Source: Oscillospiraceae bacterium
GTDB lineage: Bacteria; Bacillota; Clostridia; Oscillospirales; Ruminococcaceae
Reading direction: 5' to 3'
Length of the DNA: 64,000 nt
Assembly (NCBI GenBank): GCA_009784625.1
Contig: WRBI01000003.1
Location: forward strand, 1 to 64,000
Positions 1 to 64,000 of this stretch are shown piece by piece. Below the pieces are notes generated by a model. The model searched no databases, was not told the DNA's origin, and worked only from the letters and a program-made list of their open reading frames with translations. The position numbers and the translations under genes were made by a program. Each line of letters opens with the position of its first letter. The stretch's first letter is position 1.

Positions 1-184
1 CGCCCGTATTTTGGTGAATTTTGAGCCTTACTTCGTTGTCGTTACAAAGTACTGACGATGAGCGCCCATACAGCGAAGAGTCTCAGCGGAATACATATAG
101 TATTCCTTCCTCCTCCGCCTTGATATGCTCGAAAATTCACTCAAAGTCCGTGCATTCCCATTTGTGTCAACACACCCTAAATAC
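1..184. repeat. Probable non-coding interspersed repeat / MITE-like remnant, cut by the window edge
   Basis: Non-coding; its end TTTGTGTCAACACACCCTAAATA (161-183) recurs nearly identically at 20500-20524, also just downstream of an operon; weaker shared words (GAGCGCCC, GTGCATT). Confidence 0.45.
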
Positions 185-185
185 A

Positions 186-219
186 AAACCGCCGGATACT
201 TCGTCGTATCCGGCGGTTT
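186..219 (-). terminator. Terminator-like hairpin downstream of dctM
   Basis: Perfect 14-bp arms AAACCGCCGGATAC / GTATCCGGCGGTTT around TTCGTC. Confidence 0.75.
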
Positions 220-223
220 GTTA

Positions 224-1528
224 TTAGACGTTGAAACCGAACAGGCGGGGCAAAAAGAGGGTGATGGCCGGGACAAAGGTGATCAGCCCGAGAGGCACCA
301 GCAAACAGAGATAAAACGGCCCGTTCGCGAGTATCAGCCGCTCAGCCGGTGTTTTGGATACGGTCGCCGAGATAAACAGAACTGTGCCGACCGGCGGGGT
401 GATCAGCCCGATACCGGCGTTCAGGATCAGCATAACGCCGAAAGTGACCGGGCTCATCCCGATATCCGCAACCAGTGGGAGCAGGATTGGCGTGGTGATC
501 AGAATAACCGGGGCCATATCCATAATACTGCCGATCAACAGCAGGAACAAGTTGATCAGAAGCAGGATAACGATCGGGTTGTCGGTGAAGCCGGTGACCC
601 ACTCAGCGGCCAACGCAGGCACCCGTAAAAAAGTTAGCGCGAAGCCAAAAGCGGCCGAAACACCGATCAGAACCATGATGACGGACAGCATGTTGACCGC
701 TTCGGTCAGAATCCCCCAAACTTGTCTCCACTTAAAGCCCTTGTAGATGTATATCCCTATAAACAGGCAATAGACAACCGCAATGGCGGCCGATTCGGTG
801 GCGGTGAAGAAGCCGGCGACCACACCGACCACAACCAGCAGCACAACCGCGATCGCAAACAGCGACCCGGCAATTTCCCGCAGTAAAACCCGAAAGCTGA
901 ACTTGTCGCCCTTGGGATATTTGCGGATAACCGATATGATGTATACGGTCATCATAAACGAGATCGCCATGATCGCGACCGGAACATATCCGGCCAGAAA
1001 AAGCGCGCCAACCGAGACCCCGCCCGCCGCGGAGGCGTAGATGACCATGTTGTGGCCGGGCGGCTTAACCAGCGCCATCAGCGCGGTAGACATACACAGC
1101 GCGCCCGAAAAGTCGGTCTTATAGCCGTGTTTGGCCATCTGTGGGATGATAACAGGCCCCATAGAGGCAACGTCGGCGGCCGCAAAGCCGGAAATTCCGG
1201 CGAAAATAACTGAGCTCATAACGTTTACCTGGGCCAGCCCGCCGCGCAGCCATCCGACCATTGAGTGGGCCAGGCTGACCAGCCGGTCACCGATCCCCCC
1301 CGCGGCCAGGAGCGTCCCCATCGTGATAAAAAACGGAACCGCCATCAGGCTGAAGGACGAGATGCCCCGAATGGTGTGTTGGACAACCGCGGCCGGGGTA
1401 AACCCAAGATAAAGAAGACAAACCGTTGTGGAAATGCCGACAGCGAAGACAACCGGCACACGCAGCGCAACCAATAACAGCAGCCCGCCAATCAGTATAA
1501 GTATCGCGATATTATGATTCGGCACCAT
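224..1528 (-). CDS. dctM: TRAP transporter large permease (DctM family)
   Basis: 434-aa multi-TM protein typical of DctM; AGGAGG RBS upstream of ATG at 1528. Confidence 0.88.
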   Translation of the reverse strand: MVPNHNIAILILIGGLLLLVALRVPVVFAVGISTTVCLLYLGFTPAAVVQHTIRGISSFSLMAVPFFITMGTLLAAGGIGDRLVSLAHSMVGWLRGGLAQVNVMSSVIFAGISGFAAADVASMGPVIIPQMAKHGYKTDFSGALCMSTALMALVKPPGHNMVIYASAAGGVSVGALFLAGYVPVAIMAISFMMTVYIISVIRKYPKGDKFSFRVLLREIAGSLFAIAVVLLVVVGVVAGFFTATESAAIAVVYCLFIGIYIYKGFKWRQVWGILTEAVNMLSVIMVLIGVSAAFGFALTFLRVPALAAEWVTGFTDNPIVILLLINLFLLLIGSIMDMAPVILITTPILLPLVADIGMSPVTFGVMLILNAGIGLITPPVGTVLFISATVSKTPAERLILANGPFYLCLLVPLGLITFVPAITLFLPRLFGFNV

Positions 1529-1640
1529 CTGTGTTGTCCTCCTTTTTCAGCAATGCTTTTATATGGTCACAAGTCACTTCAATGTTAAAGAACATCATAA
1601 AGAGCGCGCCGAGGGGAACCGGGAAAAACCGCCAGAAACG
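1512..1640 (-). pseudogene. 3' remnant of a TRAP small permease (DctQ)
   Basis: Minus-strand frame ends FWRFFPVPLGALFMMFFNIEVTCDHIKALLKKEDNTDGAES*, DctQ-C-terminus-like, overlapping the dctM start; beyond ~1640 the frame runs antisense to uxaC. Confidence 0.55.
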
Positions 1641-2414
1641 GTGGACGATCTCAAACAGGCGCTGGGGGTGCGGATTTCCTACTTTGCCGAAAACGGCTGC
1701 CAGGCCTCCGACCACGGGCTGGACTACATCTTCTTCCGCCCGGCGGATGACGCCGCCGTTGAAAACATCTTCCAAAGCGGGCTGAGCGGCGGGGCTGTGA
1801 GCGCAGCTGAAGCCGAAAGCTTCAAGACCGCGCTTATGCTCTTTTTTGGCAAGCAGTTCGCGCGGCTGGGCTGGATTATGCAGCTGCATTACGGAGCACA
1901 GCGCAACAACAACACGGCCGCGTTCGAAAAGCTTGGCCCGGATACCGGGTACGACTCGATCAGCGCACGCGAGTGCAGCGGCGCGGTCACCGGCTTTTTG
2001 AACGCCCTCAAAGCGCAGGGCGCGCTGCCCAAAACCATTCTCTACTCGCTTAACCCTCACGACGACGCTATGCTGATAACCGCTATGGGCTGTTTTCAGG
2101 GCGCGGGTACGCCGGGCAAAATTCAGCACGGGTCAGCCTGGTGGTTTAACGACACCAAAACCGGGATGGAGCAACAGATGTTAAACCTCGCAAGCGCCGG
2201 TATTCTGGGCGTGTTTGTGGGGATGCTCACCGACTCGCGTTCCTTTCTGTCCTACGCCCGCCACGAATACTTCCGGCGAGTCCTCTGCAACCTTTTGGGT
2301 GGCCTTGTCGAAAACGGCGAGTACCCCGCAGACATGGACGCGCTGGGCGAGATGGTAAAAGATATTTCTTTCCGCAATACAGCGCGGTACTTTGGCTACA
2401 ACATGAATGTATAG
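1641..2414 (+). pseudogene. uxaC: Glucuronate isomerase (UxaC) C-terminal part, 5'-truncated
   Basis: VDDLKQALGVRISYFAENGCQASDHGLDY...YSLNPHDDAMLITAMGCFQ...GKIQHGSAWWFNDTKTGMEQQ...LGVFVGMLTDSRSFLSYARHEYFRR is UxaC-like but covers only about the C-terminal half. Confidence 0.8.
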
Positions 2415-2431
2415 AGAGGGGAGGGGCTGAC

Positions 2432-2764
2432 ATGCACACAATATTCAGCGGCGTGATCCCCCAAGAGCCAAACGAAAACGTGATCCGGCGGGTCTTGGCG
2501 CACAGCGAAAACCTGATGATGGTGCACATTACCTTTCGCAAAAAAAGCGGGGACGCCGGCTTTCACAGGCACCCCCACGAGCAGATCACATATGTAGACA
2601 GCGGCAAGGTCGAGTATTTCATAAAAGGCAAAGGGACGATCATGTCGCCGGGAGATTCGATCTATGTGTCGCCGAATGTCGAACATGGCTTAAAGCCGCT
2701 TGAAGACAACTGCGTGGTGCTGGACGCGTTTACCCCACAGCGGGACGACTTTTTGGGCAAGTAA
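2432..2764 (+). CDS. Cupin-domain protein
   Basis: 110 aa; H-x-H-P-H-E-Q and G-D-S-I-Y-V-x-P-N-V-E-H cupin motifs. Confidence 0.8.
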   Translation: MHTIFSGVIPQEPNENVIRRVLAHSENLMMVHITFRKKSGDAGFHRHPHEQITYVDSGKVEYFIKGKGTIMSPGDSIYVSPNVEHGLKPLEDNCVVLDAFTPQRDDFLGK

Positions 2765-2779
2765 AAGCCATAAGCGACA

Positions 2780-2814
2780 AATCAGCGGCAGACCTGTGTG
2801 GCCTGCCGCTGATT
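2780..2814. terminator. Bidirectional terminator-like hairpin between convergent genes
   Basis: AATCAGCGGCAG / CTGCCGCTGATT inverted repeat. Confidence 0.7.
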
Positions 2815-2830
2815 GCCGCCTATAAACCGG

Positions 2831-3817
2831 TTACTCGAAGCTAAAACGCAGCCCGGCCGCCTTTCGGATATCGTCAAGAAGTTTGATCACCCCAACGCTG
2901 AATGTTTGATCGAGCCGCTCGCTTTCAAGTAAGCCGCCCCTGATACACCGCGCCGCCTCGCGTATTTGATACTCAAATCCGTTGACCTCAAACGGCATCT
3001 CAAATGTGAGCGGCTCTTCGCCGTCTTTGTGCAAAACCATCTGCTGTGCGTGCTGGTAATTGGGCAGCGCGATCCTGCCCTTTGTACCGAATATGACGCC
3101 CTCAATCGGCATTGCCACACCGATTGAAGCCGAGAGCGCGGCCGATTTGCCGCCACCGTAAGTTAAGATCACTGTGCCCAGGTCATCTGTGCCGGCGTCG
3201 CAAATATTCAGGTGTGCTTTTATGCCGTTGGGGTTTAATCCCAGCGCAAGCGCCGCGAAAGCGATGTTGTATATCCCCACATCCAGCAGTGCGCCGCCGC
3301 CCAGGGATGAGTCCAGCTTCATCTCTTTTCGGGCGCCGGCAGGCGCAAACCCGTATTCGGCGCGGACATGCCGCACTTCGCCGATCTCGCCCTCCGCGAT
3401 CAACTGCCTGATTTTGTGATACATGGGCAGGTGCATGGTCCAAATCCCGTCCATCAGAAAAAGTCCTTTGCCGCGGGCCGCCTCAAAAAGCTTTCGCGCA
3501 TCCTGCGCGTTTGTGGTAAACGGCTTTTCGCACAACACATGCTTGCCCGCGTTCAGGCAAAGCATCGCGCTCTCAAAATGGTAACGGTTCGGTGTGGCGA
3601 TGTATACGGCGTCGATTCCGCCCGCGTTTGCCAGCTCTTCATGGGACCCAAAATACGCCTTCGCGCCATATTCTTCCGCGAACGCTTTTGCTTTGTCTAA
3701 GCTTCTGGAAGCAACGCCGGCCAAAGCCGCCTCACCACCCATGCTGCCGAGCGTGGCGGCGAACTTTTTCGCGATCATACCGGTTGACAGAATACCCCAT
3801 CGCAACATTGCCATCAT
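2831..3817 (-). CDS. Gfo/Idh/MocA family oxidoreductase
   Basis: N-terminal Rossmann segment and AGKHVLCEKPFTTN motif. Confidence 0.88.
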   Translation of the reverse strand: MMAMLRWGILSTGMIAKKFAATLGSMGGEAALAGVASRSLDKAKAFAEEYGAKAYFGSHEELANAGGIDAVYIATPNRYHFESAMLCLNAGKHVLCEKPFTTNAQDARKLFEAARGKGLFLMDGIWTMHLPMYHKIRQLIAEGEIGEVRHVRAEYGFAPAGARKEMKLDSSLGGGALLDVGIYNIAFAALALGLNPNGIKAHLNICDAGTDDLGTVILTYGGGKSAALSASIGVAMPIEGVIFGTKGRIALPNYQHAQQMVLHKDGEEPLTFEMPFEVNGFEYQIREAARCIRGGLLESERLDQTFSVGVIKLLDDIRKAAGLRFSFE

Positions 3818-3896
3818 CCTTGTCTAAATTAAATTTGCAGGGTTTCAAATGCGCATTTTAATTATAGCAAAGAACAACTTGTCTATCAAGCGAAAA

Positions 3897-3917
3897 AGCC
3901 GCCCGATCAGGGCGGCT
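3897..3917 (-). terminator. Terminator-like hairpin after ridA-like gene
   Basis: AGCCGCCC / GGGCGGCT with T-rich minus-strand continuation. Confidence 0.65.
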
Positions 3918-3932
3918 GGGCTGATCGGTCGC

Positions 3933-4427
3933 TTATACTTCGAATATGAATTCAATTTCCACAGTGATGTCGCCCGGCAGCTCGTTTGTGCCCAGCGCTG
4001 AGCGCGCGCCCTTGCCGCGGTCTTCGCCAAAGATGTCGCAGAGCAGCTGTGACCCGCCGTTGATCACTTCCGGCTGGCGGTTGAACCCCGGCGCGCTCTC
4101 CACAAAGCCGAGCAGCTTGACCACTGATTTAACTTTATTGAGATCACCCAAAAAGTGATGGAGCACACTCAGGCAGTTGAGCACACACAGGCGGGCGGCT
4201 TCCTGACCCTCCTCGATGGTGCGCTCTCCGCCGACTTTTCCGGCAATCACCGGTTTGCCGTCTTTGGTAGGCCCCTGCCCGGAAACAAAGAGCAGGCTGC
4301 CCACCTGCTTGACCGGCTTGTAGATTCCTCCCAGTGGCGGGTGTGGCGGCAGTTCAATCTGTAACTCTTTCAGCTTGTCGTAAACATTCATCTCACTCGC
4401 AAATCCCTTCTCACGATTATTTGACAC
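3933..4427 (-). CDS. RidA (YjgF/YER057c/UK114) family protein
   Basis: 164 aa; LFVSGQGP, VVKLLGFVESAPGFNRQPEVINGGSQLL, ARSALGTNELPGDITVEIEFIFEV are RidA-like. Confidence 0.85.
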   Translation of the reverse strand: MSNNREKGFASEMNVYDKLKELQIELPPHPPLGGIYKPVKQVGSLLFVSGQGPTKDGKPVIAGKVGGERTIEEGQEAARLCVLNCLSVLHHFLGDLNKVKSVVKLLGFVESAPGFNRQPEVINGGSQLLCDIFGEDRGKGARSALGTNELPGDITVEIEFIFEV

Positions 4428-4557
4428 GGCGATGCGCTCTACGCGCTTGTATTCCAGCCGAATGATACCACATTTTCGCTGGTTTGTAAACTTCGCACAC
4501 TTTGCAATCCCGACAAAATTGTGCTAAGATTCTTCTAAAACCAACTACACGGAGGTT

Positions 4558-5670
4558 GTGAACATGGCAAGATACGCCTTGGCCGACCCGTCCCGCGTTG
4601 ATTCCCCCGCCCTGCTCTACTACCCTGAGATCATCCGCGAAAACATCCGCAAAGCGATCCGGATCGCCGGCAGTCCGGGGCGAATCTGGCCTCACATCAA
4701 AACGCACAAGCTCCCCCAAATCGTCGGTATGCAAAGGGCGTTTGGGATCGAGCGCTTTAAGTGTGCCACCATCGCCGAGGCCGAAATGCTGGGGATGCAG
4801 GGCGTGCGCCATGTGCTGATCGCCTATCCGCTCATCGGCCCGGCTGTCCCGCGCTTTTTGCGCCTGATTCAAAAGTTTCCCGACACGGGCTGGTGGGCTT
4901 GTGTGGACAGCGAGATCGCCGCGAACCAGCTCGCAGACCATGCAGATAAGGCAGGGCTAAAACCGAATGTCCTGGCTGATGTGAACATGGGAATGAACCG
5001 CACCGGCGTCGCACTCAGTGATCTCGAGGGATTTTATACGGCGCTGGCAAAGTGCGAAAGCCTGCGCCTGCGCGGGATGCATTGCTATGACGGCCACATC
5101 CGCCACCCCGACCCTGCGCAGCGCCGGGCAGGCTGTGAACCCGCCGCGCAAAGCGCTTTGGAAATCCGCGCCCGCCTGCAAGCGGGGGGATTCGAGGCGG
5201 ATACAATCATCATGGGCGGCACCCCCACTTTTCCCTGTCACGCATCGCGCGAAAGCGTTTACCTTTCACCCGGCACCCTCTTTGTCAACGATCACGGCTA
5301 CTCTCAAAAGTTCGCCGACCTGCCCTTTACCCCCGCCGCCGCCCTGCTTGCCCGGGTGATCAGCCGTCCGGCCCCCGGCCTGTTTACGCTGGATTTGGGC
5401 CACAAGGCGATCAGCGCCGACCCCCAGGGTGTACGCGGGATCATCATCTCCCACCCACAGGCCAAAGCAGTCATGCACTCGGAAGAGCACTGGGTCTTTT
5501 CTCTGGACGAAGACGACCCCGCCCTGCCCGCCGTCGGTCAGGTGCTTTATGTGCTCCCGACGCACATCTGCTCAACCAATGCCCTTTACGACCAAGTGCT
5601 GGCCGTAGAAGACGGCAAAGTCACCGAAGTGTGGCAGACCGCCGCCCGCGGCCGCAAAATCACCATCTAA
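4558..5670 (+). CDS. D-threonine aldolase / alanine-racemase-fold PLP enzyme
   Basis: RIWPHIKTHKLPQIVGMQ PLP-lysine region and C-terminal VLPTHICSTNALYDQVLAVEDG metal-binding region typical of the D-TA family. Confidence 0.8.
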   Translation: MNMARYALADPSRVDSPALLYYPEIIRENIRKAIRIAGSPGRIWPHIKTHKLPQIVGMQRAFGIERFKCATIAEAEMLGMQGVRHVLIAYPLIGPAVPRFLRLIQKFPDTGWWACVDSEIAANQLADHADKAGLKPNVLADVNMGMNRTGVALSDLEGFYTALAKCESLRLRGMHCYDGHIRHPDPAQRRAGCEPAAQSALEIRARLQAGGFEADTIIMGGTPTFPCHASRESVYLSPGTLFVNDHGYSQKFADLPFTPAAALLARVISRPAPGLFTLDLGHKAISADPQGVRGIIISHPQAKAVMHSEEHWVFSLDEDDPALPAVGQVLYVLPTHICSTNALYDQVLAVEDGKVTEVWQTAARGRKITI

Positions 5671-5720
5671 CCAAAGCTGTGCTCAACGGCTTTACTGTCC
5701 GCGCATTTTTTGAATATTAT

Positions 5721-5747
5721 ACCCCGGCTTGTCAAACAGGCCGGGGT
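5721..5747 (+). terminator. Terminator-like hairpin
   Basis: ACCCCGGCTTG / CAGGCCGGGGT followed by CTT. Confidence 0.65.
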
Positions 5748-5987
5748 CTTGCCTTGCCCGTGATCACACAGAATGGTAACAAATCGGTAACAGAAATTTA
5801 GCATATCTCACAAATCCACCTGGCAAGCATTGGAAATAAAATGCATTGTGCCAGAACTCGATTTATGTTATAATCAGGCAAATTGGTAATACAGGTTTTT
5901 GATTAAAACCAGCGAATGCGCATGGTTGTCCTGTATTTCTTTTGGATGTGCGTTCGCGCGATAGATCGCTTTTGCGGGAGGTCATTT

Positions 5988-6683
5988 ATGAGGCTGCCGG
6001 ATTTAAGTGCCAGCGCAAAGCAATTAAAGCTGAGCGACCATATCTTTCACGAAATCAAACAGATGATATTCGACCGCAAGTGGGAACCGGGCGCAAGGCT
6101 GCCCTCAGAGCAGACTTTGTGCGAAACTTTCGGGGTCAGCCGGGTCACCATCCGAAACGCGCTTCATCGGCTGAAAGCGCTTGGCATCATCGAAACCCGG
6201 TTTGGCGCCGGTTCCTACGTCAAAAAGCTGGACCCAAGTGTGCGGATGAGTAGCCTGATTCCGGTCGCCTACCTGGAAGAGGACCTTGAGAGTGTTTTAG
6301 AATTTCGTATGGAAGTCGAGTCGGGTGCGTGCGCCATCGCGGCGGGCAAAGCCACCGGCCGGGACGTGGCGGCACTCAAGCGCCTGCTCAAAAAAATGCT
6401 GGCCCTTCAGGAAGACCTGGGCGCGCTCTCGCGGATAGACCTTGAGTTCCACTACACAATCGCGCAAATTTCCCGCAATAATCTGCTGATCAAAACATAT
6501 GAAATTGTAAGCGACGTTTACGCCCGCCATATGAAGCGGATGGTTACCGCGATGGGCGGCGACCTCGGCGTTTATTACCACGGGAAGATTGTGGCCGCAA
6601 TAGAAGCGCGCGACCCCAGCGCCGCGCGGGAAGTTATGTACGAGCACATCTACAAGAACTTAGAGTTTATCCGCACAAAATAG
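5988..6683 (+). CDS. GntR/FadR-family transcriptional regulator
   Basis: N-terminal wHTH (GARLPSEQTLCETFGVSRVTIRNALHRLKALGIIETRFGAGSYV) plus FCD-like domain; GGGAGG RBS favours ATG 5988 over ORF start 5916. Confidence 0.88.
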   Translation: MRLPDLSASAKQLKLSDHIFHEIKQMIFDRKWEPGARLPSEQTLCETFGVSRVTIRNALHRLKALGIIETRFGAGSYVKKLDPSVRMSSLIPVAYLEEDLESVLEFRMEVESGACAIAAGKATGRDVAALKRLLKKMLALQEDLGALSRIDLEFHYTIAQISRNNLLIKTYEIVSDVYARHMKRMVTAMGGDLGVYYHGKIVAAIEARDPSAAREVMYEHIYKNLEFIRTK

Positions 6684-6746
6684 GCATTATGTTCCGCGAA
6701 CCGCGGGACTTAAGCATCAGCCCCAAACAAAAAAGGAGAGTAATTT

Positions 6747-8081
6747 ATGAGTAAAAAGTTTGTTTCTCGCATTGCACTGCTTTTGGTTTTGGTAATGCTG
6801 CTGGCCGCTTGCGGCACCGGCGGCGGCACCGCGCCCGCGGCACCTTCCGGCGACGCGGCGGCACCTTCCGGCGACGGCGCGGCTGCCGGCGGCGCAGGGA
6901 GCGACCTTGACCCTGTCCACTTTATGGCATTTGCCATGGTAACCGGCCCCAACGCAGAATCCGGCCGTCAGGTACAAATGGCCGCGCAAACAGCCGAGTG
7001 GTACATAAACGATGTTTTGGGCGGCTTCCCCTCCCTTGGCGGGCGCCCCGTTCAAATCACTGTTATTGACTCCACTTCGGACGCCGCGCAGGCTTCTCTT
7101 CCCTTTGAGCAGGCGCTGGACGCCAGGGACTACTCTGTGGTCATCGGGAACGCAAACTCCTCGATCGCGCTGGTTCAGCTGCCGATCGCCGAGCGCTTTG
7201 AAATCCCCATGATCACGTCCGCGGCGGCCAACGCGGCCATCTCGCAGCAGGGCGCGTCCTTTGTCTTCCAGCCCGCCGCTGTAGCCGCGACTTTCATTCC
7301 GCTTCAGCTTTCTTTCCTTGACTACTTCGCGGAAAACTTGGGCCGAGATGTCGCCGACATGAGAATCGGCCTAGTCTATGCCAATGACGCGTGGGGTACA
7401 GACAACGCGAACAACACCAGAATCCAGCTGGAAGAGCGCGGCCTCAACCTGGCTTTTGACTCTTCTTACGAAGTGGCTACTTTTACAGACGCCACCCCGC
7501 TGGTTACCGCTTTGATGAACGCGGAAGTCGACGTTATCTTCCCCAGCTCTTACCCCTCCGACCTCAGTCTGATCTTCACCGCTATGGGTGCGCTCAACTA
7601 CCACCCGCTGATCATCGGCGGCGGCGCGGCCATGACTTGGCCTTCCCTGTACGTTGACATCGGCGAAGCCGTTAACGGCCTGACCTCTGTTGACTCTTGG
7701 GGATGGGACCAGGCCGGCGCGCGCAACAACCCGGGCTGGATGCAGATGAACGCCTGGTACGAAGAGCAATTCGGCGAGTTCATCCCCGGCCAGGGCGGCC
7801 CCACACTGATCAGCATCATGATGGCCTACGCCGCAATCGAGAGAATCGGTTCTGATGACCCCGTTGCCATCCGCGATGAGCTGCGCGGGCTGACTGCGGC
7901 CGACTGCGAATGGGCCGCCATCATCAACGGCAGCGCGCACTTTGATGCCGTAACCGGTCAAAACGTTGGTGCACTGCCCGTTATCCTCCAATGGCAGAAC
8001 AACCGCCCGACCGCCGTTTACCCGCACGACTTGGCGGCTTCCCCGCTGCTCGACCCCGACACCATGCAGCCTTTCAACTAA
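6747..8081 (+). CDS. Branched-chain-amino-acid-type ABC transporter substrate-binding lipoprotein
   Basis: Lipobox LLAACG, low-complexity linker, periplasmic-binding fold; first gene before LivHMGF. Confidence 0.85.
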   Translation: MSKKFVSRIALLLVLVMLLAACGTGGGTAPAAPSGDAAAPSGDGAAAGGAGSDLDPVHFMAFAMVTGPNAESGRQVQMAAQTAEWYINDVLGGFPSLGGRPVQITVIDSTSDAAQASLPFEQALDARDYSVVIGNANSSIALVQLPIAERFEIPMITSAAANAAISQQGASFVFQPAAVAATFIPLQLSFLDYFAENLGRDVADMRIGLVYANDAWGTDNANNTRIQLEERGLNLAFDSSYEVATFTDATPLVTALMNAEVDVIFPSSYPSDLSLIFTAMGALNYHPLIIGGGAAMTWPSLYVDIGEAVNGLTSVDSWGWDQAGARNNPGWMQMNAWYEEQFGEFIPGQGGPTLISIMMAYAAIERIGSDDPVAIRDELRGLTAADCEWAAIINGSAHFDAVTGQNVGALPVILQWQNNRPTAVYPHDLAASPLLDPDTMQPFN

Positions 8082-8182
8082 ACACATAGTTTGACAAAAT
8101 AAAAGATGGCCGGAGGATGGGGCCGGTTTGGGGTTCGCTCTGTCCGGCATTATCCTCCGGTTCTTGGTTAAAAGGTGATTTT

Positions 8183-9058
8183 ATGTTTCAAGTGATTGTA
8201 AACGGGCTGCTGATCGGCGGGGTATATGCGCTGATCGCCGTTGGCCTGACCATGATTCACGGTGTTATGAAGATCGTAAACTTTGCCCAGGGTGACTTTC
8301 TTGTAATCGGGCTGTACCTTACCTATGTCTACTACACTTTCTTGCCGGACGGCGCTCTGCCTTACTGGCTGATTCTGCCGGTCGCGGCCTCTATGTACCT
8401 GATCGGGTGCATTATTTTTAAAGCGTCTATCAACCGGGTGATCGGCGCGGGGGACAGCAACTATATCTTGCTGACCATCGGCCTTTCTTTCGTTATCCAA
8501 AACACATTACAGCTCGTCTTTGGCGCGAACTTTCGAAGTGTGCCGGTATCCAACGAGCTGCGATTCGGCTCGATCGAATTTCTCGGGACAATCTTCTCGG
8601 TCCCGCGCATCATCGCGTTTTTGGCCGCCGCCATGTTCGTTGTCTTCGTCAACTGGTTTTTGAGCAATACCGATATCGGCCGCGCAATGCGCGCAACCTC
8701 CGAAAACCGGGTTGTGGCCGAATCTTTGGGAATACGCACAAGCCGGGTCTATGTGATTGCGTTTGCGCTGGGCGCTATGTTCGCCGGCGTGTCCGGACTT
8801 TTGCTTTCGCCTATGTTCCTGGTCTTTCCCACACTGGGCGCGACTTTTGGGATGGTCGCTATGGCCGCCATTGTTTTGGGCGGGCTGGGCAACATCAAGG
8901 GCGCCCTGCTGGGCGGTTTGATCATCGGGCTTGTGGAATCTTTTATCTCGACTTATATAAGCGTAACCCTCGCGCAAGCGGGCATCAACCTCGCCCTTAT
9001 GCTGGTGCTGATACTTAGGCCCTACGGACTGTTGGGCGTTAAAAGGAGGACAGCATAA
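8183..9058 (+). CDS. livH: Branched-chain-amino-acid ABC permease (LivH type)
   Basis: MFQVIVNGLLIGGVYALIAVGLTMIHGVMKIVNFAQGDF is a typical LivH start. Confidence 0.9.
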   Translation: MFQVIVNGLLIGGVYALIAVGLTMIHGVMKIVNFAQGDFLVIGLYLTYVYYTFLPDGALPYWLILPVAASMYLIGCIIFKASINRVIGAGDSNYILLTIGLSFVIQNTLQLVFGANFRSVPVSNELRFGSIEFLGTIFSVPRIIAFLAAAMFVVFVNWFLSNTDIGRAMRATSENRVVAESLGIRTSRVYVIAFALGAMFAGVSGLLLSPMFLVFPTLGATFGMVAMAAIVLGGLGNIKGALLGGLIIGLVESFISTYISVTLAQAGINLALMLVLILRPYGLLGVKRRTA

Positions 9059-10059
9059 TGGCGATAACCAAACTGGCAAGAAAACACTGGCTGCTGATCG
9101 CTTTTCTGGCGCTGTGTTTCATTTATCCGTTTGTGATTGACAGCCGCTACTACACCCGTGTAGCAATGGAGGTCTTCTTCTTCGCGGCAATGGGCAACGC
9201 TTGGAATATCATCGGCGGCTATGGCAGGCAAACATCTTGGGCGTCTTCGACTTTTGTTGCCGTGGGCGCGTACACCTCTATCCTTTTGTTTGTCCGCTAC
9301 GGCGGCATTTCACCTTGGATAAGCATACTCCCCGCAATGGGTCTGGCCGTCCTTTTGGCCGTTATCATCGGCCTGCCCTGCTTTAGGATGCGCGGCGTTT
9401 ACTTCGCGATCGCCACCATTGCGTGCACCACAATATTCAGGCAGCTGCTCATCTACTTTGAGGGCTTTACCGGCGGCTCGCTCGGCGTTGCTTTCATGAT
9501 CCGCCGCGGCAACAGCTTTTGGAATTTACACTTTGACAGCGTTGTCCCCTTTTATTTCATCGCACTGGCATGGCTGTTGATCACGGTGGGCATTGTAACC
9601 TACATAGAGCGCAACCGCCTAGGGCATTATCTGCGCGCCATCTGCGACGACCAGGATGCCGCCGAATCGCTGGGCATCAAATCCTCGCGGGTTAAGTTGA
9701 CTGCGTTTATCATCTCGGCCATGCTGCTCTCGCTGACCGGGGTGCTGTATGTCTTCCAGCTGGGATTTGTTGACCCCAACACATTCGCCTCACACAACAT
9801 GAGTGTGCGGATTGCCATTGTGGCCATTCTGGGCGGGATGGGCAACAAGTGGGGGCCAACCGTCGGTGCTTTGGTCACCATCCCGCTGCTTGAGCTTTCC
9901 AACGCCTATTTGCAGCATGTGGGCGGCGGCGGCGCGGGCTGGGTGATGTACGGCCTGCTGATCGTTGTTATCGTGCTCTTCAAGCCCAACGGCATCATCT
10001 CCCTGTTTGATAATGTAAGCTTTGGCAAAAAGAAGCTGGGGGGTGGCGCAAGTGTCTAA
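9058..10059 (+). CDS. livM: Branched-chain-amino-acid ABC permease (LivM type)
   Basis: GNAWNIIGGYGRQTSWASSTFVAVGAY and C-terminal AILGGMGNKWGPTVGA. Confidence 0.9.
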   Translation: MAITKLARKHWLLIAFLALCFIYPFVIDSRYYTRVAMEVFFFAAMGNAWNIIGGYGRQTSWASSTFVAVGAYTSILLFVRYGGISPWISILPAMGLAVLLAVIIGLPCFRMRGVYFAIATIACTTIFRQLLIYFEGFTGGSLGVAFMIRRGNSFWNLHFDSVVPFYFIALAWLLITVGIVTYIERNRLGHYLRAICDDQDAAESLGIKSSRVKLTAFIISAMLLSLTGVLYVFQLGFVDPNTFASHNMSVRIAIVAILGGMGNKWGPTVGALVTIPLLELSNAYLQHVGGGGAGWVMYGLLIVVIVLFKPNGIISLFDNVSFGKKKLGGGASV

Positions 10060-10801
10060 AGTTAATCCGGTAATCGAGCTTAAAGGGCTGGACAAATCTT
10101 TTAACGGTGTGCACGCCGTTAACAGCTTCAGCATGACACTGTACGAGGGCGAAATCCTCGGCCTGATCGGACCCAATGGCTGCGGCAAATCGACTTCGGT
10201 CAACTTGATGACCGGCGTTTACACACAGGACAGCGGCGAGATCATCTACTACGGCCGGGACGGTATCCCCCATTCGCTAAAAGACCAGTCCCCGGCCAAC
10301 CGCGCAATGATGGGGATGGGCCGTACGTTTCAAACGCCCAAACCTTTTTCGGATATGACCGTGTTTGAGAACATTTACACGGTCGCTATGCTCTACAACA
10401 AATCCCTCAAAGACGCGCGGGCAAAGACGGATGAGATCATTGAGTTTGTCGGCTTTAACGAGATCGCCAAACAAAAATGTACCAAGCTGCCGATTGAAAA
10501 GCGCAAGTGGCTGGATATGGCCCGGGTGCTGGCCATCAACCCCCGGGTGCTCATGCTGGACGAATGCCTGGCCGGCCTGACCCCCAGCGAGATTGACGAA
10601 AGCCTTGAAATCGTGCGCAAGATTAACAGTCAGGGAATCACCATACTCTTTATCGAGCATGTGATGTCTGCCGTCACCAATCTGTGTGAGCGGGTGGTCG
10701 TTATGTTAGAGGGCCGGTTTCTCAACGAAGGCGTCCCCGCCGATGTTATGAAAGAGCCGGAGGTCATTCGCGCATATCTAGGGGAGGACTACCAGCTATG
10801 A
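10052..10801 (+). CDS. livG: Branched-chain-amino-acid ABC ATPase (LivG type)
   Basis: Walker A GPNGCGKST, Walker B VLMLDE; in-frame GTG at 10052. Confidence 0.9.
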   Translation: MSKVNPVIELKGLDKSFNGVHAVNSFSMTLYEGEILGLIGPNGCGKSTSVNLMTGVYTQDSGEIIYYGRDGIPHSLKDQSPANRAMMGMGRTFQTPKPFSDMTVFENIYTVAMLYNKSLKDARAKTDEIIEFVGFNEIAKQKCTKLPIEKRKWLDMARVLAINPRVLMLDECLAGLTPSEIDESLEIVRKINSQGITILFIEHVMSAVTNLCERVVVMLEGRFLNEGVPADVMKEPEVIRAYLGEDYQL

Positions 10802-11511
10802 GGCTTTTGGAACTGGATAAAGTGTGCGCGGGCTACGGGGATTTGCGCGTGCTGTTTGACATTGATATGCACATCGACCAGGGCGAAGTTGTCGCACTGG
10901 TCGGCTCAAACGGCGCCGGAAAGACCACCGCTCTGCGCACAATCTCAGGCGAAATCAAAATCACATCCGGCTCAATCAAGTTTATGGGGTCGGATCTCGC
11001 CGCCATCCCCGCTTATCAGCGGGCGATTATGGGGGTCTCGCACATCCCCCAAGGCCGCGGGCTGCTCGGCTCGCTTTCGATCACCGACAACCTCATCCTC
11101 GGCTCTTACACCAAGCGCACCAAAGCCAGGCGAGGCGAGCTGATGGAAAGTGTGTTCGAAATTTTCCCCATCCTCAAAGAGCGCAAGCATCTGCCGGCCG
11201 AAACACTGAGCGGCGGCCAACAGCAGATGCTGGCCATCGGCCGCGCCATGATGATGGAACCCGACCTGCTGATTCTCGACGAGCCGTCACTCGGCCTTGC
11301 GCCGATCGTGGTGGACGAAGTTTTTCGCATCCTGCGCGCGCTCAAAGAAAAAGGCACATCCATGTTGATCATCGAGCAAAACCTGGTCAAGGCCTTGCAG
11401 ATCGCCGACCGCGGCTATGTGCTTGAGACCGGCCACGTGGTTTTGGCCGACAAGAGCGAAGCGCTGATCGACAACGCCGAAGTCCGCAAAGCATATCTGG
11501 GGGTGGTGTAG
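10798..11511 (+). CDS. livF: Branched-chain-amino-acid ABC ATPase (LivF type)
   Basis: GSNGAGKTT, LSGGQQQMLAIGRA, LLILDEPSLGLAP; overlaps livG stop by 4 bp. Confidence 0.9.
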   Translation: MRLLELDKVCAGYGDLRVLFDIDMHIDQGEVVALVGSNGAGKTTALRTISGEIKITSGSIKFMGSDLAAIPAYQRAIMGVSHIPQGRGLLGSLSITDNLILGSYTKRTKARRGELMESVFEIFPILKERKHLPAETLSGGQQQMLAIGRAMMMEPDLLILDEPSLGLAPIVVDEVFRILRALKEKGTSMLIIEQNLVKALQIADRGYVLETGHVVLADKSEALIDNAEVRKAYLGVV

Positions 11512-11514
11512 ACG

Positions 11515-12549
11515 ATGAAAGCGCTGGTATTTACAAAACCGCAAGTGCTGGAGCTGCGGGATGCTCCAGCGCCGGTGCCCGCGCACGGCGAAGCTTTGCT
11601 TAAAGTTCTCGCCTGCGCTATTTGTGGCAGCGACGTGCACGGCTGGCTGGGTACAAACGGCCGGCGGACAGCGCCGGTAGTAATGGGTCATGAACTGACC
11701 GCAAAAGTCGAGGCTCTTGGCGACGGTTGCACCGGAAACCTAAAAGTTGGCGATGTGGTGGCGATACAGCCGCTGATCCCCTGCTTTGACTGCGCCTACT
11801 GCAAAAAAGGGATGACCAACATCTGCCCCAACCGCAAAGTGCTGGGGGTGCTGGACACCGGCGGCGCGATGCAGGATTACATTACAATGCCTGAAAAGCA
11901 CTGCTTTGTCCTTCCCGCCGGGATGAGCTATAAGACCGGCGCGCTGGCCGAGCCGTTCGCCGTCTCTTATTGCGCGGTCAAAAAGGCCGGGGATCTGCGC
12001 GGCAAAAATGTATTGATTGTCGGGGGCGGGGTGATCGGCCTGCTCGCGCTGATGGCCGCCAAGCTGCAAAACCCCAAAAAGATCGCGCTGTCCGATATGT
12101 CCGAGCCCCGGCTGGAAATCGCCAAAAAGCTGGGCGCGCAGGCCACCATCAATCCGGGCACGGGCGACTTTGACGAACAAATAACAGAGGTGTTCGGCGG
12201 CGAGATGGCCGATGTGACCATCGAGGCGGTCGGAATCGCGACCACCGTAAATCAGGCCCTGCGCGCCACCGCGCCCGGCGGCACCAGTGTTTGGATCGGC
12301 AACAACATCAAGACAATCGACGTAAACATGCAAGATATCGTCACCCGGGAGATCACGGTCAAGGGTACCTACATGTTCGCGCATGAAGCGTTTGGCGAAG
12401 TGATTGAGCAGTTCGCCCGCTTGGATGTCTCCGCGCTGATCGACAGCGAGGTTCCGCTCGAAAACGCGCCGGAAATGTTCAAGGCGTTGTTTGAAAACCC
12501 GGACAAATATCTCAAATGCATCATCAATTTTGCCGCCGGTGAGGAGTAG
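11515..12549 (+). CDS. Zn-dependent alcohol/polyol dehydrogenase (MDR family)
   Basis: CAICGSDVHGW, GHELTAKVEALG, structural Zn cysteines CFDCAYCKKGMTNIC. Confidence 0.88.
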   Translation: MKALVFTKPQVLELRDAPAPVPAHGEALLKVLACAICGSDVHGWLGTNGRRTAPVVMGHELTAKVEALGDGCTGNLKVGDVVAIQPLIPCFDCAYCKKGMTNICPNRKVLGVLDTGGAMQDYITMPEKHCFVLPAGMSYKTGALAEPFAVSYCAVKKAGDLRGKNVLIVGGGVIGLLALMAAKLQNPKKIALSDMSEPRLEIAKKLGAQATINPGTGDFDEQITEVFGGEMADVTIEAVGIATTVNQALRATAPGGTSVWIGNNIKTIDVNMQDIVTREITVKGTYMFAHEAFGEVIEQFARLDVSALIDSEVPLENAPEMFKALFENPDKYLKCIINFAAGEE

Positions 12550-12580
12550 TCCGACACCGGTGTGACTGGAGGAAGCTTAT

Positions 12581-13420
12581 ATGTACGACAAAGAAGTAGT
12601 TCACATGCTCGAAACCAAAGCGAGCGCACTGCGCCATCACGTCATCTACAGCATGGGGGTAAACTACCCCGGGCATATCGGGGGCTCGTTCTCGATGGCC
12701 GACATGATGGCGGCTCTTTACTTCCACAAGATGAAGCATGACCCCAAAGACCGCTATATGCGCGACCGGGATCGCTTTATCCTCAGCAAAGGACATATCG
12801 CCCTTTTGCAATACGCCGCTTTGGCCGAAGCGGGCTATTTCCCGGTCGAAGACTTACGGGATACAAAAGAACTGCACTCGGTTCTGCAAGGCCACCCCGA
12901 CCTGCTCAAAAGCGGGCATTTGGGAATCGAAGCCGGTACCGGCTCACTTGGGCAGGGGCTTTCGATTGGAGTCGGGATGGCACTCGGCCTGCGGATGGAC
13001 GATATTAACGCGAAAACCTACGTCATCATAGGGGACGGCGAACTGGCTGAAGGCCAAAACTGGGAGGCCGCGATGGCCGCTGTCCGGTTTGGGCTGGACA
13101 ACCTGGTCGCAATCGTGGACAAAAACGACAAACAGGCGCAGGGCAAGGTGGCCGAGCGCTTCCCGCTCGGTGAGATCACCGGCAAGTGGGAGGCCTTTGG
13201 CTGGAACACGATCGAAATTGATGGCCACAATATGGAGGATATCCTCCGCGGGCTGTATGCCGCAGATGAGGTGAAAGGCAAACCGACCGTCATCATCGCG
13301 CAGACAGTCAAGGGCAAGGGGCTAAAGATCGCCGAAGAGCACCCGGCCGGTATGCACAACGCCCCGCTCACCAAAGAGCAGTATGACGGTGCGATTCAAA
13401 AATTCTCGGGGGGGAACTAG
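12581..13420 (+). CDS. Transketolase, N-terminal (TPP-binding) subunit
   Basis: LSKGHIALLQYAALAEAGYF, GHLGIEAGTGSLGQGLSIGVGMALG, GDGELAEGQNWEAAM. Confidence 0.9.
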   Translation: MYDKEVVHMLETKASALRHHVIYSMGVNYPGHIGGSFSMADMMAALYFHKMKHDPKDRYMRDRDRFILSKGHIALLQYAALAEAGYFPVEDLRDTKELHSVLQGHPDLLKSGHLGIEAGTGSLGQGLSIGVGMALGLRMDDINAKTYVIIGDGELAEGQNWEAAMAAVRFGLDNLVAIVDKNDKQAQGKVAERFPLGEITGKWEAFGWNTIEIDGHNMEDILRGLYAADEVKGKPTVIIAQTVKGKGLKIAEEHPAGMHNAPLTKEQYDGAIQKFSGGN

Positions 13421-13423
13421 ACA

Positions 13424-14350
13424 ATGGCACACACAAATCAGAGAATCGCCTACGGCCAGGCTTTGGTTGACATGGGCGAAAAAAATAAAAACCTGGTCGT
13501 GTTGGACGCCGACCTCGGCGGCTCCACCATGGGCAAGATGTTCGAGACCAGGTTCCCCGGCCAGCACTTCGAAGTCGGCATCGCCGAAGCCAATATGACC
13601 TCTATGGCCGCCGGGCTGGCGCTGACCGGAAAAGTCGCGTTTACAAACTCTTTCGCCGTATTCGCTTCCGGGCGAGCTTATGACCAGATCCGCCAATCGA
13701 TCGCGATCGGCAATGTCAACGTCAAAATCTGCGGCTCGTCCGCCGGGCTTTCCGACTTTGGGGACGGCGCGACCCACCAGTCGATTGAAGACATTGCATC
13801 CATGCGCGCCATGCCCAACGTCACCGTGTTAAGCCCCTGCGACCCAAACGAAGCTTACCAGGCAACCATCGCCGCCGCCAAGCATGAAGGCCCGGTCTAT
13901 CTGCGGATCAACCGCGCCGACTACGACAACATCACCCCCGCCGGCCAGCCTTTCGTAATCGGCCAGCCCCAAGTGCTCAAAGAGGGCACTGACGTGGCCA
14001 TCCTCGCCACAGGCTACATGGTCGGCCTGGCACTTGAGGCCGCCAAATCGCTGGAAGGCAAAGTGTCGGCAAAAGTGGTCAACATCCACACCATCAAACC
14101 GCTCAGCGAAGAAAAACTGCGCGCCGCCATCGGCTCTTGCAAGTCGATCGTCACCGTTGAAGAACACAGCACAATCGGCGGTTTGGGTTCGGCTGTAGCC
14201 GAAACACTGCGGACAGACCCGCTGCCAATGGAATTTATCGGGATGAAAGACGAGTTTGGCCGCTCTGCCCACGGCTACGGGGAGCTGCTCGAACACTACG
14301 GTTTCACACCGGAAGCGATCGCGCAGGCCGTTATTAAGATCAAACGATAA
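13424..14350 (+). CDS. Transketolase, C-terminal subunit
   Basis: RIAYGQALVDMGEKNKNLVVLDADLGGST, FEVGIAEANMTSMAAGLA, C-terminal HSTIGGLGSAVAE. Confidence 0.9.
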   Translation: MAHTNQRIAYGQALVDMGEKNKNLVVLDADLGGSTMGKMFETRFPGQHFEVGIAEANMTSMAAGLALTGKVAFTNSFAVFASGRAYDQIRQSIAIGNVNVKICGSSAGLSDFGDGATHQSIEDIASMRAMPNVTVLSPCDPNEAYQATIAAAKHEGPVYLRINRADYDNITPAGQPFVIGQPQVLKEGTDVAILATGYMVGLALEAAKSLEGKVSAKVVNIHTIKPLSEEKLRAAIGSCKSIVTVEEHSTIGGLGSAVAETLRTDPLPMEFIGMKDEFGRSAHGYGELLEHYGFTPEAIAQAVIKIKR

Positions 14351-14359
14351 GGAGTTGTC

Positions 14360-15244
14360 ATGATGAAAATCGGATTTATTGGGCTTGGGATTATGGGCAA
14401 GCCGATGGTCAAAAACTTGCTCAAAGCCGGACACGAAGTGCTTGTGTACGATATCATCGCCGCCAATGTGGAAGATGTAGTCAGCGCGGGCGCAAAGGGT
14501 GCTGCATCCATTGCCGAAGTGGCAAAAGAATGTAAACTGATCATCACCATGCTGCCCAATGGCCCACAGGTCAAAGAGGTTGTGCTGGAGGGCGGCGTGC
14601 TCGAAAACGCGGCCAGCGGTACGGTGGTCTTTGACATGTCTTCCATCGCGCCCGGCGTAGCGCAGGAAATTTGCGCCGCCTGCGATAAAAAAGGGATCAA
14701 ATACTTGGACGCGCCGGTATCCGGCGGTGAGCCCAAAGCCATTGACGGCACACTTTCCGTTATGGTCGGCGGCTGTGAAAATACTTTCAACCAGGTGCGT
14801 GAAGTGATCGGCGCGATGGCCGCTTCGGTCGTCCACTGCGGCGAAATCGGCGCGGGCAGCACAACCAAGCTGGCCAATCAGATCATTGTTGCGCTCAACA
14901 TCTCGGCGGTCTCCGAAGCGTTTATGCTCTGTCAGAAAGCGGGGGTTTCCCCCGAAAAAGTCTTTGACGCGATCAAGGGCGGTCTGGCCGGTTCTACCGT
15001 TATGAACGCCAAAGTCCCCATGATTCTGGACGGCAACTTTAAACCCGGCTTCAAGATTGACCTGCACATCAAAGACCTTGCCAACGCGCTCGAGACCGGG
15101 CATCAGGTCGGCTCGCCCCTGCCCTTTACCGCCGCCGCTATGGAGATCCTCCAAAATCTGCGGGCGGGCGGCTGTGGCCAAAACGACCACTCGGCCATCG
15201 CCAAATACTACGAAAAACTGGCCGGGGACGAAATCCGCAAATAG
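14360..15244 (+). CDS. NAD(P)-dependent beta-hydroxyacid dehydrogenase (GarR/tartronate-semialdehyde-reductase-like)
   Basis: IGFIGLGIMGKPMVKNLLKAGHE, LDAPVSGGEPKAIDGTLSVMVGG. Confidence 0.85.
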   Translation: MMKIGFIGLGIMGKPMVKNLLKAGHEVLVYDIIAANVEDVVSAGAKGAASIAEVAKECKLIITMLPNGPQVKEVVLEGGVLENAASGTVVFDMSSIAPGVAQEICAACDKKGIKYLDAPVSGGEPKAIDGTLSVMVGGCENTFNQVREVIGAMAASVVHCGEIGAGSTTKLANQIIVALNISAVSEAFMLCQKAGVSPEKVFDAIKGGLAGSTVMNAKVPMILDGNFKPGFKIDLHIKDLANALETGHQVGSPLPFTAAAMEILQNLRAGGCGQNDHSAIAKYYEKLAGDEIRK

Positions 15245-15253
15245 GAGGGCAAC

Positions 15254-16051
15254 ATGAGCGGTTACTTAGAGAGCCTGTTTTCCCTAAACGGCAAAATTGC
15301 GCTGGTGACCGGCGCGGGCGGCGGGATTGGCAGCGCCATCGCGCAAGCCCTCTGCCATGCCGGCGCACATGTCGCCCTCACCGACATTAACCTCGATGCC
15401 CTGCAAAAAATCAAAGACGGGCTGGGCGAAAACGCCTCTGTCTTTAAGCTGGATATGTCCGATATCGCAAGCTTTGCGCCGGTGGCCGCGAATGTTGCAA
15501 AAATCACCGGTAAGATCGACATTCTGGTCAACTGCGCCGGAATCAACAAGCGCGAGGGCATTGTCGACGTGGACGAGGCCACTTACGACAAGATCATGGA
15601 CGTAAACCTCAAGGGCGCGTACTTCCTCTCACAAGCGGTTGCCCCCTACCTGAAAGAGCAGGGCGGCGGCACAATTATCAACATCGGTTCGCACAACACC
15701 GGGATGGCTCTGGGCGGCGTGTCTGTCTACGGTGCCAGCAAATCCGGGCTGATGGCGCTCACCCGCAGCATGTCGGTCGAGTGGGCCAAGTATGGGGTTC
15801 GCGCCAACTGTATAAGTCCCGGCCACTTTAAAACCGAGCTGACCGCCCCGACCTGGGCGCACCCTGAGCGGAGCAAATACCTGCTTGAGCGGATCGCCCT
15901 AAACCGCCCCGGCGTCCCCGATGATCTGGTGGGGATCAGCATCTTTCTTGCCTCAGACGCGTCAAGCTACATTACCGGGTGTGAGTTCCGGGTAGACGGC
16001 GGGTTCTTCTCAGGCGGCCGGCCCTGGCCGTTTGACACCAAATGGGATTAA
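15254..16051 (+). CDS. SDR family oxidoreductase
   Basis: ALVTGAGGGIGSAIA, NCAGI, YGASKSG, C-terminal DGGFFSGG. Confidence 0.9.
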   Translation: MSGYLESLFSLNGKIALVTGAGGGIGSAIAQALCHAGAHVALTDINLDALQKIKDGLGENASVFKLDMSDIASFAPVAANVAKITGKIDILVNCAGINKREGIVDVDEATYDKIMDVNLKGAYFLSQAVAPYLKEQGGGTIINIGSHNTGMALGGVSVYGASKSGLMALTRSMSVEWAKYGVRANCISPGHFKTELTAPTWAHPERSKYLLERIALNRPGVPDDLVGISIFLASDASSYITGCEFRVDGGFFSGGRPWPFDTKWD

Positions 16052-16068
16052 TTCTAAAACAAAAGCAG

Positions 16069-16109
16069 AACGTTGACAAAGCCTCAAAGTTTCCGGCTTT
16101 GTCAACGTT
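16069..16109. terminator. Bidirectional terminator-like hairpin
   Basis: Perfect 15-bp arms AACGTTGACAAAGCC / GGCTTTGTCAACGTT between convergent genes. Confidence 0.75.
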
Positions 16110-16215
16110 CCGGCTTTGTATTTGCTTGCCGCACAGACCTTTTCTGGCTAGAATTAAGCCAAGCGCTTTCTCCCCCACAAAGGCGGGGGGAGAAAACAAA
16201 ATTCATCACAGAATT

Positions 16216-17364
16216 CTACCACTCAGCGACTGTGCCGTCGTAGTTGCGCCAGATTGGGTTTTTCCAGTTGTGGCCGACTTTGTCTGCCTCCAGTACTTTC
16301 TGCTTGTTGATTTCAATCCCCAGCCCCGGCCCACCCGGAATTTGAATGAATCCGTCTTTGAAGGCGAACGCCTCCTTGTCCACAATATAATCGAGCAGAT
16401 CAGCGCCCTTGTTGTAATGGATGCCCAGGCTCTGCTCTTGAATGAACGCGTTGGGTGAACAGGCGTCCACCTGAACACAGGCGGCCAGCGCAATCGGCCC
16501 AAGCGGGCAATGGGGGGCAAGCGCCACATCAAACGCTTCGGCCATCCCCGCGATTTTCTTGACCTCGCTAATCCCGCCCGCATGGGAAAGATCGGGCTGG
16601 ATGATGTCCACATACCCGTCAATCAACAGGTTTTTGAAATCCCAGCGGCTGAACATGCGCTCCCCGGTCGCGATCGGCGTGGATGTTTGCCGGGCGATGT
16701 CGCGCAGGGCTTCGTTGTTTTCGCTTAACACCGGCTCTTCAATAAACATCAACTTGTACTGGTCAAGCTCTTTGGCTAAAACTTTGGCCATCGCCCGGTG
16801 TACCCGGCCGTGAAAATCCACCCCGATGTCCAGTTTGTAGCCGAACGCCTCCCGCAAAGCCGCGATCCGCGCCGAGACCTCTTCGACCTTTGTGAAGCTG
16901 TCGATGTAGTGCATCTCGTCGGTGCCGTTCATTTTGATGGCTGTACACCCGGCATCCCAGAGTACGCGCGCGCCCTCCACAAGGTCGCGGGGGCGGTCGC
17001 CGCCTACCCAGCTGTACACTTTGAGCTTGTTCCGGCACTTACCGCCCAAAAGGTCGTAGATGGGCGCGCCGTAGTGTTTGCCCTTGATATCCCAAAGCGC
17101 CTGGTCAATCCCGGCGATCGCGCTCATCACCTCCGGCCCGCCCCGGTAAAACCCGCCCCGGTACATGGTTTGCCAGTGGTCTTCAATAAGCATCGGGTCT
17201 TTGCCGGTCAACATATCGGCCAGGTCGTGCACCGCCGCCTTGACCACCGCGGCCCTGCCCTCCACAATCGGCTCACCCCAGCCGGTTATTCCGGCGTCTG
17301 TCTCCACTTCCAAAAACAACCAGCGCGGTGCGACCGTATATGTGGTCATCTTTATGATCTTCAT
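16216..17364 (-). CDS. dgoD: Enolase-superfamily sugar-acid dehydratase (D-galactonate dehydratase-like)
   Basis: [38 protein letters not shown]..., [21 protein letters not shown]; DgoD-like start and Mg ligand regions. Confidence 0.8.
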
Positions 17365-17455
17365 TTGTCAACACTCCTTGTAATACAGCTTCTTAGTCGA
17401 GTATACTATACACAGGCAGGTAAAGCAATCACACACCGAAAGAAGGAACAACAAA

Positions 17456-18109
17456 ATGAGAGAAGCCATCATCGAGCGGGTCGAGGCCACCAAAATCATT
17501 GCGATCTTGCGCGGGGTCAGCGACCGTGATATCTGTCTTAAGCTGGCGTCCGCCATCCGCAAGGGCGGGATCGAGCTGATCGAGGTCACCTTTAACCAAA
17601 GCGCGCCTGAGCGTTTTTCGGACACCACAAACGCAATCAGCGCCATCGCCCGCGAATTTGGGGAGGATATCTGCGTGGGCGCGGGCACCGTCCTCACCCC
17701 AGAACTGGTGCAGATGGCGGCGGAGGCGGGTGCAAAGTACATTGTCTCGCCGGATGTTTCGATTCCGGTCATCCAAAAAACCCGGGAGCTTGAGCTGGTC
17801 TCCATCCCCGGCGCGCTTACCCCCAGTGAGATCACCACCGCTATAAGTGTGGGGGCGGACATCATCAAGCTCTTTCCGGCCGGCAGTATGGGGAGCGGGT
17901 ACATAAAGTCGATCAAAGCACCGCTCAGCCATATTAAATTCGTGGCCACAGGCGGGATCGACGCCGGCAACATCCCCGAGTTTCTCGCCGCAGGCTGCGT
18001 CGGCTTCGGGATTGGCGGCAACTTGGTAAATGTCCAATGGGCGGCCGAAGGCCGGTACGATCAAATCACCCAAGCCGCGCAGGAAATATACCGGGCGGCA
18101 AACGGTTAA
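17456..18109 (+). CDS. KDPG / KDPGal-type aldolase (Eda/DgoA family)
   Basis: IAILRGVSD, GIELIEVTFNQSAP, VGAGTVLTPELVQMAAEAGAKYIVSPD, KLFPAG. Confidence 0.9.
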   Translation: MREAIIERVEATKIIAILRGVSDRDICLKLASAIRKGGIELIEVTFNQSAPERFSDTTNAISAIAREFGEDICVGAGTVLTPELVQMAAEAGAKYIVSPDVSIPVIQKTRELELVSIPGALTPSEITTAISVGADIIKLFPAGSMGSGYIKSIKAPLSHIKFVATGGIDAGNIPEFLAAGCVGFGIGGNLVNVQWAAEGRYDQITQAAQEIYRAANG

Positions 18110-18125
18110 CGAGGAGGAGAACAAA

Positions 18126-19145
18126 GTGCCCAGAGTGATCACGTTCGGAGAAATCATGCTGCGATTAAACCCGGAGGGTTATCTGCGGTTTGTGCAGGCA
18201 GCAAAATTTGACGCATCCTACGCCGGGGGCGAGGCCAATGTAGCTGTCTCACTGGCCAACTACGGGGTGGATGCCGCCTTTGTCACCAAGCTGCCCGCCC
18301 ACGAAATCGGACAGTGCGCCCTCAACGCCCTCCGCCAGTTTGGGGTAGACACTTCGCTTATCCGCCGGGGCGGTGAGCGGCTGGGCGTCTACTATCTTGA
18401 GAAAGGCGCGTCACAGCGCGCCTCCAAAGTCATCTACGACCGCGCCTATTCGGCAATATCGCTGGCCATAAAATCCGACTTTGACTGGGATCAAATTTTT
18501 GCGGACGCCGACTGGTTCCACTTTACCGGCATCACCCCTGCCCTGGGCGGTGAATTGCCCGAAATCTGCCTGCAAGCGCTAAAAGCGGCCAAGCGGCTGG
18601 GTCTGCGGGTCAGCTGTGACCTCAACTACCGCGCCAAGCTTTGGCCGCGGGAAAAAGCCGGCCAGGTGATGGCCACCCTCATGCCCTACGTGGATGTCTG
18701 TATCGCCAACGAAGAAGACGCCGCCGACGTGTTCGGCATCCACGCCGCCGGCTCGGACATCAGCGGCGGAACGCTTTCCCACGACGGTTACATCGGTGTA
18801 GCCAAGCAGCTGCGCGAGCGCTTTAACTTTGGCCGGGTCGCAATCACTCTGCGCGGGAGCATCTCGGCCAGCGACAACCGATGGGCGGCCATGCTCTATG
18901 ACGGACAGGCATATTTTTCAGCCGAGTACCCGGTACATATCGTAGACCGGGTGGGTGGCGGCGATTCCTTTGGCGGCGGGCTGATCTACGCCATGCTGGA
19001 AGGGTACGACCCGCAGAAAACCATCGAATTCGCGGTGGCCGCTTCCTGCCTCAAACATTCGATCGAGCAGGACTTCAACCACGTCTCGGTCGCGGAAGCT
19101 GCCTCTTTGGCCGAGGGCAACGCTTCGGGCAGGGTACAGCGTTAA
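18126..19145 (+). CDS. PfkB-family sugar kinase (2-dehydro-3-deoxygluconokinase-like)
   Basis: ITFGEIMLRLNPEGYLRF, YAGGEANVAVSLANYG, DRVGGGDSFGGGLIYA; GTG start at 18126 after GAGGAG. Confidence 0.85.
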   Translation: MPRVITFGEIMLRLNPEGYLRFVQAAKFDASYAGGEANVAVSLANYGVDAAFVTKLPAHEIGQCALNALRQFGVDTSLIRRGGERLGVYYLEKGASQRASKVIYDRAYSAISLAIKSDFDWDQIFADADWFHFTGITPALGGELPEICLQALKAAKRLGLRVSCDLNYRAKLWPREKAGQVMATLMPYVDVCIANEEDAADVFGIHAAGSDISGGTLSHDGYIGVAKQLRERFNFGRVAITLRGSISASDNRWAAMLYDGQAYFSAEYPVHIVDRVGGGDSFGGGLIYAMLEGYDPQKTIEFAVAASCLKHSIEQDFNHVSVAEAASLAEGNASGRVQR

Positions 19146-19162
19146 AAAGGGGGAGTTACGGC

Positions 19163-20413
19163 ATGACCGACAAACTCAGACAGGACGCCGAAGTGATGAT
19201 CAAGCGGATCATCGCCGAAAATATGCCGGGTACATCGGTGCGCACAGCGCTCGAAGCCCACACGTTCACAGGCAATATTTACTTGGTCGCCATCGGCAAA
19301 GCGGCCTGGACAATGGCCAAAGCGGCCTCCGAATTTTTAGGAGATCAGCTTAAATCCGGTATTGTGATCACCAAATACGACCACGCGGCGGGTAGCATCG
19401 ACCGGGTGGAAATCGTCGAGGCCGGGCACCCCATCTCGGATGAGAATACCATCCGGGGAACCGAAAAGGCCATCGCCCTGGCCGAAAAACTGGGCGATGG
19501 GGATGAGCTTCTCTTTTTGGTTTCAGGCGGCGGCTCAGCCCTGTTCGAAGCCCCGCGGGAAGGGATCAGCTTAGCCGACATCGCCGCCCTCAACGGGCAG
19601 CTGCTCGCCAGCGGCGCGGACATTGTAGAGATCAACATGGTGCGCAAGCGGCTGTCTAAGGTGAAAGCGGGGCGGTTCGCGCAGATCGCGGCCCCTGCCA
19701 AAATATTCGCGGTTGTGCTGTCGGATGTCTTGGGTGACCGGCTGGATTCGATCGCGTCCGGCCCCGCCGCCCCAGACTTGGCGACGGTAGAGGATGTGCA
19801 AAGGGTGGCCGAAGCTTACAAGCTCTCCCTGAGTGAGCTGCAAAAGCGGTATCTGCTGGACGAAACGCCCAAAGAAGCGCCGAACGTGGAAACAGTGATT
19901 ACCGGCAGTGTCAAAACTTTGTGTGAATCTGCCAAATCAGCGGCGCTTGAATTGGGGTATACGCCGGTTGTACTCACCGCCAGCTTAAACTGCGAGGCGC
20001 GGGAGGCCGGACGATTTCTGGCCGGGATTGCCGCCGATATCAAGAGTGGTGCAAGCTCGTTTAAAGCGCCCTGCGCGATCATCGCGGGCGGTGAAACGGT
20101 GGTTCAGCTAAAAGGCGCGGGCAAAGGCGGCCGCAATCAAGAGCTGGCTTTCGCCGCGGCGCGCGGGCTGGGGGATTTGAATGATGTTCTGCTCTTTTCA
20201 CTTGGCTCGGACGGGACTGACGGCCCAACCGACGCCGCAGGCGGAATGGTGGACAATCAAACAGCCGGCAAGCTGCGAGAAATGGGGATTGATCCGGCCC
20301 GGGTGCTGGCCGAAAACGACTGTTATCACGGACTGAAAGCGGTGGATGGCCTGATTATCACCGGCCCGACCGGTACCAATGTCAACGATGTGGCCGTGTT
20401 GCTTTGCCGCTGA
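19163..20413 (+). CDS. Glycerate 2-kinase (GckA/TtuD, MOFRL family)
   Basis: AIGKAAWTMAKAA, LFLVSGGGSALFEAPREG, IAGGETVVQLKGAGKGGRNQELAFA, SLGSDGTDGPTDAAGG. Confidence 0.9.
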   Translation: MTDKLRQDAEVMIKRIIAENMPGTSVRTALEAHTFTGNIYLVAIGKAAWTMAKAASEFLGDQLKSGIVITKYDHAAGSIDRVEIVEAGHPISDENTIRGTEKAIALAEKLGDGDELLFLVSGGGSALFEAPREGISLADIAALNGQLLASGADIVEINMVRKRLSKVKAGRFAQIAAPAKIFAVVLSDVLGDRLDSIASGPAAPDLATVEDVQRVAEAYKLSLSELQKRYLLDETPKEAPNVETVITGSVKTLCESAKSAALELGYTPVVLTASLNCEAREAGRFLAGIAADIKSGASSFKAPCAIIAGGETVVQLKGAGKGGRNQELAFAAARGLGDLNDVLLFSLGSDGTDGPTDAAGGMVDNQTAGKLREMGIDPARVLAENDCYHGLKAVDGLIITGPTGTNVNDVAVLLCR

Positions 20414-20499
20414 TGTATACTTTGAATCTGTAGTCAATACTCAACGAGCGCCCGCAATCTTAAGCCATTTTCAAGTGCATTGGTTCTAATGTGTTTCGC

Positions 20500-20524
20500 T
20501 TTGTGTCAACACGCCCTAGATAAA
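20500..20524. repeat. Second copy of the repeat end seen at 161-183
   Basis: TTTGTGTCAACACGCCCTAGATAAA versus TTTGTGTCAACACACCCTAAATACA. Confidence 0.5.
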
Positions 20525-20529
20525 GAATA

Positions 20530-20576
20530 AAATCCGAACTGCTTGCGGCGTTTAAAGCCGGTTGCGGTTCGGATTT
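20530..20576. terminator. Terminator-like hairpin between convergent genes
   Basis: AAATCCGAACTGC / GCGGTTCGGATTT. Confidence 0.65.
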
Positions 20577-20594
20577 ACTGCTTATATAGCGGCG

Positions 20595-21440
20595 TTACCT
20601 TAACCCCAATATCTCCCGCGCCTGTGCGGGTGTCGCGGCCTCGCATCCAAACTCCTCAATCAGCCGCACCGCCCGCGCCAAAAATTGCATATTGCTTTCG
20701 GCGAGGACACCCTTTTTGTAGAGCACGTTGTCCTCCATTCCGACGCGGACATGTCCGCCCATTGCTATGGTAGCGTAAAGAATTTCCATCGCGCCCGCAC
20801 CCACCCCAAAGGCGCTCCAGGTAGAGCCGGGGGCGACTTCGTCCAACACGCTCTTCATAAACACCAGATTTTTAGTACTCGCCCCAATCCCGCCGGCCAC
20901 ACCCATGCAGAATTGAAAATGAAAGGGGCCGGTCAGTATTCCCTTTTTGATGTAATATCCGGCGTTGTAAATCATTCCGGGGTCAAAGACCTCGATCTCG
21001 GGCTTTACGTTTACCTCCCGCATCATCCCGGCCAGCTTTTCAAGGAATGCCGGGTTGTTTTCAAAGATGGTGGCGTGTGCCCAATTCATAGTCCCGCAGT
21101 CATAAGAGGCCATCTCGGGTTTTAGCTGATAGAACGGGCGTACCCGGTCCGCTTCTTTTAGATTAACGCCGCCCGAAGTGGTGATGTTCAGGATGATGTC
21201 ACAATCCTTGTGCGCACGTATAAGCCCGATGGTCTCCTCAAACTTCTCATAGATCATCGCGGCTTTGCCTGCGTCATCCCGGCAATGGATGTGGGCGATG
21301 GCCGCGCCCGCTTTCCAGCAGCTGTACACTTCCTCGGCGATCTCGGCGGGCTGCAGCGGGACATTCGGATTGTTTTCCTTTGTCGGCCAGGCGCCGGTGG
21401 TGGCCACAGTAATAATCCGCTTATTCTTTAAATCGGACAT
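20595..21440 (-). CDS. Beta-keto acid cleavage enzyme (BKACE; 3-keto-5-aminohexanoate cleavage family)
   Basis: VATTGAWPTKENNPNVPLQPAEIAEEVYSCWKAGAAIAHIHCRD and GGHVRVGMEDNVLYKKGVLAESN. Confidence 0.88.
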   Translation of the reverse strand: MSDLKNKRIITVATTGAWPTKENNPNVPLQPAEIAEEVYSCWKAGAAIAHIHCRDDAGKAAMIYEKFEETIGLIRAHKDCDIILNITTSGGVNLKEADRVRPFYQLKPEMASYDCGTMNWAHATIFENNPAFLEKLAGMMREVNVKPEIEVFDPGMIYNAGYYIKKGILTGPFHFQFCMGVAGGIGASTKNLVFMKSVLDEVAPGSTWSAFGVGAGAMEILYATIAMGGHVRVGMEDNVLYKKGVLAESNMQFLARAVRLIEEFGCEAATPAQAREILGLR

Positions 21441-21505
21441 CGTCTGCTCCTTTCAAAATTACAAGAGGCCGCTAAGATTGTGTGCGGCCCCAAATAGATT
21501 GTTAA

Positions 21506-22444
21506 TCAAATACAGCCGCCGTAAGTGTAAGTCCTGTCCGGTACATCGTTCAGGTCGTCTTGATCAATTTCGGCCACACAGCGCACCATTGCCCCGTCAC
21601 CCATATACCAGCGGATGGGGAAACAGAAAAACCGGAACCGCTTGCCTGAGACTTTATCCAGGTCGCCGCCCAGGTTTTCAACACCGACAATACCGTTTCC
21701 CAACATATACTTATGGCAGGGTTCCCAGGTACCCCAGCCGGACACAGCTTCCAGTTCACCAAACTTTTGGTCGTAGGCTTCCTGGCCGTGCAGCTTAATG
21801 TACAGCTCTTTGTCGAACTCGGCGTACGCTTCTTCACCAAACTGTTCGATATACTCCTCTGTCAGCGGCCTGCCCGATGCGCCCAGCAGATTGAGGCGGG
21901 TCATCCCGTTATTGCCCATAGCGGTGTGCAGCGGGTGGTCAAGGGCTTGTTGATCCATGGCTACACACTTGACTTTGTGCCTTACAAACCATTTGCCGCA
22001 TTCAACCCCCACCCCGCAGGAATAGTGATAGTAGTCTTTGCTGTCATCAAACAGGCGGTGCATACCGGTGTTCAAACAGACAACCATCCCCGCAAGATCG
22101 GATGGCTTTATTCCCGCCCGCTCACAGGCGTCTTCAAGGTGTTTAGGCAGGATCAACCCCCATTTTTCGATCTCAATCTCCAGGCAGACAGCGTCGCCGG
22201 TATAAGCATCCACCGGCATTTCGTGGGTATAGCGGGCCCGCCTGCCGTCAAACTCCCGCTCCATAACGTGGCGCGGCGCATCGGCGTGGGTCCCGGTATG
22301 CTGTACGCAGTCAATCCGCTGGGTGAGCACCCCGCCCTTTGCCAGGCTGTGCATGTTGTCAATGACCGGTTTTGCGAAATAGGGCCAGCGGGGGATATCC
22401 GCGCTGAATGGATGGCTGAGGTCGACGAACACTTTTTTTCCCAT
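21506..22444 (-). CDS. Cyclase family / kynurenine-formamidase-like hydrolase
   Basis: FVDLSHPFSADIPRWP, HTGTHADAPRHV metal-binding motif. Confidence 0.82.
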   Translation of the reverse strand: MGKKVFVDLSHPFSADIPRWPYFAKPVIDNMHSLAKGGVLTQRIDCVQHTGTHADAPRHVMEREFDGRRARYTHEMPVDAYTGDAVCLEIEIEKWGLILPKHLEDACERAGIKPSDLAGMVVCLNTGMHRLFDDSKDYYHYSCGVGVECGKWFVRHKVKCVAMDQQALDHPLHTAMGNNGMTRLNLLGASGRPLTEEYIEQFGEEAYAEFDKELYIKLHGQEAYDQKFGELEAVSGWGTWEPCHKYMLGNGIVGVENLGGDLDKVSGKRFRFFCFPIRWYMGDGAMVRCVAEIDQDDLNDVPDRTYTYGGCI

Positions 22445-22455
22445 ATTGTTTTCTC

Positions 22456-23382
22456 CTATTGATCGTATATCATTTTGATGAGATATTCATTGAGTTCCCG
22501 CCGGGATTTTTCAATCTGCTCGGGTGTCCATTTGCGCAGGCCCTCCCCGGCCTTAAAGCCCAGCTTACCGCCTTCGTTCAGCTTGACCAGCACCGGGGAC
22601 GGCTTTGGCGAGTTTTCAAGGTGGGGGAGCAGGTAGTCGTGAATATTATAAATGAGGTCGGCTCCGACCATGTCGAGGTTTTCGAGCGGCCCCAATTGTG
22701 GGAGCCGCAGCCCAAAGCTGTACCGCACGGCCTTATCGATGGTTTCGGCGTCGGCGATATCGTTTTCAAGGATTGAGATGGCCTCCCGCCAGAGGGCGTG
22801 CTGCATCCGGTTGGCGATAAACCCGGGGACGTCCTTTTTGCAGAGCACCGGCACCTTGCCGGCTCTTTCAAGCAGCTTGAGAGTTGTTTCGGCAACTTCA
22901 TCCGAAGTGTAGCCGGACTTAACCACTTCTACCAAAGGAATCAAGTGTGCGGGGTTCCAGAAATGGGTGCCTACCAGCCGCTCTTTGTGTACCAGCCTGG
23001 CTGAAATTTCAGTCGGGCTCATCACCGAAGTGTTGGTGGCAAAGATCGCGTCCTGCCTGCATCTGCTTTCCAGCCTGGCAAAAGTATCCTGTTTGAGCCG
23101 CATATCTTCGAAGACGCTCTCGGCCACCAGGTCGGCCCGGGCAAAACAGGGGTGGTTAAAGTCGGTGGTAAATGAGATGCGCTTCATCCGCTCATCGACC
23201 TGGGCCCGGGTGAGGATTTCGCGATCCGCAAGCTGGTTTAAGTTTTCGCGGATAGCTGATAGTGGGGAGGTGTCTTTCAGGTCATAGAGCGTTACTTCCA
23301 GCCCTTCACAGTTCGAGTAAACCTGGGCCAGCCCCTTGCCGATCAGCCCCGCGCCGACGATCACTACGCTTTGTATTTCCAT
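22456..23382 (-). CDS. 3-hydroxyacyl-CoA dehydrogenase / L-carnitine dehydrogenase-like oxidoreductase
   Basis: VVIVGAGLIGKGLAQVYS, FATNTSVMSPTEIS, GTHFWNPAHLIPLVEVVKS, PGFIANRMQHALWREA. Confidence 0.85.
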   Translation of the reverse strand: MEIQSVVIVGAGLIGKGLAQVYSNCEGLEVTLYDLKDTSPLSAIRENLNQLADREILTRAQVDERMKRISFTTDFNHPCFARADLVAESVFEDMRLKQDTFARLESRCRQDAIFATNTSVMSPTEISARLVHKERLVGTHFWNPAHLIPLVEVVKSGYTSDEVAETTLKLLERAGKVPVLCKKDVPGFIANRMQHALWREAISILENDIADAETIDKAVRYSFGLRLPQLGPLENLDMVGADLIYNIHDYLLPHLENSPKPSPVLVKLNEGGKLGFKAGEGLRKWTPEQIEKSRRELNEYLIKMIYDQ

Positions 23383-23383
23383 A

Positions 23384-24175
23384 TCAGTTCGCCCAATAGC
23401 CGCCGGTGGCGTCGTAGTTGCCGCCGGTCAGAAAATCCGAAGCCGGCGAAGCGAAGAGGGTATACAACCCGATAAAATCCTCAACTTCACCCAACCGCCC
23501 GATCGGCAGCCGCTTTAAAAAATTCTGATGGACAGCTGAGTCGGGGTCGAACATCCACTCGGTTAACGCAGAGCGGAAGACGGTTGGGTTTATGGTGTTG
23601 ACATTGATTCCGTGCGGGGCAAGGTCGCAGGCCATAGACTGGGCCATGACATCGCACCCGCCTTTAGAGGCACAGTATCCGGTGTACCCTTTCATCCCCA
23701 TCCTACTTCGCGCTGAGGAGGTGATGATGATTTTTCCGCCTTTTCCCTGTGCCACCAACTGCTCAGCCGCCTGCTTGCAGATTATGTATACGCTTTTCAG
23801 GTCGGCGTCGATGATCTTTTGCCACTCGTCCACACTCTGCTCAAGGATTCCCTTTGGTGCATTAAACCCGTGGCATACAGCCAAAATGTTCAGCTCCCCG
23901 AAAGTTTTGACAGTGAACGCTACGGCCTGATCTGCCTGCACCTGGTCAGAGGGGTCGCCGGCAATATACGCGCACACAATCCCCTCTGCTTTAAACTCGT
24001 CGGCAAGCTGCCGCAGTTTCTCCTCTTTTCGCCCGGCCAGAACGACTTTTGCGCCTTGGTAACCGTAAGCCTTAGCGACCGCGCTGCCCAAAGCGCCCGT
24101 AGCTCCGGTCACAAGTGCTACCTTGCCCTCCAGGCTAAACATGCCTTGCGCAAAATGTTTCCTCACTTTTACCAC
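23384..24175 (-). CDS. SDR family oxidoreductase
   Basis: [42 protein letters not shown]-terminal [13 protein letters not shown]. Confidence 0.88.
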
Positions 24176-24190
24176 GCTGACCAGCCCTTT

Positions 24191-24544
24191 CTATTTGGTA
24201 TCGGGGTAGTTTATTACCACCAGCATCCGGGCGGGGAGATTGCTCTTGTTCATAAGGCTTCTGCCCTCGTTTGGCAGCAGGGTTATGCTCTCGTCTTTGT
24301 GAATGACGCACTGCGCCCCGGCTTTGTCGGTCACGGTGACTTCACCCTCCAGCACATAGTAAACCTTTTCGAGGGGGTTGTCCTCGTAGCCCCACTCCGC
24401 GCCGCCGCCGGGCAAAAATGTGGACAGGCCCATCCAAAACTTTTCCGCGCCGGTTTCCTCCTTGCCGTGAATCCGCATAGCCGTCATCCCAAAGTGGCCG
24501 GGGGCCGAATAAGCCGCAAGCTCACCAAGCGTCCGCTTTACCAT
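24191..24544 (-). CDS. Small cupin-domain protein
   Basis: VYYVLEGEVTVTDKAG...LLPNEGRSLMNKSN; GGTGAG-type RBS before ATG 24544. Confidence 0.75.
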   Translation of the reverse strand: MVKRTLGELAAYSAPGHFGMTAMRIHGKEETGAEKFWMGLSTFLPGGGAEWGYEDNPLEKVYYVLEGEVTVTDKAGAQCVIHKDESITLLPNEGRSLMNKSNLPARMLVVINYPDTK

Positions 24545-24566
24545 TTTACTCACCCTTTCCGTCTGA

Positions 24567-25562
24567 TTATCCGATATGAATGCCAAGTGCCGCAGCATTT
24601 TTGTGATAGAGCTTTTGCCTGTCGGTTTCGCCCAAGGGAAGTTCCCGCACAAAGCGGATCATGTCGGCGGCGCTCTCGTAGGGGTGGTCGCTGCCGAACA
24701 AGATCCGGTCAATCCCCATAACCGCCGCAGTACAGGCGAATGCCTCTTTTGACATGTTGCCGCTGGTGGTTACCCAGATATTATTCTTAAAGTAGTAACT
24801 GAAATCTTGTTTGTTCAATGCCTTGGGGTTGGGCAGAAACTTGAAGCGGTTGTCCATCCGGTCAAGAAGGAAGGGGAAGGCCTCGCCCAGATGGCCGAGC
24901 ACCATTTTTAAATTGGGCACCCGGTCAAAAAGGCCCTTGACCACAAGCCGGGTCAGCGCGACCATGGCATCGGTGGTGAACCCCAGCCCCGGCCCGGCCA
25001 CGGTAAAGCCGAGATCGTTTACCCGCAAGCCCTGCGGCAGCTGTGGATGGAGATAGACATAGGCCCCCAGCCGCGCGGACATCTCGAAAAGCGGCAGATA
25101 GCGCTCGTCGCTCGGGCAGCTTTCGCCGTAGTTTGAATGGGTATGCCAGGAGACAAATCCGAGATCTTTTACACATCGCTCAAGCTCCCGGCAGGAGGCC
25201 TCTACGTCTTTGACAGGAAGTATCGCGCTTCCCAGGTAGCGGCCGGGATACTTTTTGGTCAGCTCGTACAGCGCATCGTTTGTTTTGCGGGCAACTTCGG
25301 TGCTTTCACCCGCGCCCAAGTCCTCGACCCCCGGCGAACAGCTCAACACAGCGGTGGAGATCCCCAGTTTGTCCATCAGTTCCAGGCGGCCCCCGCCGAC
25401 TTCAAGCAGCAGTGCGACCAGCTTGCCAAAGGGCGCTTCCAGCGCTTCGCTCCAAGTGATGATTTGGGTGTCTTTGTTGTAAGAGGGCGGCCTGGTGCGC
25501 CGGGTCACCGCGTCGACAAAACACTCGTCATAAAAATGGTTTTCGAGATCATACAGCTTCAT
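24567..25562 (-). CDS. Amidohydrolase family (ACMSD/TIM-barrel type) protein
   Basis: HLGEAFPFLLDRMDNRF, ILFGSDHPYESAADM. Confidence 0.85.
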   Translation of the reverse strand: MKLYDLENHFYDECFVDAVTRRTRPPSYNKDTQIITWSEALEAPFGKLVALLLEVGGGRLELMDKLGISTAVLSCSPGVEDLGAGESTEVARKTNDALYELTKKYPGRYLGSAILPVKDVEASCRELERCVKDLGFVSWHTHSNYGESCPSDERYLPLFEMSARLGAYVYLHPQLPQGLRVNDLGFTVAGPGLGFTTDAMVALTRLVVKGLFDRVPNLKMVLGHLGEAFPFLLDRMDNRFKFLPNPKALNKQDFSYYFKNNIWVTTSGNMSKEAFACTAAVMGIDRILFGSDHPYESAADMIRFVRELPLGETDRQKLYHKNAAALGIHIG

Positions 25563-25632
25563 AGGCTTGTCTCCCTTAATAATGTATAGGCATTGTCAAA
25601 CCTATTGTAAACTGGAAATGCAACCGCTAACT

Positions 25633-25646
25633 GTTAAGCATTTAAC
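25633..25646. promoter_or_regulatory. Candidate Crp/Fnr-family operator in the divergent intergenic region
   Basis: GTTAA-N4-TTAAC (5-4-5 geometry) between the amidohydrolase and the Crp/Fnr regulator gene. Confidence 0.3.
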
Positions 25647-25861
25647 GATTGCGCGCCAAAAAAACAACCCGACGTTTGTGCATGACGCCAAATCAGATTC
25701 GAACAGCTTCGGCGAACTGCACAATAGGGTTGTTTATTATTTTGTGGTCAATTGTATTACATTTTATAAACTACATTGTTATAATTGTGGTAGGATTGAA
25801 CTGCGACAAAGCACAGCCGCGGTTTAATCCCGGAGTTTATAATTAAGGGAGTTGAAAAGCT

Positions 25862-26560
25862 TTGTCGAATTCACAGGAAAGGCGCTCGAACTTCCGGCTG
25901 TACGGCGAACCCTCAAAGTGGAACGGGTGGCAGAAATTCTTTCTGCAAGGTGTGCGGGAGGTATATCCCAAAGGCGCCCCGATCCTTGAGCAGGGGGAGC
26001 ACACAGACAGGCTCTATTACGTGGTGAACGGAATTGTCGAATATACGCACATAAACGGTAACGGTGTCGAAACATTGGTGGATGCGGTGGGCTTTGGCAA
26101 CGTGGTCGGCTTACAGCCGTTTTTTAAAAACACCCCGGCGCTCTGTTCTTTTGTCGCGTTTACCGATGTTGTAACGGCTTCGCTTGACCGCGAGCAGGTT
26201 TACGCTTGCATAGACGGCGACTCTTTGTTAGCGATAGAAATAATAGACGAGCTTTGCCGGGTTATAGAGTGTCTTGTCGGCCACAATGTAACCAAAAACA
26301 CCACCAGCGCAAAAGCCAGGGCAATCGACTTTATCTGCGCCCTTTGCGAGACCGACATGTGTGAAAAGCTAGAGTCCGGCCAGATTTTTATCGGACTTTC
26401 TCAGGACGAGTTTGCCCGCGTGACAAAGGCTACCCGCGTAACAATAGCCAAGGCCTTGCGTGAACTCAGGGCCGAAAACCTGATTGAGACTGCGTATGGC
26501 GGAATTATCATAAAAGACTGTGACGGCCTGAGAAAATGTATGGACACAAAAAAGAGTTGA
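25862..26560 (+). CDS. Crp/Fnr family transcriptional regulator
   Basis: cNMP-like domain (ILEQGEHTDRLYYVVNGIVEYT) and C-terminal HTH (GLSQDEFARVTKATRVTIAKALRELRAENLIE). Confidence 0.88.
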   Translation: MSNSQERRSNFRLYGEPSKWNGWQKFFLQGVREVYPKGAPILEQGEHTDRLYYVVNGIVEYTHINGNGVETLVDAVGFGNVVGLQPFFKNTPALCSFVAFTDVVTASLDREQVYACIDGDSLLAIEIIDELCRVIECLVGHNVTKNTTSAKARAIDFICALCETDMCEKLESGQIFIGLSQDEFARVTKATRVTIAKALRELRAENLIETAYGGIIIKDCDGLRKCMDTKKS

Positions 26561-26810
26561 GCTTTGGCCGAACCATAAACTGCCGAGGCCGCCTGTTGGC
26601 AGGTCTCCCTGACATCACCCGAATTGAGATCGTGCATAGACCATTGACAAATGATTAACAATATTTTCCAAGACTAGTCGTCGCACTGCCTTCTTCATGT
26701 GGCTTTTCCTTGTACGGTTTAGAGGAAGTCAGATATATGGACTCAATCGCCGAGCTTTTGGCAGGCTTGGGTCGCTTAACAAAAGTGATACAACATTAGG
26801 AGGAATCATC

Positions 26811-27830
26811 ATGAGAAAAGCAAAGTTGATGGCAATTATTTTGGTTGTAATCCTTATCCTCGCGGCTTGTGGCGGGTCGCCCGCAGCTCCGGCTCCGGCA
26901 GCTCCGGCGGGAACTCCCGCAGCCCCGGCTGGCGACGCGGGAACCGCTGAAGTCACTTTTCCAACCGGCCCGATAACCATCTTTAATTCATCCCCGGCAG
27001 GCGCGCCCGCCGACGTCATGGCCAGGGAACTGGCCAGAAGCATCGAGGAGCTCACCGGCGTGACCGTGACCGTAGACAACGCAACCGGCGGCGGTGGCGG
27101 GGTTATGTTTGGCTCGGTTATGGCACGGCCTACCGACGGCTATACCTGGGGCTCGTTTACCGCGGCTCAGATCGTTGCGCTGCAGGCCGGGCTGTCCGAT
27201 GACTTCCCGCTGGATAACTTCACTTGGGTAAGCAGGATCCAGAACGACCACATTGGCCTGGCCATTTCGACCGATTCACCTTTCAGTGATATCCATGACC
27301 TGGTTGCGTGGGCACAGGCAAATCCCGGCCAGCTGCTGATCGGCGGGCAAGGCTCGGGCTCGGGCATCCACCTCTCCTCACTGGCGCTTGGCAGAGAGGC
27401 CGGATTCGAATTCACCTATGTACCTTTTGACGGCGGCGCCGAAGGCCTTAGCGCATTGCTCGGCGGCCACGTCGACGCGCTTATGGTCGGCCCGACCATC
27501 ATCCGCCCCTACTACGAGGCAGGGCAGGCCATCATGATCACCTCCACCGGCGAGAGCCGCCCTTTCGCAGAGACCCCGACAAACAGCGAGCTGGGCTTCG
27601 ATATCCCCTTTACCCAATACCGGGGCATCTTTGTCCAGACCGGCGTTGACCCCGCGATTGTTCAGGCGATCGCCGACCTGATTTACGAGGCAACTTTGAC
27701 AGAATCCTTCCAAACCTATCTCGAGCTGGTTGAGCTGGAAAGAGAATTTTTAGGGCCCGAGGACTTTAGGGACTTCGTACTCGCCGACTTTGCCGACCTT
27801 GAAGCAACGATTGCCGAACTGCTCAACTAA
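26811..27830 (+). CDS. tctC: Tripartite tricarboxylate transporter substrate-binding protein (TctC family)
   Basis: Lipobox LAACG; GAPADVMARELARSIEELTGVTVTVDNATGGGG; followed by TctB and TctA. Confidence 0.88.
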   Translation: MRKAKLMAIILVVILILAACGGSPAAPAPAAPAGTPAAPAGDAGTAEVTFPTGPITIFNSSPAGAPADVMARELARSIEELTGVTVTVDNATGGGGGVMFGSVMARPTDGYTWGSFTAAQIVALQAGLSDDFPLDNFTWVSRIQNDHIGLAISTDSPFSDIHDLVAWAQANPGQLLIGGQGSGSGIHLSSLALGREAGFEFTYVPFDGGAEGLSALLGGHVDALMVGPTIIRPYYEAGQAIMITSTGESRPFAETPTNSELGFDIPFTQYRGIFVQTGVDPAIVQAIADLIYEATLTESFQTYLELVELEREFLGPEDFRDFVLADFADLEATIAELLN

Positions 27831-27937
27831 GACGAAAGGGCATATCTGGCCAGGCAAAGGTTTTGTGCATAGCTGGATCGTGTACCGAAAGCACCGGTGT
27901 GAATACAGGTTCATCCAAGAGAGGAAGGTGTCTTGCT

Positions 27938-28396
27938 ATGGCGTTGTGGTTGGGAGAGGTTTTGATCTCGGCTGTGCTGATTGTTGTTTCGGTAATACTG
28001 TACATAATGGCCGGAGATATCGGTGGTTCCATTAACCCCGCCGACGTAGGGCCCGCGGCGTTCCCGCGCCTGATGTTGGCCGCAGTAATTGTTTTAAGCA
28101 TTGTCCAGATCGCGCTGTCGCTCAAAAAGCGCCAAAAAGCAATCGCCGAGGGCAAGCCGGGCAGAAAAGTCGTGATCGCCAACGGCACCGCTCTGTTCAG
28201 TACAATCGGGTTGATGCTGGTTTATGGACTTGTTATGCCGGTTGTTGGGTTTTATATTTCGACTGCGGTGTTTATTTTGGCCGTTATGATCCTCATGGGC
28301 AACCGGAAGTGGCTGCCGCTTGTAGCCGTGCCGATCGGGTTCAATATCTTTATCCACCTGGTTTTCACCATGTTCCTGGGTGTATCTCTACCGTAG
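27938..28396 (+). CDS. tctB: Tripartite tricarboxylate transporter small membrane protein (TctB family)
   Basis: ~150 aa, four predicted TM segments; GPAAFPRLMLAAV. Confidence 0.82.
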   Translation: MALWLGEVLISAVLIVVSVILYIMAGDIGGSINPADVGPAAFPRLMLAAVIVLSIVQIALSLKKRQKAIAEGKPGRKVVIANGTALFSTIGLMLVYGLVMPVVGFYISTAVFILAVMILMGNRKWLPLVAVPIGFNIFIHLVFTMFLGVSLP

Positions 28397-28410
28397 AGGA
28401 GGGCAGTTAA

Positions 28411-29895
28411 GTGGCGAATCTAATGTATGGATTTTCTCTCTTGTTTTCGGGCAACAACTTTTTGGTATTGCTTATTGGCGTGGTTGTGGGGTATTTTCTG
28501 GGTATTGTGCCGGGAATCTCCGCAGCTGTCAGCTTGGCCTTGTTAATTCCCTTTACCTTTGGGATGGATCCCGTTTCTGCCATGATTTTGCTGACCACCA
28601 TCTACACGGCGATTAACTTTGGCGGCGGGATACCGGCCATACTGCTCAACACGCCGGGCACGCCCTCAGCGGCCGCGACCGTGCTGGACGGCTACCCGCT
28701 TGCCCAGCAGGGCAAGGCCAAAAAGGCGCTCGGGATTACAATGTTTGCCTCGGGCATAGGCGGATTTTTCAGCGTCATCATGATGATCGCGTTCTCGATG
28801 CCCCTGGCGCTCTTCGCGCTCCGGTTTGGGCCGCCTGAGTACTTTATCTTGGCGATCATGGGCCTGAGCGTGGTTGCGGGCCTTTCGGCGGACAACCTCA
28901 CCAAAGGCTTGATTCTGGCCTCGCTTGGCCTCTTCCTGACCACGGTCGGGATGGATCCAATCGGCGGCGGCTTCAGATACGTTATGAGTTTCCACCTATT
29001 GGAGGGCATCCCCTTTGTGCCCGCGCTGATCGGGCTGTTCGCGATATCTGAAATATTCTCAATGATGGAGGAAGCTTCAGCCAATCAAAAGCCGATGGAA
29101 AAGATAGACGGTGAGGGGATCACCGTAGCCGAAGTCAAGAGCTGCAGGCGTGCGATTGGCCTTGGCTCGATCATCGGATTTATCGTCGGGCTGATTCCGG
29201 CCGCCGGCCCGAACATTGCCGCCTGGATGTCCTACAACGAAGCCAAGCGCGGCTCAAGCAATCCCGAAAACTTCGGCAAAGGCGAGCTGGCCGGCGTTGC
29301 CGCGCCTGAGACCTCCAACAACGCGGCTGCCGCCGGCGGGCTAGTGCCTACGCTGGCGCTGGGCATCCCCGGTTCCCCGCCTCTCGCGGTTTTGATCGGC
29401 GCGCTCACCCTCCACGGGATCACCGCCGGGCCCCTGCTTTTTGAGCGCAACCCCGAGGTCCCCTACTCTATTTTCGCGACCATGATTATAGCCACCCCGC
29501 TCATGATGATACTGGGGCTGGTCTGCATCAAATACTTCGCGCTGGTCACCCTTATCCCCAAAACTGTGCTTGCCCCGATTGTCCTGGGTGTTTGTACAGT
29601 CGGCTCGTTTGCGGTTTCGGGCACCATGTTCGGCGTTTGGGCGGCCTACATCTTCGGTGTAGTCGGATATATCTTCAAACGCTTTGGTTTCCCCATCCCA
29701 CCTATCGTTTTGGCCTTGGTGCTCGGGCGTATGGCTGAGACAAACTTCCGGCGGTCTATGCTTATGAGCGGCGGCGACCTCTCGATCTTCGTCACCCGCC
29801 CGATCACCGTTGTTATTATGCTGCTCACCATACTGATGTTCGTCTACCCGCTGATCAAATCACAGATTAAAAAGAGAAAGGCCGCGGCCGGATAG
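28411..29895 (+). CDS. tctA: Tripartite tricarboxylate transporter large permease (TctA family)
   Basis: VGYFLGIVPGISAAVSLALLIPFTFGMDP, GGGIPAILLNTPGTPSAAATVLDGYPLA. Confidence 0.92.
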   Translation: MANLMYGFSLLFSGNNFLVLLIGVVVGYFLGIVPGISAAVSLALLIPFTFGMDPVSAMILLTTIYTAINFGGGIPAILLNTPGTPSAAATVLDGYPLAQQGKAKKALGITMFASGIGGFFSVIMMIAFSMPLALFALRFGPPEYFILAIMGLSVVAGLSADNLTKGLILASLGLFLTTVGMDPIGGGFRYVMSFHLLEGIPFVPALIGLFAISEIFSMMEEASANQKPMEKIDGEGITVAEVKSCRRAIGLGSIIGFIVGLIPAAGPNIAAWMSYNEAKRGSSNPENFGKGELAGVAAPETSNNAAAAGGLVPTLALGIPGSPPLAVLIGALTLHGITAGPLLFERNPEVPYSIFATMIIATPLMMILGLVCIKYFALVTLIPKTVLAPIVLGVCTVGSFAVSGTMFGVWAAYIFGVVGYIFKRFGFPIPPIVLALVLGRMAETNFRRSMLMSGGDLSIFVTRPITVVIMLLTILMFVYPLIKSQIKKRKAAAG

Positions 29896-29943
29896 GTAGG
29901 CGCAGTCAGCCGTATCGATATATTTACATAGGAGGATCAATTT

Positions 29944-31131
29944 ATGGCAGACCTTTTCAAAGAACGCATTCGATTTCCCATGTCGGTGACCGAGCTCAAA
30001 CGCAGGCATAACGCGGTCAAGGCTGAAATGGAGAAGCAAGGGCTGGATATGATCATCATGTCCAACAACAACCAATACCTGGGCGGCTATATTAGATACT
30101 TCACCGATATACCCGCTTCCAATGCCTACCCGGTCACTGTGCTGTTTGAAAAAACCGGCGAAGTTTCTACCTACACCTTGGGCGACCCGGACAGGCCGGT
30201 TCCGTTTGAGTGGGCCGCCCGCGTGATCACCAACCGCACTTCGCTGCCTTATTTCCGCTCATTAGACTACACCAAAAACTACGACGTGGACGCGATCAGT
30301 AAATTCATGAAGAGCAAGAATGTCAAGCGGCTTGGCCTGGTCGGCGTGGGTATGCTGGACTACCATATGGTTTCCTCTATCATTGAAAGAACCGGTGTAA
30401 AGACCGTCAACTTTACCCCAGCCCTTGACAAGATTAAGATGGTCAAGAGCCCCGAAGAAATCAAGTTTATCGAGCTAAGTGTTAAGATGCATGAGGACTC
30501 AATCGCTTTTATGCAATCCATTCTCAAACCCGGTATGTACGAGTACGACCTGCGCGCTGAGCTGGCCGGCTGGCTTAAAAAAGAAGGCAGCGAAGAACAA
30601 CTGCTCCTGCTTTGCTCCGGACCTAAAGTGCCGCATATCATCCATCCATTCTATCAGAACCGGCAGATACAAAAGGGCGATTACATCAATGTACTGAACG
30701 AATCCAGCGGCCCCGGCGGCTATTACAGCGAGATAACCAGAACATTTTCTATGGGTGAACCGGCCAAGGAGGCCGTCGAGGCTTACGCTGTAGCCGTTGA
30801 GCTTCAGCACTGGGTAGCCGATATGCTGGCCCCGGGTGTGCCCGCCAACACAATCTGGAAGAAGTACAACGAGCGGCTTCGCGAGATGGGCCTGCCGGAA
30901 GAGAACCGGCTGTTCATCCACGGCCAGGGTTACGACCTGGTTGAGATGCCGGGCTTCGGCGATGAGGACGACACCATCCTGGGCGAGGGAATGTACCTGG
31001 CCATTCACCCGACCATCCTTTTCTCAAGCGGACACTGGGGACACAGCTGTGAGGACTTTTTGGTCACTGCCGATGGCTATAAAGACATGTTCACCGCGCT
31101 CAAGCAGGAAATTGTCATAGTCGACTGTTAA
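29944..31131 (+). CDS. M24-family peptidase / creatinase-prolidase-like protein
   Basis: Pita-bread fold motifs HIIHPFYQNRQIQKGDYINVLNESSGPGGYYSEITRTF, FIHGQGYDLVEMPGFGDED. Confidence 0.85.
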   Translation: MADLFKERIRFPMSVTELKRRHNAVKAEMEKQGLDMIIMSNNNQYLGGYIRYFTDIPASNAYPVTVLFEKTGEVSTYTLGDPDRPVPFEWAARVITNRTSLPYFRSLDYTKNYDVDAISKFMKSKNVKRLGLVGVGMLDYHMVSSIIERTGVKTVNFTPALDKIKMVKSPEEIKFIELSVKMHEDSIAFMQSILKPGMYEYDLRAELAGWLKKEGSEEQLLLLCSGPKVPHIIHPFYQNRQIQKGDYINVLNESSGPGGYYSEITRTFSMGEPAKEAVEAYAVAVELQHWVADMLAPGVPANTIWKKYNERLREMGLPEENRLFIHGQGYDLVEMPGFGDEDDTILGEGMYLAIHPTILFSSGHWGHSCEDFLVTADGYKDMFTALKQEIVIVDC

Positions 31132-31161
31132 CCGCCAATACCCCAACGATAAGGAGGACTG

Positions 31162-32130
31162 TTGATGGATGTTATTGTCATGCACAAAACAACCGAGAAA
31201 ATGCCTCTTGTTATAACGACGGATCAGGTTGACCAGATCAAGAAACACGCTGATAATGTTCACTGGTTCGAAACAGAGGCGGAGGTTTTAGCCAGCGGCG
31301 TAGACGCTGAGGTCATCTTCTGCTGGGGCGGCACCGGAATCCCGCCCGAAACATTCTGCTGCCAGTCCAAGCGGCTGAAATGGCTGAACACTTTTTCCGC
31401 TGGGGTTGACCCCCTCGTGAAATCAAAGATCGCCGACTTGCCGATCACTGTGACTACGGCTAAAGGCGTGCACGGCCGGTCAATGGCATTGACCACTTTG
31501 GGATACTGCATCTGGCATCTGCGCAAATTCGCCGAAATGCGCGAGAACCAGCGCAACCACGTGTTCAAGAAGCTCCAAGGTCAGGAGGCGATCGGCAAAA
31601 CGCTGGGAATTGTGGGCGCCGGCTCAATCGGCTCATATGTCGCGCAGCTCTCGAAAGCGGTCGGGTTTAAGGTTATTGGGGTAAAGCGGACAGTGACCCA
31701 GCTCGAAAACTTCGATGAGATGTACTCGGACAAAGAGCTTGACAAGGCGCTGGCCCTGATGGACTTTGTTGTGGTGTTGACCCCGATGTCCAAAGAGACT
31801 GCCGGGATGTTCGATGAAAGCCGGTTCGCCTGTATGAAGAAGGGCGCGTTTTTCGTGAATATCGCCCGCGGCGGCGTGGTCGACCAGGACGCGCTTGTGC
31901 GGGCCCTTAAAAGCGGGCATCTCAGCGGGGCCGCCCTGGACGCCACCGACCCCGAACCCCTTCCCGACGATCATGTACTATGGGATATGCCAAACGTATT
32001 CGTCACCCCGCACAACTCGGCGACCAGCCCCTTTTTGGTGGACAGGGCGGTTGACCAGTTTTGTGAGAACCTGGATAACTTCAGGGCCGGGCGGCCGCTA
32101 TTCAACATTGTCGACCTAAAGAGCTTATAG
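31162..32130 (+). CDS. D-2-hydroxyacid dehydrogenase
   Basis: TLGIVGAGSIGSYVAQLSKAVGFKVIGVKR; FVNIARGGVVDQDALVRALKSGHLSGAALDATDPEPLP. Confidence 0.9.
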   Translation: MMDVIVMHKTTEKMPLVITTDQVDQIKKHADNVHWFETEAEVLASGVDAEVIFCWGGTGIPPETFCCQSKRLKWLNTFSAGVDPLVKSKIADLPITVTTAKGVHGRSMALTTLGYCIWHLRKFAEMRENQRNHVFKKLQGQEAIGKTLGIVGAGSIGSYVAQLSKAVGFKVIGVKRTVTQLENFDEMYSDKELDKALALMDFVVVLTPMSKETAGMFDESRFACMKKGAFFVNIARGGVVDQDALVRALKSGHLSGAALDATDPEPLPDDHVLWDMPNVFVTPHNSATSPFLVDRAVDQFCENLDNFRAGRPLFNIVDLKSL

Positions 32131-32150
32131 GCAGCCCACGACAGTTGATA

Positions 32151-32186
32151 AAAAGCCCATATGAGCGCGAGTTCTAATGGGCTTTT
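32151..32186 (+). terminator. Intrinsic terminator
   Basis: AAAAGCCCAT / ATGGGCTTTT then TTA. Confidence 0.75.
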
Positions 32187-32222
32187 TATCGTGAAAAACA
32201 CAAACGCAGAGGAGGTGGTGCT

Positions 32223-33281
32223 GTGGTATACGCGATTATCGCGCATGTAATCGGCTTAACCGGCGGTATGCTTGCCAAAAAGCGGGCCATTCCAGCCGGG
32301 GCGCTGCTCGGGTCGATCGCGTTTGTGTTCGCGTTCAATTTGATTTCTGGAATAGAGCCGAACTACCCGCCCAACTTGCGGCTTGTCATTCAGGTGCTCT
32401 CCGGGGTATTGTTGGGGACGAGTTTTGCCCGCTCTGATCTGTTTATTTTGCGGCGGCTGATAAAGCCGGTGCTGATTATCGTGGGAATGTTTATGAGTTT
32501 CAATGTGATTTTTGCGCTGATTCTTGCCCGTTTTACCGTGCTTGAGCCAACAACCGCTATGTTGGCCTCGGCCCCCGGCGGCATTTTCGACATGGCCATC
32601 ATCGCGATTGATTTTGGTGCGGATTCGCACAACGTAGCGCTTTTACAGATATTTCGGTTTACGATTTCGGTCAGTGTATTTCCGGTTATCGTGCTGCGGC
32701 TGCTCAAACACGCCCGCTTCGGCGAGAGCGCCGTACACGACCAGTCAAAGCCCGCGGACACCGCCCCAAAGCAGACACTCACCACGCAGCAAAAGGTGTT
32801 CAGGCTGACCCTCACCGTGCTTTCGGCCGGGGCGGGGTCAATGCTGTTTCGATGGATGGGCATACCCGCAGGGGGAATTCTCGGCGCTGTAACCGGGGCA
32901 ATTCTGATAAGCGCGGTCGCCCAAAAAGCTTATTTCCCCAAAAGCCTGAAGCCGATTGTTCAGGCAATTGCGGGCGGGTTTGTCGGCGCGCAATTTTCAA
33001 TGGCCACCATATCTGCGCTCAGGGGGCTGGTGCTGCCGATGGTTATCATTACGATTCAGCTGCTGCTCATGTCGTTTTCCACTGCTTGGGTAATCAGGCG
33101 GTTTACCGGTATGGATATGGCGCACAGCCTGTTTTCCTGTGTCCCCGGCGGCATTGCCGAAATGGGTATCCTGGCCGGGGAGCTGGGGCTGCGGGTGCCG
33201 GACATCGTATTGGTGCATATCATCCGGCTTATTTCGGTGATATTTATGGTGCCGATATTGCTTTCGCTGTTTTTCGGATAA
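32223..33281 (+). CDS. AbrB-family membrane protein (AbrB duplication family)
   Basis: Two homologous membrane halves: ASAPGGIFDMAIIAIDFGAD and FSCVPGGIAEMGILAGELG. Confidence 0.8.
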   Translation: MVYAIIAHVIGLTGGMLAKKRAIPAGALLGSIAFVFAFNLISGIEPNYPPNLRLVIQVLSGVLLGTSFARSDLFILRRLIKPVLIIVGMFMSFNVIFALILARFTVLEPTTAMLASAPGGIFDMAIIAIDFGADSHNVALLQIFRFTISVSVFPVIVLRLLKHARFGESAVHDQSKPADTAPKQTLTTQQKVFRLTLTVLSAGAGSMLFRWMGIPAGGILGAVTGAILISAVAQKAYFPKSLKPIVQAIAGGFVGAQFSMATISALRGLVLPMVIITIQLLLMSFSTAWVIRRFTGMDMAHSLFSCVPGGIAEMGILAGELGLRVPDIVLVHIIRLISVIFMVPILLSLFFG

Positions 33282-33289
33282 GCTTGATT

Positions 33290-34837
33290 ATGTTCGGGGG
33301 ACGGGAAAAATCAGATGTCCGCCCTCAACGCAATGGGGAGGTAGAGGTAATTTTGGCGGGACTGGAAACACAAGGAACCCAAGAGCCGGCGGGCTTTTTT
33401 CGCTCGACTAATTTTCGCTGTATGATTGCGCTCATCGTCGGTTTGGCATTGGCCTTCGGGCTACAGCCGGTCAACGGCCTGACTCCCTTGGGTGTGCGGG
33501 CGATCGCGGTTATTGTCCCTACGCTGATTTTGTGGCTGACAGTGAATACCCATTGGAGCTGTCTGCTCTTTTCCGCGTTGTTGATCATGGCCGGGGTTAT
33601 GACGCCAACTGCCGTTTGGGCGGGCTCAATGGGACATTTTGCACCCACATTGGTGCTTGTCTTTACTCTGTTGGGGCAGTGTCTCAACGCGACAGGCGCC
33701 ATTGATAAAGTAGCGGCCTGGTTTATCACCAGAAAGTTTGTCAGCGGCAGACCGTACGCGTTTATGGGTATGTTCTTTTTCTCCAACCTCTTTATCGGGC
33801 TGTTTATGCAGAATTTGGCGCTGGCAATCATCTACCTTGACCTAACGGTCAGGGTTTGCGGAAAACTCGGCATCAAAAAAGGGCACACCCTTTACACATG
33901 CCTTGTTCTCGGTGTGCTTTGGGGAAACAGCGTGCTCACCACGGCCTCGCCGATTGCCAAGACATTGCCCAATATCATGATGGGTATTTTACACACACAG
34001 CTCGGGATAACCATTACATACGGGCAATGGTTCGCGGTGGGTATCCCGTTTTCGATCGCTATGTTTGTGGTTATTATGATTGTGGCTCGGCTGATGAAGC
34101 CGGATGTCTCTCCTCTGCGCGACCTGGATATTGACGCGTTCGCGAAGAGCACACCACCTCTGAGCAAAAGCGGAAAAATTGCCCTGCTGGTGATGTGCTC
34201 CCTGTTGATGGTTATCCTGCTGCCCGACCTCTTTCTGGCGATGGGATTGTTTGTTCCGATTTCGAACTATTTTGTTCAGATCGGGCCGACCGTACCCGCA
34301 ATTTTGGCGGTGGTCGCGCTTTGTTTGATCCGCGCCGACGGCCAGGCGGTCATGGATTTCCCGACAGCCGCCAAGAGTGTGCCGATGACGCTGATTGTCT
34401 TTATCGCCGCCGTGATTCTGATGGGCGTCCCAATCTCCGACGATGGCACCGGGATTGTGGCCTGGCTGGGCAACATACTCTCGCCAATGGTTGCCGGGCT
34501 TTCCCCTGTCTGGATTATCATCGCGATGATTGCGGGCATCCTGGTTGTCACCAACCTGATTTCAAACGCCGTGACCATGGTGCTGTTTTTCAACATCGGT
34601 GTGGTTATGCTGGCAGAGACTGGCACCAGCATTGGAGCGTTCGGGCTGCTGCTTTCCCTCGCGACCTCCACCATGGCCTGCCTGATGCCCTCAGCCTCTT
34701 TGCAACTTCCGCTCTTTTACGGCCCCGGCCATATCACGGTGGCCAGTTCTTATAAGGCAAACCTGTTATTTGTGTTCCTGGCTTTTTTGGTGGTGCTGGC
34801 GTTTATACCGATCGTCTCGGCCGTTGTTACAATTTAG
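33290..34837 (+). CDS. SLC13/DASS-type anion symporter
   Basis: Multi-TM; LTPLGVRAIAVIVPTLILWLT, ASPIAKTLPNIMMGIL, LISNAVTMVLFFNIGV. First sensible start ATG 33290. Confidence 0.8.
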   Translation: MFGGREKSDVRPQRNGEVEVILAGLETQGTQEPAGFFRSTNFRCMIALIVGLALAFGLQPVNGLTPLGVRAIAVIVPTLILWLTVNTHWSCLLFSALLIMAGVMTPTAVWAGSMGHFAPTLVLVFTLLGQCLNATGAIDKVAAWFITRKFVSGRPYAFMGMFFFSNLFIGLFMQNLALAIIYLDLTVRVCGKLGIKKGHTLYTCLVLGVLWGNSVLTTASPIAKTLPNIMMGILHTQLGITITYGQWFAVGIPFSIAMFVVIMIVARLMKPDVSPLRDLDIDAFAKSTPPLSKSGKIALLVMCSLLMVILLPDLFLAMGLFVPISNYFVQIGPTVPAILAVVALCLIRADGQAVMDFPTAAKSVPMTLIVFIAAVILMGVPISDDGTGIVAWLGNILSPMVAGLSPVWIIIAMIAGILVVTNLISNAVTMVLFFNIGVVMLAETGTSIGAFGLLLSLATSTMACLMPSASLQLPLFYGPGHITVASSYKANLLFVFLAFLVVLAFIPIVSAVVTI

Positions 34838-35131
34838 TGTTGGGGAATCAAAACCGCCGGCTTGGCTGGTGCGGCTTGCTCTACCCCGGCAAAAACCATC
34901 TTTAGCCAAAAATTTCTACAACAATTGACAATCCGCGCGCAAGGCGGTATACTGAACCTTATAAGGCTCCGAAAAAAAGGGGCCGCATGGCCGCTGTCAA
35001 GTGCGACAACACTCAACAGCGGGAAAAGGTGGCACACGTTAAGCAACAACACCCTTCCACTTCCACACGACAAAATTATTATACACCCATCTATAATAAT
35101 TTTCAAGCGTGGAATCAACCGCCATTCATCG

Positions 35132-35164
35132 GCGCGTGTGAGGGGTAACCACCCTCATGCGCGT
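35132..35164 (+). promoter_or_regulatory. Stem-loop in the leader of the SpoVT/AbrB-like gene
   Basis: GCGCGTGTGAGGG / CCCTCATGCGCG imperfect inverted repeat ~90 bp upstream of the ORF. Confidence 0.35.
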
Positions 35165-35255
35165 TGTTTCATTTCGGGGCTTTTGGTAAAGGCCCGGCGG
35201 GGTTGCTTCGCGGCAGCTTCGCCGGCAAAATCAAAAGCGAAAGGTGTGTAAAAAA

Positions 35256-35504
35256 ATGGGGAAACAGGGAATAGACCGCAGCATGGATGATCTTGGGCGC
35301 GTTGTCATCCCGCGCGATATCCGCGAGGAGTTCGGGTGGGGGGCCGGTACAAAGCTTGAGGTGGTCATCAAGGATGTTTCGGTCAGGTCGGTCACAATCC
35401 GGGAGTCAACCCTGCGCTGCTCGCTCTGCCGGCAGGAGGCCGAAAACCTTGTGAAAATCGAAGAGGGGCACATCTGCCCGCAGTGTTCGGCCAAAGTTTC
35501 ATAG
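35256..35504 (+). CDS. SpoVT/AbrB/MazE-type DNA-binding protein with C-terminal zinc-ribbon-like module
   Basis: SMDDLGRVVIPRDIREEFGWGAGTKLEV plus CSLC...CPQC. Confidence 0.85.
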   Translation: MGKQGIDRSMDDLGRVVIPRDIREEFGWGAGTKLEVVIKDVSVRSVTIRESTLRCSLCRQEAENLVKIEEGHICPQCSAKVS

Positions 35505-35522
35505 TCCCCGAACAAGGCACAA

Positions 35523-35549
35523 AGCACCGTCAATTTGACGGTGCTTTGT
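35523..35549 (+). terminator. Intrinsic terminator
   Basis: AAAGCACCGTCAA TTTGACGGTGCTTT followed by GTTCATTTTT. Confidence 0.8.
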
Positions 35550-35605
35550 TCATTTTTGAGACCGCCCGGCACGGACAGGCGCGGCTCGAAATAATGCGTT
35601 ACCCG

Positions 35606-36790
35606 TTACAGCCCGGAATCCTGCGTTTGTCGGCGATATAAGACCGTAACAATCAACATGGTAGCGGCCAACAGAGCGCCGACGAAAATCGGGAACAGGC
35701 GGTATCCCAAATTGCCGCCGATTAACCCAAACAAGGGCGGCATAAGCATGATACCCGCGTAAGAAGCGACAATTTGCAGGCCGATCATGGCTTGTGTATA
35801 CCGCTTTCCAAAGAGGCTGGGGGTGCTGTGTACATAGTTGGGAAAGAGGGGCGCAACGCCCAGGCCAAGTAAAATAAAGCCCGGCATTAAAAATCCGTCA
35901 TAGGGCAAAGCGATGGCCAGCGCCCCCATTGCGATCAGGCCTTGACCAGCCCGAATGATGCTTCGGCTGCTCCGGCGGGCGGCGAGGAACCCGAAAAGAA
36001 ACCGCCCGACGGTGATCCCGAGATAATAAAGCGCGAGCCAGCTTGTCGCCGTATCGCGGGGAATCCCCCTGGCCAAAACCAGATATGTGCTGCCCCACAG
36101 CCCAAGCGTCATCTCCATTCCGCCCGTGACAAAAAAAAGCAGTACCGCAAGGCGCGCGCCGCGAAGGCGCAAGAGCGCGGATGTGCGCGGCGGACTGTCT
36201 GCCGCACCATCAGTGTGGCTTTCCGCCCGCTCTTCGTTTTCGGCGGGGACGCTCTTCCAGCGGGAAAGGGACACAAATAAGCTCACCGCTACGGCGAGCT
36301 GTAAAAAGCCGACAACGCGATACCCCATTGTCCAGCCGCTTAAGTGCATCAGGCTAAAGGCCATGATCGCGGGGCCTGCCGTCGCGCCTACCCCCCAAAA
36401 ACAGTGGAGCCAGCTCATTTGCCTCGCGCTGTAATGCATGGCCAAAAAACCATTTCCGGCCGCGTCAATGTTGCCGGCGCCAAACCCCAGAGGAACCGCC
36501 AAAAGGCAGAGCACAAAAAAATGGCCGGACAAAGAGAAGCCCAGCGCTGATATAGACATCAAAGACAGGCTGACCGCCAGAACAAGGCCTGTGCTAAAAC
36601 GGCGCAGTATTCGGGTACTCAGGTAGGTTGCGACAATGGTGCTGCCCGAAACAATCATGGCCAGGGGGCCCGCCATCGCCGCCTCTACGCCGAACTGGCC
36701 ATGCATGGCCGGCCACGCGCTGCCCAGCATGGAATCGCCCAGCCCCATCCCGATAAATGTGAGATAGGTGAGAATTAAAAGTACAATCAT
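35606..36790 (-). CDS. MFS transporter
   Basis: 394 aa, about 12 hydrophobic segments; overlaps downstream isomerase ORF by 4 bp. Confidence 0.82.
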   Translation of the reverse strand: MIVLLILTYLTFIGMGLGDSMLGSAWPAMHGQFGVEAAMAGPLAMIVSGSTIVATYLSTRILRRFSTGLVLAVSLSLMSISALGFSLSGHFFVLCLLAVPLGFGAGNIDAAGNGFLAMHYSARQMSWLHCFWGVGATAGPAIMAFSLMHLSGWTMGYRVVGFLQLAVAVSLFVSLSRWKSVPAENEERAESHTDGAADSPPRTSALLRLRGARLAVLLFFVTGGMEMTLGLWGSTYLVLARGIPRDTATSWLALYYLGITVGRFLFGFLAARRSSRSIIRAGQGLIAMGALAIALPYDGFLMPGFILLGLGVAPLFPNYVHSTPSLFGKRYTQAMIGLQIVASYAGIMLMPPLFGLIGGNLGYRLFPIFVGALLAATMLIVTVLYRRQTQDSGL

Positions 36791-37479
36791 TTATCACGCT
36801 CAGCCGCCGGAGGATACTCGTTGCACAGTAGCCGATAGGGCGCCTGATCCTCCTCTATTTTCGGGAACCGCCCTAACTTCTCGTAAAAGCGGTTGTCGTT
36901 TGCGTCGTCGTTGCACATAGACACTTCCCCCAAGAGCACGGCCCCGGTTCCCGGCTCGACCCAAAAGTCATGGTAGAGATAGGGCGGAATCGTTATGCTT
37001 TCGCCGGGGGCAAGCTTAACCTGTGTACCGGCCGGTACGGTGTAATGCCGCCCATCTGTCATTACGGTGACGTCGGTGTCTGCAAACCCCTCATCCGGGG
37101 CTGCGTTGTAAACTTTGATCAGAACCGTTCCACCGCCGCGGTTGATGATGTCCTCCATTTTAGACCAGTGGAAGTGCATCGGTGAATATTGGCCCTCTTC
37201 TAACATCAACAGCTTTTCGGCGTAGGGTTTGTTGTATTTCGCGTGACCGGGCACTCCATTTCGGATTGTAACCAGGGTAAAGCCGACCTTTTCAAAATCC
37301 CCTTTGCCGTAGTCCGTGATGTCCCAGCCCAGCCCGGTTTCACGAATTTCGTTGTAGGCATCGCCTTTTTTTAGCCATTCTTCCGGCGGCCAGCTGCAAA
37401 AGGGCGGCAGCAAAAAGCTGTGTTCCCCCGCCAATTTTTCCATCCGCCGGATTGCGGCGTTGATTTGTGAGCGTTTCAA
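36787..37479 (-). CDS. D-lyxose/D-mannose isomerase-like cupin protein
   Basis: LGWDITDYGKGDFEKVGFTLVTIRNG, MHFHWSKMEDIINRGGGTVLIKVYN. Confidence 0.85.
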   Translation of the reverse strand: MKRSQINAAIRRMEKLAGEHSFLLPPFCSWPPEEWLKKGDAYNEIRETGLGWDITDYGKGDFEKVGFTLVTIRNGVPGHAKYNKPYAEKLLMLEEGQYSPMHFHWSKMEDIINRGGGTVLIKVYNAAPDEGFADTDVTVMTDGRHYTVPAGTQVKLAPGESITIPPYLYHDFWVEPGTGAVLLGEVSMCNDDANDNRFYEKLGRFPKIEEDQAPYRLLCNEYPPAAERDK

Positions 37480-37496
37480 ACATTAACCTCCTTGTG

Positions 37497-38468
37497 CTAG
37501 ACCGCCTCTTTTTTGCGCTTAATCGCGTAGCAGTCGAGAGAAATAATCGAGACAATCATAATCCCCAGAACCAGTTGTTGGATGTAAGGGTGAATCCCCA
37601 GCATACTCATGCAGTTCCTCAAAAGGAACATTACAAAGATGCCGATAAAGCTTTGGGGTACGCCGCCCACCCCGCCCGCAAAAGATGTGCCGCCGATTAC
37701 AACGCCGCAGTTGACCATAAGCGGAACTTCGACTCCGGCGATCGGCAGGCCTGTGTTCATGCGGGAAGCGGCGAGCACACCGGCAACCGCGGCGAATGTA
37801 CCCGTGAGCACGAATGCAAGCCATTTGGTTCGCACAACATTGATTCCGGAATGTTCGGCGACCTCGTAGTCGCCGCCAAGGGCGTAACAGTTTCTGCCAA
37901 AGCTGGTGAACCGGAGCAGCAGATAGGTCAAAACCCCGAGAACGATCATGAACGCCGCGATGTTGGGGATCCCAAGCCAGTTGTCGTTGGCGATTCTTTG
38001 AAAGATCGGGTTGGAAGCGGACACCGGGTTCGCGTTGGTGAGCAGAAGCGCAACACCCTGCACAAGCATCCCCATCCCCAGTGTAATGATGAACGCCTCA
38101 GACTTTTGCTGAACGATCAGGAACCCGTTGATAAACCCGACCACCGAACCCGATAAGATCGCTATGACGATGGCCAGGGCCATATGCATCCCCGAATTGA
38201 GCAGCATGATCGCGATAATCCCCGACATAGCCATCACCGAGCCGACCGACAGGTCACACCCTTTGCAGATAACCGCAAGAGTCACCCCAAACGCGATGAT
38301 CGCGTTTGTCGAAACCGCCTCAAGCAGATTTGAAAAATTGGCCGGCGTATAGAAATTTGAGTCGGTGAAAATCATTACAATGAACATAATCGCGATCGCG
38401 ACCACGGCTTTTTGTTTGCCCAGCGCTTTAAGTGCCGGACCCCCGACGGCCTGTACGTTTTGATTCAT
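37497..38468 (-). CDS. Sugar ABC transporter permease (RbsC/YjfF type)
   Basis: ANFSNLLEAVSTNAIIAFGVTLAVICKGCDLSVGSVMAMSG; GGTSFAGGVGGV. Confidence 0.88.
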   Translation of the reverse strand: MNQNVQAVGGPALKALGKQKAVVAIAIMFIVMIFTDSNFYTPANFSNLLEAVSTNAIIAFGVTLAVICKGCDLSVGSVMAMSGIIAIMLLNSGMHMALAIVIAILSGSVVGFINGFLIVQQKSEAFIITLGMGMLVQGVALLLTNANPVSASNPIFQRIANDNWLGIPNIAAFMIVLGVLTYLLLRFTSFGRNCYALGGDYEVAEHSGINVVRTKWLAFVLTGTFAAVAGVLAASRMNTGLPIAGVEVPLMVNCGVVIGGTSFAGGVGGVPQSFIGIFVMFLLRNCMSMLGIHPYIQQLVLGIMIVSIISLDCYAIKRKKEAV

Positions 38469-38472
38469 TTCC

Positions 38473-39459
38473 CTACCCCCTTGCGTGTCTGCGGTGGTCA
38501 AGCCAGATTGCCAGGACAAGGATAGCCCCCCTGACCACCTCCTGCGCGTGTGTTTGAACACCCAGAAGGTTCATGCAGTTGGACATCAGGATAACAAGTG
38601 AAACCCCCATTACGGTGCGCAGGACGTTTCCCCGGCCCCCGGTAAGCGAAGTCCCGCCGACCACAACCGCCATGATCGCGTCTCTTTCAAAGAACGTGCC
38701 AACAGTGGGCACTGTGACCGAAACGCGGGAGAAAAGCACAATCGCGCCGACGGCAACCATAAATCCGCACAGGGTGTAAATGAATACCACAACCCGCTTT
38801 GTCGGGATTCCGCCCAATTCCGCGGCTGTCAGGTTGCCCCCCGTGTAGGTGATGGCCCGCCCTAGGGCAGTCTTTGACTGGAAGATATAGAGCACAAGCA
38901 GGAAGAACAAAAACACCCAAAATGAAATGGACAGCGGCCCCCACATGCCTGAACTGAGCGCACGGGTCACAGGCATCGGGTGTTCAAACAATGTCCCCCA
39001 GTTCATCGGGAAACCGCCGGTGAGGTGCAGGGCCAGCGAGCGGTAAATCTGGCTCATTCCAAACGTGATAAAGAGCGCCTTTGCCTGTGTATTCGCCCCC
39101 GCGAGCATCAGTGTTGTGCCGTTAACGAACCCGAGGGCCGCGCCCAGCACAAGGCCGGCAAACATCGCGGGCAGCTCGCCGATTACATCCACCAGCGAAA
39201 GCGTCACCATCGCGACAATTGAGATCATGCCGGGCACGGAAAGGTCGATAAACCCGCCGACAATGATAAATGTCATGCCCAGCGCGACAAAGCTGAGCGG
39301 GCCGAACTGGCGCATCAGGTTGGTAAAGTTTTGCGCCGACAAAAATCTTGGCTCTACAATAGCGGTGACGATCACCAGCGCCACAATGACAAACAGAACC
39401 AGATATTCCATCAGGAAATCGACGGCCGCCTGTCTTCCCATTCGAGGTTGTTTTGTCAT
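38473..39459 (-). CDS. Sugar ABC transporter permease (RbsC type)
   Basis: AQNFTNLMRQFGPLSFVALGMTFIIVGGFIDLSVPGM; GGTSLTGGRGNV. Confidence 0.88.
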   Translation of the reverse strand: MTKQPRMGRQAAVDFLMEYLVLFVIVALVIVTAIVEPRFLSAQNFTNLMRQFGPLSFVALGMTFIIVGGFIDLSVPGMISIVAMVTLSLVDVIGELPAMFAGLVLGAALGFVNGTTLMLAGANTQAKALFITFGMSQIYRSLALHLTGGFPMNWGTLFEHPMPVTRALSSGMWGPLSISFWVFLFFLLVLYIFQSKTALGRAITYTGGNLTAAELGGIPTKRVVVFIYTLCGFMVAVGAIVLFSRVSVTVPTVGTFFERDAIMAVVVGGTSLTGGRGNVLRTVMGVSLVILMSNCMNLLGVQTHAQEVVRGAILVLAIWLDHRRHARG

Positions 39460-39474
39460 GTTTTCTATCCCCCG

Positions 39475-40950
39475 CTATCCGATTGCGGCGTCCATGATGG
39501 TATGCGCCGAGTCTGTTTCGGGATTAAACTCCCCGCTGATCCGCCCCTCGCAGATGGTCAGTACGCGGTTGCTCATCGCAAGCACTTCGGGCAGTTCGGA
39601 AGAAATCATGATGACCGAGCCGCCGTTTTCCGCGATTCTTTTAATCAGCAGGTAAATTTCGTACTTGGTGCCCACGTCGATGCCGCGGGTTGGCTCGTCG
39701 AGTATGAGTATATCGGGGTTGATTTCAAGCCAGCGCCCCATAATACATTTTTGCTGGTTCCCGCCCGAGAGCGTTTTGACTTTTGTGTGCGGAGATGGAG
39801 CCTTGATCGAAAGGCTCTTGATCTGCCGCTCGGCGATCTCTTTTTCTTTCGAAGCGTTTACAAACCCGAACTTTGATATCCGCCACAGGCTGGACATAAT
39901 CACATTGGCCTGCACCGAAAAAGGCAGTACCAGTCCTTCCAGTTTGCGGTCTTCGGGGAGCAGCCCCACACCGGCGCGCATACCGTCCCTTGGGTTTTTA
40001 ATTTTGACTTTTCTGCCGTTTATAAGTATCTTGAGTTCTTTGGCTTTGTCTGCGCCGTATATCGCCCGGACAATCTCGGTGCGGCCCGCGCCGACCAGCC
40101 CGACAAACCCAAGTATTTCACCTTTTTTAAGTTCGAACGCGATGTTTTTCAGCTTGCGCGTGTTGATTGTCTCTACGTTCATGATTGTCTCGCCGGCGGC
40201 GTGCGGCCGTTCGGGGTATTCGTTCTCAATCTCGCGGCCAATCATTTTCGCGATCATTTCGTTTCTGGTCAGCTCGGCGATTGGCTTTGTGTCGATCACT
40301 TTGCCGTCACGTATGATTGTGACTGTGTCGCACAATTCAAATATCTCGTCAAGCTTGTGGCTGATATAGATGATGGTAACACCCTTTTTGCGCAGGTCAC
40401 CTATCAGGACAAACAATTGCTTGAGCTCATCGGCGGTCAGGCTGCTGCTCGGCTCATCCATAATGATGAGCTTGGAGTTAAAGGACAGCGCCTTGCTGAT
40501 CTCTACCATTTGTTTTTCGGCGGCGCTCAGGTCACTCACCATCTTGTGGGTGTCAATTTTGCTCCCGATGCTGTCTAAAAGTTCCCGCGCATTTTTGTGG
40601 ATATTGCGCATCCCATTCATTTCCGCGTAGCGGCCAAGGAATATGTTTTCGCCGACCGTAAGCGTATTCACCAGGTTAAACTCCTGATAAATGATGCTCA
40701 GGCCGCTTCTGATCGACTGGATGGGTGTGGTGTTCTCGACTGTCTGGCCGTCAAACACAATTGTACCGGAATCCTTTGTGTGGACGCCGGAAAGAATTTT
40801 CATCAGTGTGGATTTTCCCGCGCCATTCTCACCGACCACGCCGTGTACCGTCCCCTTGCGTACCGTTATACAGGCATCGGTAAGTGCCCGAACCCCGGGA
40901 AAGGATTTGTTCACATTTTGAACGGACAAAATGACATCGCTGTTATCCAT
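39475..40950 (-). CDS. Sugar ABC transporter ATP-binding protein (RbsA type, tandem ATPase)
   Basis: GENGAGKSTLMKILSG, LSAAEKQMVEI, LSGGNQQKCIMGRWL, ILILDEPTRGIDVGTK; MDNSDVILSVQNVNKSF start at 40950. Confidence 0.9.
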   Translation of the reverse strand: MDNSDVILSVQNVNKSFPGVRALTDACITVRKGTVHGVVGENGAGKSTLMKILSGVHTKDSGTIVFDGQTVENTTPIQSIRSGLSIIYQEFNLVNTLTVGENIFLGRYAEMNGMRNIHKNARELLDSIGSKIDTHKMVSDLSAAEKQMVEISKALSFNSKLIIMDEPSSSLTADELKQLFVLIGDLRKKGVTIIYISHKLDEIFELCDTVTIIRDGKVIDTKPIAELTRNEMIAKMIGREIENEYPERPHAAGETIMNVETINTRKLKNIAFELKKGEILGFVGLVGAGRTEIVRAIYGADKAKELKILINGRKVKIKNPRDGMRAGVGLLPEDRKLEGLVLPFSVQANVIMSSLWRISKFGFVNASKEKEIAERQIKSLSIKAPSPHTKVKTLSGGNQQKCIMGRWLEINPDILILDEPTRGIDVGTKYEIYLLIKRIAENGGSVIMISSELPEVLAMSNRVLTICEGRISGEFNPETDSAHTIMDAAIG

Positions 40951-41148
40951 GCGCAAATCACCTTTTTCTGTCTTGATATAGTTGATGCACTTCAAAAGCG
41001 GCCCAGGATTTGCGAGGATATTTTGTGTCCCGCTAGGATGACGCCGCGGCTTGGCTGACGCCAAGCAAGGAGGAAGACAACGCGGGGTGCAGAATAGATC
41101 GCAATGCCGGGTTGATCTTGGAGTGTATTAACTATAAACGAACGATAA

Positions 41149-41177
41149 TTCCGGGCCGGCAGACCGCCGGCCCGGAA
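41149..41177 (-). terminator. Hairpin between substrate-binding-protein gene and rbsA-like gene
   Basis: TTCCGGGCCGGC / GCCGGCCCGGAA. Confidence 0.7.
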
Positions 41178-41187
41178 CTGCTGCTCT

Positions 41188-42210
41188 CTACCAGTCAGGC
41201 TCCACGAAGCTGTCTATGCTGTCGAGGGTTACCATATCCAACGGAATCCAGTTGTCAACGGGGACTGTCCCGCCTTCCAGAATGATTCTTGCGTTCCGAA
41301 GGGATTCGGTCGCCATGTTTGTAAAGCTCTGGCCAACGCTGAGCGCCTGTGTGCCGGCACGAACCTGGGCATAACCGGTTCTGTTGCCGTCAACGCCGAT
41401 TACAAACACGTCGGTCATCCCCGCGTTTTGAAGCGCGTCGATAACGCCGCTCGCGCCGTTATCCCAGTGGCACCACACGATGTCGATCTCATCGCCAAAC
41501 CGCACGATAAAGTCTTCCATAATCGCGAGGGCTTCGTGTGTGTTCCAGCCGGTCGGTGCAAATTGCGAATCAAGCATAACGATATTGTCCGCGATGCCTT
41601 CCTGGAAACCGCTGTGGCGGTCGTTCGCGGCGGAGTGGCCTGCCTGGCCGCCTACTTCAACAAAGTTTGCGCCGTCCGGGAAGTGCGCCGACACGAATTC
41701 ACCGGCTTGCACGCCGCCCAAAAAGTCGTCGGAACCGACAAAGAAGTCCATCACGCCTCTGTGTTCATCCGGCAGGACGGACGAGAACATGCCGACGACA
41801 AGGCCCGCGTCTCTGGCTTGTTGGAGTGCGGGGATAATGCCTTCGATAGAACTCGGGTTTACAAACACCGCGTCGTATCCGTTTGCGATTGCGGTCAGAA
41901 CGCCGTCAAATTCTACGGCCGGTTCGTTTTCGCCCGCAAAGACGGACATTTCAAAGCCGAACTCGGGGGCCAGCCTTTGGAACTCTCTCCAAGAGAACGC
42001 CTGCGACTCATTGGACATCGCCTGTGTGATGAAAGCCGCTCTGAAGATTTGGTCTCCGGACGCCGCTTCGCCTCCATCCGCCGGGGCATCTGGGGCTGCC
42101 GGGGTTGTCGGAGCCGCCGGAGCCGGCGCGGTGCCTCCGCCGCCGCAAGCGGCAAAGATACCGACGACCAGGGCAAGTACAACCAGGGTTGCTAGGGTGC
42201 GCTTTTTCAT
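41188..42210 (-). CDS. Sugar ABC transporter substrate-binding lipoprotein (periplasmic-binding LacI-like)
   Basis: Lipobox FAACG, Ala/Pro linker, PBP type 1 fold. Confidence 0.85.
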   Translation of the reverse strand: MKKRTLATLVVLALVVGIFAACGGGGTAPAPAAPTTPAAPDAPADGGEAASGDQIFRAAFITQAMSNESQAFSWREFQRLAPEFGFEMSVFAGENEPAVEFDGVLTAIANGYDAVFVNPSSIEGIIPALQQARDAGLVVGMFSSVLPDEHRGVMDFFVGSDDFLGGVQAGEFVSAHFPDGANFVEVGGQAGHSAANDRHSGFQEGIADNIVMLDSQFAPTGWNTHEALAIMEDFIVRFGDEIDIVWCHWDNGASGVIDALQNAGMTDVFVIGVDGNRTGYAQVRAGTQALSVGQSFTNMATESLRNARIILEGGTVPVDNWIPLDMVTLDSIDSFVEPDW

Positions 42211-42316
42211 TTAGTTTCCTCCCTTATTGATTTCGAAAATATGATAAAACAAGCCCGGGTCCACAAACATTCGGTGTTAACAGACGCCGCGGATTTTGGG
42301 CGTGTTGTATCCGGAG

Positions 42317-43270
42317 CTATACGGTGTCGCCGTACAAACGCTGTGCCAGGCGCATGGCGTTTTCAGATGTGTTGGCGGTGACCAAGTGCCTATGTAAAGG
42401 GTTGGTGACCCGCTCGGTCAATCCGCTCCAAAACTGCTCAAGAAACCACTGGTTTTTGAACAGGCTGCCTGTCAACACAACATGTAAAGGCTCTTCGGGC
42501 GGGTACTGTGCGCGCCGGGTCAGCGTTGTTGCCAGTTTCCAAAGCTCTAAGTGTGCGGCTTCGGCAACTTCGCGGGTATACGCATCACCCGCCTGCGCAT
42601 ATTCCAGTATCACCCGCGCGCAGGAGGCGATCTCGGACACATCCATCGCCGCAAACCTAGCTTGCACGGACGCGAAATCTTCGATCTTAAAAAAGCGGGT
42701 GATCTCCCGATAAACAGGCCGGTCAATCCCGTCGCCGTCACAGAACGCCAACATATCCCGCAGGACGCGCTGTGCAATCCAAAAGCCACTGCCGCCATCG
42801 CTGAGAAGCGCGCCCCAGCCGCCCGCGCGAAAGACAGGCCGGCCGGGAGAAAACGCCATACAGTTAGACCCGGTTCCGCCCACCATACAAATCCCCGGGG
42901 CTTCGGCCGCCGCCAGAAAGGCCAGCTCACAGTCGTTGTACAGGGTTGTCTGCCCGTCGTCCAGCCCAATCGCCCCGACCATTTTTTGGTAGACGCGCAT
43001 GTCTTCCGGCGTGTCGCACCCGGAAATGCCAAAGACCGCCCCGCTTATGTCTTTCAGGCACAGGCCCTCTGTTTTGCAAGTCTCAAGAAAGCTCTCGATC
43101 AGGTTGCCGTATGCTTTTTCATAGCCGATTGACCGGTAATTTGACCCGCCGTATATGTATTTGTGAACTTCGCCTCCGGCCAGAGCGCGGATGCCGTATT
43201 CTGTCTTACTGCCCCCGGCGTCCACCGCCACTAAATATTTTTGACTCACACCGCACTTCCCCCCGCCCAC
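42317..43270 (-). CDS. BadF/BadG/BcrA/BcrD-type ATPase / N-acetylhexosamine-kinase-like
   Basis: YLVAVDAGGSKTEYGI, GICMVGGTGSNCMAF, GGWGALLSDGGSGFWIAQ. Confidence 0.85.
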   Translation of the reverse strand: MGGGKCGVSQKYLVAVDAGGSKTEYGIRALAGGEVHKYIYGGSNYRSIGYEKAYGNLIESFLETCKTEGLCLKDISGAVFGISGCDTPEDMRVYQKMVGAIGLDDGQTTLYNDCELAFLAAAEAPGICMVGGTGSNCMAFSPGRPVFRAGGWGALLSDGGSGFWIAQRVLRDMLAFCDGDGIDRPVYREITRFFKIEDFASVQARFAAMDVSEIASCARVILEYAQAGDAYTREVAEAAHLELWKLATTLTRRAQYPPEEPLHVVLTGSLFKNQWFLEQFWSGLTERVTNPLHRHLVTANTSENAMRLAQRLYGDTV

Positions 43271-44292
43271 TCGAACGACATCCCCGACAGCGCGTCCTGT
43301 ACAAGAATTAAAAGCCCTTTTTCATAAGCCGCGCTTTCATCCGTCATCAGATGAAAAGAGGGGATCGTCCAGATGGGGAGGTGTTTTTCACACACATGCC
43401 GCAAATGCCGCAGCATCTCCTCGGTGGTGAACTCGCCGCCGAAAGCAATGACCGGCGGATTGAGAAGACAGATGATGTTGATGACAATATCCGCGATCAG
43501 CTGTACTTTTTGCGGGAGTCCTTCGGCCTGCCCGAGCAGATATTCCAGCGCCTTGCACTGTTCTACCCCGGGCACGTTGGTCAGGTGGGCAATTTCGCCG
43601 GCAAAGTTGGAAAAGCCCCGGACAATCCGCCCGCCCATCACGATGCCGGCGCCAACGCCCTGCCCGATATGCACAAACGCGATATCCGAGTCATGCCCGA
43701 TGCCGGAGGCAATACTGCCCAGGGCTACCGAATTCATATCGTTTTCTACATATACGGGGATCCCCAGCTTTTCTTCCAAAATATACGAAAGCGCAACGCC
43801 CTCCATGCTTGGTATTTGCGAAATGGAGTACAGCGCCCCGCCGGGACCCACCGCACTCGGCACGCCAACACTGATTATCCGGATGTCGTCATCCTGTTTT
43901 TTAAGCGTTTGCGACAGTGTTTGCAGTTTTTCTAAGTGGGAATCGGCGGCGGTCAGCGGCCATGTGTTGCGCTGAATCACCTTACCGTCAACGGTCAGAA
44001 CCGCGTATGCCAGCTCCCGGGGAAAGACCCGGATGACCGCGGTCCGCAAATGGTCTGTTTGCAGGGTATAGCATTTCGGCCTTCTTCCGCCCACCGACAC
44101 CGCAAAGCTGCCCGGGCGCACCACGCCCTTTTGTTCGAGTTCCTGCACAAAAGCGTTTACCGTTGGCTGACTGAGACCGGTGCGCTCGGCCAGCTGTTTG
44201 CGGGTGGCGGTTTTCATCTCGGACAGCGCGTTCATGATCAAGCTGGCATTCAGCCTTTTCAGCGGATGAATTTCTGTGTTCCGGCGAGCCAT
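43246..44292 (-). CDS. ROK-family transcriptional regulator (NagC/XylR-like)
   Basis: N-terminal wHTH TRKQLAERTGLSQPTVNAFVQELEQKGVV plus ROK ATPase-like domain. Confidence 0.88.
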   Translation of the reverse strand: MARRNTEIHPLKRLNASLIMNALSEMKTATRKQLAERTGLSQPTVNAFVQELEQKGVVRPGSFAVSVGGRRPKCYTLQTDHLRTAVIRVFPRELAYAVLTVDGKVIQRNTWPLTAADSHLEKLQTLSQTLKKQDDDIRIISVGVPSAVGPGGALYSISQIPSMEGVALSYILEEKLGIPVYVENDMNSVALGSIASGIGHDSDIAFVHIGQGVGAGIVMGGRIVRGFSNFAGEIAHLTNVPGVEQCKALEYLLGQAEGLPQKVQLIADIVINIICLLNPPVIAFGGEFTTEEMLRHLRHVCEKHLPIWTIPSFHLMTDESAAYEKGLLILVQDALSGMSFEWAGGSAV

Positions 44293-44600
44293 AGCATCAC
44301 CTTGTTAAATAAATTTAAAATAGTTTAAAATACAAGAATTGTTTTTTAGCATAGATATCATAGTTTTTTAGTAATTTTTAAACCAACTCCATTTTTAAAA
44401 TTAAATGATTTAAAGAATGAATTTAATTTACCATACAAGTGACAAAATGTCAAGATGCCTAAATTCACAAATCAGAATGTGATGAATTGTAGAAAATGCA
44501 CACAGAGCCGCGCTGTACATACTTCGGACGGCGGCTTCGTTTGACGCGCGGCATAAAACCATGATACAATTACCTGCATTAATGGATGGGAGGGGTTTCG

Positions 44601-45524
44601 ATGGCCAAACTCATTGCAATCGGTGAATCTCTGATTGACTTTCTCCCCTGCTCCAAAGGCAGGCTGGCGGGGGTAAAATCGTTTGAGAAATGCCCTGGAG
44701 GGGGGCCGGCCAACGTCGGGGCCGCCGCCTCAAAGCTCGGGGTGGAAAGCATGTTGATCACAAAATTGGGCAAAGACGGCTTCGGCGACTTTCTCGCGGA
44801 AGAAATTCAAAAAGCGGGTATTGATGACCGCGCGGTGCTGCGCACAGAGGATGCGAGCACAGGGCTTGCCTTTGTATCCGACTCAGGCGATTCAGATGTG
44901 GAGTACCTCTTCTACCGCGCCCCGGCGGCGGACATGCTTCTCGCGGCCGAGGATATCCGCGAAGAGTGGTTCGAGCCCGACGATATTCTGCATTTCTGTT
45001 CAGTCACCCTTGTGGACGCCCCCTGCCGGGGCGCGCATGAGCGGGCAATCGAAATTGCCCGCGCAAAAGGCTGCTTGATCAGCTTTGACGTGAACCTGCG
45101 CCCACCGCTTTGGAAAAGCCTTAGCGATTTAAAAGAAGCTGTGCTTCGCTACATCCCCAAGGCGGACATTGTAAAGGCAACCGATGAAGAGCTGGCGTTT
45201 CTAGGCGAAATTCGGGCGCCGCATCAGCTGATCACGCTGGGCAGGGACGGCGCGCGGTATCTGGGCGGGGGGCTGGATGTTCAGGTAAGCGGTTTCCCTG
45301 TTGAAGTGGTGAACACAACGGGGGCGGGGGACGCGTTTATCGGAACGTTTCTGGCCCACTGTGTGCATGGGTTGGATTTCCTGAAACACAAGGCCGAGTG
45401 TGCGGATGTGATTCGCTTTTGCAACGCGGCGGCCGCCATTGTGGTCGGCCGCCCGGGCGCGCTGCAAGTCATGCCCACACAAGCGGAAGTGCGGGCGTTC
45501 CTGCGTACACGCGGTGCAATTTAA
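44601..45524 (+). CDS. PfkB-family carbohydrate kinase (fructokinase-like)
   Basis: AIGESLIDFLP, CPGGGPANVGAAASKLG, VNTTGAGDAFIGTFLAH. Confidence 0.9.
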   Translation: MAKLIAIGESLIDFLPCSKGRLAGVKSFEKCPGGGPANVGAAASKLGVESMLITKLGKDGFGDFLAEEIQKAGIDDRAVLRTEDASTGLAFVSDSGDSDVEYLFYRAPAADMLLAAEDIREEWFEPDDILHFCSVTLVDAPCRGAHERAIEIARAKGCLISFDVNLRPPLWKSLSDLKEAVLRYIPKADIVKATDEELAFLGEIRAPHQLITLGRDGARYLGGGLDVQVSGFPVEVVNTTGAGDAFIGTFLAHCVHGLDFLKHKAECADVIRFCNAAAAIVVGRPGALQVMPTQAEVRAFLRTRGAI

Positions 45525-45563
45525 GGTTAGCGAAATAAGGCAAGGCCGCGATAGAATAGCGCG

Positions 45564-45590
45564 AAAGGCACGGCGGCCAGCCGTGCCTTT
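45564..45590 (+). terminator. Intrinsic terminator
   Basis: AAAGGCACGGC / GCCGTGCCTTTT then TCTAT. Confidence 0.75.
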
Positions 45591-45716
45591 TCTATCTTTC
45601 TGCCTTACATTATATATACATGGTTTAATAGAGTCGAGGGAGCGCGGCGCGAATGATGCTTCAGCTATCAAACTTTGGATATAAAGTAGACTTTATTATC
45701 CATTACATGTATTATA

Positions 45717-46460
45717 TTAGCACAGGCTTAACAGCTGTACGGATTCCAATGCTTTGCGCAGGGATTCTTCGCTCACAACATTCGGGCATTTGAGCTTTCG
45801 CGACAGAGCCTCCCGCAAGTACTCGATTGTGCCGCGCACACGCTGGATGCCCATGACTTCTTCGATTTCCTCGCAGGAGACGCGGTTTATGTAATGTAAG
45901 TGGAGAATCATCCCCTGCTTTTCCGGGAGGTCCAGGATGTAATTCCCGAGCCTTTTCAGCTGTTGGTTATTTAGCTTTGTGTGCTTTGTGTCTGCCGGCA
46001 GGGCGCGGTCGAGCTCTTGAATCCGCTTTTCTTCCATGGCCGCGATTGCTTGGCGCAATGTGCGGGAGTAGTCAAACTTTTTTCCGCTCAGCCAGCAGAT
46101 CCCACATTCAGACGACAACAGCATGATTTCAAAGTCGCCCATAACGAGATCGAGCGCTTTTGATAACCCCGCGTCGGAGATCGGGTTTTCCAGCTCTAAG
46201 TAGCGCATACAGGAAAACCGGAACGCTTCGACAATCCCGTTTACGTTTTCACAGCCCGAATACCGCGCAATGATTTTGTTGTCAATCTTAAACACAAAGC
46301 GCCAGATATACAACAGGATGTGCTCTTTTTCCTGCGTGCGGATATACTCGGCCAAAACTTCGGCTTGTTTGGCTGTAATCGCGACACAGCTGCGGGGTTG
46401 ATAGTTGGTGAAGTCGTTTGGGCTTACGGGAGGCGGGGTCCGTTTTTCTACTCGTTTCAT
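45717..46460 (-). CDS. Sigma-70-region-4-like regulatory protein with apparent internal duplication
   Basis: C-terminal LPEKQGMILHLHYINRVSCEEIEEVMGIQRVRGTIEYLREALSRKL is sigma4-like; N-terminal half aligns to it. AAGAGG RBS supports start at 46460 over 46493. Confidence 0.6.
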   Translation of the reverse strand: MKRVEKRTPPPVSPNDFTNYQPRSCVAITAKQAEVLAEYIRTQEKEHILLYIWRFVFKIDNKIIARYSGCENVNGIVEAFRFSCMRYLELENPISDAGLSKALDLVMGDFEIMLLSSECGICWLSGKKFDYSRTLRQAIAAMEEKRIQELDRALPADTKHTKLNNQQLKRLGNYILDLPEKQGMILHLHYINRVSCEEIEEVMGIQRVRGTIEYLREALSRKLKCPNVVSEESLRKALESVQLLSLC

Positions 46461-46510
46461 TTTTTTCAACCTCTTTTGTTTGTTTTCTGACACTGCGATG
46501 TTGGGAGGGT

Positions 46511-47269
46511 ATGCTTGTGATTCGCGTTGCGATTTGTGATGACGATGTCAAGGTCGTTGAAGATATATATAAGTTCCTCAGATATCAAAGTGTGCGGATT
46601 GAAATTCTGACTTATCTTTCCGGCCAGGATTTCCTGCGCGACATTGACCGGGGGGAGGTATTTGACATTGGGTTCATCGACATACAAATGAGCGGGCTAA
46701 ACGGGGTTGAAGTGGGCGCGATTTTAAGAGATAAACCGGATGGAGATGATATGATTTTGATCTATATTTCAAGCCACGAAGTATATTACAGGGCGCTTGC
46801 AAACATTGGCAGCTTTCGGTTCATCAAGAAACCGATTGAGAAACCCGATCTCGACGATGTGTTTAATCGGGCGCTCAGACAGGCGCTCAAGCGAAAGCCG
46901 ATGCAAAGGTCTTCGATCTTTTTCAGGTACAGGGTCGGGGTCGAAGACATAGCGGTCAACATAGACGACATCGCTTACTTAAAAAACGTAAAGCGGACGA
47001 TAGAGCTGCATATCTGGAACCACGCGACCCGGGTGATCCGCTGTGAGAACAAGTTTTACGCCAAGATCGAAGAGGCGCTTGAGCAGTTTCCGCGAAACCG
47101 GTTCGTCAGGTGTGAGCGCTCTTACATCGTCAACTTACAGTATGTCGCGAAGATAGAGGGTGCGGCCTTTCTTCTCAAGGACGTGGACAAAACGCGGGTG
47201 CCTATCAGCCGGCTTCTCAAAGAAGAGACGAAAAAAGTCTATTTTAAGCATGTGGAGGATATGGCATGA
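46511..47269 (+). CDS. agrA-like: LytTR-family response regulator (AgrA-like)
   Basis: Receiver (VAICDDDVKVVEDI, FDIGFIDIQMSGLNGVEV) and LytTR domain (VEDIAVNIDDIAYLKNVKRTIELHIW, FVRCERSYIVNLQYV). Confidence 0.9.
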   Translation: MLVIRVAICDDDVKVVEDIYKFLRYQSVRIEILTYLSGQDFLRDIDRGEVFDIGFIDIQMSGLNGVEVGAILRDKPDGDDMILIYISSHEVYYRALANIGSFRFIKKPIEKPDLDDVFNRALRQALKRKPMQRSSIFFRYRVGVEDIAVNIDDIAYLKNVKRTIELHIWNHATRVIRCENKFYAKIEEALEQFPRNRFVRCERSYIVNLQYVAKIEGAAFLLKDVDKTRVPISRLLKEETKKVYFKHVEDMA

Positions 47270-48648
47270 GCGCGGGCGCTTTCATCGCAAGCCAGTATTT
47301 AAACGGCGTGTTAACTATGATTTTGTACTACTATGGCCTTAGCAGCATATTTAAGCCTGCGATCAAAAGAAGATGGATTCTTTTAACATTCACAGCTTAT
47401 CTCGTAGTATCTAATCAAATGTTTTTTGCGTTTAACAATATGCTGGCAAATATATTTACGAATGTCTTTTTTCTAAGCATTATCTCTCTGATGATTATAG
47501 GTAGCACGGGTGTTAAGCTCGTATACGCGCTACTCATGTACATGGTATGTGTTATAGGTGAAGTGATCGCATTTGTATCATTAAGCTACTTACATTTCGC
47601 TTGGTATGGAGTCCCCATGTCTTTAGAAAACATAAATAATATTGTGATTGTGCGAACTACAACAAATATCATAAATGTATTATCTGTGATTTTGCTCGTT
47701 CACCTGTTTCGCAAACTTTTTTTAAAACGAACAGGCTATGTAATCAAATTCCCCACGACATATTCTGTTGCAATGACACTGATTATAGTCGGAGTTATTT
47801 TGATGCAGACCACATACTTTACGCTCTCAATAGACAATATACAGTCAAGCATCATATCAACAATACTTTCGCAGCTTGTGCTTTTAATGATAATATTTCT
47901 TACCATATGGATTTATAACACCACCTACAAACACATGGAGTCACTTGAAGAAAACAAACAAAAAGACATCATGCTTGAGCATTGGCAATCACAATACATC
48001 ACCGCAATGAATGCGCAAAAAGTGATTGTCGAGCTGAACCACAACCTGCAATATCACTTTTTGACGTTGTCGTGTTTTTTGAAAAAAGGGAAAACCGAAG
48101 AGGCTCAAAAGCATATAGAAAAAGAGCTTGGCGCGCTCGACGACATTACCAGCACTGGCAATATGCCGATCGACACCATGCTCAATTATTACAACCACCG
48201 GGCCAGGGACGAGCTTGAAATTGAGATCAAAACCGAGCTTGCGATTCCGCCGGATATGCACCTGGACGCCGTTCTGGTGGTGACCATACTGGGCAACGCG
48301 CTTGAAAACGCCATCGAGGCCTGTCACCACCTCCTCCTGCCCGAGCGCTACATCCATGTAAGGGCATCGATTACAGAAAGCCGCGCACTGTTTATTGTGA
48401 TCACCAACCCGTATGCGCTCACCCCGGTGGCCGATAAAAATGGCCGCCTGCTCACCAGTAAAGGGAGCAAACAGCTGCATGGGTTTGGGCTTTCCAGCAT
48501 TCAGGAGATGTTTCCCGAAGACGCCGGGCAGATTTATTATGAATATAAGGACAACGTTTTTCGGTTTATGTTTCTGAATTACAACATTTTGGATGAAAAG
48601 TCAACGAACGTTACATCAAACCTACCGAACGTTACAATCGTTAAGTAA
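47266..48648 (+). CDS. agrC-like: GHKL-domain sensor histidine kinase (AgrC-like)
   Basis: N-terminal TM segments, C-terminal GHKL (TILGNALENAIEAC, GSKQLHGFGLSSIQEM); 4-bp overlap with agrA-like gene. Confidence 0.9.
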   Translation: MSAGAFIASQYLNGVLTMILYYYGLSSIFKPAIKRRWILLTFTAYLVVSNQMFFAFNNMLANIFTNVFFLSIISLMIIGSTGVKLVYALLMYMVCVIGEVIAFVSLSYLHFAWYGVPMSLENINNIVIVRTTTNIINVLSVILLVHLFRKLFLKRTGYVIKFPTTYSVAMTLIIVGVILMQTTYFTLSIDNIQSSIISTILSQLVLLMIIFLTIWIYNTTYKHMESLEENKQKDIMLEHWQSQYITAMNAQKVIVELNHNLQYHFLTLSCFLKKGKTEEAQKHIEKELGALDDITSTGNMPIDTMLNYYNHRARDELEIEIKTELAIPPDMHLDAVLVVTILGNALENAIEACHHLLLPERYIHVRASITESRALFIVITNPYALTPVADKNGRLLTSKGSKQLHGFGLSSIQEMFPEDAGQIYYEYKDNVFRFMFLNYNILDEKSTNVTSNLPNVTIVK

Positions 48649-48682
48649 AATGCTTGTCAGCACAGGAAATCCATGCTAACAT
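48601..48682 (+). promoter_or_regulatory. LytTR-like direct-repeat operator plus sigma-A-like promoter upstream of agrD-like ORF
   Basis: CGAACGTTACA at 48605 and 48626 (21-bp spacing); TTGTCA (48654-48659)-N17-TAACAT (48677-48682). Confidence 0.6.
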
Positions 48683-48724
48683 TGCTTTACAGTAAATATA
48701 TAGATTTGTGTGAGGTGTTTGTTT

Positions 48725-48871
48725 ATGAGACAACATATCATGAGTTTTGCTATGAGATGGATGGGTTGCATCGCTATGTTTGGCGCGGTATTAATTGCAA
48801 ACCGTAGCTGTCACGCAATTGTTCATCAAGAAGAAGAACCTGAGACTGTACAAAAGTTACGTAAATTTTAA
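48725..48871 (+). CDS. agrD-like: Cyclic-lactone autoinducer precursor peptide (AgrD-like); absent from the supplied ORF track
   Basis: ATG 48725 to TAA 48871: MRQHIMSFAMRWMGCIAMFGAVLIANRSCHAIVHQEEEPETVQKLRKF*. Hydrophobic leader, single core Cys, five-residue CHAIV, acidic/Pro tail; between agrC-like and agrB-like genes. Confidence 0.85.
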   Translation: MRQHIMSFAMRWMGCIAMFGAVLIANRSCHAIVHQEEEPETVQKLRKF

Positions 48872-48883
48872 GGAGTGTCTGTT

Positions 48884-48987
48884 ATGAGACAACGTGGCGC
48901 GGGTCGGTGCAATTCTGACAGCGAATCGCGTGTGTGTTATAATTGTACACCAAAAGGTAGAAACCTGAGACTGTACCCAAGTTTTAG
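48884..48987 (+). pseudogene. Degraded second AgrD-like gene
   Basis: With two frame corrections it reads ATGAGACAAC...GAILTANRVCVIIVHQKVE/PETVPKF*, parallel to copy 1 GAVLIANRSCHAIVHQEEEPETVQKLRKF*. Confidence 0.75.
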
Positions 48988-49020
48988 GCGGGCAATATTT
49001 TTCGATGTTTTAGGCCACCA

Positions 49021-49104
49021 ATCGACGAACGTTACATCAAACCTACCGAACATTACAATCGTTGGGTAAAACGCTTGCCAACCCCAAGGGGTTTGTGTTA
49101 GCAT
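49021..49104 (+). promoter_or_regulatory. Second copy of the operator/promoter cassette, upstream of agrB-like gene
   Basis: GACGAACGTTACATCAAACCTACCGAACATTACAATCGTT repeats 48603-48642 with few changes; TTGCCA (49075-49080) then TTAGCAT. Confidence 0.6.
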
Positions 49105-49132
49105 TGCTTATACGATCTTATGTATGTGAGGT

Positions 49133-49717
49133 GTGCGAGTGACACAGCAACTGGCTAACCGGGTCGCCGACTGGCTGATGCGCAGTGACGCAAACCAAGA
49201 AGCGCGAGAGGTGTACGTCTACGGCTTAGACAAGCTGTTTTCTACGCTTATAAACTTCGCGTTTGTGGTTGGGCTGGGGCTTCTGATCGGGGTTGCATTG
49301 CCGGCTATCACCTTCTTTGCGGGGTATTTTTCCTTGCGTACATACGCCGGTGGCTACCACGCGGACACACCGCGAAAGTGCTTTTTTATCAGCACTGCGA
49401 TGGTCATCCCCATTTTGTTTTTGATCCGCTTTTATCAGGTTTGGCTGGACGCGGCGGTGTTTTACACCGCTCTGGCCTGCTGTACCCTGATTCTGGTACT
49501 GTTCGTACCGGTAGGCACAAAAAACAAAATGCCGGATGCCTTAGAAAAGGTTGTCTACCGTCGCCGGTCTCTGGTAACCTTGGCGGTGCTGTTGGCGGGG
49601 TCAACAGTGCTGTTTGCGCTGTCTTTATACAGCTACGCAGCAGCGGTTCTGTTGGCGATCACACTTACAACAGCGGTTGTCGTCGCAGGAAAGATCAAGC
49701 TCCTCCAGTCGCGGTAA
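49133..49717 (+). CDS. agrB-like: Accessory gene regulator B-like (AgrB) peptide-processing membrane protein
   Basis: FFAGYFSLRTYAGGYHADTPRKCFFIS contains the AgrB His/Cys motif; multiple TM segments. Confidence 0.9.
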   Translation: MRVTQQLANRVADWLMRSDANQEAREVYVYGLDKLFSTLINFAFVVGLGLLIGVALPAITFFAGYFSLRTYAGGYHADTPRKCFFISTAMVIPILFLIRFYQVWLDAAVFYTALACCTLILVLFVPVGTKNKMPDALEKVVYRRRSLVTLAVLLAGSTVLFALSLYSYAAAVLLAITLTTAVVVAGKIKLLQSR

Positions 49718-49859
49718 CAAGCGAAAACCATATCAACACCCCCATTAACTCGCAGCAATAAGTTGTTGCGGGTTTGATGGGTTTTCGTGTACCGAATGCT
49801 TGACAATCTTATTCTACACCATTCGCGTTCAATTGTCAATATTTTCTAGAAAAAAATTT

Positions 49860-49879
49860 GGGGAGGCGCTTGCCTCCCC
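49860..49879 (-). terminator. Flagellin-gene terminator
   Basis: GGGGAGGC GCTT GCCTCCCC with T-run on the minus strand (AAAAAAATTT on +). Confidence 0.8.
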
Positions 49880-49899
49880 TTTTCGCGTTAATCAAAAGC

Positions 49900-52053
49900 T
49901 TACCGGAGAAGCTGGAGAACGCCCTGCGGGAGCTGGTTGGCTTGCGCGAGCATTGCTTGGGCAGCTTGAGTGAGGATGTTGTTCTGGGTGAACTGCATCA
50001 TCTCGGCGGCCATGTCAACGTCGCGGATTGTGCTCTCGGCGGCGGTCAGGTTTTCTCTGGCCACACCGAGGGAGTTCATGGTGGACTCAAGGCGGTTCTG
50101 CATGGCACCGAGCTGTGCGCGCTGGCTGGATACTTGATCCAGGGCGGCGTCCAGAACATCGATGGATGCGTTTGCGCCCTCGCGGGTGAGGATGGAGATG
50201 CCGGGGTTTTCTTCGTCAACGCGTTGTCTTTCACCATCTTCGTTGATAAAGTGGGAGTTGGCCATCTGGCGGACAGTCCATGCGATACCTGCTGCGTCAA
50301 CAAAGCCGAGTGAGCCGGCATTCATGTTGCGTACAGAAAGGCTGGCGCGTTGGTCTTGGCCGCCGTTTGCGCCGATCTGGAAGATCAGGGCGCTTGACAC
50401 GTCGTCGCGAGCGGCAACGCGGGCTGTGCCGACTGCAAATTCGTGGCCTTGTGCATCGTTGATCAGGGCGATGTGTGAGATAACACCGTTGGTCAATGTG
50501 CCGTTAGCGAATTCCATGGTGGCAACTGCATTGCCGGCATTGTCGCGGAAAGTAACGCCAACATCATCGCGGTAAGTATCAAAGGTCATGCCTTCCGGGC
50601 CGGAGTGAATAACGCCGGCGTCGCGCAGAAGCTGCTCAAGAGCCGCAGCGTTGTCGGCGGTGATGGGCATATCCAAGATAGCACCTTCAAGGGCGGTGAT
50701 GAAAGTAGCGTTTACATCACTGGAGTTTGTTGCGGCTGGCGGGGGTGTTCTGGTAACAAATGCGATGTCGTTAAGAGCCGCGAACAGAGCCACTGCATCT
50801 TCACGGTTAGCCGCTACACCAAGGTCTTGGATAATATCAGACAGTGCATTCCCAACGGCAGCCACGTCAGCCAAGTCGGTTGCCAAACGGGCAGGGTTAC
50901 CGTGCGGATCACGCACATTGTGCTCAGCGAGGACTTGATTAATCAAGGTCGCGGCGGTGGCGGCTTGCAACAAGTCATCATTAGCGGTAGCGCCATCCCA
51001 TTGGCCATCGACGGCGAGCGTTGCGCCCGACATCCAGTTTAAGCTGTTCACTGCGTTTTGCATTGCAGTCCGTGTTGCGGCATCTGCATTGTTTGCATTT
51101 GCATGAGTAAAAGCAGCCAAGAATGCATTGAGGTCGGCATCGGTGGTGCCCGCCAGAACAATGGCAGTTCCGTCAGGATTAACCAGATCGCCAAAATCTG
51201 CCAGAACTCTGGCCAACTCTGCTTGCGCGTGTGCCGTCAACAGTGCCGCCGCAGGAGCTGCTACAGTCGCAGTCTCGGCGCTGAGGTCAACTCTTGTACC
51301 GTCAGCCAAGTTGGTGCCAAGCAATGCGTTGATTGCGGCGGCCAGCTCGTTTGCAGCATCTACACCACCAGCCATGTTGCCGGCTGCGGCAGTAAACTCA
51401 ATGTCTCTTGCCATCTCAATGGCTTGTTCGCCAACAAAGGTAACGTCGCCGATTTGAAGCGAGATCACATTGCGGCTGACTGTCTCGCCTGTGCGCGGGT
51501 CGGTGCCGTTCATTTCTGTCACAGTGACTCTGGCGTTCAGGTCGGTCATACCGGCCAGCGCGCCCTCTACCAGCCGCAGGGTGCTCAGGTTTAGGCCAAT
51601 CACGTTGGTGTTGTCGCCAACCGCACGGTTACCGAACGAGCCGTCGATCAGATTAATGCCGTTGTAGTGGGTGCTGCTGGCGATTCTGTCCATCTCGTCA
51701 ATCAGCGCAACTACTTCGTGGTGAATCTGTTGGCGGTCGCCCTCGCCGAAAGTGGCGTTCGAGCTCATAACAGCCAGCTCACGAATTCTTTGCAGAATGT
51801 TTTGGGTCTCTTGCAGGCCGCCCTCAGCGGTTTGAATCAGGTTGATGCCCTGGCTTGTGTTCTGCTCAGCCATTGCAAGACCGCGGATCTGGCCGCGCAT
51901 ACGCTCAGAGATCGCAAGGCCGGCTGCGTCGTCCGCCGCACGGTTAATCCGGAAGCCGGAGCTCAAACGCTCAAGGTTGCGGGCAAGACCGCTGTTGTTG
52001 ATCTGAAGATTTCTGTGGCTGTTTAATGCTGGGATATTATTTTGTACTACCAT
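49900..52053 (-). CDS. Flagellin, 717 aa, with large variable central domain
   Basis: N-terminal NNIPALNSHRNLQINNSGLARNLERLSSGFRINRAADDAAGLAISERMRGQIRG and C-terminal LGAMQNRLESTMNSLGVARENLTAAESTIRDVDMAAEMMQFTQNNILTQAAQAMLAQANQLPQGVLQLLR. Confidence 0.95.
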   Translation of the reverse strand: MVVQNNIPALNSHRNLQINNSGLARNLERLSSGFRINRAADDAAGLAISERMRGQIRGLAMAEQNTSQGINLIQTAEGGLQETQNILQRIRELAVMSSNATFGEGDRQQIHHEVVALIDEMDRIASSTHYNGINLIDGSFGNRAVGDNTNVIGLNLSTLRLVEGALAGMTDLNARVTVTEMNGTDPRTGETVSRNVISLQIGDVTFVGEQAIEMARDIEFTAAAGNMAGGVDAANELAAAINALLGTNLADGTRVDLSAETATVAAPAAALLTAHAQAELARVLADFGDLVNPDGTAIVLAGTTDADLNAFLAAFTHANANNADAATRTAMQNAVNSLNWMSGATLAVDGQWDGATANDDLLQAATAATLINQVLAEHNVRDPHGNPARLATDLADVAAVGNALSDIIQDLGVAANREDAVALFAALNDIAFVTRTPPPAATNSSDVNATFITALEGAILDMPITADNAAALEQLLRDAGVIHSGPEGMTFDTYRDDVGVTFRDNAGNAVATMEFANGTLTNGVISHIALINDAQGHEFAVGTARVAARDDVSSALIFQIGANGGQDQRASLSVRNMNAGSLGFVDAAGIAWTVRQMANSHFINEDGERQRVDEENPGISILTREGANASIDVLDAALDQVSSQRAQLGAMQNRLESTMNSLGVARENLTAAESTIRDVDMAAEMMQFTQNNILTQAAQAMLAQANQLPQGVLQLLR

Positions 52054-52172
52054 TTTTCGATCCTCCGTGTCATAATTTTTTTAATGCTGCCACCGCATCT
52101 TGCGGTAGATATCTAAACAACGGCTGTCCGTGCACTGACACCCATTATTTACCAAATTTAAGGCGGGCCCGC

Positions 52173-52552
52173 CCGGCATACTCAACATCCCTGGATGAGC
52201 AGCCGGGACAGCCTGCCACGCCTCGCGAGGCGCTCCGACAGGGTCACAACTCCGCTGCCGGAAAGGTCTGCCGGGTTGGCTTTCCTTTCGGAGGATCAGT
52301 CCAAAAGGCGCAAAGCCGGCAGGATTGGCCGTTTGGTGGTAAGCGTCCGGGGCCGGTACAACATTCCGTGAAGACCGCCCAAACAGGCCACCTGGCCGCT
52401 TGACCGGGTGCGCAACACCCTGTCGTGTTCGCCGGGCTTGCTCAACGGGAGGATCAGTCCGCGAAAGAGCAAAGCCGGCAGGTTGGGCCGGGGTGGTAAG
52501 CGTCTGCGCGGACAACATTCCGGTTAAACCGCGCAGACAGGCCACTGTGACC
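52173..52552. repeat. Tandem array of ~160-bp GC-rich repeats (two fuller copies plus one partial), predicted structured
   Basis: GGAGGATCAGTCC...GCAAAGCCGGCAGG...GGTGGTAAGCGTC...ACAACATTCC...ACAGGCCAC in copies starting 52290 and 52448; partial copy with CAACATCCC at 52173-52219. Confidence 0.65.
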
Positions 52553-52641
52553 CTCCGGCGAGACGCACGCGCACTCCGCCGGGTATCTCAATCTTCTTCT
52601 AACAAGGAGGAAAGAAGAAGAGGTTGAGCAGTTGGTAAAAT

Positions 52642-52735
52642 TTACATAATGGATATTCTCTTGCTAAAAGTCGATTTATGTAATAAGATGGAATTAGTAT
52701 TAAAAATATTATGTAACAAAATATCCATTGTGTTA
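52642..52735. repeat. Inverted-repeat pair upstream of recombinase
   Basis: TTACATAATGGATATT (52642-52657) and AATATCCATTGTGTTA (52720-52735), 14/16 complementary. Confidence 0.45.
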
Positions 52736-52848
52736 CATTCAGATATACAGCGCTATATTTAGGGGAAGTTTGCCTTAACTGATCGAAAAAACATTCGCTC
52801 AAGCATAGATCAGGCGCTGTAATCCCTTGTATAAACGCAAAAAAGACC

Positions 52849-52878
52849 CATGCAACATATTGGATAATGTGTTGCGTG
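52849..52878. repeat. Near-perfect palindrome, related to 52891-52932
   Basis: CATGCAACATATT GGAT AATGTGTTGCGTG. Confidence 0.6.
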
Positions 52879-52890
52879 AGCGCACAAAAA

Positions 52891-52932
52891 AAGCCCTATG
52901 TAACATATTGGATAATATGTTACATAGGGCTT
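52891..52932. repeat. Perfect 42-bp palindrome in the recombinase leader
   Basis: AAGCCCTATGTAACATATT GGAT AATATGTTACATAGGGCTT (19-bp arms). Confidence 0.85.
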
Positions 52933-52950
52933 GAAAGGTGTGATTCAATT

Positions 52951-53541
52951 ATGGCTGTAACCCAACCGATAAGAAGTAAACAACAAGTTCGGGCATTGGC
53001 TGAGTATTATCTGCACAAAGGGCAGTTGAGGAATTATGTACTGGTTACGCTTGGCGTGCATACCGCTTTGCGGATCAGCGATCTTTTGCGGCTAAAGTGG
53101 GATGACGTCTACGACTTTGAACAAAACGTCGTGCGAAAAACTGTTGATTTGATCGAAAAGAAAACCAAGAAATCAAAGACGATTGCGCTGAGTAAGGCGG
53201 TTGCGGGGGCGCTGGCCATGCTTGCGGCTTCTTCTGCCAGACGCGGGCGGTATCTGATCGAGAACTGCGCTACCCAAAAGGCAATCGGGCGGGTACAAGC
53301 TTACCGGATTATTCGCGCCGCCGCTGAGAACTTAGGGTTTAAACAACGGTACTCCTGTCATTCCCTGCGCAAGACTTTCGGTTACCACGCCTGGAAGAGC
53401 GGGGTCTCGCCGGTCGTGATCATGGACATTTACAATCACTCGTCTCTGGCCATTACCAAGCGATACCTTGGAATCACACAAGACGACCGGGACGCGGTCT
53501 ACCTAGGGTTGAACTTTTACGATGAGGCGAAACCGGCTTAA
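52951..53541 (+). CDS. Short tyrosine recombinase/integrase
   Basis: HTALRISDLLRLKWDDV (Arg I box), CHSLRKTFGYHAWKSG (H-x-x-R) and IYNHSSLAITKRYLGI (H...Y); start ATG 52951. Confidence 0.9.
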   Translation: MAVTQPIRSKQQVRALAEYYLHKGQLRNYVLVTLGVHTALRISDLLRLKWDDVYDFEQNVVRKTVDLIEKKTKKSKTIALSKAVAGALAMLAASSARRGRYLIENCATQKAIGRVQAYRIIRAAAENLGFKQRYSCHSLRKTFGYHAWKSGVSPVVIMDIYNHSSLAITKRYLGITQDDRDAVYLGLNFYDEAKPA

Positions 53542-53817
53542 CTGCGCCTCTGATATAGTTATCGCACCTTTATTCGAAAACTTTAGGGTGGCTGGTAAAT
53601 TTTTTGCCAGTACCTGGGGGAGTTTTTTTTTGTGACGGCGCTTCGCGTTCGACTGCCGCGGAAGTTTTAGAGGATGGTGGGTTTTTTCTGTTGTCCGGGC
53701 TTACTGCGCTTGGATACGGTCAGGCGTTCTCGTATCAAGAGGGGTCCCGGCGTCGCCGAGCAGCACAAAAGCTTGGCAGCGCCGGATTTTGTAAGCGGGC
53801 GGTGTTGGGTAGAAATG

Positions 53818-56800
53818 TTAGCTGCCGGGATAGGCCGTACTGAACATCCCCCTGCCGGAATTCGCGTTCTCGCCGGTGTCGCCGTGAATCATGTACACGG
53901 TGTCCAGTACGGCGTTGCTCTCAAATGTCTGGCGTACCCTGAAAGTGTAGACAATCATCTGCTGCGCCTGTCGGCGGTTCTCAAATGAGATGTAAAGATT
54001 TTGCATTTCCTGCCGGGTATTAAATCTTATGTTTTGGTCGCGCGCAATCTCATACCGCGTATCGTGCCCGTAAAGCCGGGTGTTTGAGGGGATCCAGGCG
54101 CTTATGTCGTACTGGCCGAGCGGTGCGTCCTCGCTCAAAGAGATGGTCAGTGTGACTTCAAATGTCTGATCATCCAGCGGGCTGATCGATTGCTCAATCC
54201 GCATGTTTTCGGACTGCTCAAGCCCAAGCTCGGCCGGTGAGCCGATGTAATAGATTGACGCGCGAATCCCCTCAGGCAGATAGTCGATCTCAAAGCTCTC
54301 AAGCTCACTGCGGGAAAGGACAATGGTAGACATAAACCGGGAGGGCCGGTCCGACCAATAGCGCCCGAGGTCGGGCACACCGAACTCGATGCTGTGTTGA
54401 GTGCCGTTGATCGAATAGAGCAGGGTGGAGGTCTCCACCGCCCGGTCAAAGTTGCGGACATAGATCATCGCTTCGTACAAGGTGTGGAATCGCCAGGGCC
54501 TGTTGCCAAAAAAGAGGGCGATCTCGTCGGCGTCCTCATGCCCAAGCAGGGTAGCGGCAACCCAAACGGCGGCGGTGAGCGCGTTGTCTTCGATGATAAG
54601 TCGGGAGAAATGTCGGTTGTAAAGTTCGAGCGCGGCTTCAGTTTCCCCGATCACGGCCAGGGCGGCGATATAGTAGGCGCGAACTTCGGGGTCACGGGCG
54701 TGTTCGGCTTCGCGGAGCAGAAACTCGCCGGTCATGCTTTCATCACCCAGATACGCAAGCCCCAAACGGGCGGCGGCGGTGGCCATCGGGTCCAGCCCGC
54801 TGGCCAGCATACCGTCAAAGTAGGCGGCCATTGCGCGGCGATCAAACTGGTCGTCCTGGGCGGCAAGCAGCACAAAGGTGGTAATCCGCACATCCGAGTT
54901 CCCGCCCAGGCTGGCGCCGATCCCGCCGTTTGCGTTTTGCATATCGGCGATGTTTTCATCTGTCCGGGCGATGTAAGAGGGCACAACCAGCCCGGGCAAA
55001 GAGTCGCGCAAAGCGTGTTTGGCCACCACCCGGCTCATCCGCTGCTTTGTGATCATACAGTAATGGCCCATCAGTGAGTTGATGCTGGTGATAAACGGCT
55101 GGGCCGACTGGTCATAGAACGTGATGGTTACCGGGAAACGTGAGGCGTCCACCTCAATCGGCTGAGAAAGGTCAAGCGGGCGGCTCACAACCAGCTCAAG
55201 GTTGCTGTGAATAACCGATATCGGCAGTTCAACCGCGTCGGTATAATCGCCATACCGTGCGCGGAAGACGGCGGTGTACATCCCGGAGGGTAGCTGGCCA
55301 AAGTTCAATTGGTGGGATGTGTACGCACTGCCTGTAAAAATATAGCTTTCGGAAAACTCATCCCCGGTGATTGTGACGCTGAAATCGACTTCACTTTCCG
55401 GGCTTAACACAATGCCCTGGCCCTGCACCAGCAGTGCGATGTCGTCACCTTCGATATACTTTGTGTTCACAACCGGCCGGACAAAGAAAGGCAGGGTCGA
55501 GATGATGTTGTCCCGGCTTTGGCCGCCCATCCGGTTATTGCCCACCGCGACCGAAGTAATCCGCCAGGATGTGTTGTTGTCGGGCAGCTCAAATGAAAGG
55601 TGGGCGTACCCCGACGCATTGGTCGTTGCGGGCAGAAAAGCGGCGGTATCCCTGAAGTTGGAGCGCAGGCTGTCGTCGGTAAAGCTTAAGTCGCGGTTTC
55701 CGGTTTTGTTGGCGTCCTGATACCGGCCGCGGGTTTCGCGCCGGTGTGTGGTGAAGTATTGCCTTACCTGGTTGTTTGTACCCCGAATGTCGTGATAAAG
55801 GTCTGACAGCAGGGAGATATGCTGCTCACTCACCGCGAACACGGCCTCATCCACCACGGCTACCGCAATGCTGGCCGGCCGGCCGTTGCCATTCGGGTCA
55901 GTTGTTCGAACGGTAAGGTGAACGGTGTCGCCCGGTGAATACATTTCCCTGTCCGGGGTTACTTCGACGTTCAGGGTCATGCTTTGGTGAGTGGCGTTAA
56001 CAAAGATGCGGCCAAGCGGGTGGACTTCCCGCCCGTCAAAATAGACAGCCACCAAAAAGATATTCGGGCCGTGCGCCATATCGTACCGGAAGTCAAAAGT
56101 ACTGCCGTGTACAAGGCGGTGTTCAAACACGCCATCCTGTACAATCGAATAGAGGATCCGCCCGCCGGACGCCGCCGGCTGGCTGTCATGTAAAACATTA
56201 AAGCGGATCACCTCGCCCACATTCATCTGGATAAAGTTTAGGTGGCCGAAATGGGCGGGGATATCCGCCCCCTGTGTGATGTTGCGGGCAGCCAGCGAAT
56301 AGCCGTATATAACGGGGTCGTCTTCGTCTATCCCCCAATCTTCCCGGAAGAGGGAGGAGTTGGGGTAATACCCCCAGCCGATGCGGCTGTTGCCCTGCGT
56401 GTCGTTTGCGGTGATGACCGCGTGGGCAAAGGCGCTGTGGCTAAAATCTATGCCGACACGCCCGGTGTAAATGATGTCATTGATGGTCACCACGCCGTCT
56501 TGGGTATTGACCAAAAGCTGTTGTATCCCGCGCGTTGATGTTAGCCGGATATCAATGTCGGGGTTGGCAGCAACGATATGCTGATAAGAGTAATCCGGGT
56601 CAAACAGCCACTGCCGCCAGTGGGCGGGGTTGTGGCGGACACGCTCGCCGTCCAGGCCTAAAAAGTCCCAGCTCAGGTCGATCCTTATATCCTGTATATC
56701 GACCGGCCGGCCGCGGGCAATCTCAAGCATCCGGTCGTTGCCCAGCCGCCAAAGGGAAAACTCGTTGTCCGTTGCTTCTTCGAGCAGGGCCTCAGACGCA

Positions 56801-58728
56801 AAGTCGATCATAAAGGTCTCGATGGTCAGCGAGATGTTGTCGCCTTCTTCGTTGCGCTGGGTAAACGCGTTGATCAGAATGTCGGAGGGGAAGACGAAGT
56901 AACTGCCCATATGGGTAATGTCTTCACCGTCGCCGGCCACACGGATCCGGTAGCTGTTGGTGGTCAGTGTGCCGTGTACGGTGGTTCCGCCGCCTACCCA
57001 AGCCGGGAAAGAAAATGTGGCGTTGCCCTCGGCGTCGGTCAGCACTTCGCCTAGTTCAGCCCACTCACGGGTGGACGGGTTGAAGTAAGCCACCTCGACC
57101 GGCGAGTTGGGCAGCGGGGTGCCGTCGAAAAAGGCAATGTGGGCGGTGACCTGAACAGTGTCGGTGGGTGCGTGAAAGGCGTCTCTGACCTCTGAGCTGA
57201 TTGTGTAGGCGGGCTTGTGAAAGTCGCGGACAGAGAAGTACCTGACCTCAAACACAACCTGCCTGTCTTCGGTTTCTTCTTCATCCTCGTCACCATCGCT
57301 GGGCGATGCCGGAAAGTGCAGGGAGGCCTGCAAGCTGTACTGTGCGCTTCTGATTTGATCGATCTCAAACTCCCCGCTGAACACGCCGCCCGGGCCGATG
57401 GGCAGATCTTGTTCGATATTCAGGCCGCCCGCGTCAAAAGTAACCCGCACCGTTTCGGGCATAGGCAGCTCGTTCGTGCGAAAAGGCTCTACAATCCCCC
57501 AAAAGCTTATGGTATCCTGCGGCCGGTAGATGGTGCGGTCTAGGAATAGGTAAGAGTAATAGCGCTCGCGAATCCCGTGGTTAAACTGCGCGACGCCGTT
57601 GTCGAAATAAACCATCTCGCCGCTTTGGTTGTAAATGCGAAAGGCGCTCTCGTCGTCCTCAATATCCCGGCTGAAAAAAGCCATGCCATTTGCGTCGGTT
57701 ATGCCGGCGGACTCTTCATCCTCCCCGAAATGTATCCGAAGCCCGGGGATAGGGCCGCCGGTTTGGGAGGAGTTAACCCAGACCAGGGTGTCCCGAACTG
57801 TTGTCTGCATATACACCGAAAGCGGGGTGACCAGGTAACTCGCGCGGTGGTGGCTTTCTTCGCCGGTATGCGGGTCGGTGAATGTGACCGCCAGAATATA
57901 AGCGCCGTTGCCAAAGTGAGGGATAGAAAAATCGTTTTCACCGGTTTCAATTAAGAAGACGTTTGCGTCTATCCGCTCAAGCAGGGTAAGCGGGGCTTCG
58001 TACTCCAGAAAGATATGGCCTTGCTCCGAAAGGCGCCCGATGCTGGGCATCCGGTAAGTCTCAACCGCCACCGGGACCCGTTCTTCCAGATTTTGCGCTT
58101 CAAAATAAAGTGAGAAGTTCAGGCAGTCGTTTAAAATAAAGCTCTGGCCGCTTCCCCAATAGCGAATGGCGGGCAGGTCTTCTTCCCGCGGCTGCGGCGT
58201 GGGGCGGGGCGTGGGGGTAGGGGCAGGGGTAGGCGGGGGGCTTAAAAGAAAGCGCAGGGTTTGCCGGGAATCAAAAGACCCGCCAAGCTGGCTTATGTAA
58301 TCAGCGCCGATTTCAATCCTGGCCGAGCCGCCGATATCCTGCCAACGGCTGACCGGACGGACAATGATGGTGTATTCGCCTGGCTGATTAAGTGTATAGT
58401 CCACACTTGGGCGAATGGTTAAGGCCTGTTCAAGAGATTCAATATCAACCGGCTGGGAAAAAACCAGGGTAACCGGTGTGCGCGGGCCGACGGCGACGTC
58501 TGTGGCAATGTGCACGGTCAACGGCTCAAGCTCTAAAGGCGGCGGGGCAGCGGCCGGTTCTTCTACACTGCCCAACTGCGCGATAAAAAGCAGAAGGATC
58601 GCCGCCAAGCCCGCGAAAACAATCAGCCGGCTAAGCCGCCGGCCGCCCCCGCCGGTTATGGACGCAAGAATGTCTTTCAGCTCACCCAAAAACTTTTCTT
58701 TAAAACCCGAAGATTTCTCGCTGGACAT
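53818..58728 (-). CDS. Alpha-2-macroglobulin family protein (membrane-anchored)
   Basis: 1636 aa; N-terminal TM segment, Pro/Thr linker, MG-type domains, FVRPVVNTKYIEGDDI and TED-like alpha-helical region (ADMQNANGGIGASLGGNSDVRITTFVLLA). Confidence 0.85.
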   Translation of the reverse strand: MSSEKSSGFKEKFLGELKDILASITGGGGRRLSRLIVFAGLAAILLLFIAQLGSVEEPAAAPPPLELEPLTVHIATDVAVGPRTPVTLVFSQPVDIESLEQALTIRPSVDYTLNQPGEYTIIVRPVSRWQDIGGSARIEIGADYISQLGGSFDSRQTLRFLLSPPPTPAPTPTPRPTPQPREEDLPAIRYWGSGQSFILNDCLNFSLYFEAQNLEERVPVAVETYRMPSIGRLSEQGHIFLEYEAPLTLLERIDANVFLIETGENDFSIPHFGNGAYILAVTFTDPHTGEESHHRASYLVTPLSVYMQTTVRDTLVWVNSSQTGGPIPGLRIHFGEDEESAGITDANGMAFFSRDIEDDESAFRIYNQSGEMVYFDNGVAQFNHGIRERYYSYLFLDRTIYRPQDTISFWGIVEPFRTNELPMPETVRVTFDAGGLNIEQDLPIGPGGVFSGEFEIDQIRSAQYSLQASLHFPASPSDGDEDEEETEDRQVVFEVRYFSVRDFHKPAYTISSEVRDAFHAPTDTVQVTAHIAFFDGTPLPNSPVEVAYFNPSTREWAELGEVLTDAEGNATFSFPAWVGGGTTVHGTLTTNSYRIRVAGDGEDITHMGSYFVFPSDILINAFTQRNEEGDNISLTIETFMIDFASEALLEEATDNEFSLWRLGNDRMLEIARGRPVDIQDIRIDLSWDFLGLDGERVRHNPAHWRQWLFDPDYSYQHIVAANPDIDIRLTSTRGIQQLLVNTQDGVVTINDIIYTGRVGIDFSHSAFAHAVITANDTQGNSRIGWGYYPNSSLFREDWGIDEDDPVIYGYSLAARNITQGADIPAHFGHLNFIQMNVGEVIRFNVLHDSQPAASGGRILYSIVQDGVFEHRLVHGSTFDFRYDMAHGPNIFLVAVYFDGREVHPLGRIFVNATHQSMTLNVEVTPDREMYSPGDTVHLTVRTTDPNGNGRPASIAVAVVDEAVFAVSEQHISLLSDLYHDIRGTNNQVRQYFTTHRRETRGRYQDANKTGNRDLSFTDDSLRSNFRDTAAFLPATTNASGYAHLSFELPDNNTSWRITSVAVGNNRMGGQSRDNIISTLPFFVRPVVNTKYIEGDDIALLVQGQGIVLSPESEVDFSVTITGDEFSESYIFTGSAYTSHQLNFGQLPSGMYTAVFRARYGDYTDAVELPISVIHSNLELVVSRPLDLSQPIEVDASRFPVTITFYDQSAQPFITSINSLMGHYCMITKQRMSRVVAKHALRDSLPGLVVPSYIARTDENIADMQNANGGIGASLGGNSDVRITTFVLLAAQDDQFDRRAMAAYFDGMLASGLDPMATAAARLGLAYLGDESMTGEFLLREAEHARDPEVRAYYIAALAVIGETEAALELYNRHFSRLIIEDNALTAAVWVAATLLGHEDADEIALFFGNRPWRFHTLYEAMIYVRNFDRAVETSTLLYSINGTQHSIEFGVPDLGRYWSDRPSRFMSTIVLSRSELESFEIDYLPEGIRASIYYIGSPAELGLEQSENMRIEQSISPLDDQTFEVTLTISLSEDAPLGQYDISAWIPSNTRLYGHDTRYEIARDQNIRFNTRQEMQNLYISFENRRQAQQMIVYTFRVRQTFESNAVLDTVYMIHGDTGENANSGRGMFSTAYPGS

Positions 58729-58745
58729 AACACGGCCCCCTAAAG

Positions 58746-59960
58746 TTAATAAGCTCTGATAACCGGATAAAACACGAGCACTTGGGTATGGTCGTTGTAG
58801 TCAATCGAAACATTGCGCAGGTCGGACACAATAAAACCGGCGTCCTCATCCAGCGCGCGGGCGTGAACGGCGCGCAGGATTTCGAACAGGTTTCGGATGA
58901 ACAAATCTTTCCAAAGCGCGTAGATTTCGGGGCTGTCGGACACCCGCATCTCTAAATAGACAGGCCGGGCCGAATCGGGAAACACATCCCGGTCAACCAG
59001 CTGGCGGTAGAAAATATCGGCCAAAACATCCACGGCGTCAAAGGGCAGTTCCCCCGACACCGACCAGCCCATCCGCTGGAAAAAATCCATAAAGCCGTCC
59101 CCCGGCTCGGGCATAACCGGGAACTGATGTTCATCCCAATACCGCTGAGCCAGCAGCGTCTGTGTGTCAATCAAGAAATAGGAGTGGTAAACGCTGTCAA
59201 ACCGGCCCAGCGGGCGGTTCCAGGTGACGTCGACAAAGTGCCAGGAGCCGTCCAGCCGGACAGCGTTCCAGGCGTGGGAGATCCCGCGCTCACTGTTGCC
59301 CGCGATAAAGACGCTTTCCAGCCCGGCCAGCTCGGTGAGGTAGAGAAAAGCGGCCGCGTATCCGCCGCAGATGGCCGAGCGCCGAACCAGCGTACCGTAA
59401 AGGTTGTCGCGGTTCTCATCGGATTCATTGCTGCTGTAAGGGATTACAGCCAGCGCGTCGTGTATGGTCAGCGTGATTTCAAAGGGGGTGAGCCCGATAA
59501 CCGGGTCTAGAATCTCGCTTGCGCGCGCTTCAATCGCTGTGCGCTGCCGCTCAATTTCTGCCCAAGGCAAGGTGTGGCCGACCAGCACGTACCGCCCGCG
59601 CAAAGTAAATTCCGCCCAATAATAGAGGGGGTTTTCCCGCCGGAAAATGGTGATGGTGTGCAAAATCTCGTCTTCGCGCAAGCCGGCGCCTACCGGAATG
59701 GCGTTGTCGGCCACCGGCGATGAGACAAAATCCCACAGGCGGTCGTAAAGGACTGCCGCTTCGCCCTCCATCAAACTGCGCCCATAGCGAAAAGGCGGGA
59801 CAAAGGCATCTTCTGTCAGCGACACAGCTGAACCGGGCTGGATGGCGGGCTGTTCCGATTGGCCGGGCGCGGGCTGAGCAGGCAAAGCTGCGCTCTGCCC
59901 CGCGCAGCCGGAGACAAATATAAGCGCGCAAAGTGCTAAACTAAGTAAACGATTGACCAC
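58746..59960 (-). CDS. Lipoprotein with transglutaminase-like domain
   Basis: Lipobox FVSGCAG; catalytic-core-like SAICGGYAAAFLYLTELAGLE, GISHAWNAVRLDGSWHFVDVTWN. Confidence 0.85.
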   Translation of the reverse strand: MVNRLLSLALCALIFVSGCAGQSAALPAQPAPGQSEQPAIQPGSAVSLTEDAFVPPFRYGRSLMEGEAAVLYDRLWDFVSSPVADNAIPVGAGLREDEILHTITIFRRENPLYYWAEFTLRGRYVLVGHTLPWAEIERQRTAIEARASEILDPVIGLTPFEITLTIHDALAVIPYSSNESDENRDNLYGTLVRRSAICGGYAAAFLYLTELAGLESVFIAGNSERGISHAWNAVRLDGSWHFVDVTWNRPLGRFDSVYHSYFLIDTQTLLAQRYWDEHQFPVMPEPGDGFMDFFQRMGWSVSGELPFDAVDVLADIFYRQLVDRDVFPDSARPVYLEMRVSDSPEIYALWKDLFIRNLFEILRAVHARALDEDAGFIVSDLRNVSIDYNDHTQVLVFYPVIRAY

Positions 59961-60143
59961 AGTGTGTTCCCTTTATGTTTGGTGGGGATGGTGTGCCGGA
60001 TGTGGACATGCCAGGATGCGACAAGATTTGAGCTATGTTTAGCATACCATGTTTTATGTAAGTTTGCAATCGAGAAAGGCTTGTCGCAAAGCCGCAAACT
60101 GAGATTTTTTGGAAGTTGGCAGACCCTAAAGCAGGGCATACAA

Positions 60144-60171
60144 AAAGCGGGCCCAAATCCGAGCCCGCTTT
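60144..60171 (-). terminator. Terminator-like hairpin
   Basis: AAAGCGGGC / GCCCGCTTT. Confidence 0.65.
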
Positions 60172-60205
60172 GCGGTTTCATGTGGTGTTTATACGGCGGC
60201 TGTTT

Positions 60206-61171
60206 TTAAGCGTTGACCACGTTGGTTGGGCAGCCTTCGAGAAAACTTTTGAGGTTGCCGGCCGCGATATCCATCAGTCGCTGGCGGCTTTCTTTGGGCG
60301 CCCAGCTGATGTGCGGGGTGATCAGGCAGTTCTTGGCGGACAGAAGCGGGTTGTCGGCCTGGATCGGCTCGGCGCAGACTACATCCAACCCGGCGGCCAG
60401 CACTTTGCCGCTGCTGAGCGCGTCAGCCAGATCCTGCTCGATGATGAGCGGCCCGCGCGAATTGTTCAGGATGATCACGCCGTCCTTCATCTTTTCGATG
60501 TTTGCGCGGTTGATCATCCCCTGTGTATCCGGAAAAAGGGGACAGTGCAGCGAGATCACGTCTGACCTTGCGAAGATCTCATCCAGTGGGACGTACTCGG
60601 CGATTTCTCTGCCTGAGTCAGCCTGCGTCTCATCGTAGGCGATCACATGCATCCCCATCGCTTTTGCGATTTGGCCGGTGACTTGTCCAATCCGGCCAAA
60701 GCCGATCAGGCCGATTGTCTTGCCGGCCAGCTCGATGAGCGGGTAATCCCAAAAACAAAAATCGGGGGTGCGCGACCACTTGCCGTCTTTGACCGCCTGC
60801 GCGTGGTGGCCGACCCGGCTGCAAATTTCAAGCAGCAGCGCGATCGCGAACTGGCCGACCGCCTGTGTCCCGTAAGAGGGAACATTGCAGACCGGGATTC
60901 CTCTTTCTTTCGCGGCCTGGGTATCCACCACATTGTAGCCGGTGGCCAAAACGCCAATAAATCGGATAGCCGGTGACTTTTCGATGACTGCCCTTGTCAG
61001 CGGGGTCTTGTTGGTATAGACAATTTCGCAGTCCCCGATCCTTTTTAGAACCTCAGCTTCATCATCCAAAGGGGAGCGGTCATACACGGCCAGCTGACCG
61101 AATGTCTCAATCTTGTCCCAGCGCAAGTCGCCGGGGTTCAGGGTGTATCCGTCCAAGACTACGATCTTCAT
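60206..61171 (-). CDS. D-2-hydroxyacid dehydrogenase
   Basis: TIGLIGFGRIGQVTGQIAKAMGMHVIAYD; ILNNSRGPLIIEQDLADALSSGKVLAAGLDVVCAEP. Confidence 0.9.
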   Translation of the reverse strand: MKIVVLDGYTLNPGDLRWDKIETFGQLAVYDRSPLDDEAEVLKRIGDCEIVYTNKTPLTRAVIEKSPAIRFIGVLATGYNVVDTQAAKERGIPVCNVPSYGTQAVGQFAIALLLEICSRVGHHAQAVKDGKWSRTPDFCFWDYPLIELAGKTIGLIGFGRIGQVTGQIAKAMGMHVIAYDETQADSGREIAEYVPLDEIFARSDVISLHCPLFPDTQGMINRANIEKMKDGVIILNNSRGPLIIEQDLADALSSGKVLAAGLDVVCAEPIQADNPLLSAKNCLITPHISWAPKESRQRLMDIAAGNLKSFLEGCPTNVVNA

Positions 61172-61362
61172 CGGTGCCTCCTCTGTGTGGCTGTCCGGAA
61201 ATTGTGTTTGCCTGCCATCTTACCTTGTAATCTTACTATCTAATTTTGTGTGCGTCAAGCTGTCGAGCGGTTTCGCACCTGTTATCGGAAACCCCTTGAC
61301 ATTTGGCCGGTTATCACTTACCTTTTAATATGAAGCAACGTGATAGTAAAGGAGAAATTAAC

Positions 61363-62436
61363 ATGATTAAAGTTGGCGTAATCGGGCTGGGGGAAGTCGC
61401 CCAGCTCATGCACATGCCCATCCTGCACGACTTGGAGGCGAAATATCGCGTCACCGCGGTCTCCGACATTTCGCCAAGCCTGGTCGCGTTTGTCAAGGAA
61501 AAATACAATATCGCGCAGGGGTATCTTGATTTTCGCGAATTGATTGAAAAAGCCGACACCGACGCGATCTGGGTGCTTTCCCCCGACCAGTACCACGGCG
61601 AGGCCGTCAAGCTCGCGCTGAGAGCCGGTAAGCACATCTTTGTTGAAAAGCCGGCCACTCTCGCAGCCGGGGAGCTTGAAGAAGTCATCGAGCTCAGGCG
61701 TCAATACCCGAATCAGATTGTGATGGTCGGCTTTATGCGCCGGTACACTGAATCTTTCCTTAAGGCGAAAGAAATTCTGACCGAGAGCCCCAAGTCTACC
61801 AAATATCTGCGCTTTCGCGACATCATCTGTGAAGGGCCGTTCTTTATCGGCCAGACCCGCCCTGTCTTTTACCCCAAAGACCTGCCGAAAGAGCTGCTGG
61901 AAGAGGGGAGAAAGCGGCAGCGGGAACACCTGGACCAGGCGATCGGCGGGGGTGCGAGCGACCTTGCCCGGGCAATTTACACGCTGCTTACCGGTTTGGG
62001 GTGCCACAGTTTTTCGGCGGTGCGCGAGCTTTTTGGCCTGCCCAAAAAAGTGCTGCATGTCGCGGCCAAGGGCGAGCATGTGGTCGTCTCGCTCGATTAC
62101 GGCGACTTTTTGGCAGTCTATGAGCTGGTGAGCGACCAGGACGTCGTTCAGTTTGACGCGGCGATTGAAATCTTCCAGGGGGACCGCAAAATCCACATCA
62201 AATATGAGACCCCGTATATTCGCTGTCAGCCGACCACGCTGCTGGTCACCGAGCCGGACAAAGCCGGGACCAAAACCACCTACTACGGCCCCGACCACAC
62301 TGACCCCTTCCAGACCGAGCTGCACTGTTTTGCCGAGTGTGTAGCCACCGGCAGCCAGCCCAAAACAACGCTGGAGGATTCTCTTTCAGACCTGCGCCTG
62401 TTCGAAGAAATCATTCGAAAGCTGGAAGAAGATTAA
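61363..62436 (+). CDS. Gfo/Idh/MocA family oxidoreductase
   Basis: MIKVGVIGLGEVAQLMHMPIL; AGKHIFVEKPATLA; ATG 61363 after GGAG. Confidence 0.88.
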   Translation: MIKVGVIGLGEVAQLMHMPILHDLEAKYRVTAVSDISPSLVAFVKEKYNIAQGYLDFRELIEKADTDAIWVLSPDQYHGEAVKLALRAGKHIFVEKPATLAAGELEEVIELRRQYPNQIVMVGFMRRYTESFLKAKEILTESPKSTKYLRFRDIICEGPFFIGQTRPVFYPKDLPKELLEEGRKRQREHLDQAIGGGASDLARAIYTLLTGLGCHSFSAVRELFGLPKKVLHVAAKGEHVVVSLDYGDFLAVYELVSDQDVVQFDAAIEIFQGDRKIHIKYETPYIRCQPTTLLVTEPDKAGTKTTYYGPDHTDPFQTELHCFAECVATGSQPKTTLEDSLSDLRLFEEIIRKLEED

Positions 62437-62965
62437 GCCTGCTCCAGCGGCGGCACCCTGTTTCCGGTACCGGTGACTGGACGGGAAATTTGCACGAATA
62501 TGCGATTTTTTCGACGATAATGCCCGACCGGCTGCCGCCTTGATGCGTGTGAAAGTTTTTGTCAAGGCGGTACAACTATTTGTTGAACGCGCGGGTCTAT
62601 TCATTGGGCATGAATATTATATCAACACCAAAATTTTTTTGTTCGGACGGTAAAATCACACTTTCCACACTTTCAACCGACTTTTCAACAACAATTTGCG
62701 CGGCTTTAAACATATGGTGATTACAATGAGTATAATATGCATCCGGAGTTTGAATATTTGCTTTTCTGTCCGCGGGTTGTTGTGGAATAATTTTTCGAGA
62801 AATACAAGATATGTGATGTTATCGGCCTGTCAATAGCTGTATTTTGTATTTGGTCGCTTTGTGCATAAGTTGCAGGGTTGGTGGCAGGCAAAGCAATTGG
62901 CGAATACCGGGAGGAAAATTGGCAATCATATAAAAGCCAAAGAATGCAGAAAGGCGTGTAGCGGG

Positions 62966-63229
62966 ATGATCAAGGGAGTCAGCCGGAATGTGGTGGAGAT
63001 CATGCAGACAGAGAGCGATACGTTTGAGCGGGCTATACTCTTTGTCCGCCCCGGCAAGGGTTGTGACGACTCCGCGCAGCTTGAAAAGCACGGCCGCCGG
63101 TTTTTGGCCACAACCAAAATCAGGCGGTCTGTATTTGCCGGGCGCTCACCTTTGCGCGCGGCGCTGGGCTATCTGTTTTCAGCCGTAATGGGAGCGGGAG
63201 CAACCGCGCTTGTGCTCTTATATTTTTGA
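62966..63229 (+). CDS. Small conserved-looking protein with C-terminal hydrophobic segment
   Basis: MIKGVSRNVVEIMQTESDTFERAILFVRPGKG...FSAVMGAGATALVLLYF, 87 aa, between Gfo/Idh gene and rlmB. Confidence 0.6.
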   Translation: MIKGVSRNVVEIMQTESDTFERAILFVRPGKGCDDSAQLEKHGRRFLATTKIRRSVFAGRSPLRAALGYLFSAVMGAGATALVLLYF

Positions 63230-63258
63230 CACACTATAAAACTTACAGAAAATGTGAT

Positions 63259-63264
63259 ATAATG
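63259..63264 (+). promoter_or_regulatory. Extended -10 promoter element
   Basis: TGATATAATG: TGn-TATAAT. Confidence 0.5.
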
Positions 63265-63268
63265 ACAG

Positions 63269-63363
63269 TTGAGAGTTGACAATTGACAATTGACAGTTAT
63301 GGAGTCCGTTGCGCGGACAAAATTTATAAATCATCGCGCAGCGACACCATTACTGTCAACTAT
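63269..63363. mobile_element. MITE-like element with TTGACAATTGACAATTGACAG repeats and terminal inverted repeats
   Basis: ATTGACAGTTATGG (63290-63303) versus CCATTACTGTCAAC (63348-63361) inverted, 12/14; tandem TTGACAA repeats at left end. Confidence 0.55.
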
Positions 63364-63379
63364 ACATAAGGGTGATGGC

Positions 63380-64000
63380 GTGGATAAGCAAGGCGGTAAC
63401 GAGATCGTATATGGCCGTGTGCCGGTGCGGGAACTGCTCCGCTCAGCGCGGCAGGTCGACTGCATCTGGACACAAAAGGGGCTGGAGGGCGCGTCCCTGG
63501 GCGGCTTGATCGCTCTTGCCAAAGAGCGGGGTGTCCCGGCCAAAGAAGCGGACGCAAAAAAGCTGGAAGACATAAGCGGGGGCGCAAACCATCAGGGTGT
63601 GGCCGCCCTTATCCCCGCCGCCGACTACGCAGAGCTGGAAGATATTTTTGTACGCGCCGGGGAAAGCCCGCCGCTGATCGTGATCGCCGACAAAGTCGAA
63701 GACCCGCACAATTTAGGCGCGATCATCCGAGTGGCCGAGGCCGCTGGGGCGCACGGGCTAATCATCCCCAAACGCAGGAGCGCGGGGCTCAGCTATACGG
63801 TGGCCAAAACCTCGGCCGGGGCGGCCATGCACCTGCCGGTTGTCCGGGTTTCGAACTTACCCGCCGTCATGGAGGACCTCAAAAAGCGCGGGGTTTGGCT
63901 GTACGGCGCGGACATGGCCGGCAGCCCCTACGACAAGACAAGCTTTACAGGCCCCGCCGCGCTAGTGGTCGGCTCGGAGGGCGAGGGGCTGAGCCGCCTG
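63380..64000 (+). CDS. rlmB: TrmH/SpoU-family 23S rRNA 2'-O-ribose methyltransferase (RlmB-like), truncated by window end
   Basis: VDKQGGNEIVYGRVPVRELLRSARQVDCIW...NHQGVAALIP...VIADKVEDPHNLGAIIRVAEAAGAHGLIIPKRRSAGL...LVVGSEGEGLS; GTG start, runs off the edge. Confidence 0.88.
   Translation, partial: MDKQGGNEIVYGRVPVRELLRSARQVDCIWTQKGLEGASLGGLIALAKERGVPAKEADAKKLEDISGGANHQGVAALIPAADYAELEDIFVRAGESPPLIVIADKVEDPHNLGAIIRVAEAAGAHGLIIPKRRSAGLSYTVAKTSAGAAMHLPVVRVSNLPAVMEDLKKRGVWLYGADMAGSPYDKTSFTGPAALVVGSEGEGLSRL

Follow-up and report, generated by a model that had tools for sequence, protein, structure and literature searches.

Here we describe an agr locus in a 64,000-nt stretch of Oscillospiraceae DNA (the window), in which four genes lie on one strand in the order agrA-agrC-agrD-agrB (Table 1). 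The locus contains both an AgrC-type GHKL kinase and an AgrA-type LytTR regulator, and the gene matching PF04647 begins 267 nt downstream of agrD on the same strand. A broken second agrD sits directly downstream of the intact one, and each of agrD and agrB has its own putative operator and sigma-70-like promoter.

Table 1 Features of the agr locus and their positions in the window.
Feature	Position	Strand	Description
agrA-type response regulator	46517..47269	+	Receiver PF00072, 48.0 bits; LytTR DNA-binding PF04397, 48.7 bits; both above cut-off
agrC-type sensor kinase	47266..48648	+	Hydrophobic N-terminal half; GHKL ATPase PF14501 HATPase_c_5, 58.1 bits
Putative AgrA/LytTR operator 1	48605..48637	+	CGAACGTTAC twice, 21 nt start to start, within the 3' end of the kinase gene
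Sigma-70-like promoter before agrD	48654..48682	+	TTGTCA-17-TAACAT, consensus scan
agrD	48725..48871	+	48-aa precursor; leader 1-28, predicted ring C29-H-A-I-V33, tail HQEEEPETVQKLRKF 34-48
agrD relic (second copy)	48884..49000	+	Start codon, core ARVGAILTANRVCVIIVHQKVET (48891-48965) and tail KPETVPKF in three separate frames
Putative operator 2 before agrB	49026..49058	+	CGAACGTTAC / CGAACATTAC, 21-nt spacing
Sigma-70-like promoter before agrB	49075..49104	+	TTGCCA-18-TAGCAT, consensus scan
agrB membrane peptidase	49139..49717	+	GTG start; PF04647, 115.9 bits (cut-off 23); dyad H74/C81

The agrD ORF runs from an ATG to a TAA and translates as MRQHIMSFAMRWMGCIAMFGAVLIANRSCHAIVHQEEEPETVQKLRKF. 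A longer alternative would start at a GTG at 48710. We favor the ATG since a GAGGTG Shine-Dalgarno-like stretch is correctly spaced from it, and since the resulting length of 48 aa and the position of Cys29 are both identical to those of a paralogue in the same genome. AgrD precursors are 40-50 aa long with a leader, a central Cys/Ser core, and a charged C-terminal tail, and the ORF shows this layout throughout. We built a profile from 15 AgrDs encoded in other genomes within the family and order, leaving out all members from its own genome. With this profile agrD scored 36.1 bits and came first when the window was read in six frames (1,736 segments), while the maximum across 20 simulated random windows was 11.7 bits. 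Nearly all of the 15 external AgrDs adjoin AgrB relatives. The filter used to collect them admitted an ORF only if it had a Cys and an acidic tail with Pro in it; that every member of this set has the Cys is thus partly built in. AgrD-like ORFs with plainly different spacing (e.g. L028, L033) were excluded. The sequence-only reading had proposed an AgrD-like precursor of 48 residues missing from the annotation. The ORF is real, with its sequence exactly as given and its score well above chance, and its identity as AgrD is borne out by its place between the agrC/agrA-type pair and AgrB, by the profile score, by the paralogue, and by the anatomy common to the 15 external relatives. We found no orthologue of agrD in ten genomes of the same genus, and those genomes and about 90 other related ones yielded only distant AgrDs.

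Against the NCBIfam AgrD family TIGR04223, agrD scored 17.4 bits (E 0.0037, profile positions 4-34 of 38), 1.6 bits short of the curated cut-off of 19. This sub-threshold score, together with its short length, makes the absence of agrD from the annotation plausible. Like the members of TIGR04223, the precursor has a hydrophobic leader, a Cys followed by four residues, HQ, an acidic, Pro-containing tail, and a KLRKF end; it differs in its lower score and in a ring that lacks the aromatic residues common in its relatives.

The agrB product combines its high profile score with a catalytic His/Cys pair, H74 and C81, which lie seven residues apart and are invariant in an alignment of eight sequences. 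The closest AgrB outside this genome (L010, from an Oscillospiraceae MAG) is 51% identical, and it was left out because a run of N covers the kinase and agrD position there. A single-sequence AlphaFold model of AgrB had a pLDDT of 66, and it was discarded for its low confidence. The kinase carries an extra C-terminal tail, STNVTSNLPNVTIVK, that is missing in the paralogous kinase, as the operator repeats occupy the last kinase codons. Its putative phospho-acceptor motif (48030-48070) is NHNLQYHF, with Asn after the His, and the paralogous kinase has SHNLKYHF. Many kinases of the agrC type show HD after the putative phospho-His rather than HN; we counted this as a point against the Agr reading, and it applies equally to the paralogue. 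Beyond agrB, a 717-aa flagellin-like ORF (49900-52053, minus strand) converges on it; the operator repeat was not seen at this ORF. In C. difficile, flagellar genes are among those under agr2 control (PMC3754575). Farther on lies a 1636-aa ORF (53818-58728, minus strand) with an N-terminal membrane segment and, by eye, a likeness to alpha-2-macroglobulin-type proteins.

The putative operator upstream of agrD is part of a 59-nt block that recurs 421 nt downstream, 90% identical, in front of agrB, and each block is followed by a sigma-70-like promoter. At both promoters the direct repeats lie at about -57 and -78 from the presumed transcription start. The CGAACGTTAC repeats form a putative AgrA/LytTR operator. 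The exact pattern has no further copies genome-wide beyond these two sites. Two one-mismatch sites occur elsewhere (L054 and L053; G000:C47:20072-20099 and C25:10159-10186), both in promoter regions and alike in sharing ACGTTACATTAARACGACACTTCGTTAC and its flanks; one of them is upstream of the protease gene of a third agr locus described below. These regions are possibly LytTR regulator targets, and as matches to the agr operator they are near chance. We claim no regulon for the operator, as one to two one-mismatch matches are expected by chance on a rough estimate.

In the relic, the start codon and MRQ share one reading frame, ARVGAILTANRVCVIIVHQKVET falls in another, and KPETVPKF in yet another. 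Two frameshifts and a deletion have broken this copy, most of its leader is gone, and CVIIV stands at the ring position. Its DNA similarity score to agrD was 44, compared with at most 29 in 1,000 shuffles, and with the same leave-own-genome-out profile it ranked second among the segments of the window at 15.5 bits. We rejected the idea that the relic still works as a gene through programmed frameshifting, because two shifts would be needed and most of the leader is missing. Neither the relic nor the doubled operator-promoter block had been noticed in the sequence-only reading.

Three AgrB genes are present in the genome, and an AgrD-like ORF adjoins every one of them. The paralogous locus (G000:C2 1-8000, L041) is complete, with the same regulator-kinase-agrD-agrB order, and is followed by a large secreted-protein-like ORF. 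Its kinase is 42% and its AgrB 40% identical to those described here, and its AgrD, MKTKLKLLSIRLVSCFALLVTIGVANQACPFFMHQDEEPESVRKLRKF, is also 48 aa, aligns without gaps at 40% identity, and scores 39.4 bits with TIGR04223. Conversely, agrD and agrB are nearly contiguous in the paralogous locus, which has no second promoter block, no relic, and just one clear CGTTAC half-site. The core and tail of the paralogue read ACPFFM-HQDEEPESVRKLRKF, with the KLRKF end common to both precursors. Across the 15 codons of the tail, differences between the paralogues fall at 1 first, 1 second, and 10 third positions, which indicates that the tails are under protein-level selection. The predicted rings have diverged (CHAIV and CPFFM) while the tails are constrained, as is usual among Agr signals. 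The third system (G000:C47, L042 4262-8684) has a kinase and agrB, an AgrD, HEPKVPAKLRKD, with CTWIF as its ring, and no adjoining regulator. Upstream of it are an ORF for a secreted trypsin-like protease, recognized by eye, and a lipoprotein-like ORF. The genome also encodes two Rce1-like proteins of the CPBP family, to which MroQ belongs; nothing ties them to the agr locus.

The spacing Cys-X4-[HYN]-[QE] is constant in 18 of the 18 aligned AgrDs, with the Cys, Gln, and Pro conserved, and this constancy is valid for the HQ-type group rather than for every AgrD of the family. Five-membered rings are the commonest among autoinducing peptides (PMC10301443). Together these support the ring of five residues put forward by the sequence-only reading, and given the spacing and the AgrB His/Cys pair, a C-H-A-I-V thiolactone is the best prediction for the mature product. 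The exocyclic tail “NRS-” that had accompanied it is a guess, since the N-terminal cleavage site cannot be fixed from sequence and tail-less clostridial peptides exist, such as R5T0 in C. thermocellum (PMC5322536) and R6T0 in C. acetobutylicum (PMC10301443).

With agrD presumably expressed, AgrB would cut the precursor after Val33 using Cys81 and His74 and pass the acyl group on to the Cys29 thiol, closing the five-residue thiolactone. A second protease, distinct from AgrB, would strip the leader and release the peptide, which would retain at most a short tail. Once outside the cell, the peptide at high concentration may activate the kinase, which would phosphorylate the LytTR regulator. The regulator could then bind the 21-nt-spaced CGAACGTTAC repeats and raise transcription of agrD and agrB in a positive feedback loop.

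We put at roughly 0.93 the probability that this ORF is an agrD whose product is processed into a cyclic autoinducing peptide within a standard Agr circuit. The gene is an ordinary addition to Agr quorum sensing, a known family. A chance ORF, or a small membrane peptide unrelated to Agr, has a vanishingly small probability: many short ORFs occur in the region and a Pfam search of this one gave no match, but the profile score is far beyond the random range, the ORF adjoins AgrB, and the paralogue has the same anatomy. In practice, the profile test and the paralogue have refuted this explanation. An agrD that is itself decaying in a system losing function is more credible but still improbable. 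The clearly broken copy directly downstream would fit such decay, as would the TIGR04223 score of the intact copy, which is below those of every other intact AgrD tested (38 to 53 bits), and the ring without aromatic residues. On the other hand, there is no break in the reading frame, and the ribosome-binding site, tail and AgrB dyad are intact, as are the kinase and the regulator; the tail codons show third-position bias, and the operator and promoter have been kept.

A variant that does not exclude a real agrD, and that we rate slightly above even odds, is a mature signal other than (NRS)CHAIV, whether tail-less, with a longer tail (e.g. IANRS-), or with another ring size. Leader cleavage sites vary, and the clostridial peptides cited above show that the tail may be absent altogether. 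For ring size, some AgrDs that adjoin AgrB in the family are spaced differently, L028 and L033 among them, but the aligned HQ-type relatives all hold four residues between the Cys and [HYN][QE], and the predominance of five-membered rings also argues for the ring as predicted.

The simplest history of the locus would begin with a tandem duplication that spanned the kinase end, the operator, the promoter, and agrD, after which one of the two agrD copies decayed. To arrive at the present order of agrD, relic, and second operator, one or more additional losses or rearrangements would have been required. A more specific and rather doubtful idea is that the locus is the fossil of a signal switch, in which duplication of agrD and its operator gave rise to CHAIV and CVIIV-like cores and one was then lost, its operator-promoter now driving agrB separately. 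If so, the precursor and its processing enzyme would be under two regulator-controlled promoters. We found no clear precedent for a tandem or duplicated agrD in the open-access literature, which is weak evidence given that scope. With an intact agrD, its broken tandem copy, and a doubled operator all in one place, the locus illustrates concretely how duplication and loss may give rise to new Agr signal types. CHAIV likely adds a new signal specificity to this widespread family, and the locus shows that curated cut-offs can miss an agrD even where the agr system around it is complete.

Compared by gene order, the locus resembles C. difficile agr2 of strain R20291, which is arranged agrACDB (PMC3754575) and is likewise a complete system with its own receptor. 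The relic second agrD and the separate operator-promoter of agrB set the present locus apart from it. The S. aureus agr system (agrBDCA, with P2/P3) differs in gene order but has the same four components, including an AgrB dyad, His77/Cys84 (PMC10482373), with the same seven-residue gap as H74/C81. Its direct repeats also lie about 60 nt before the transcription start, and the AgrA sites near -60 (PMC4227749) are close to the position of the proximal half-site here, at about -57.
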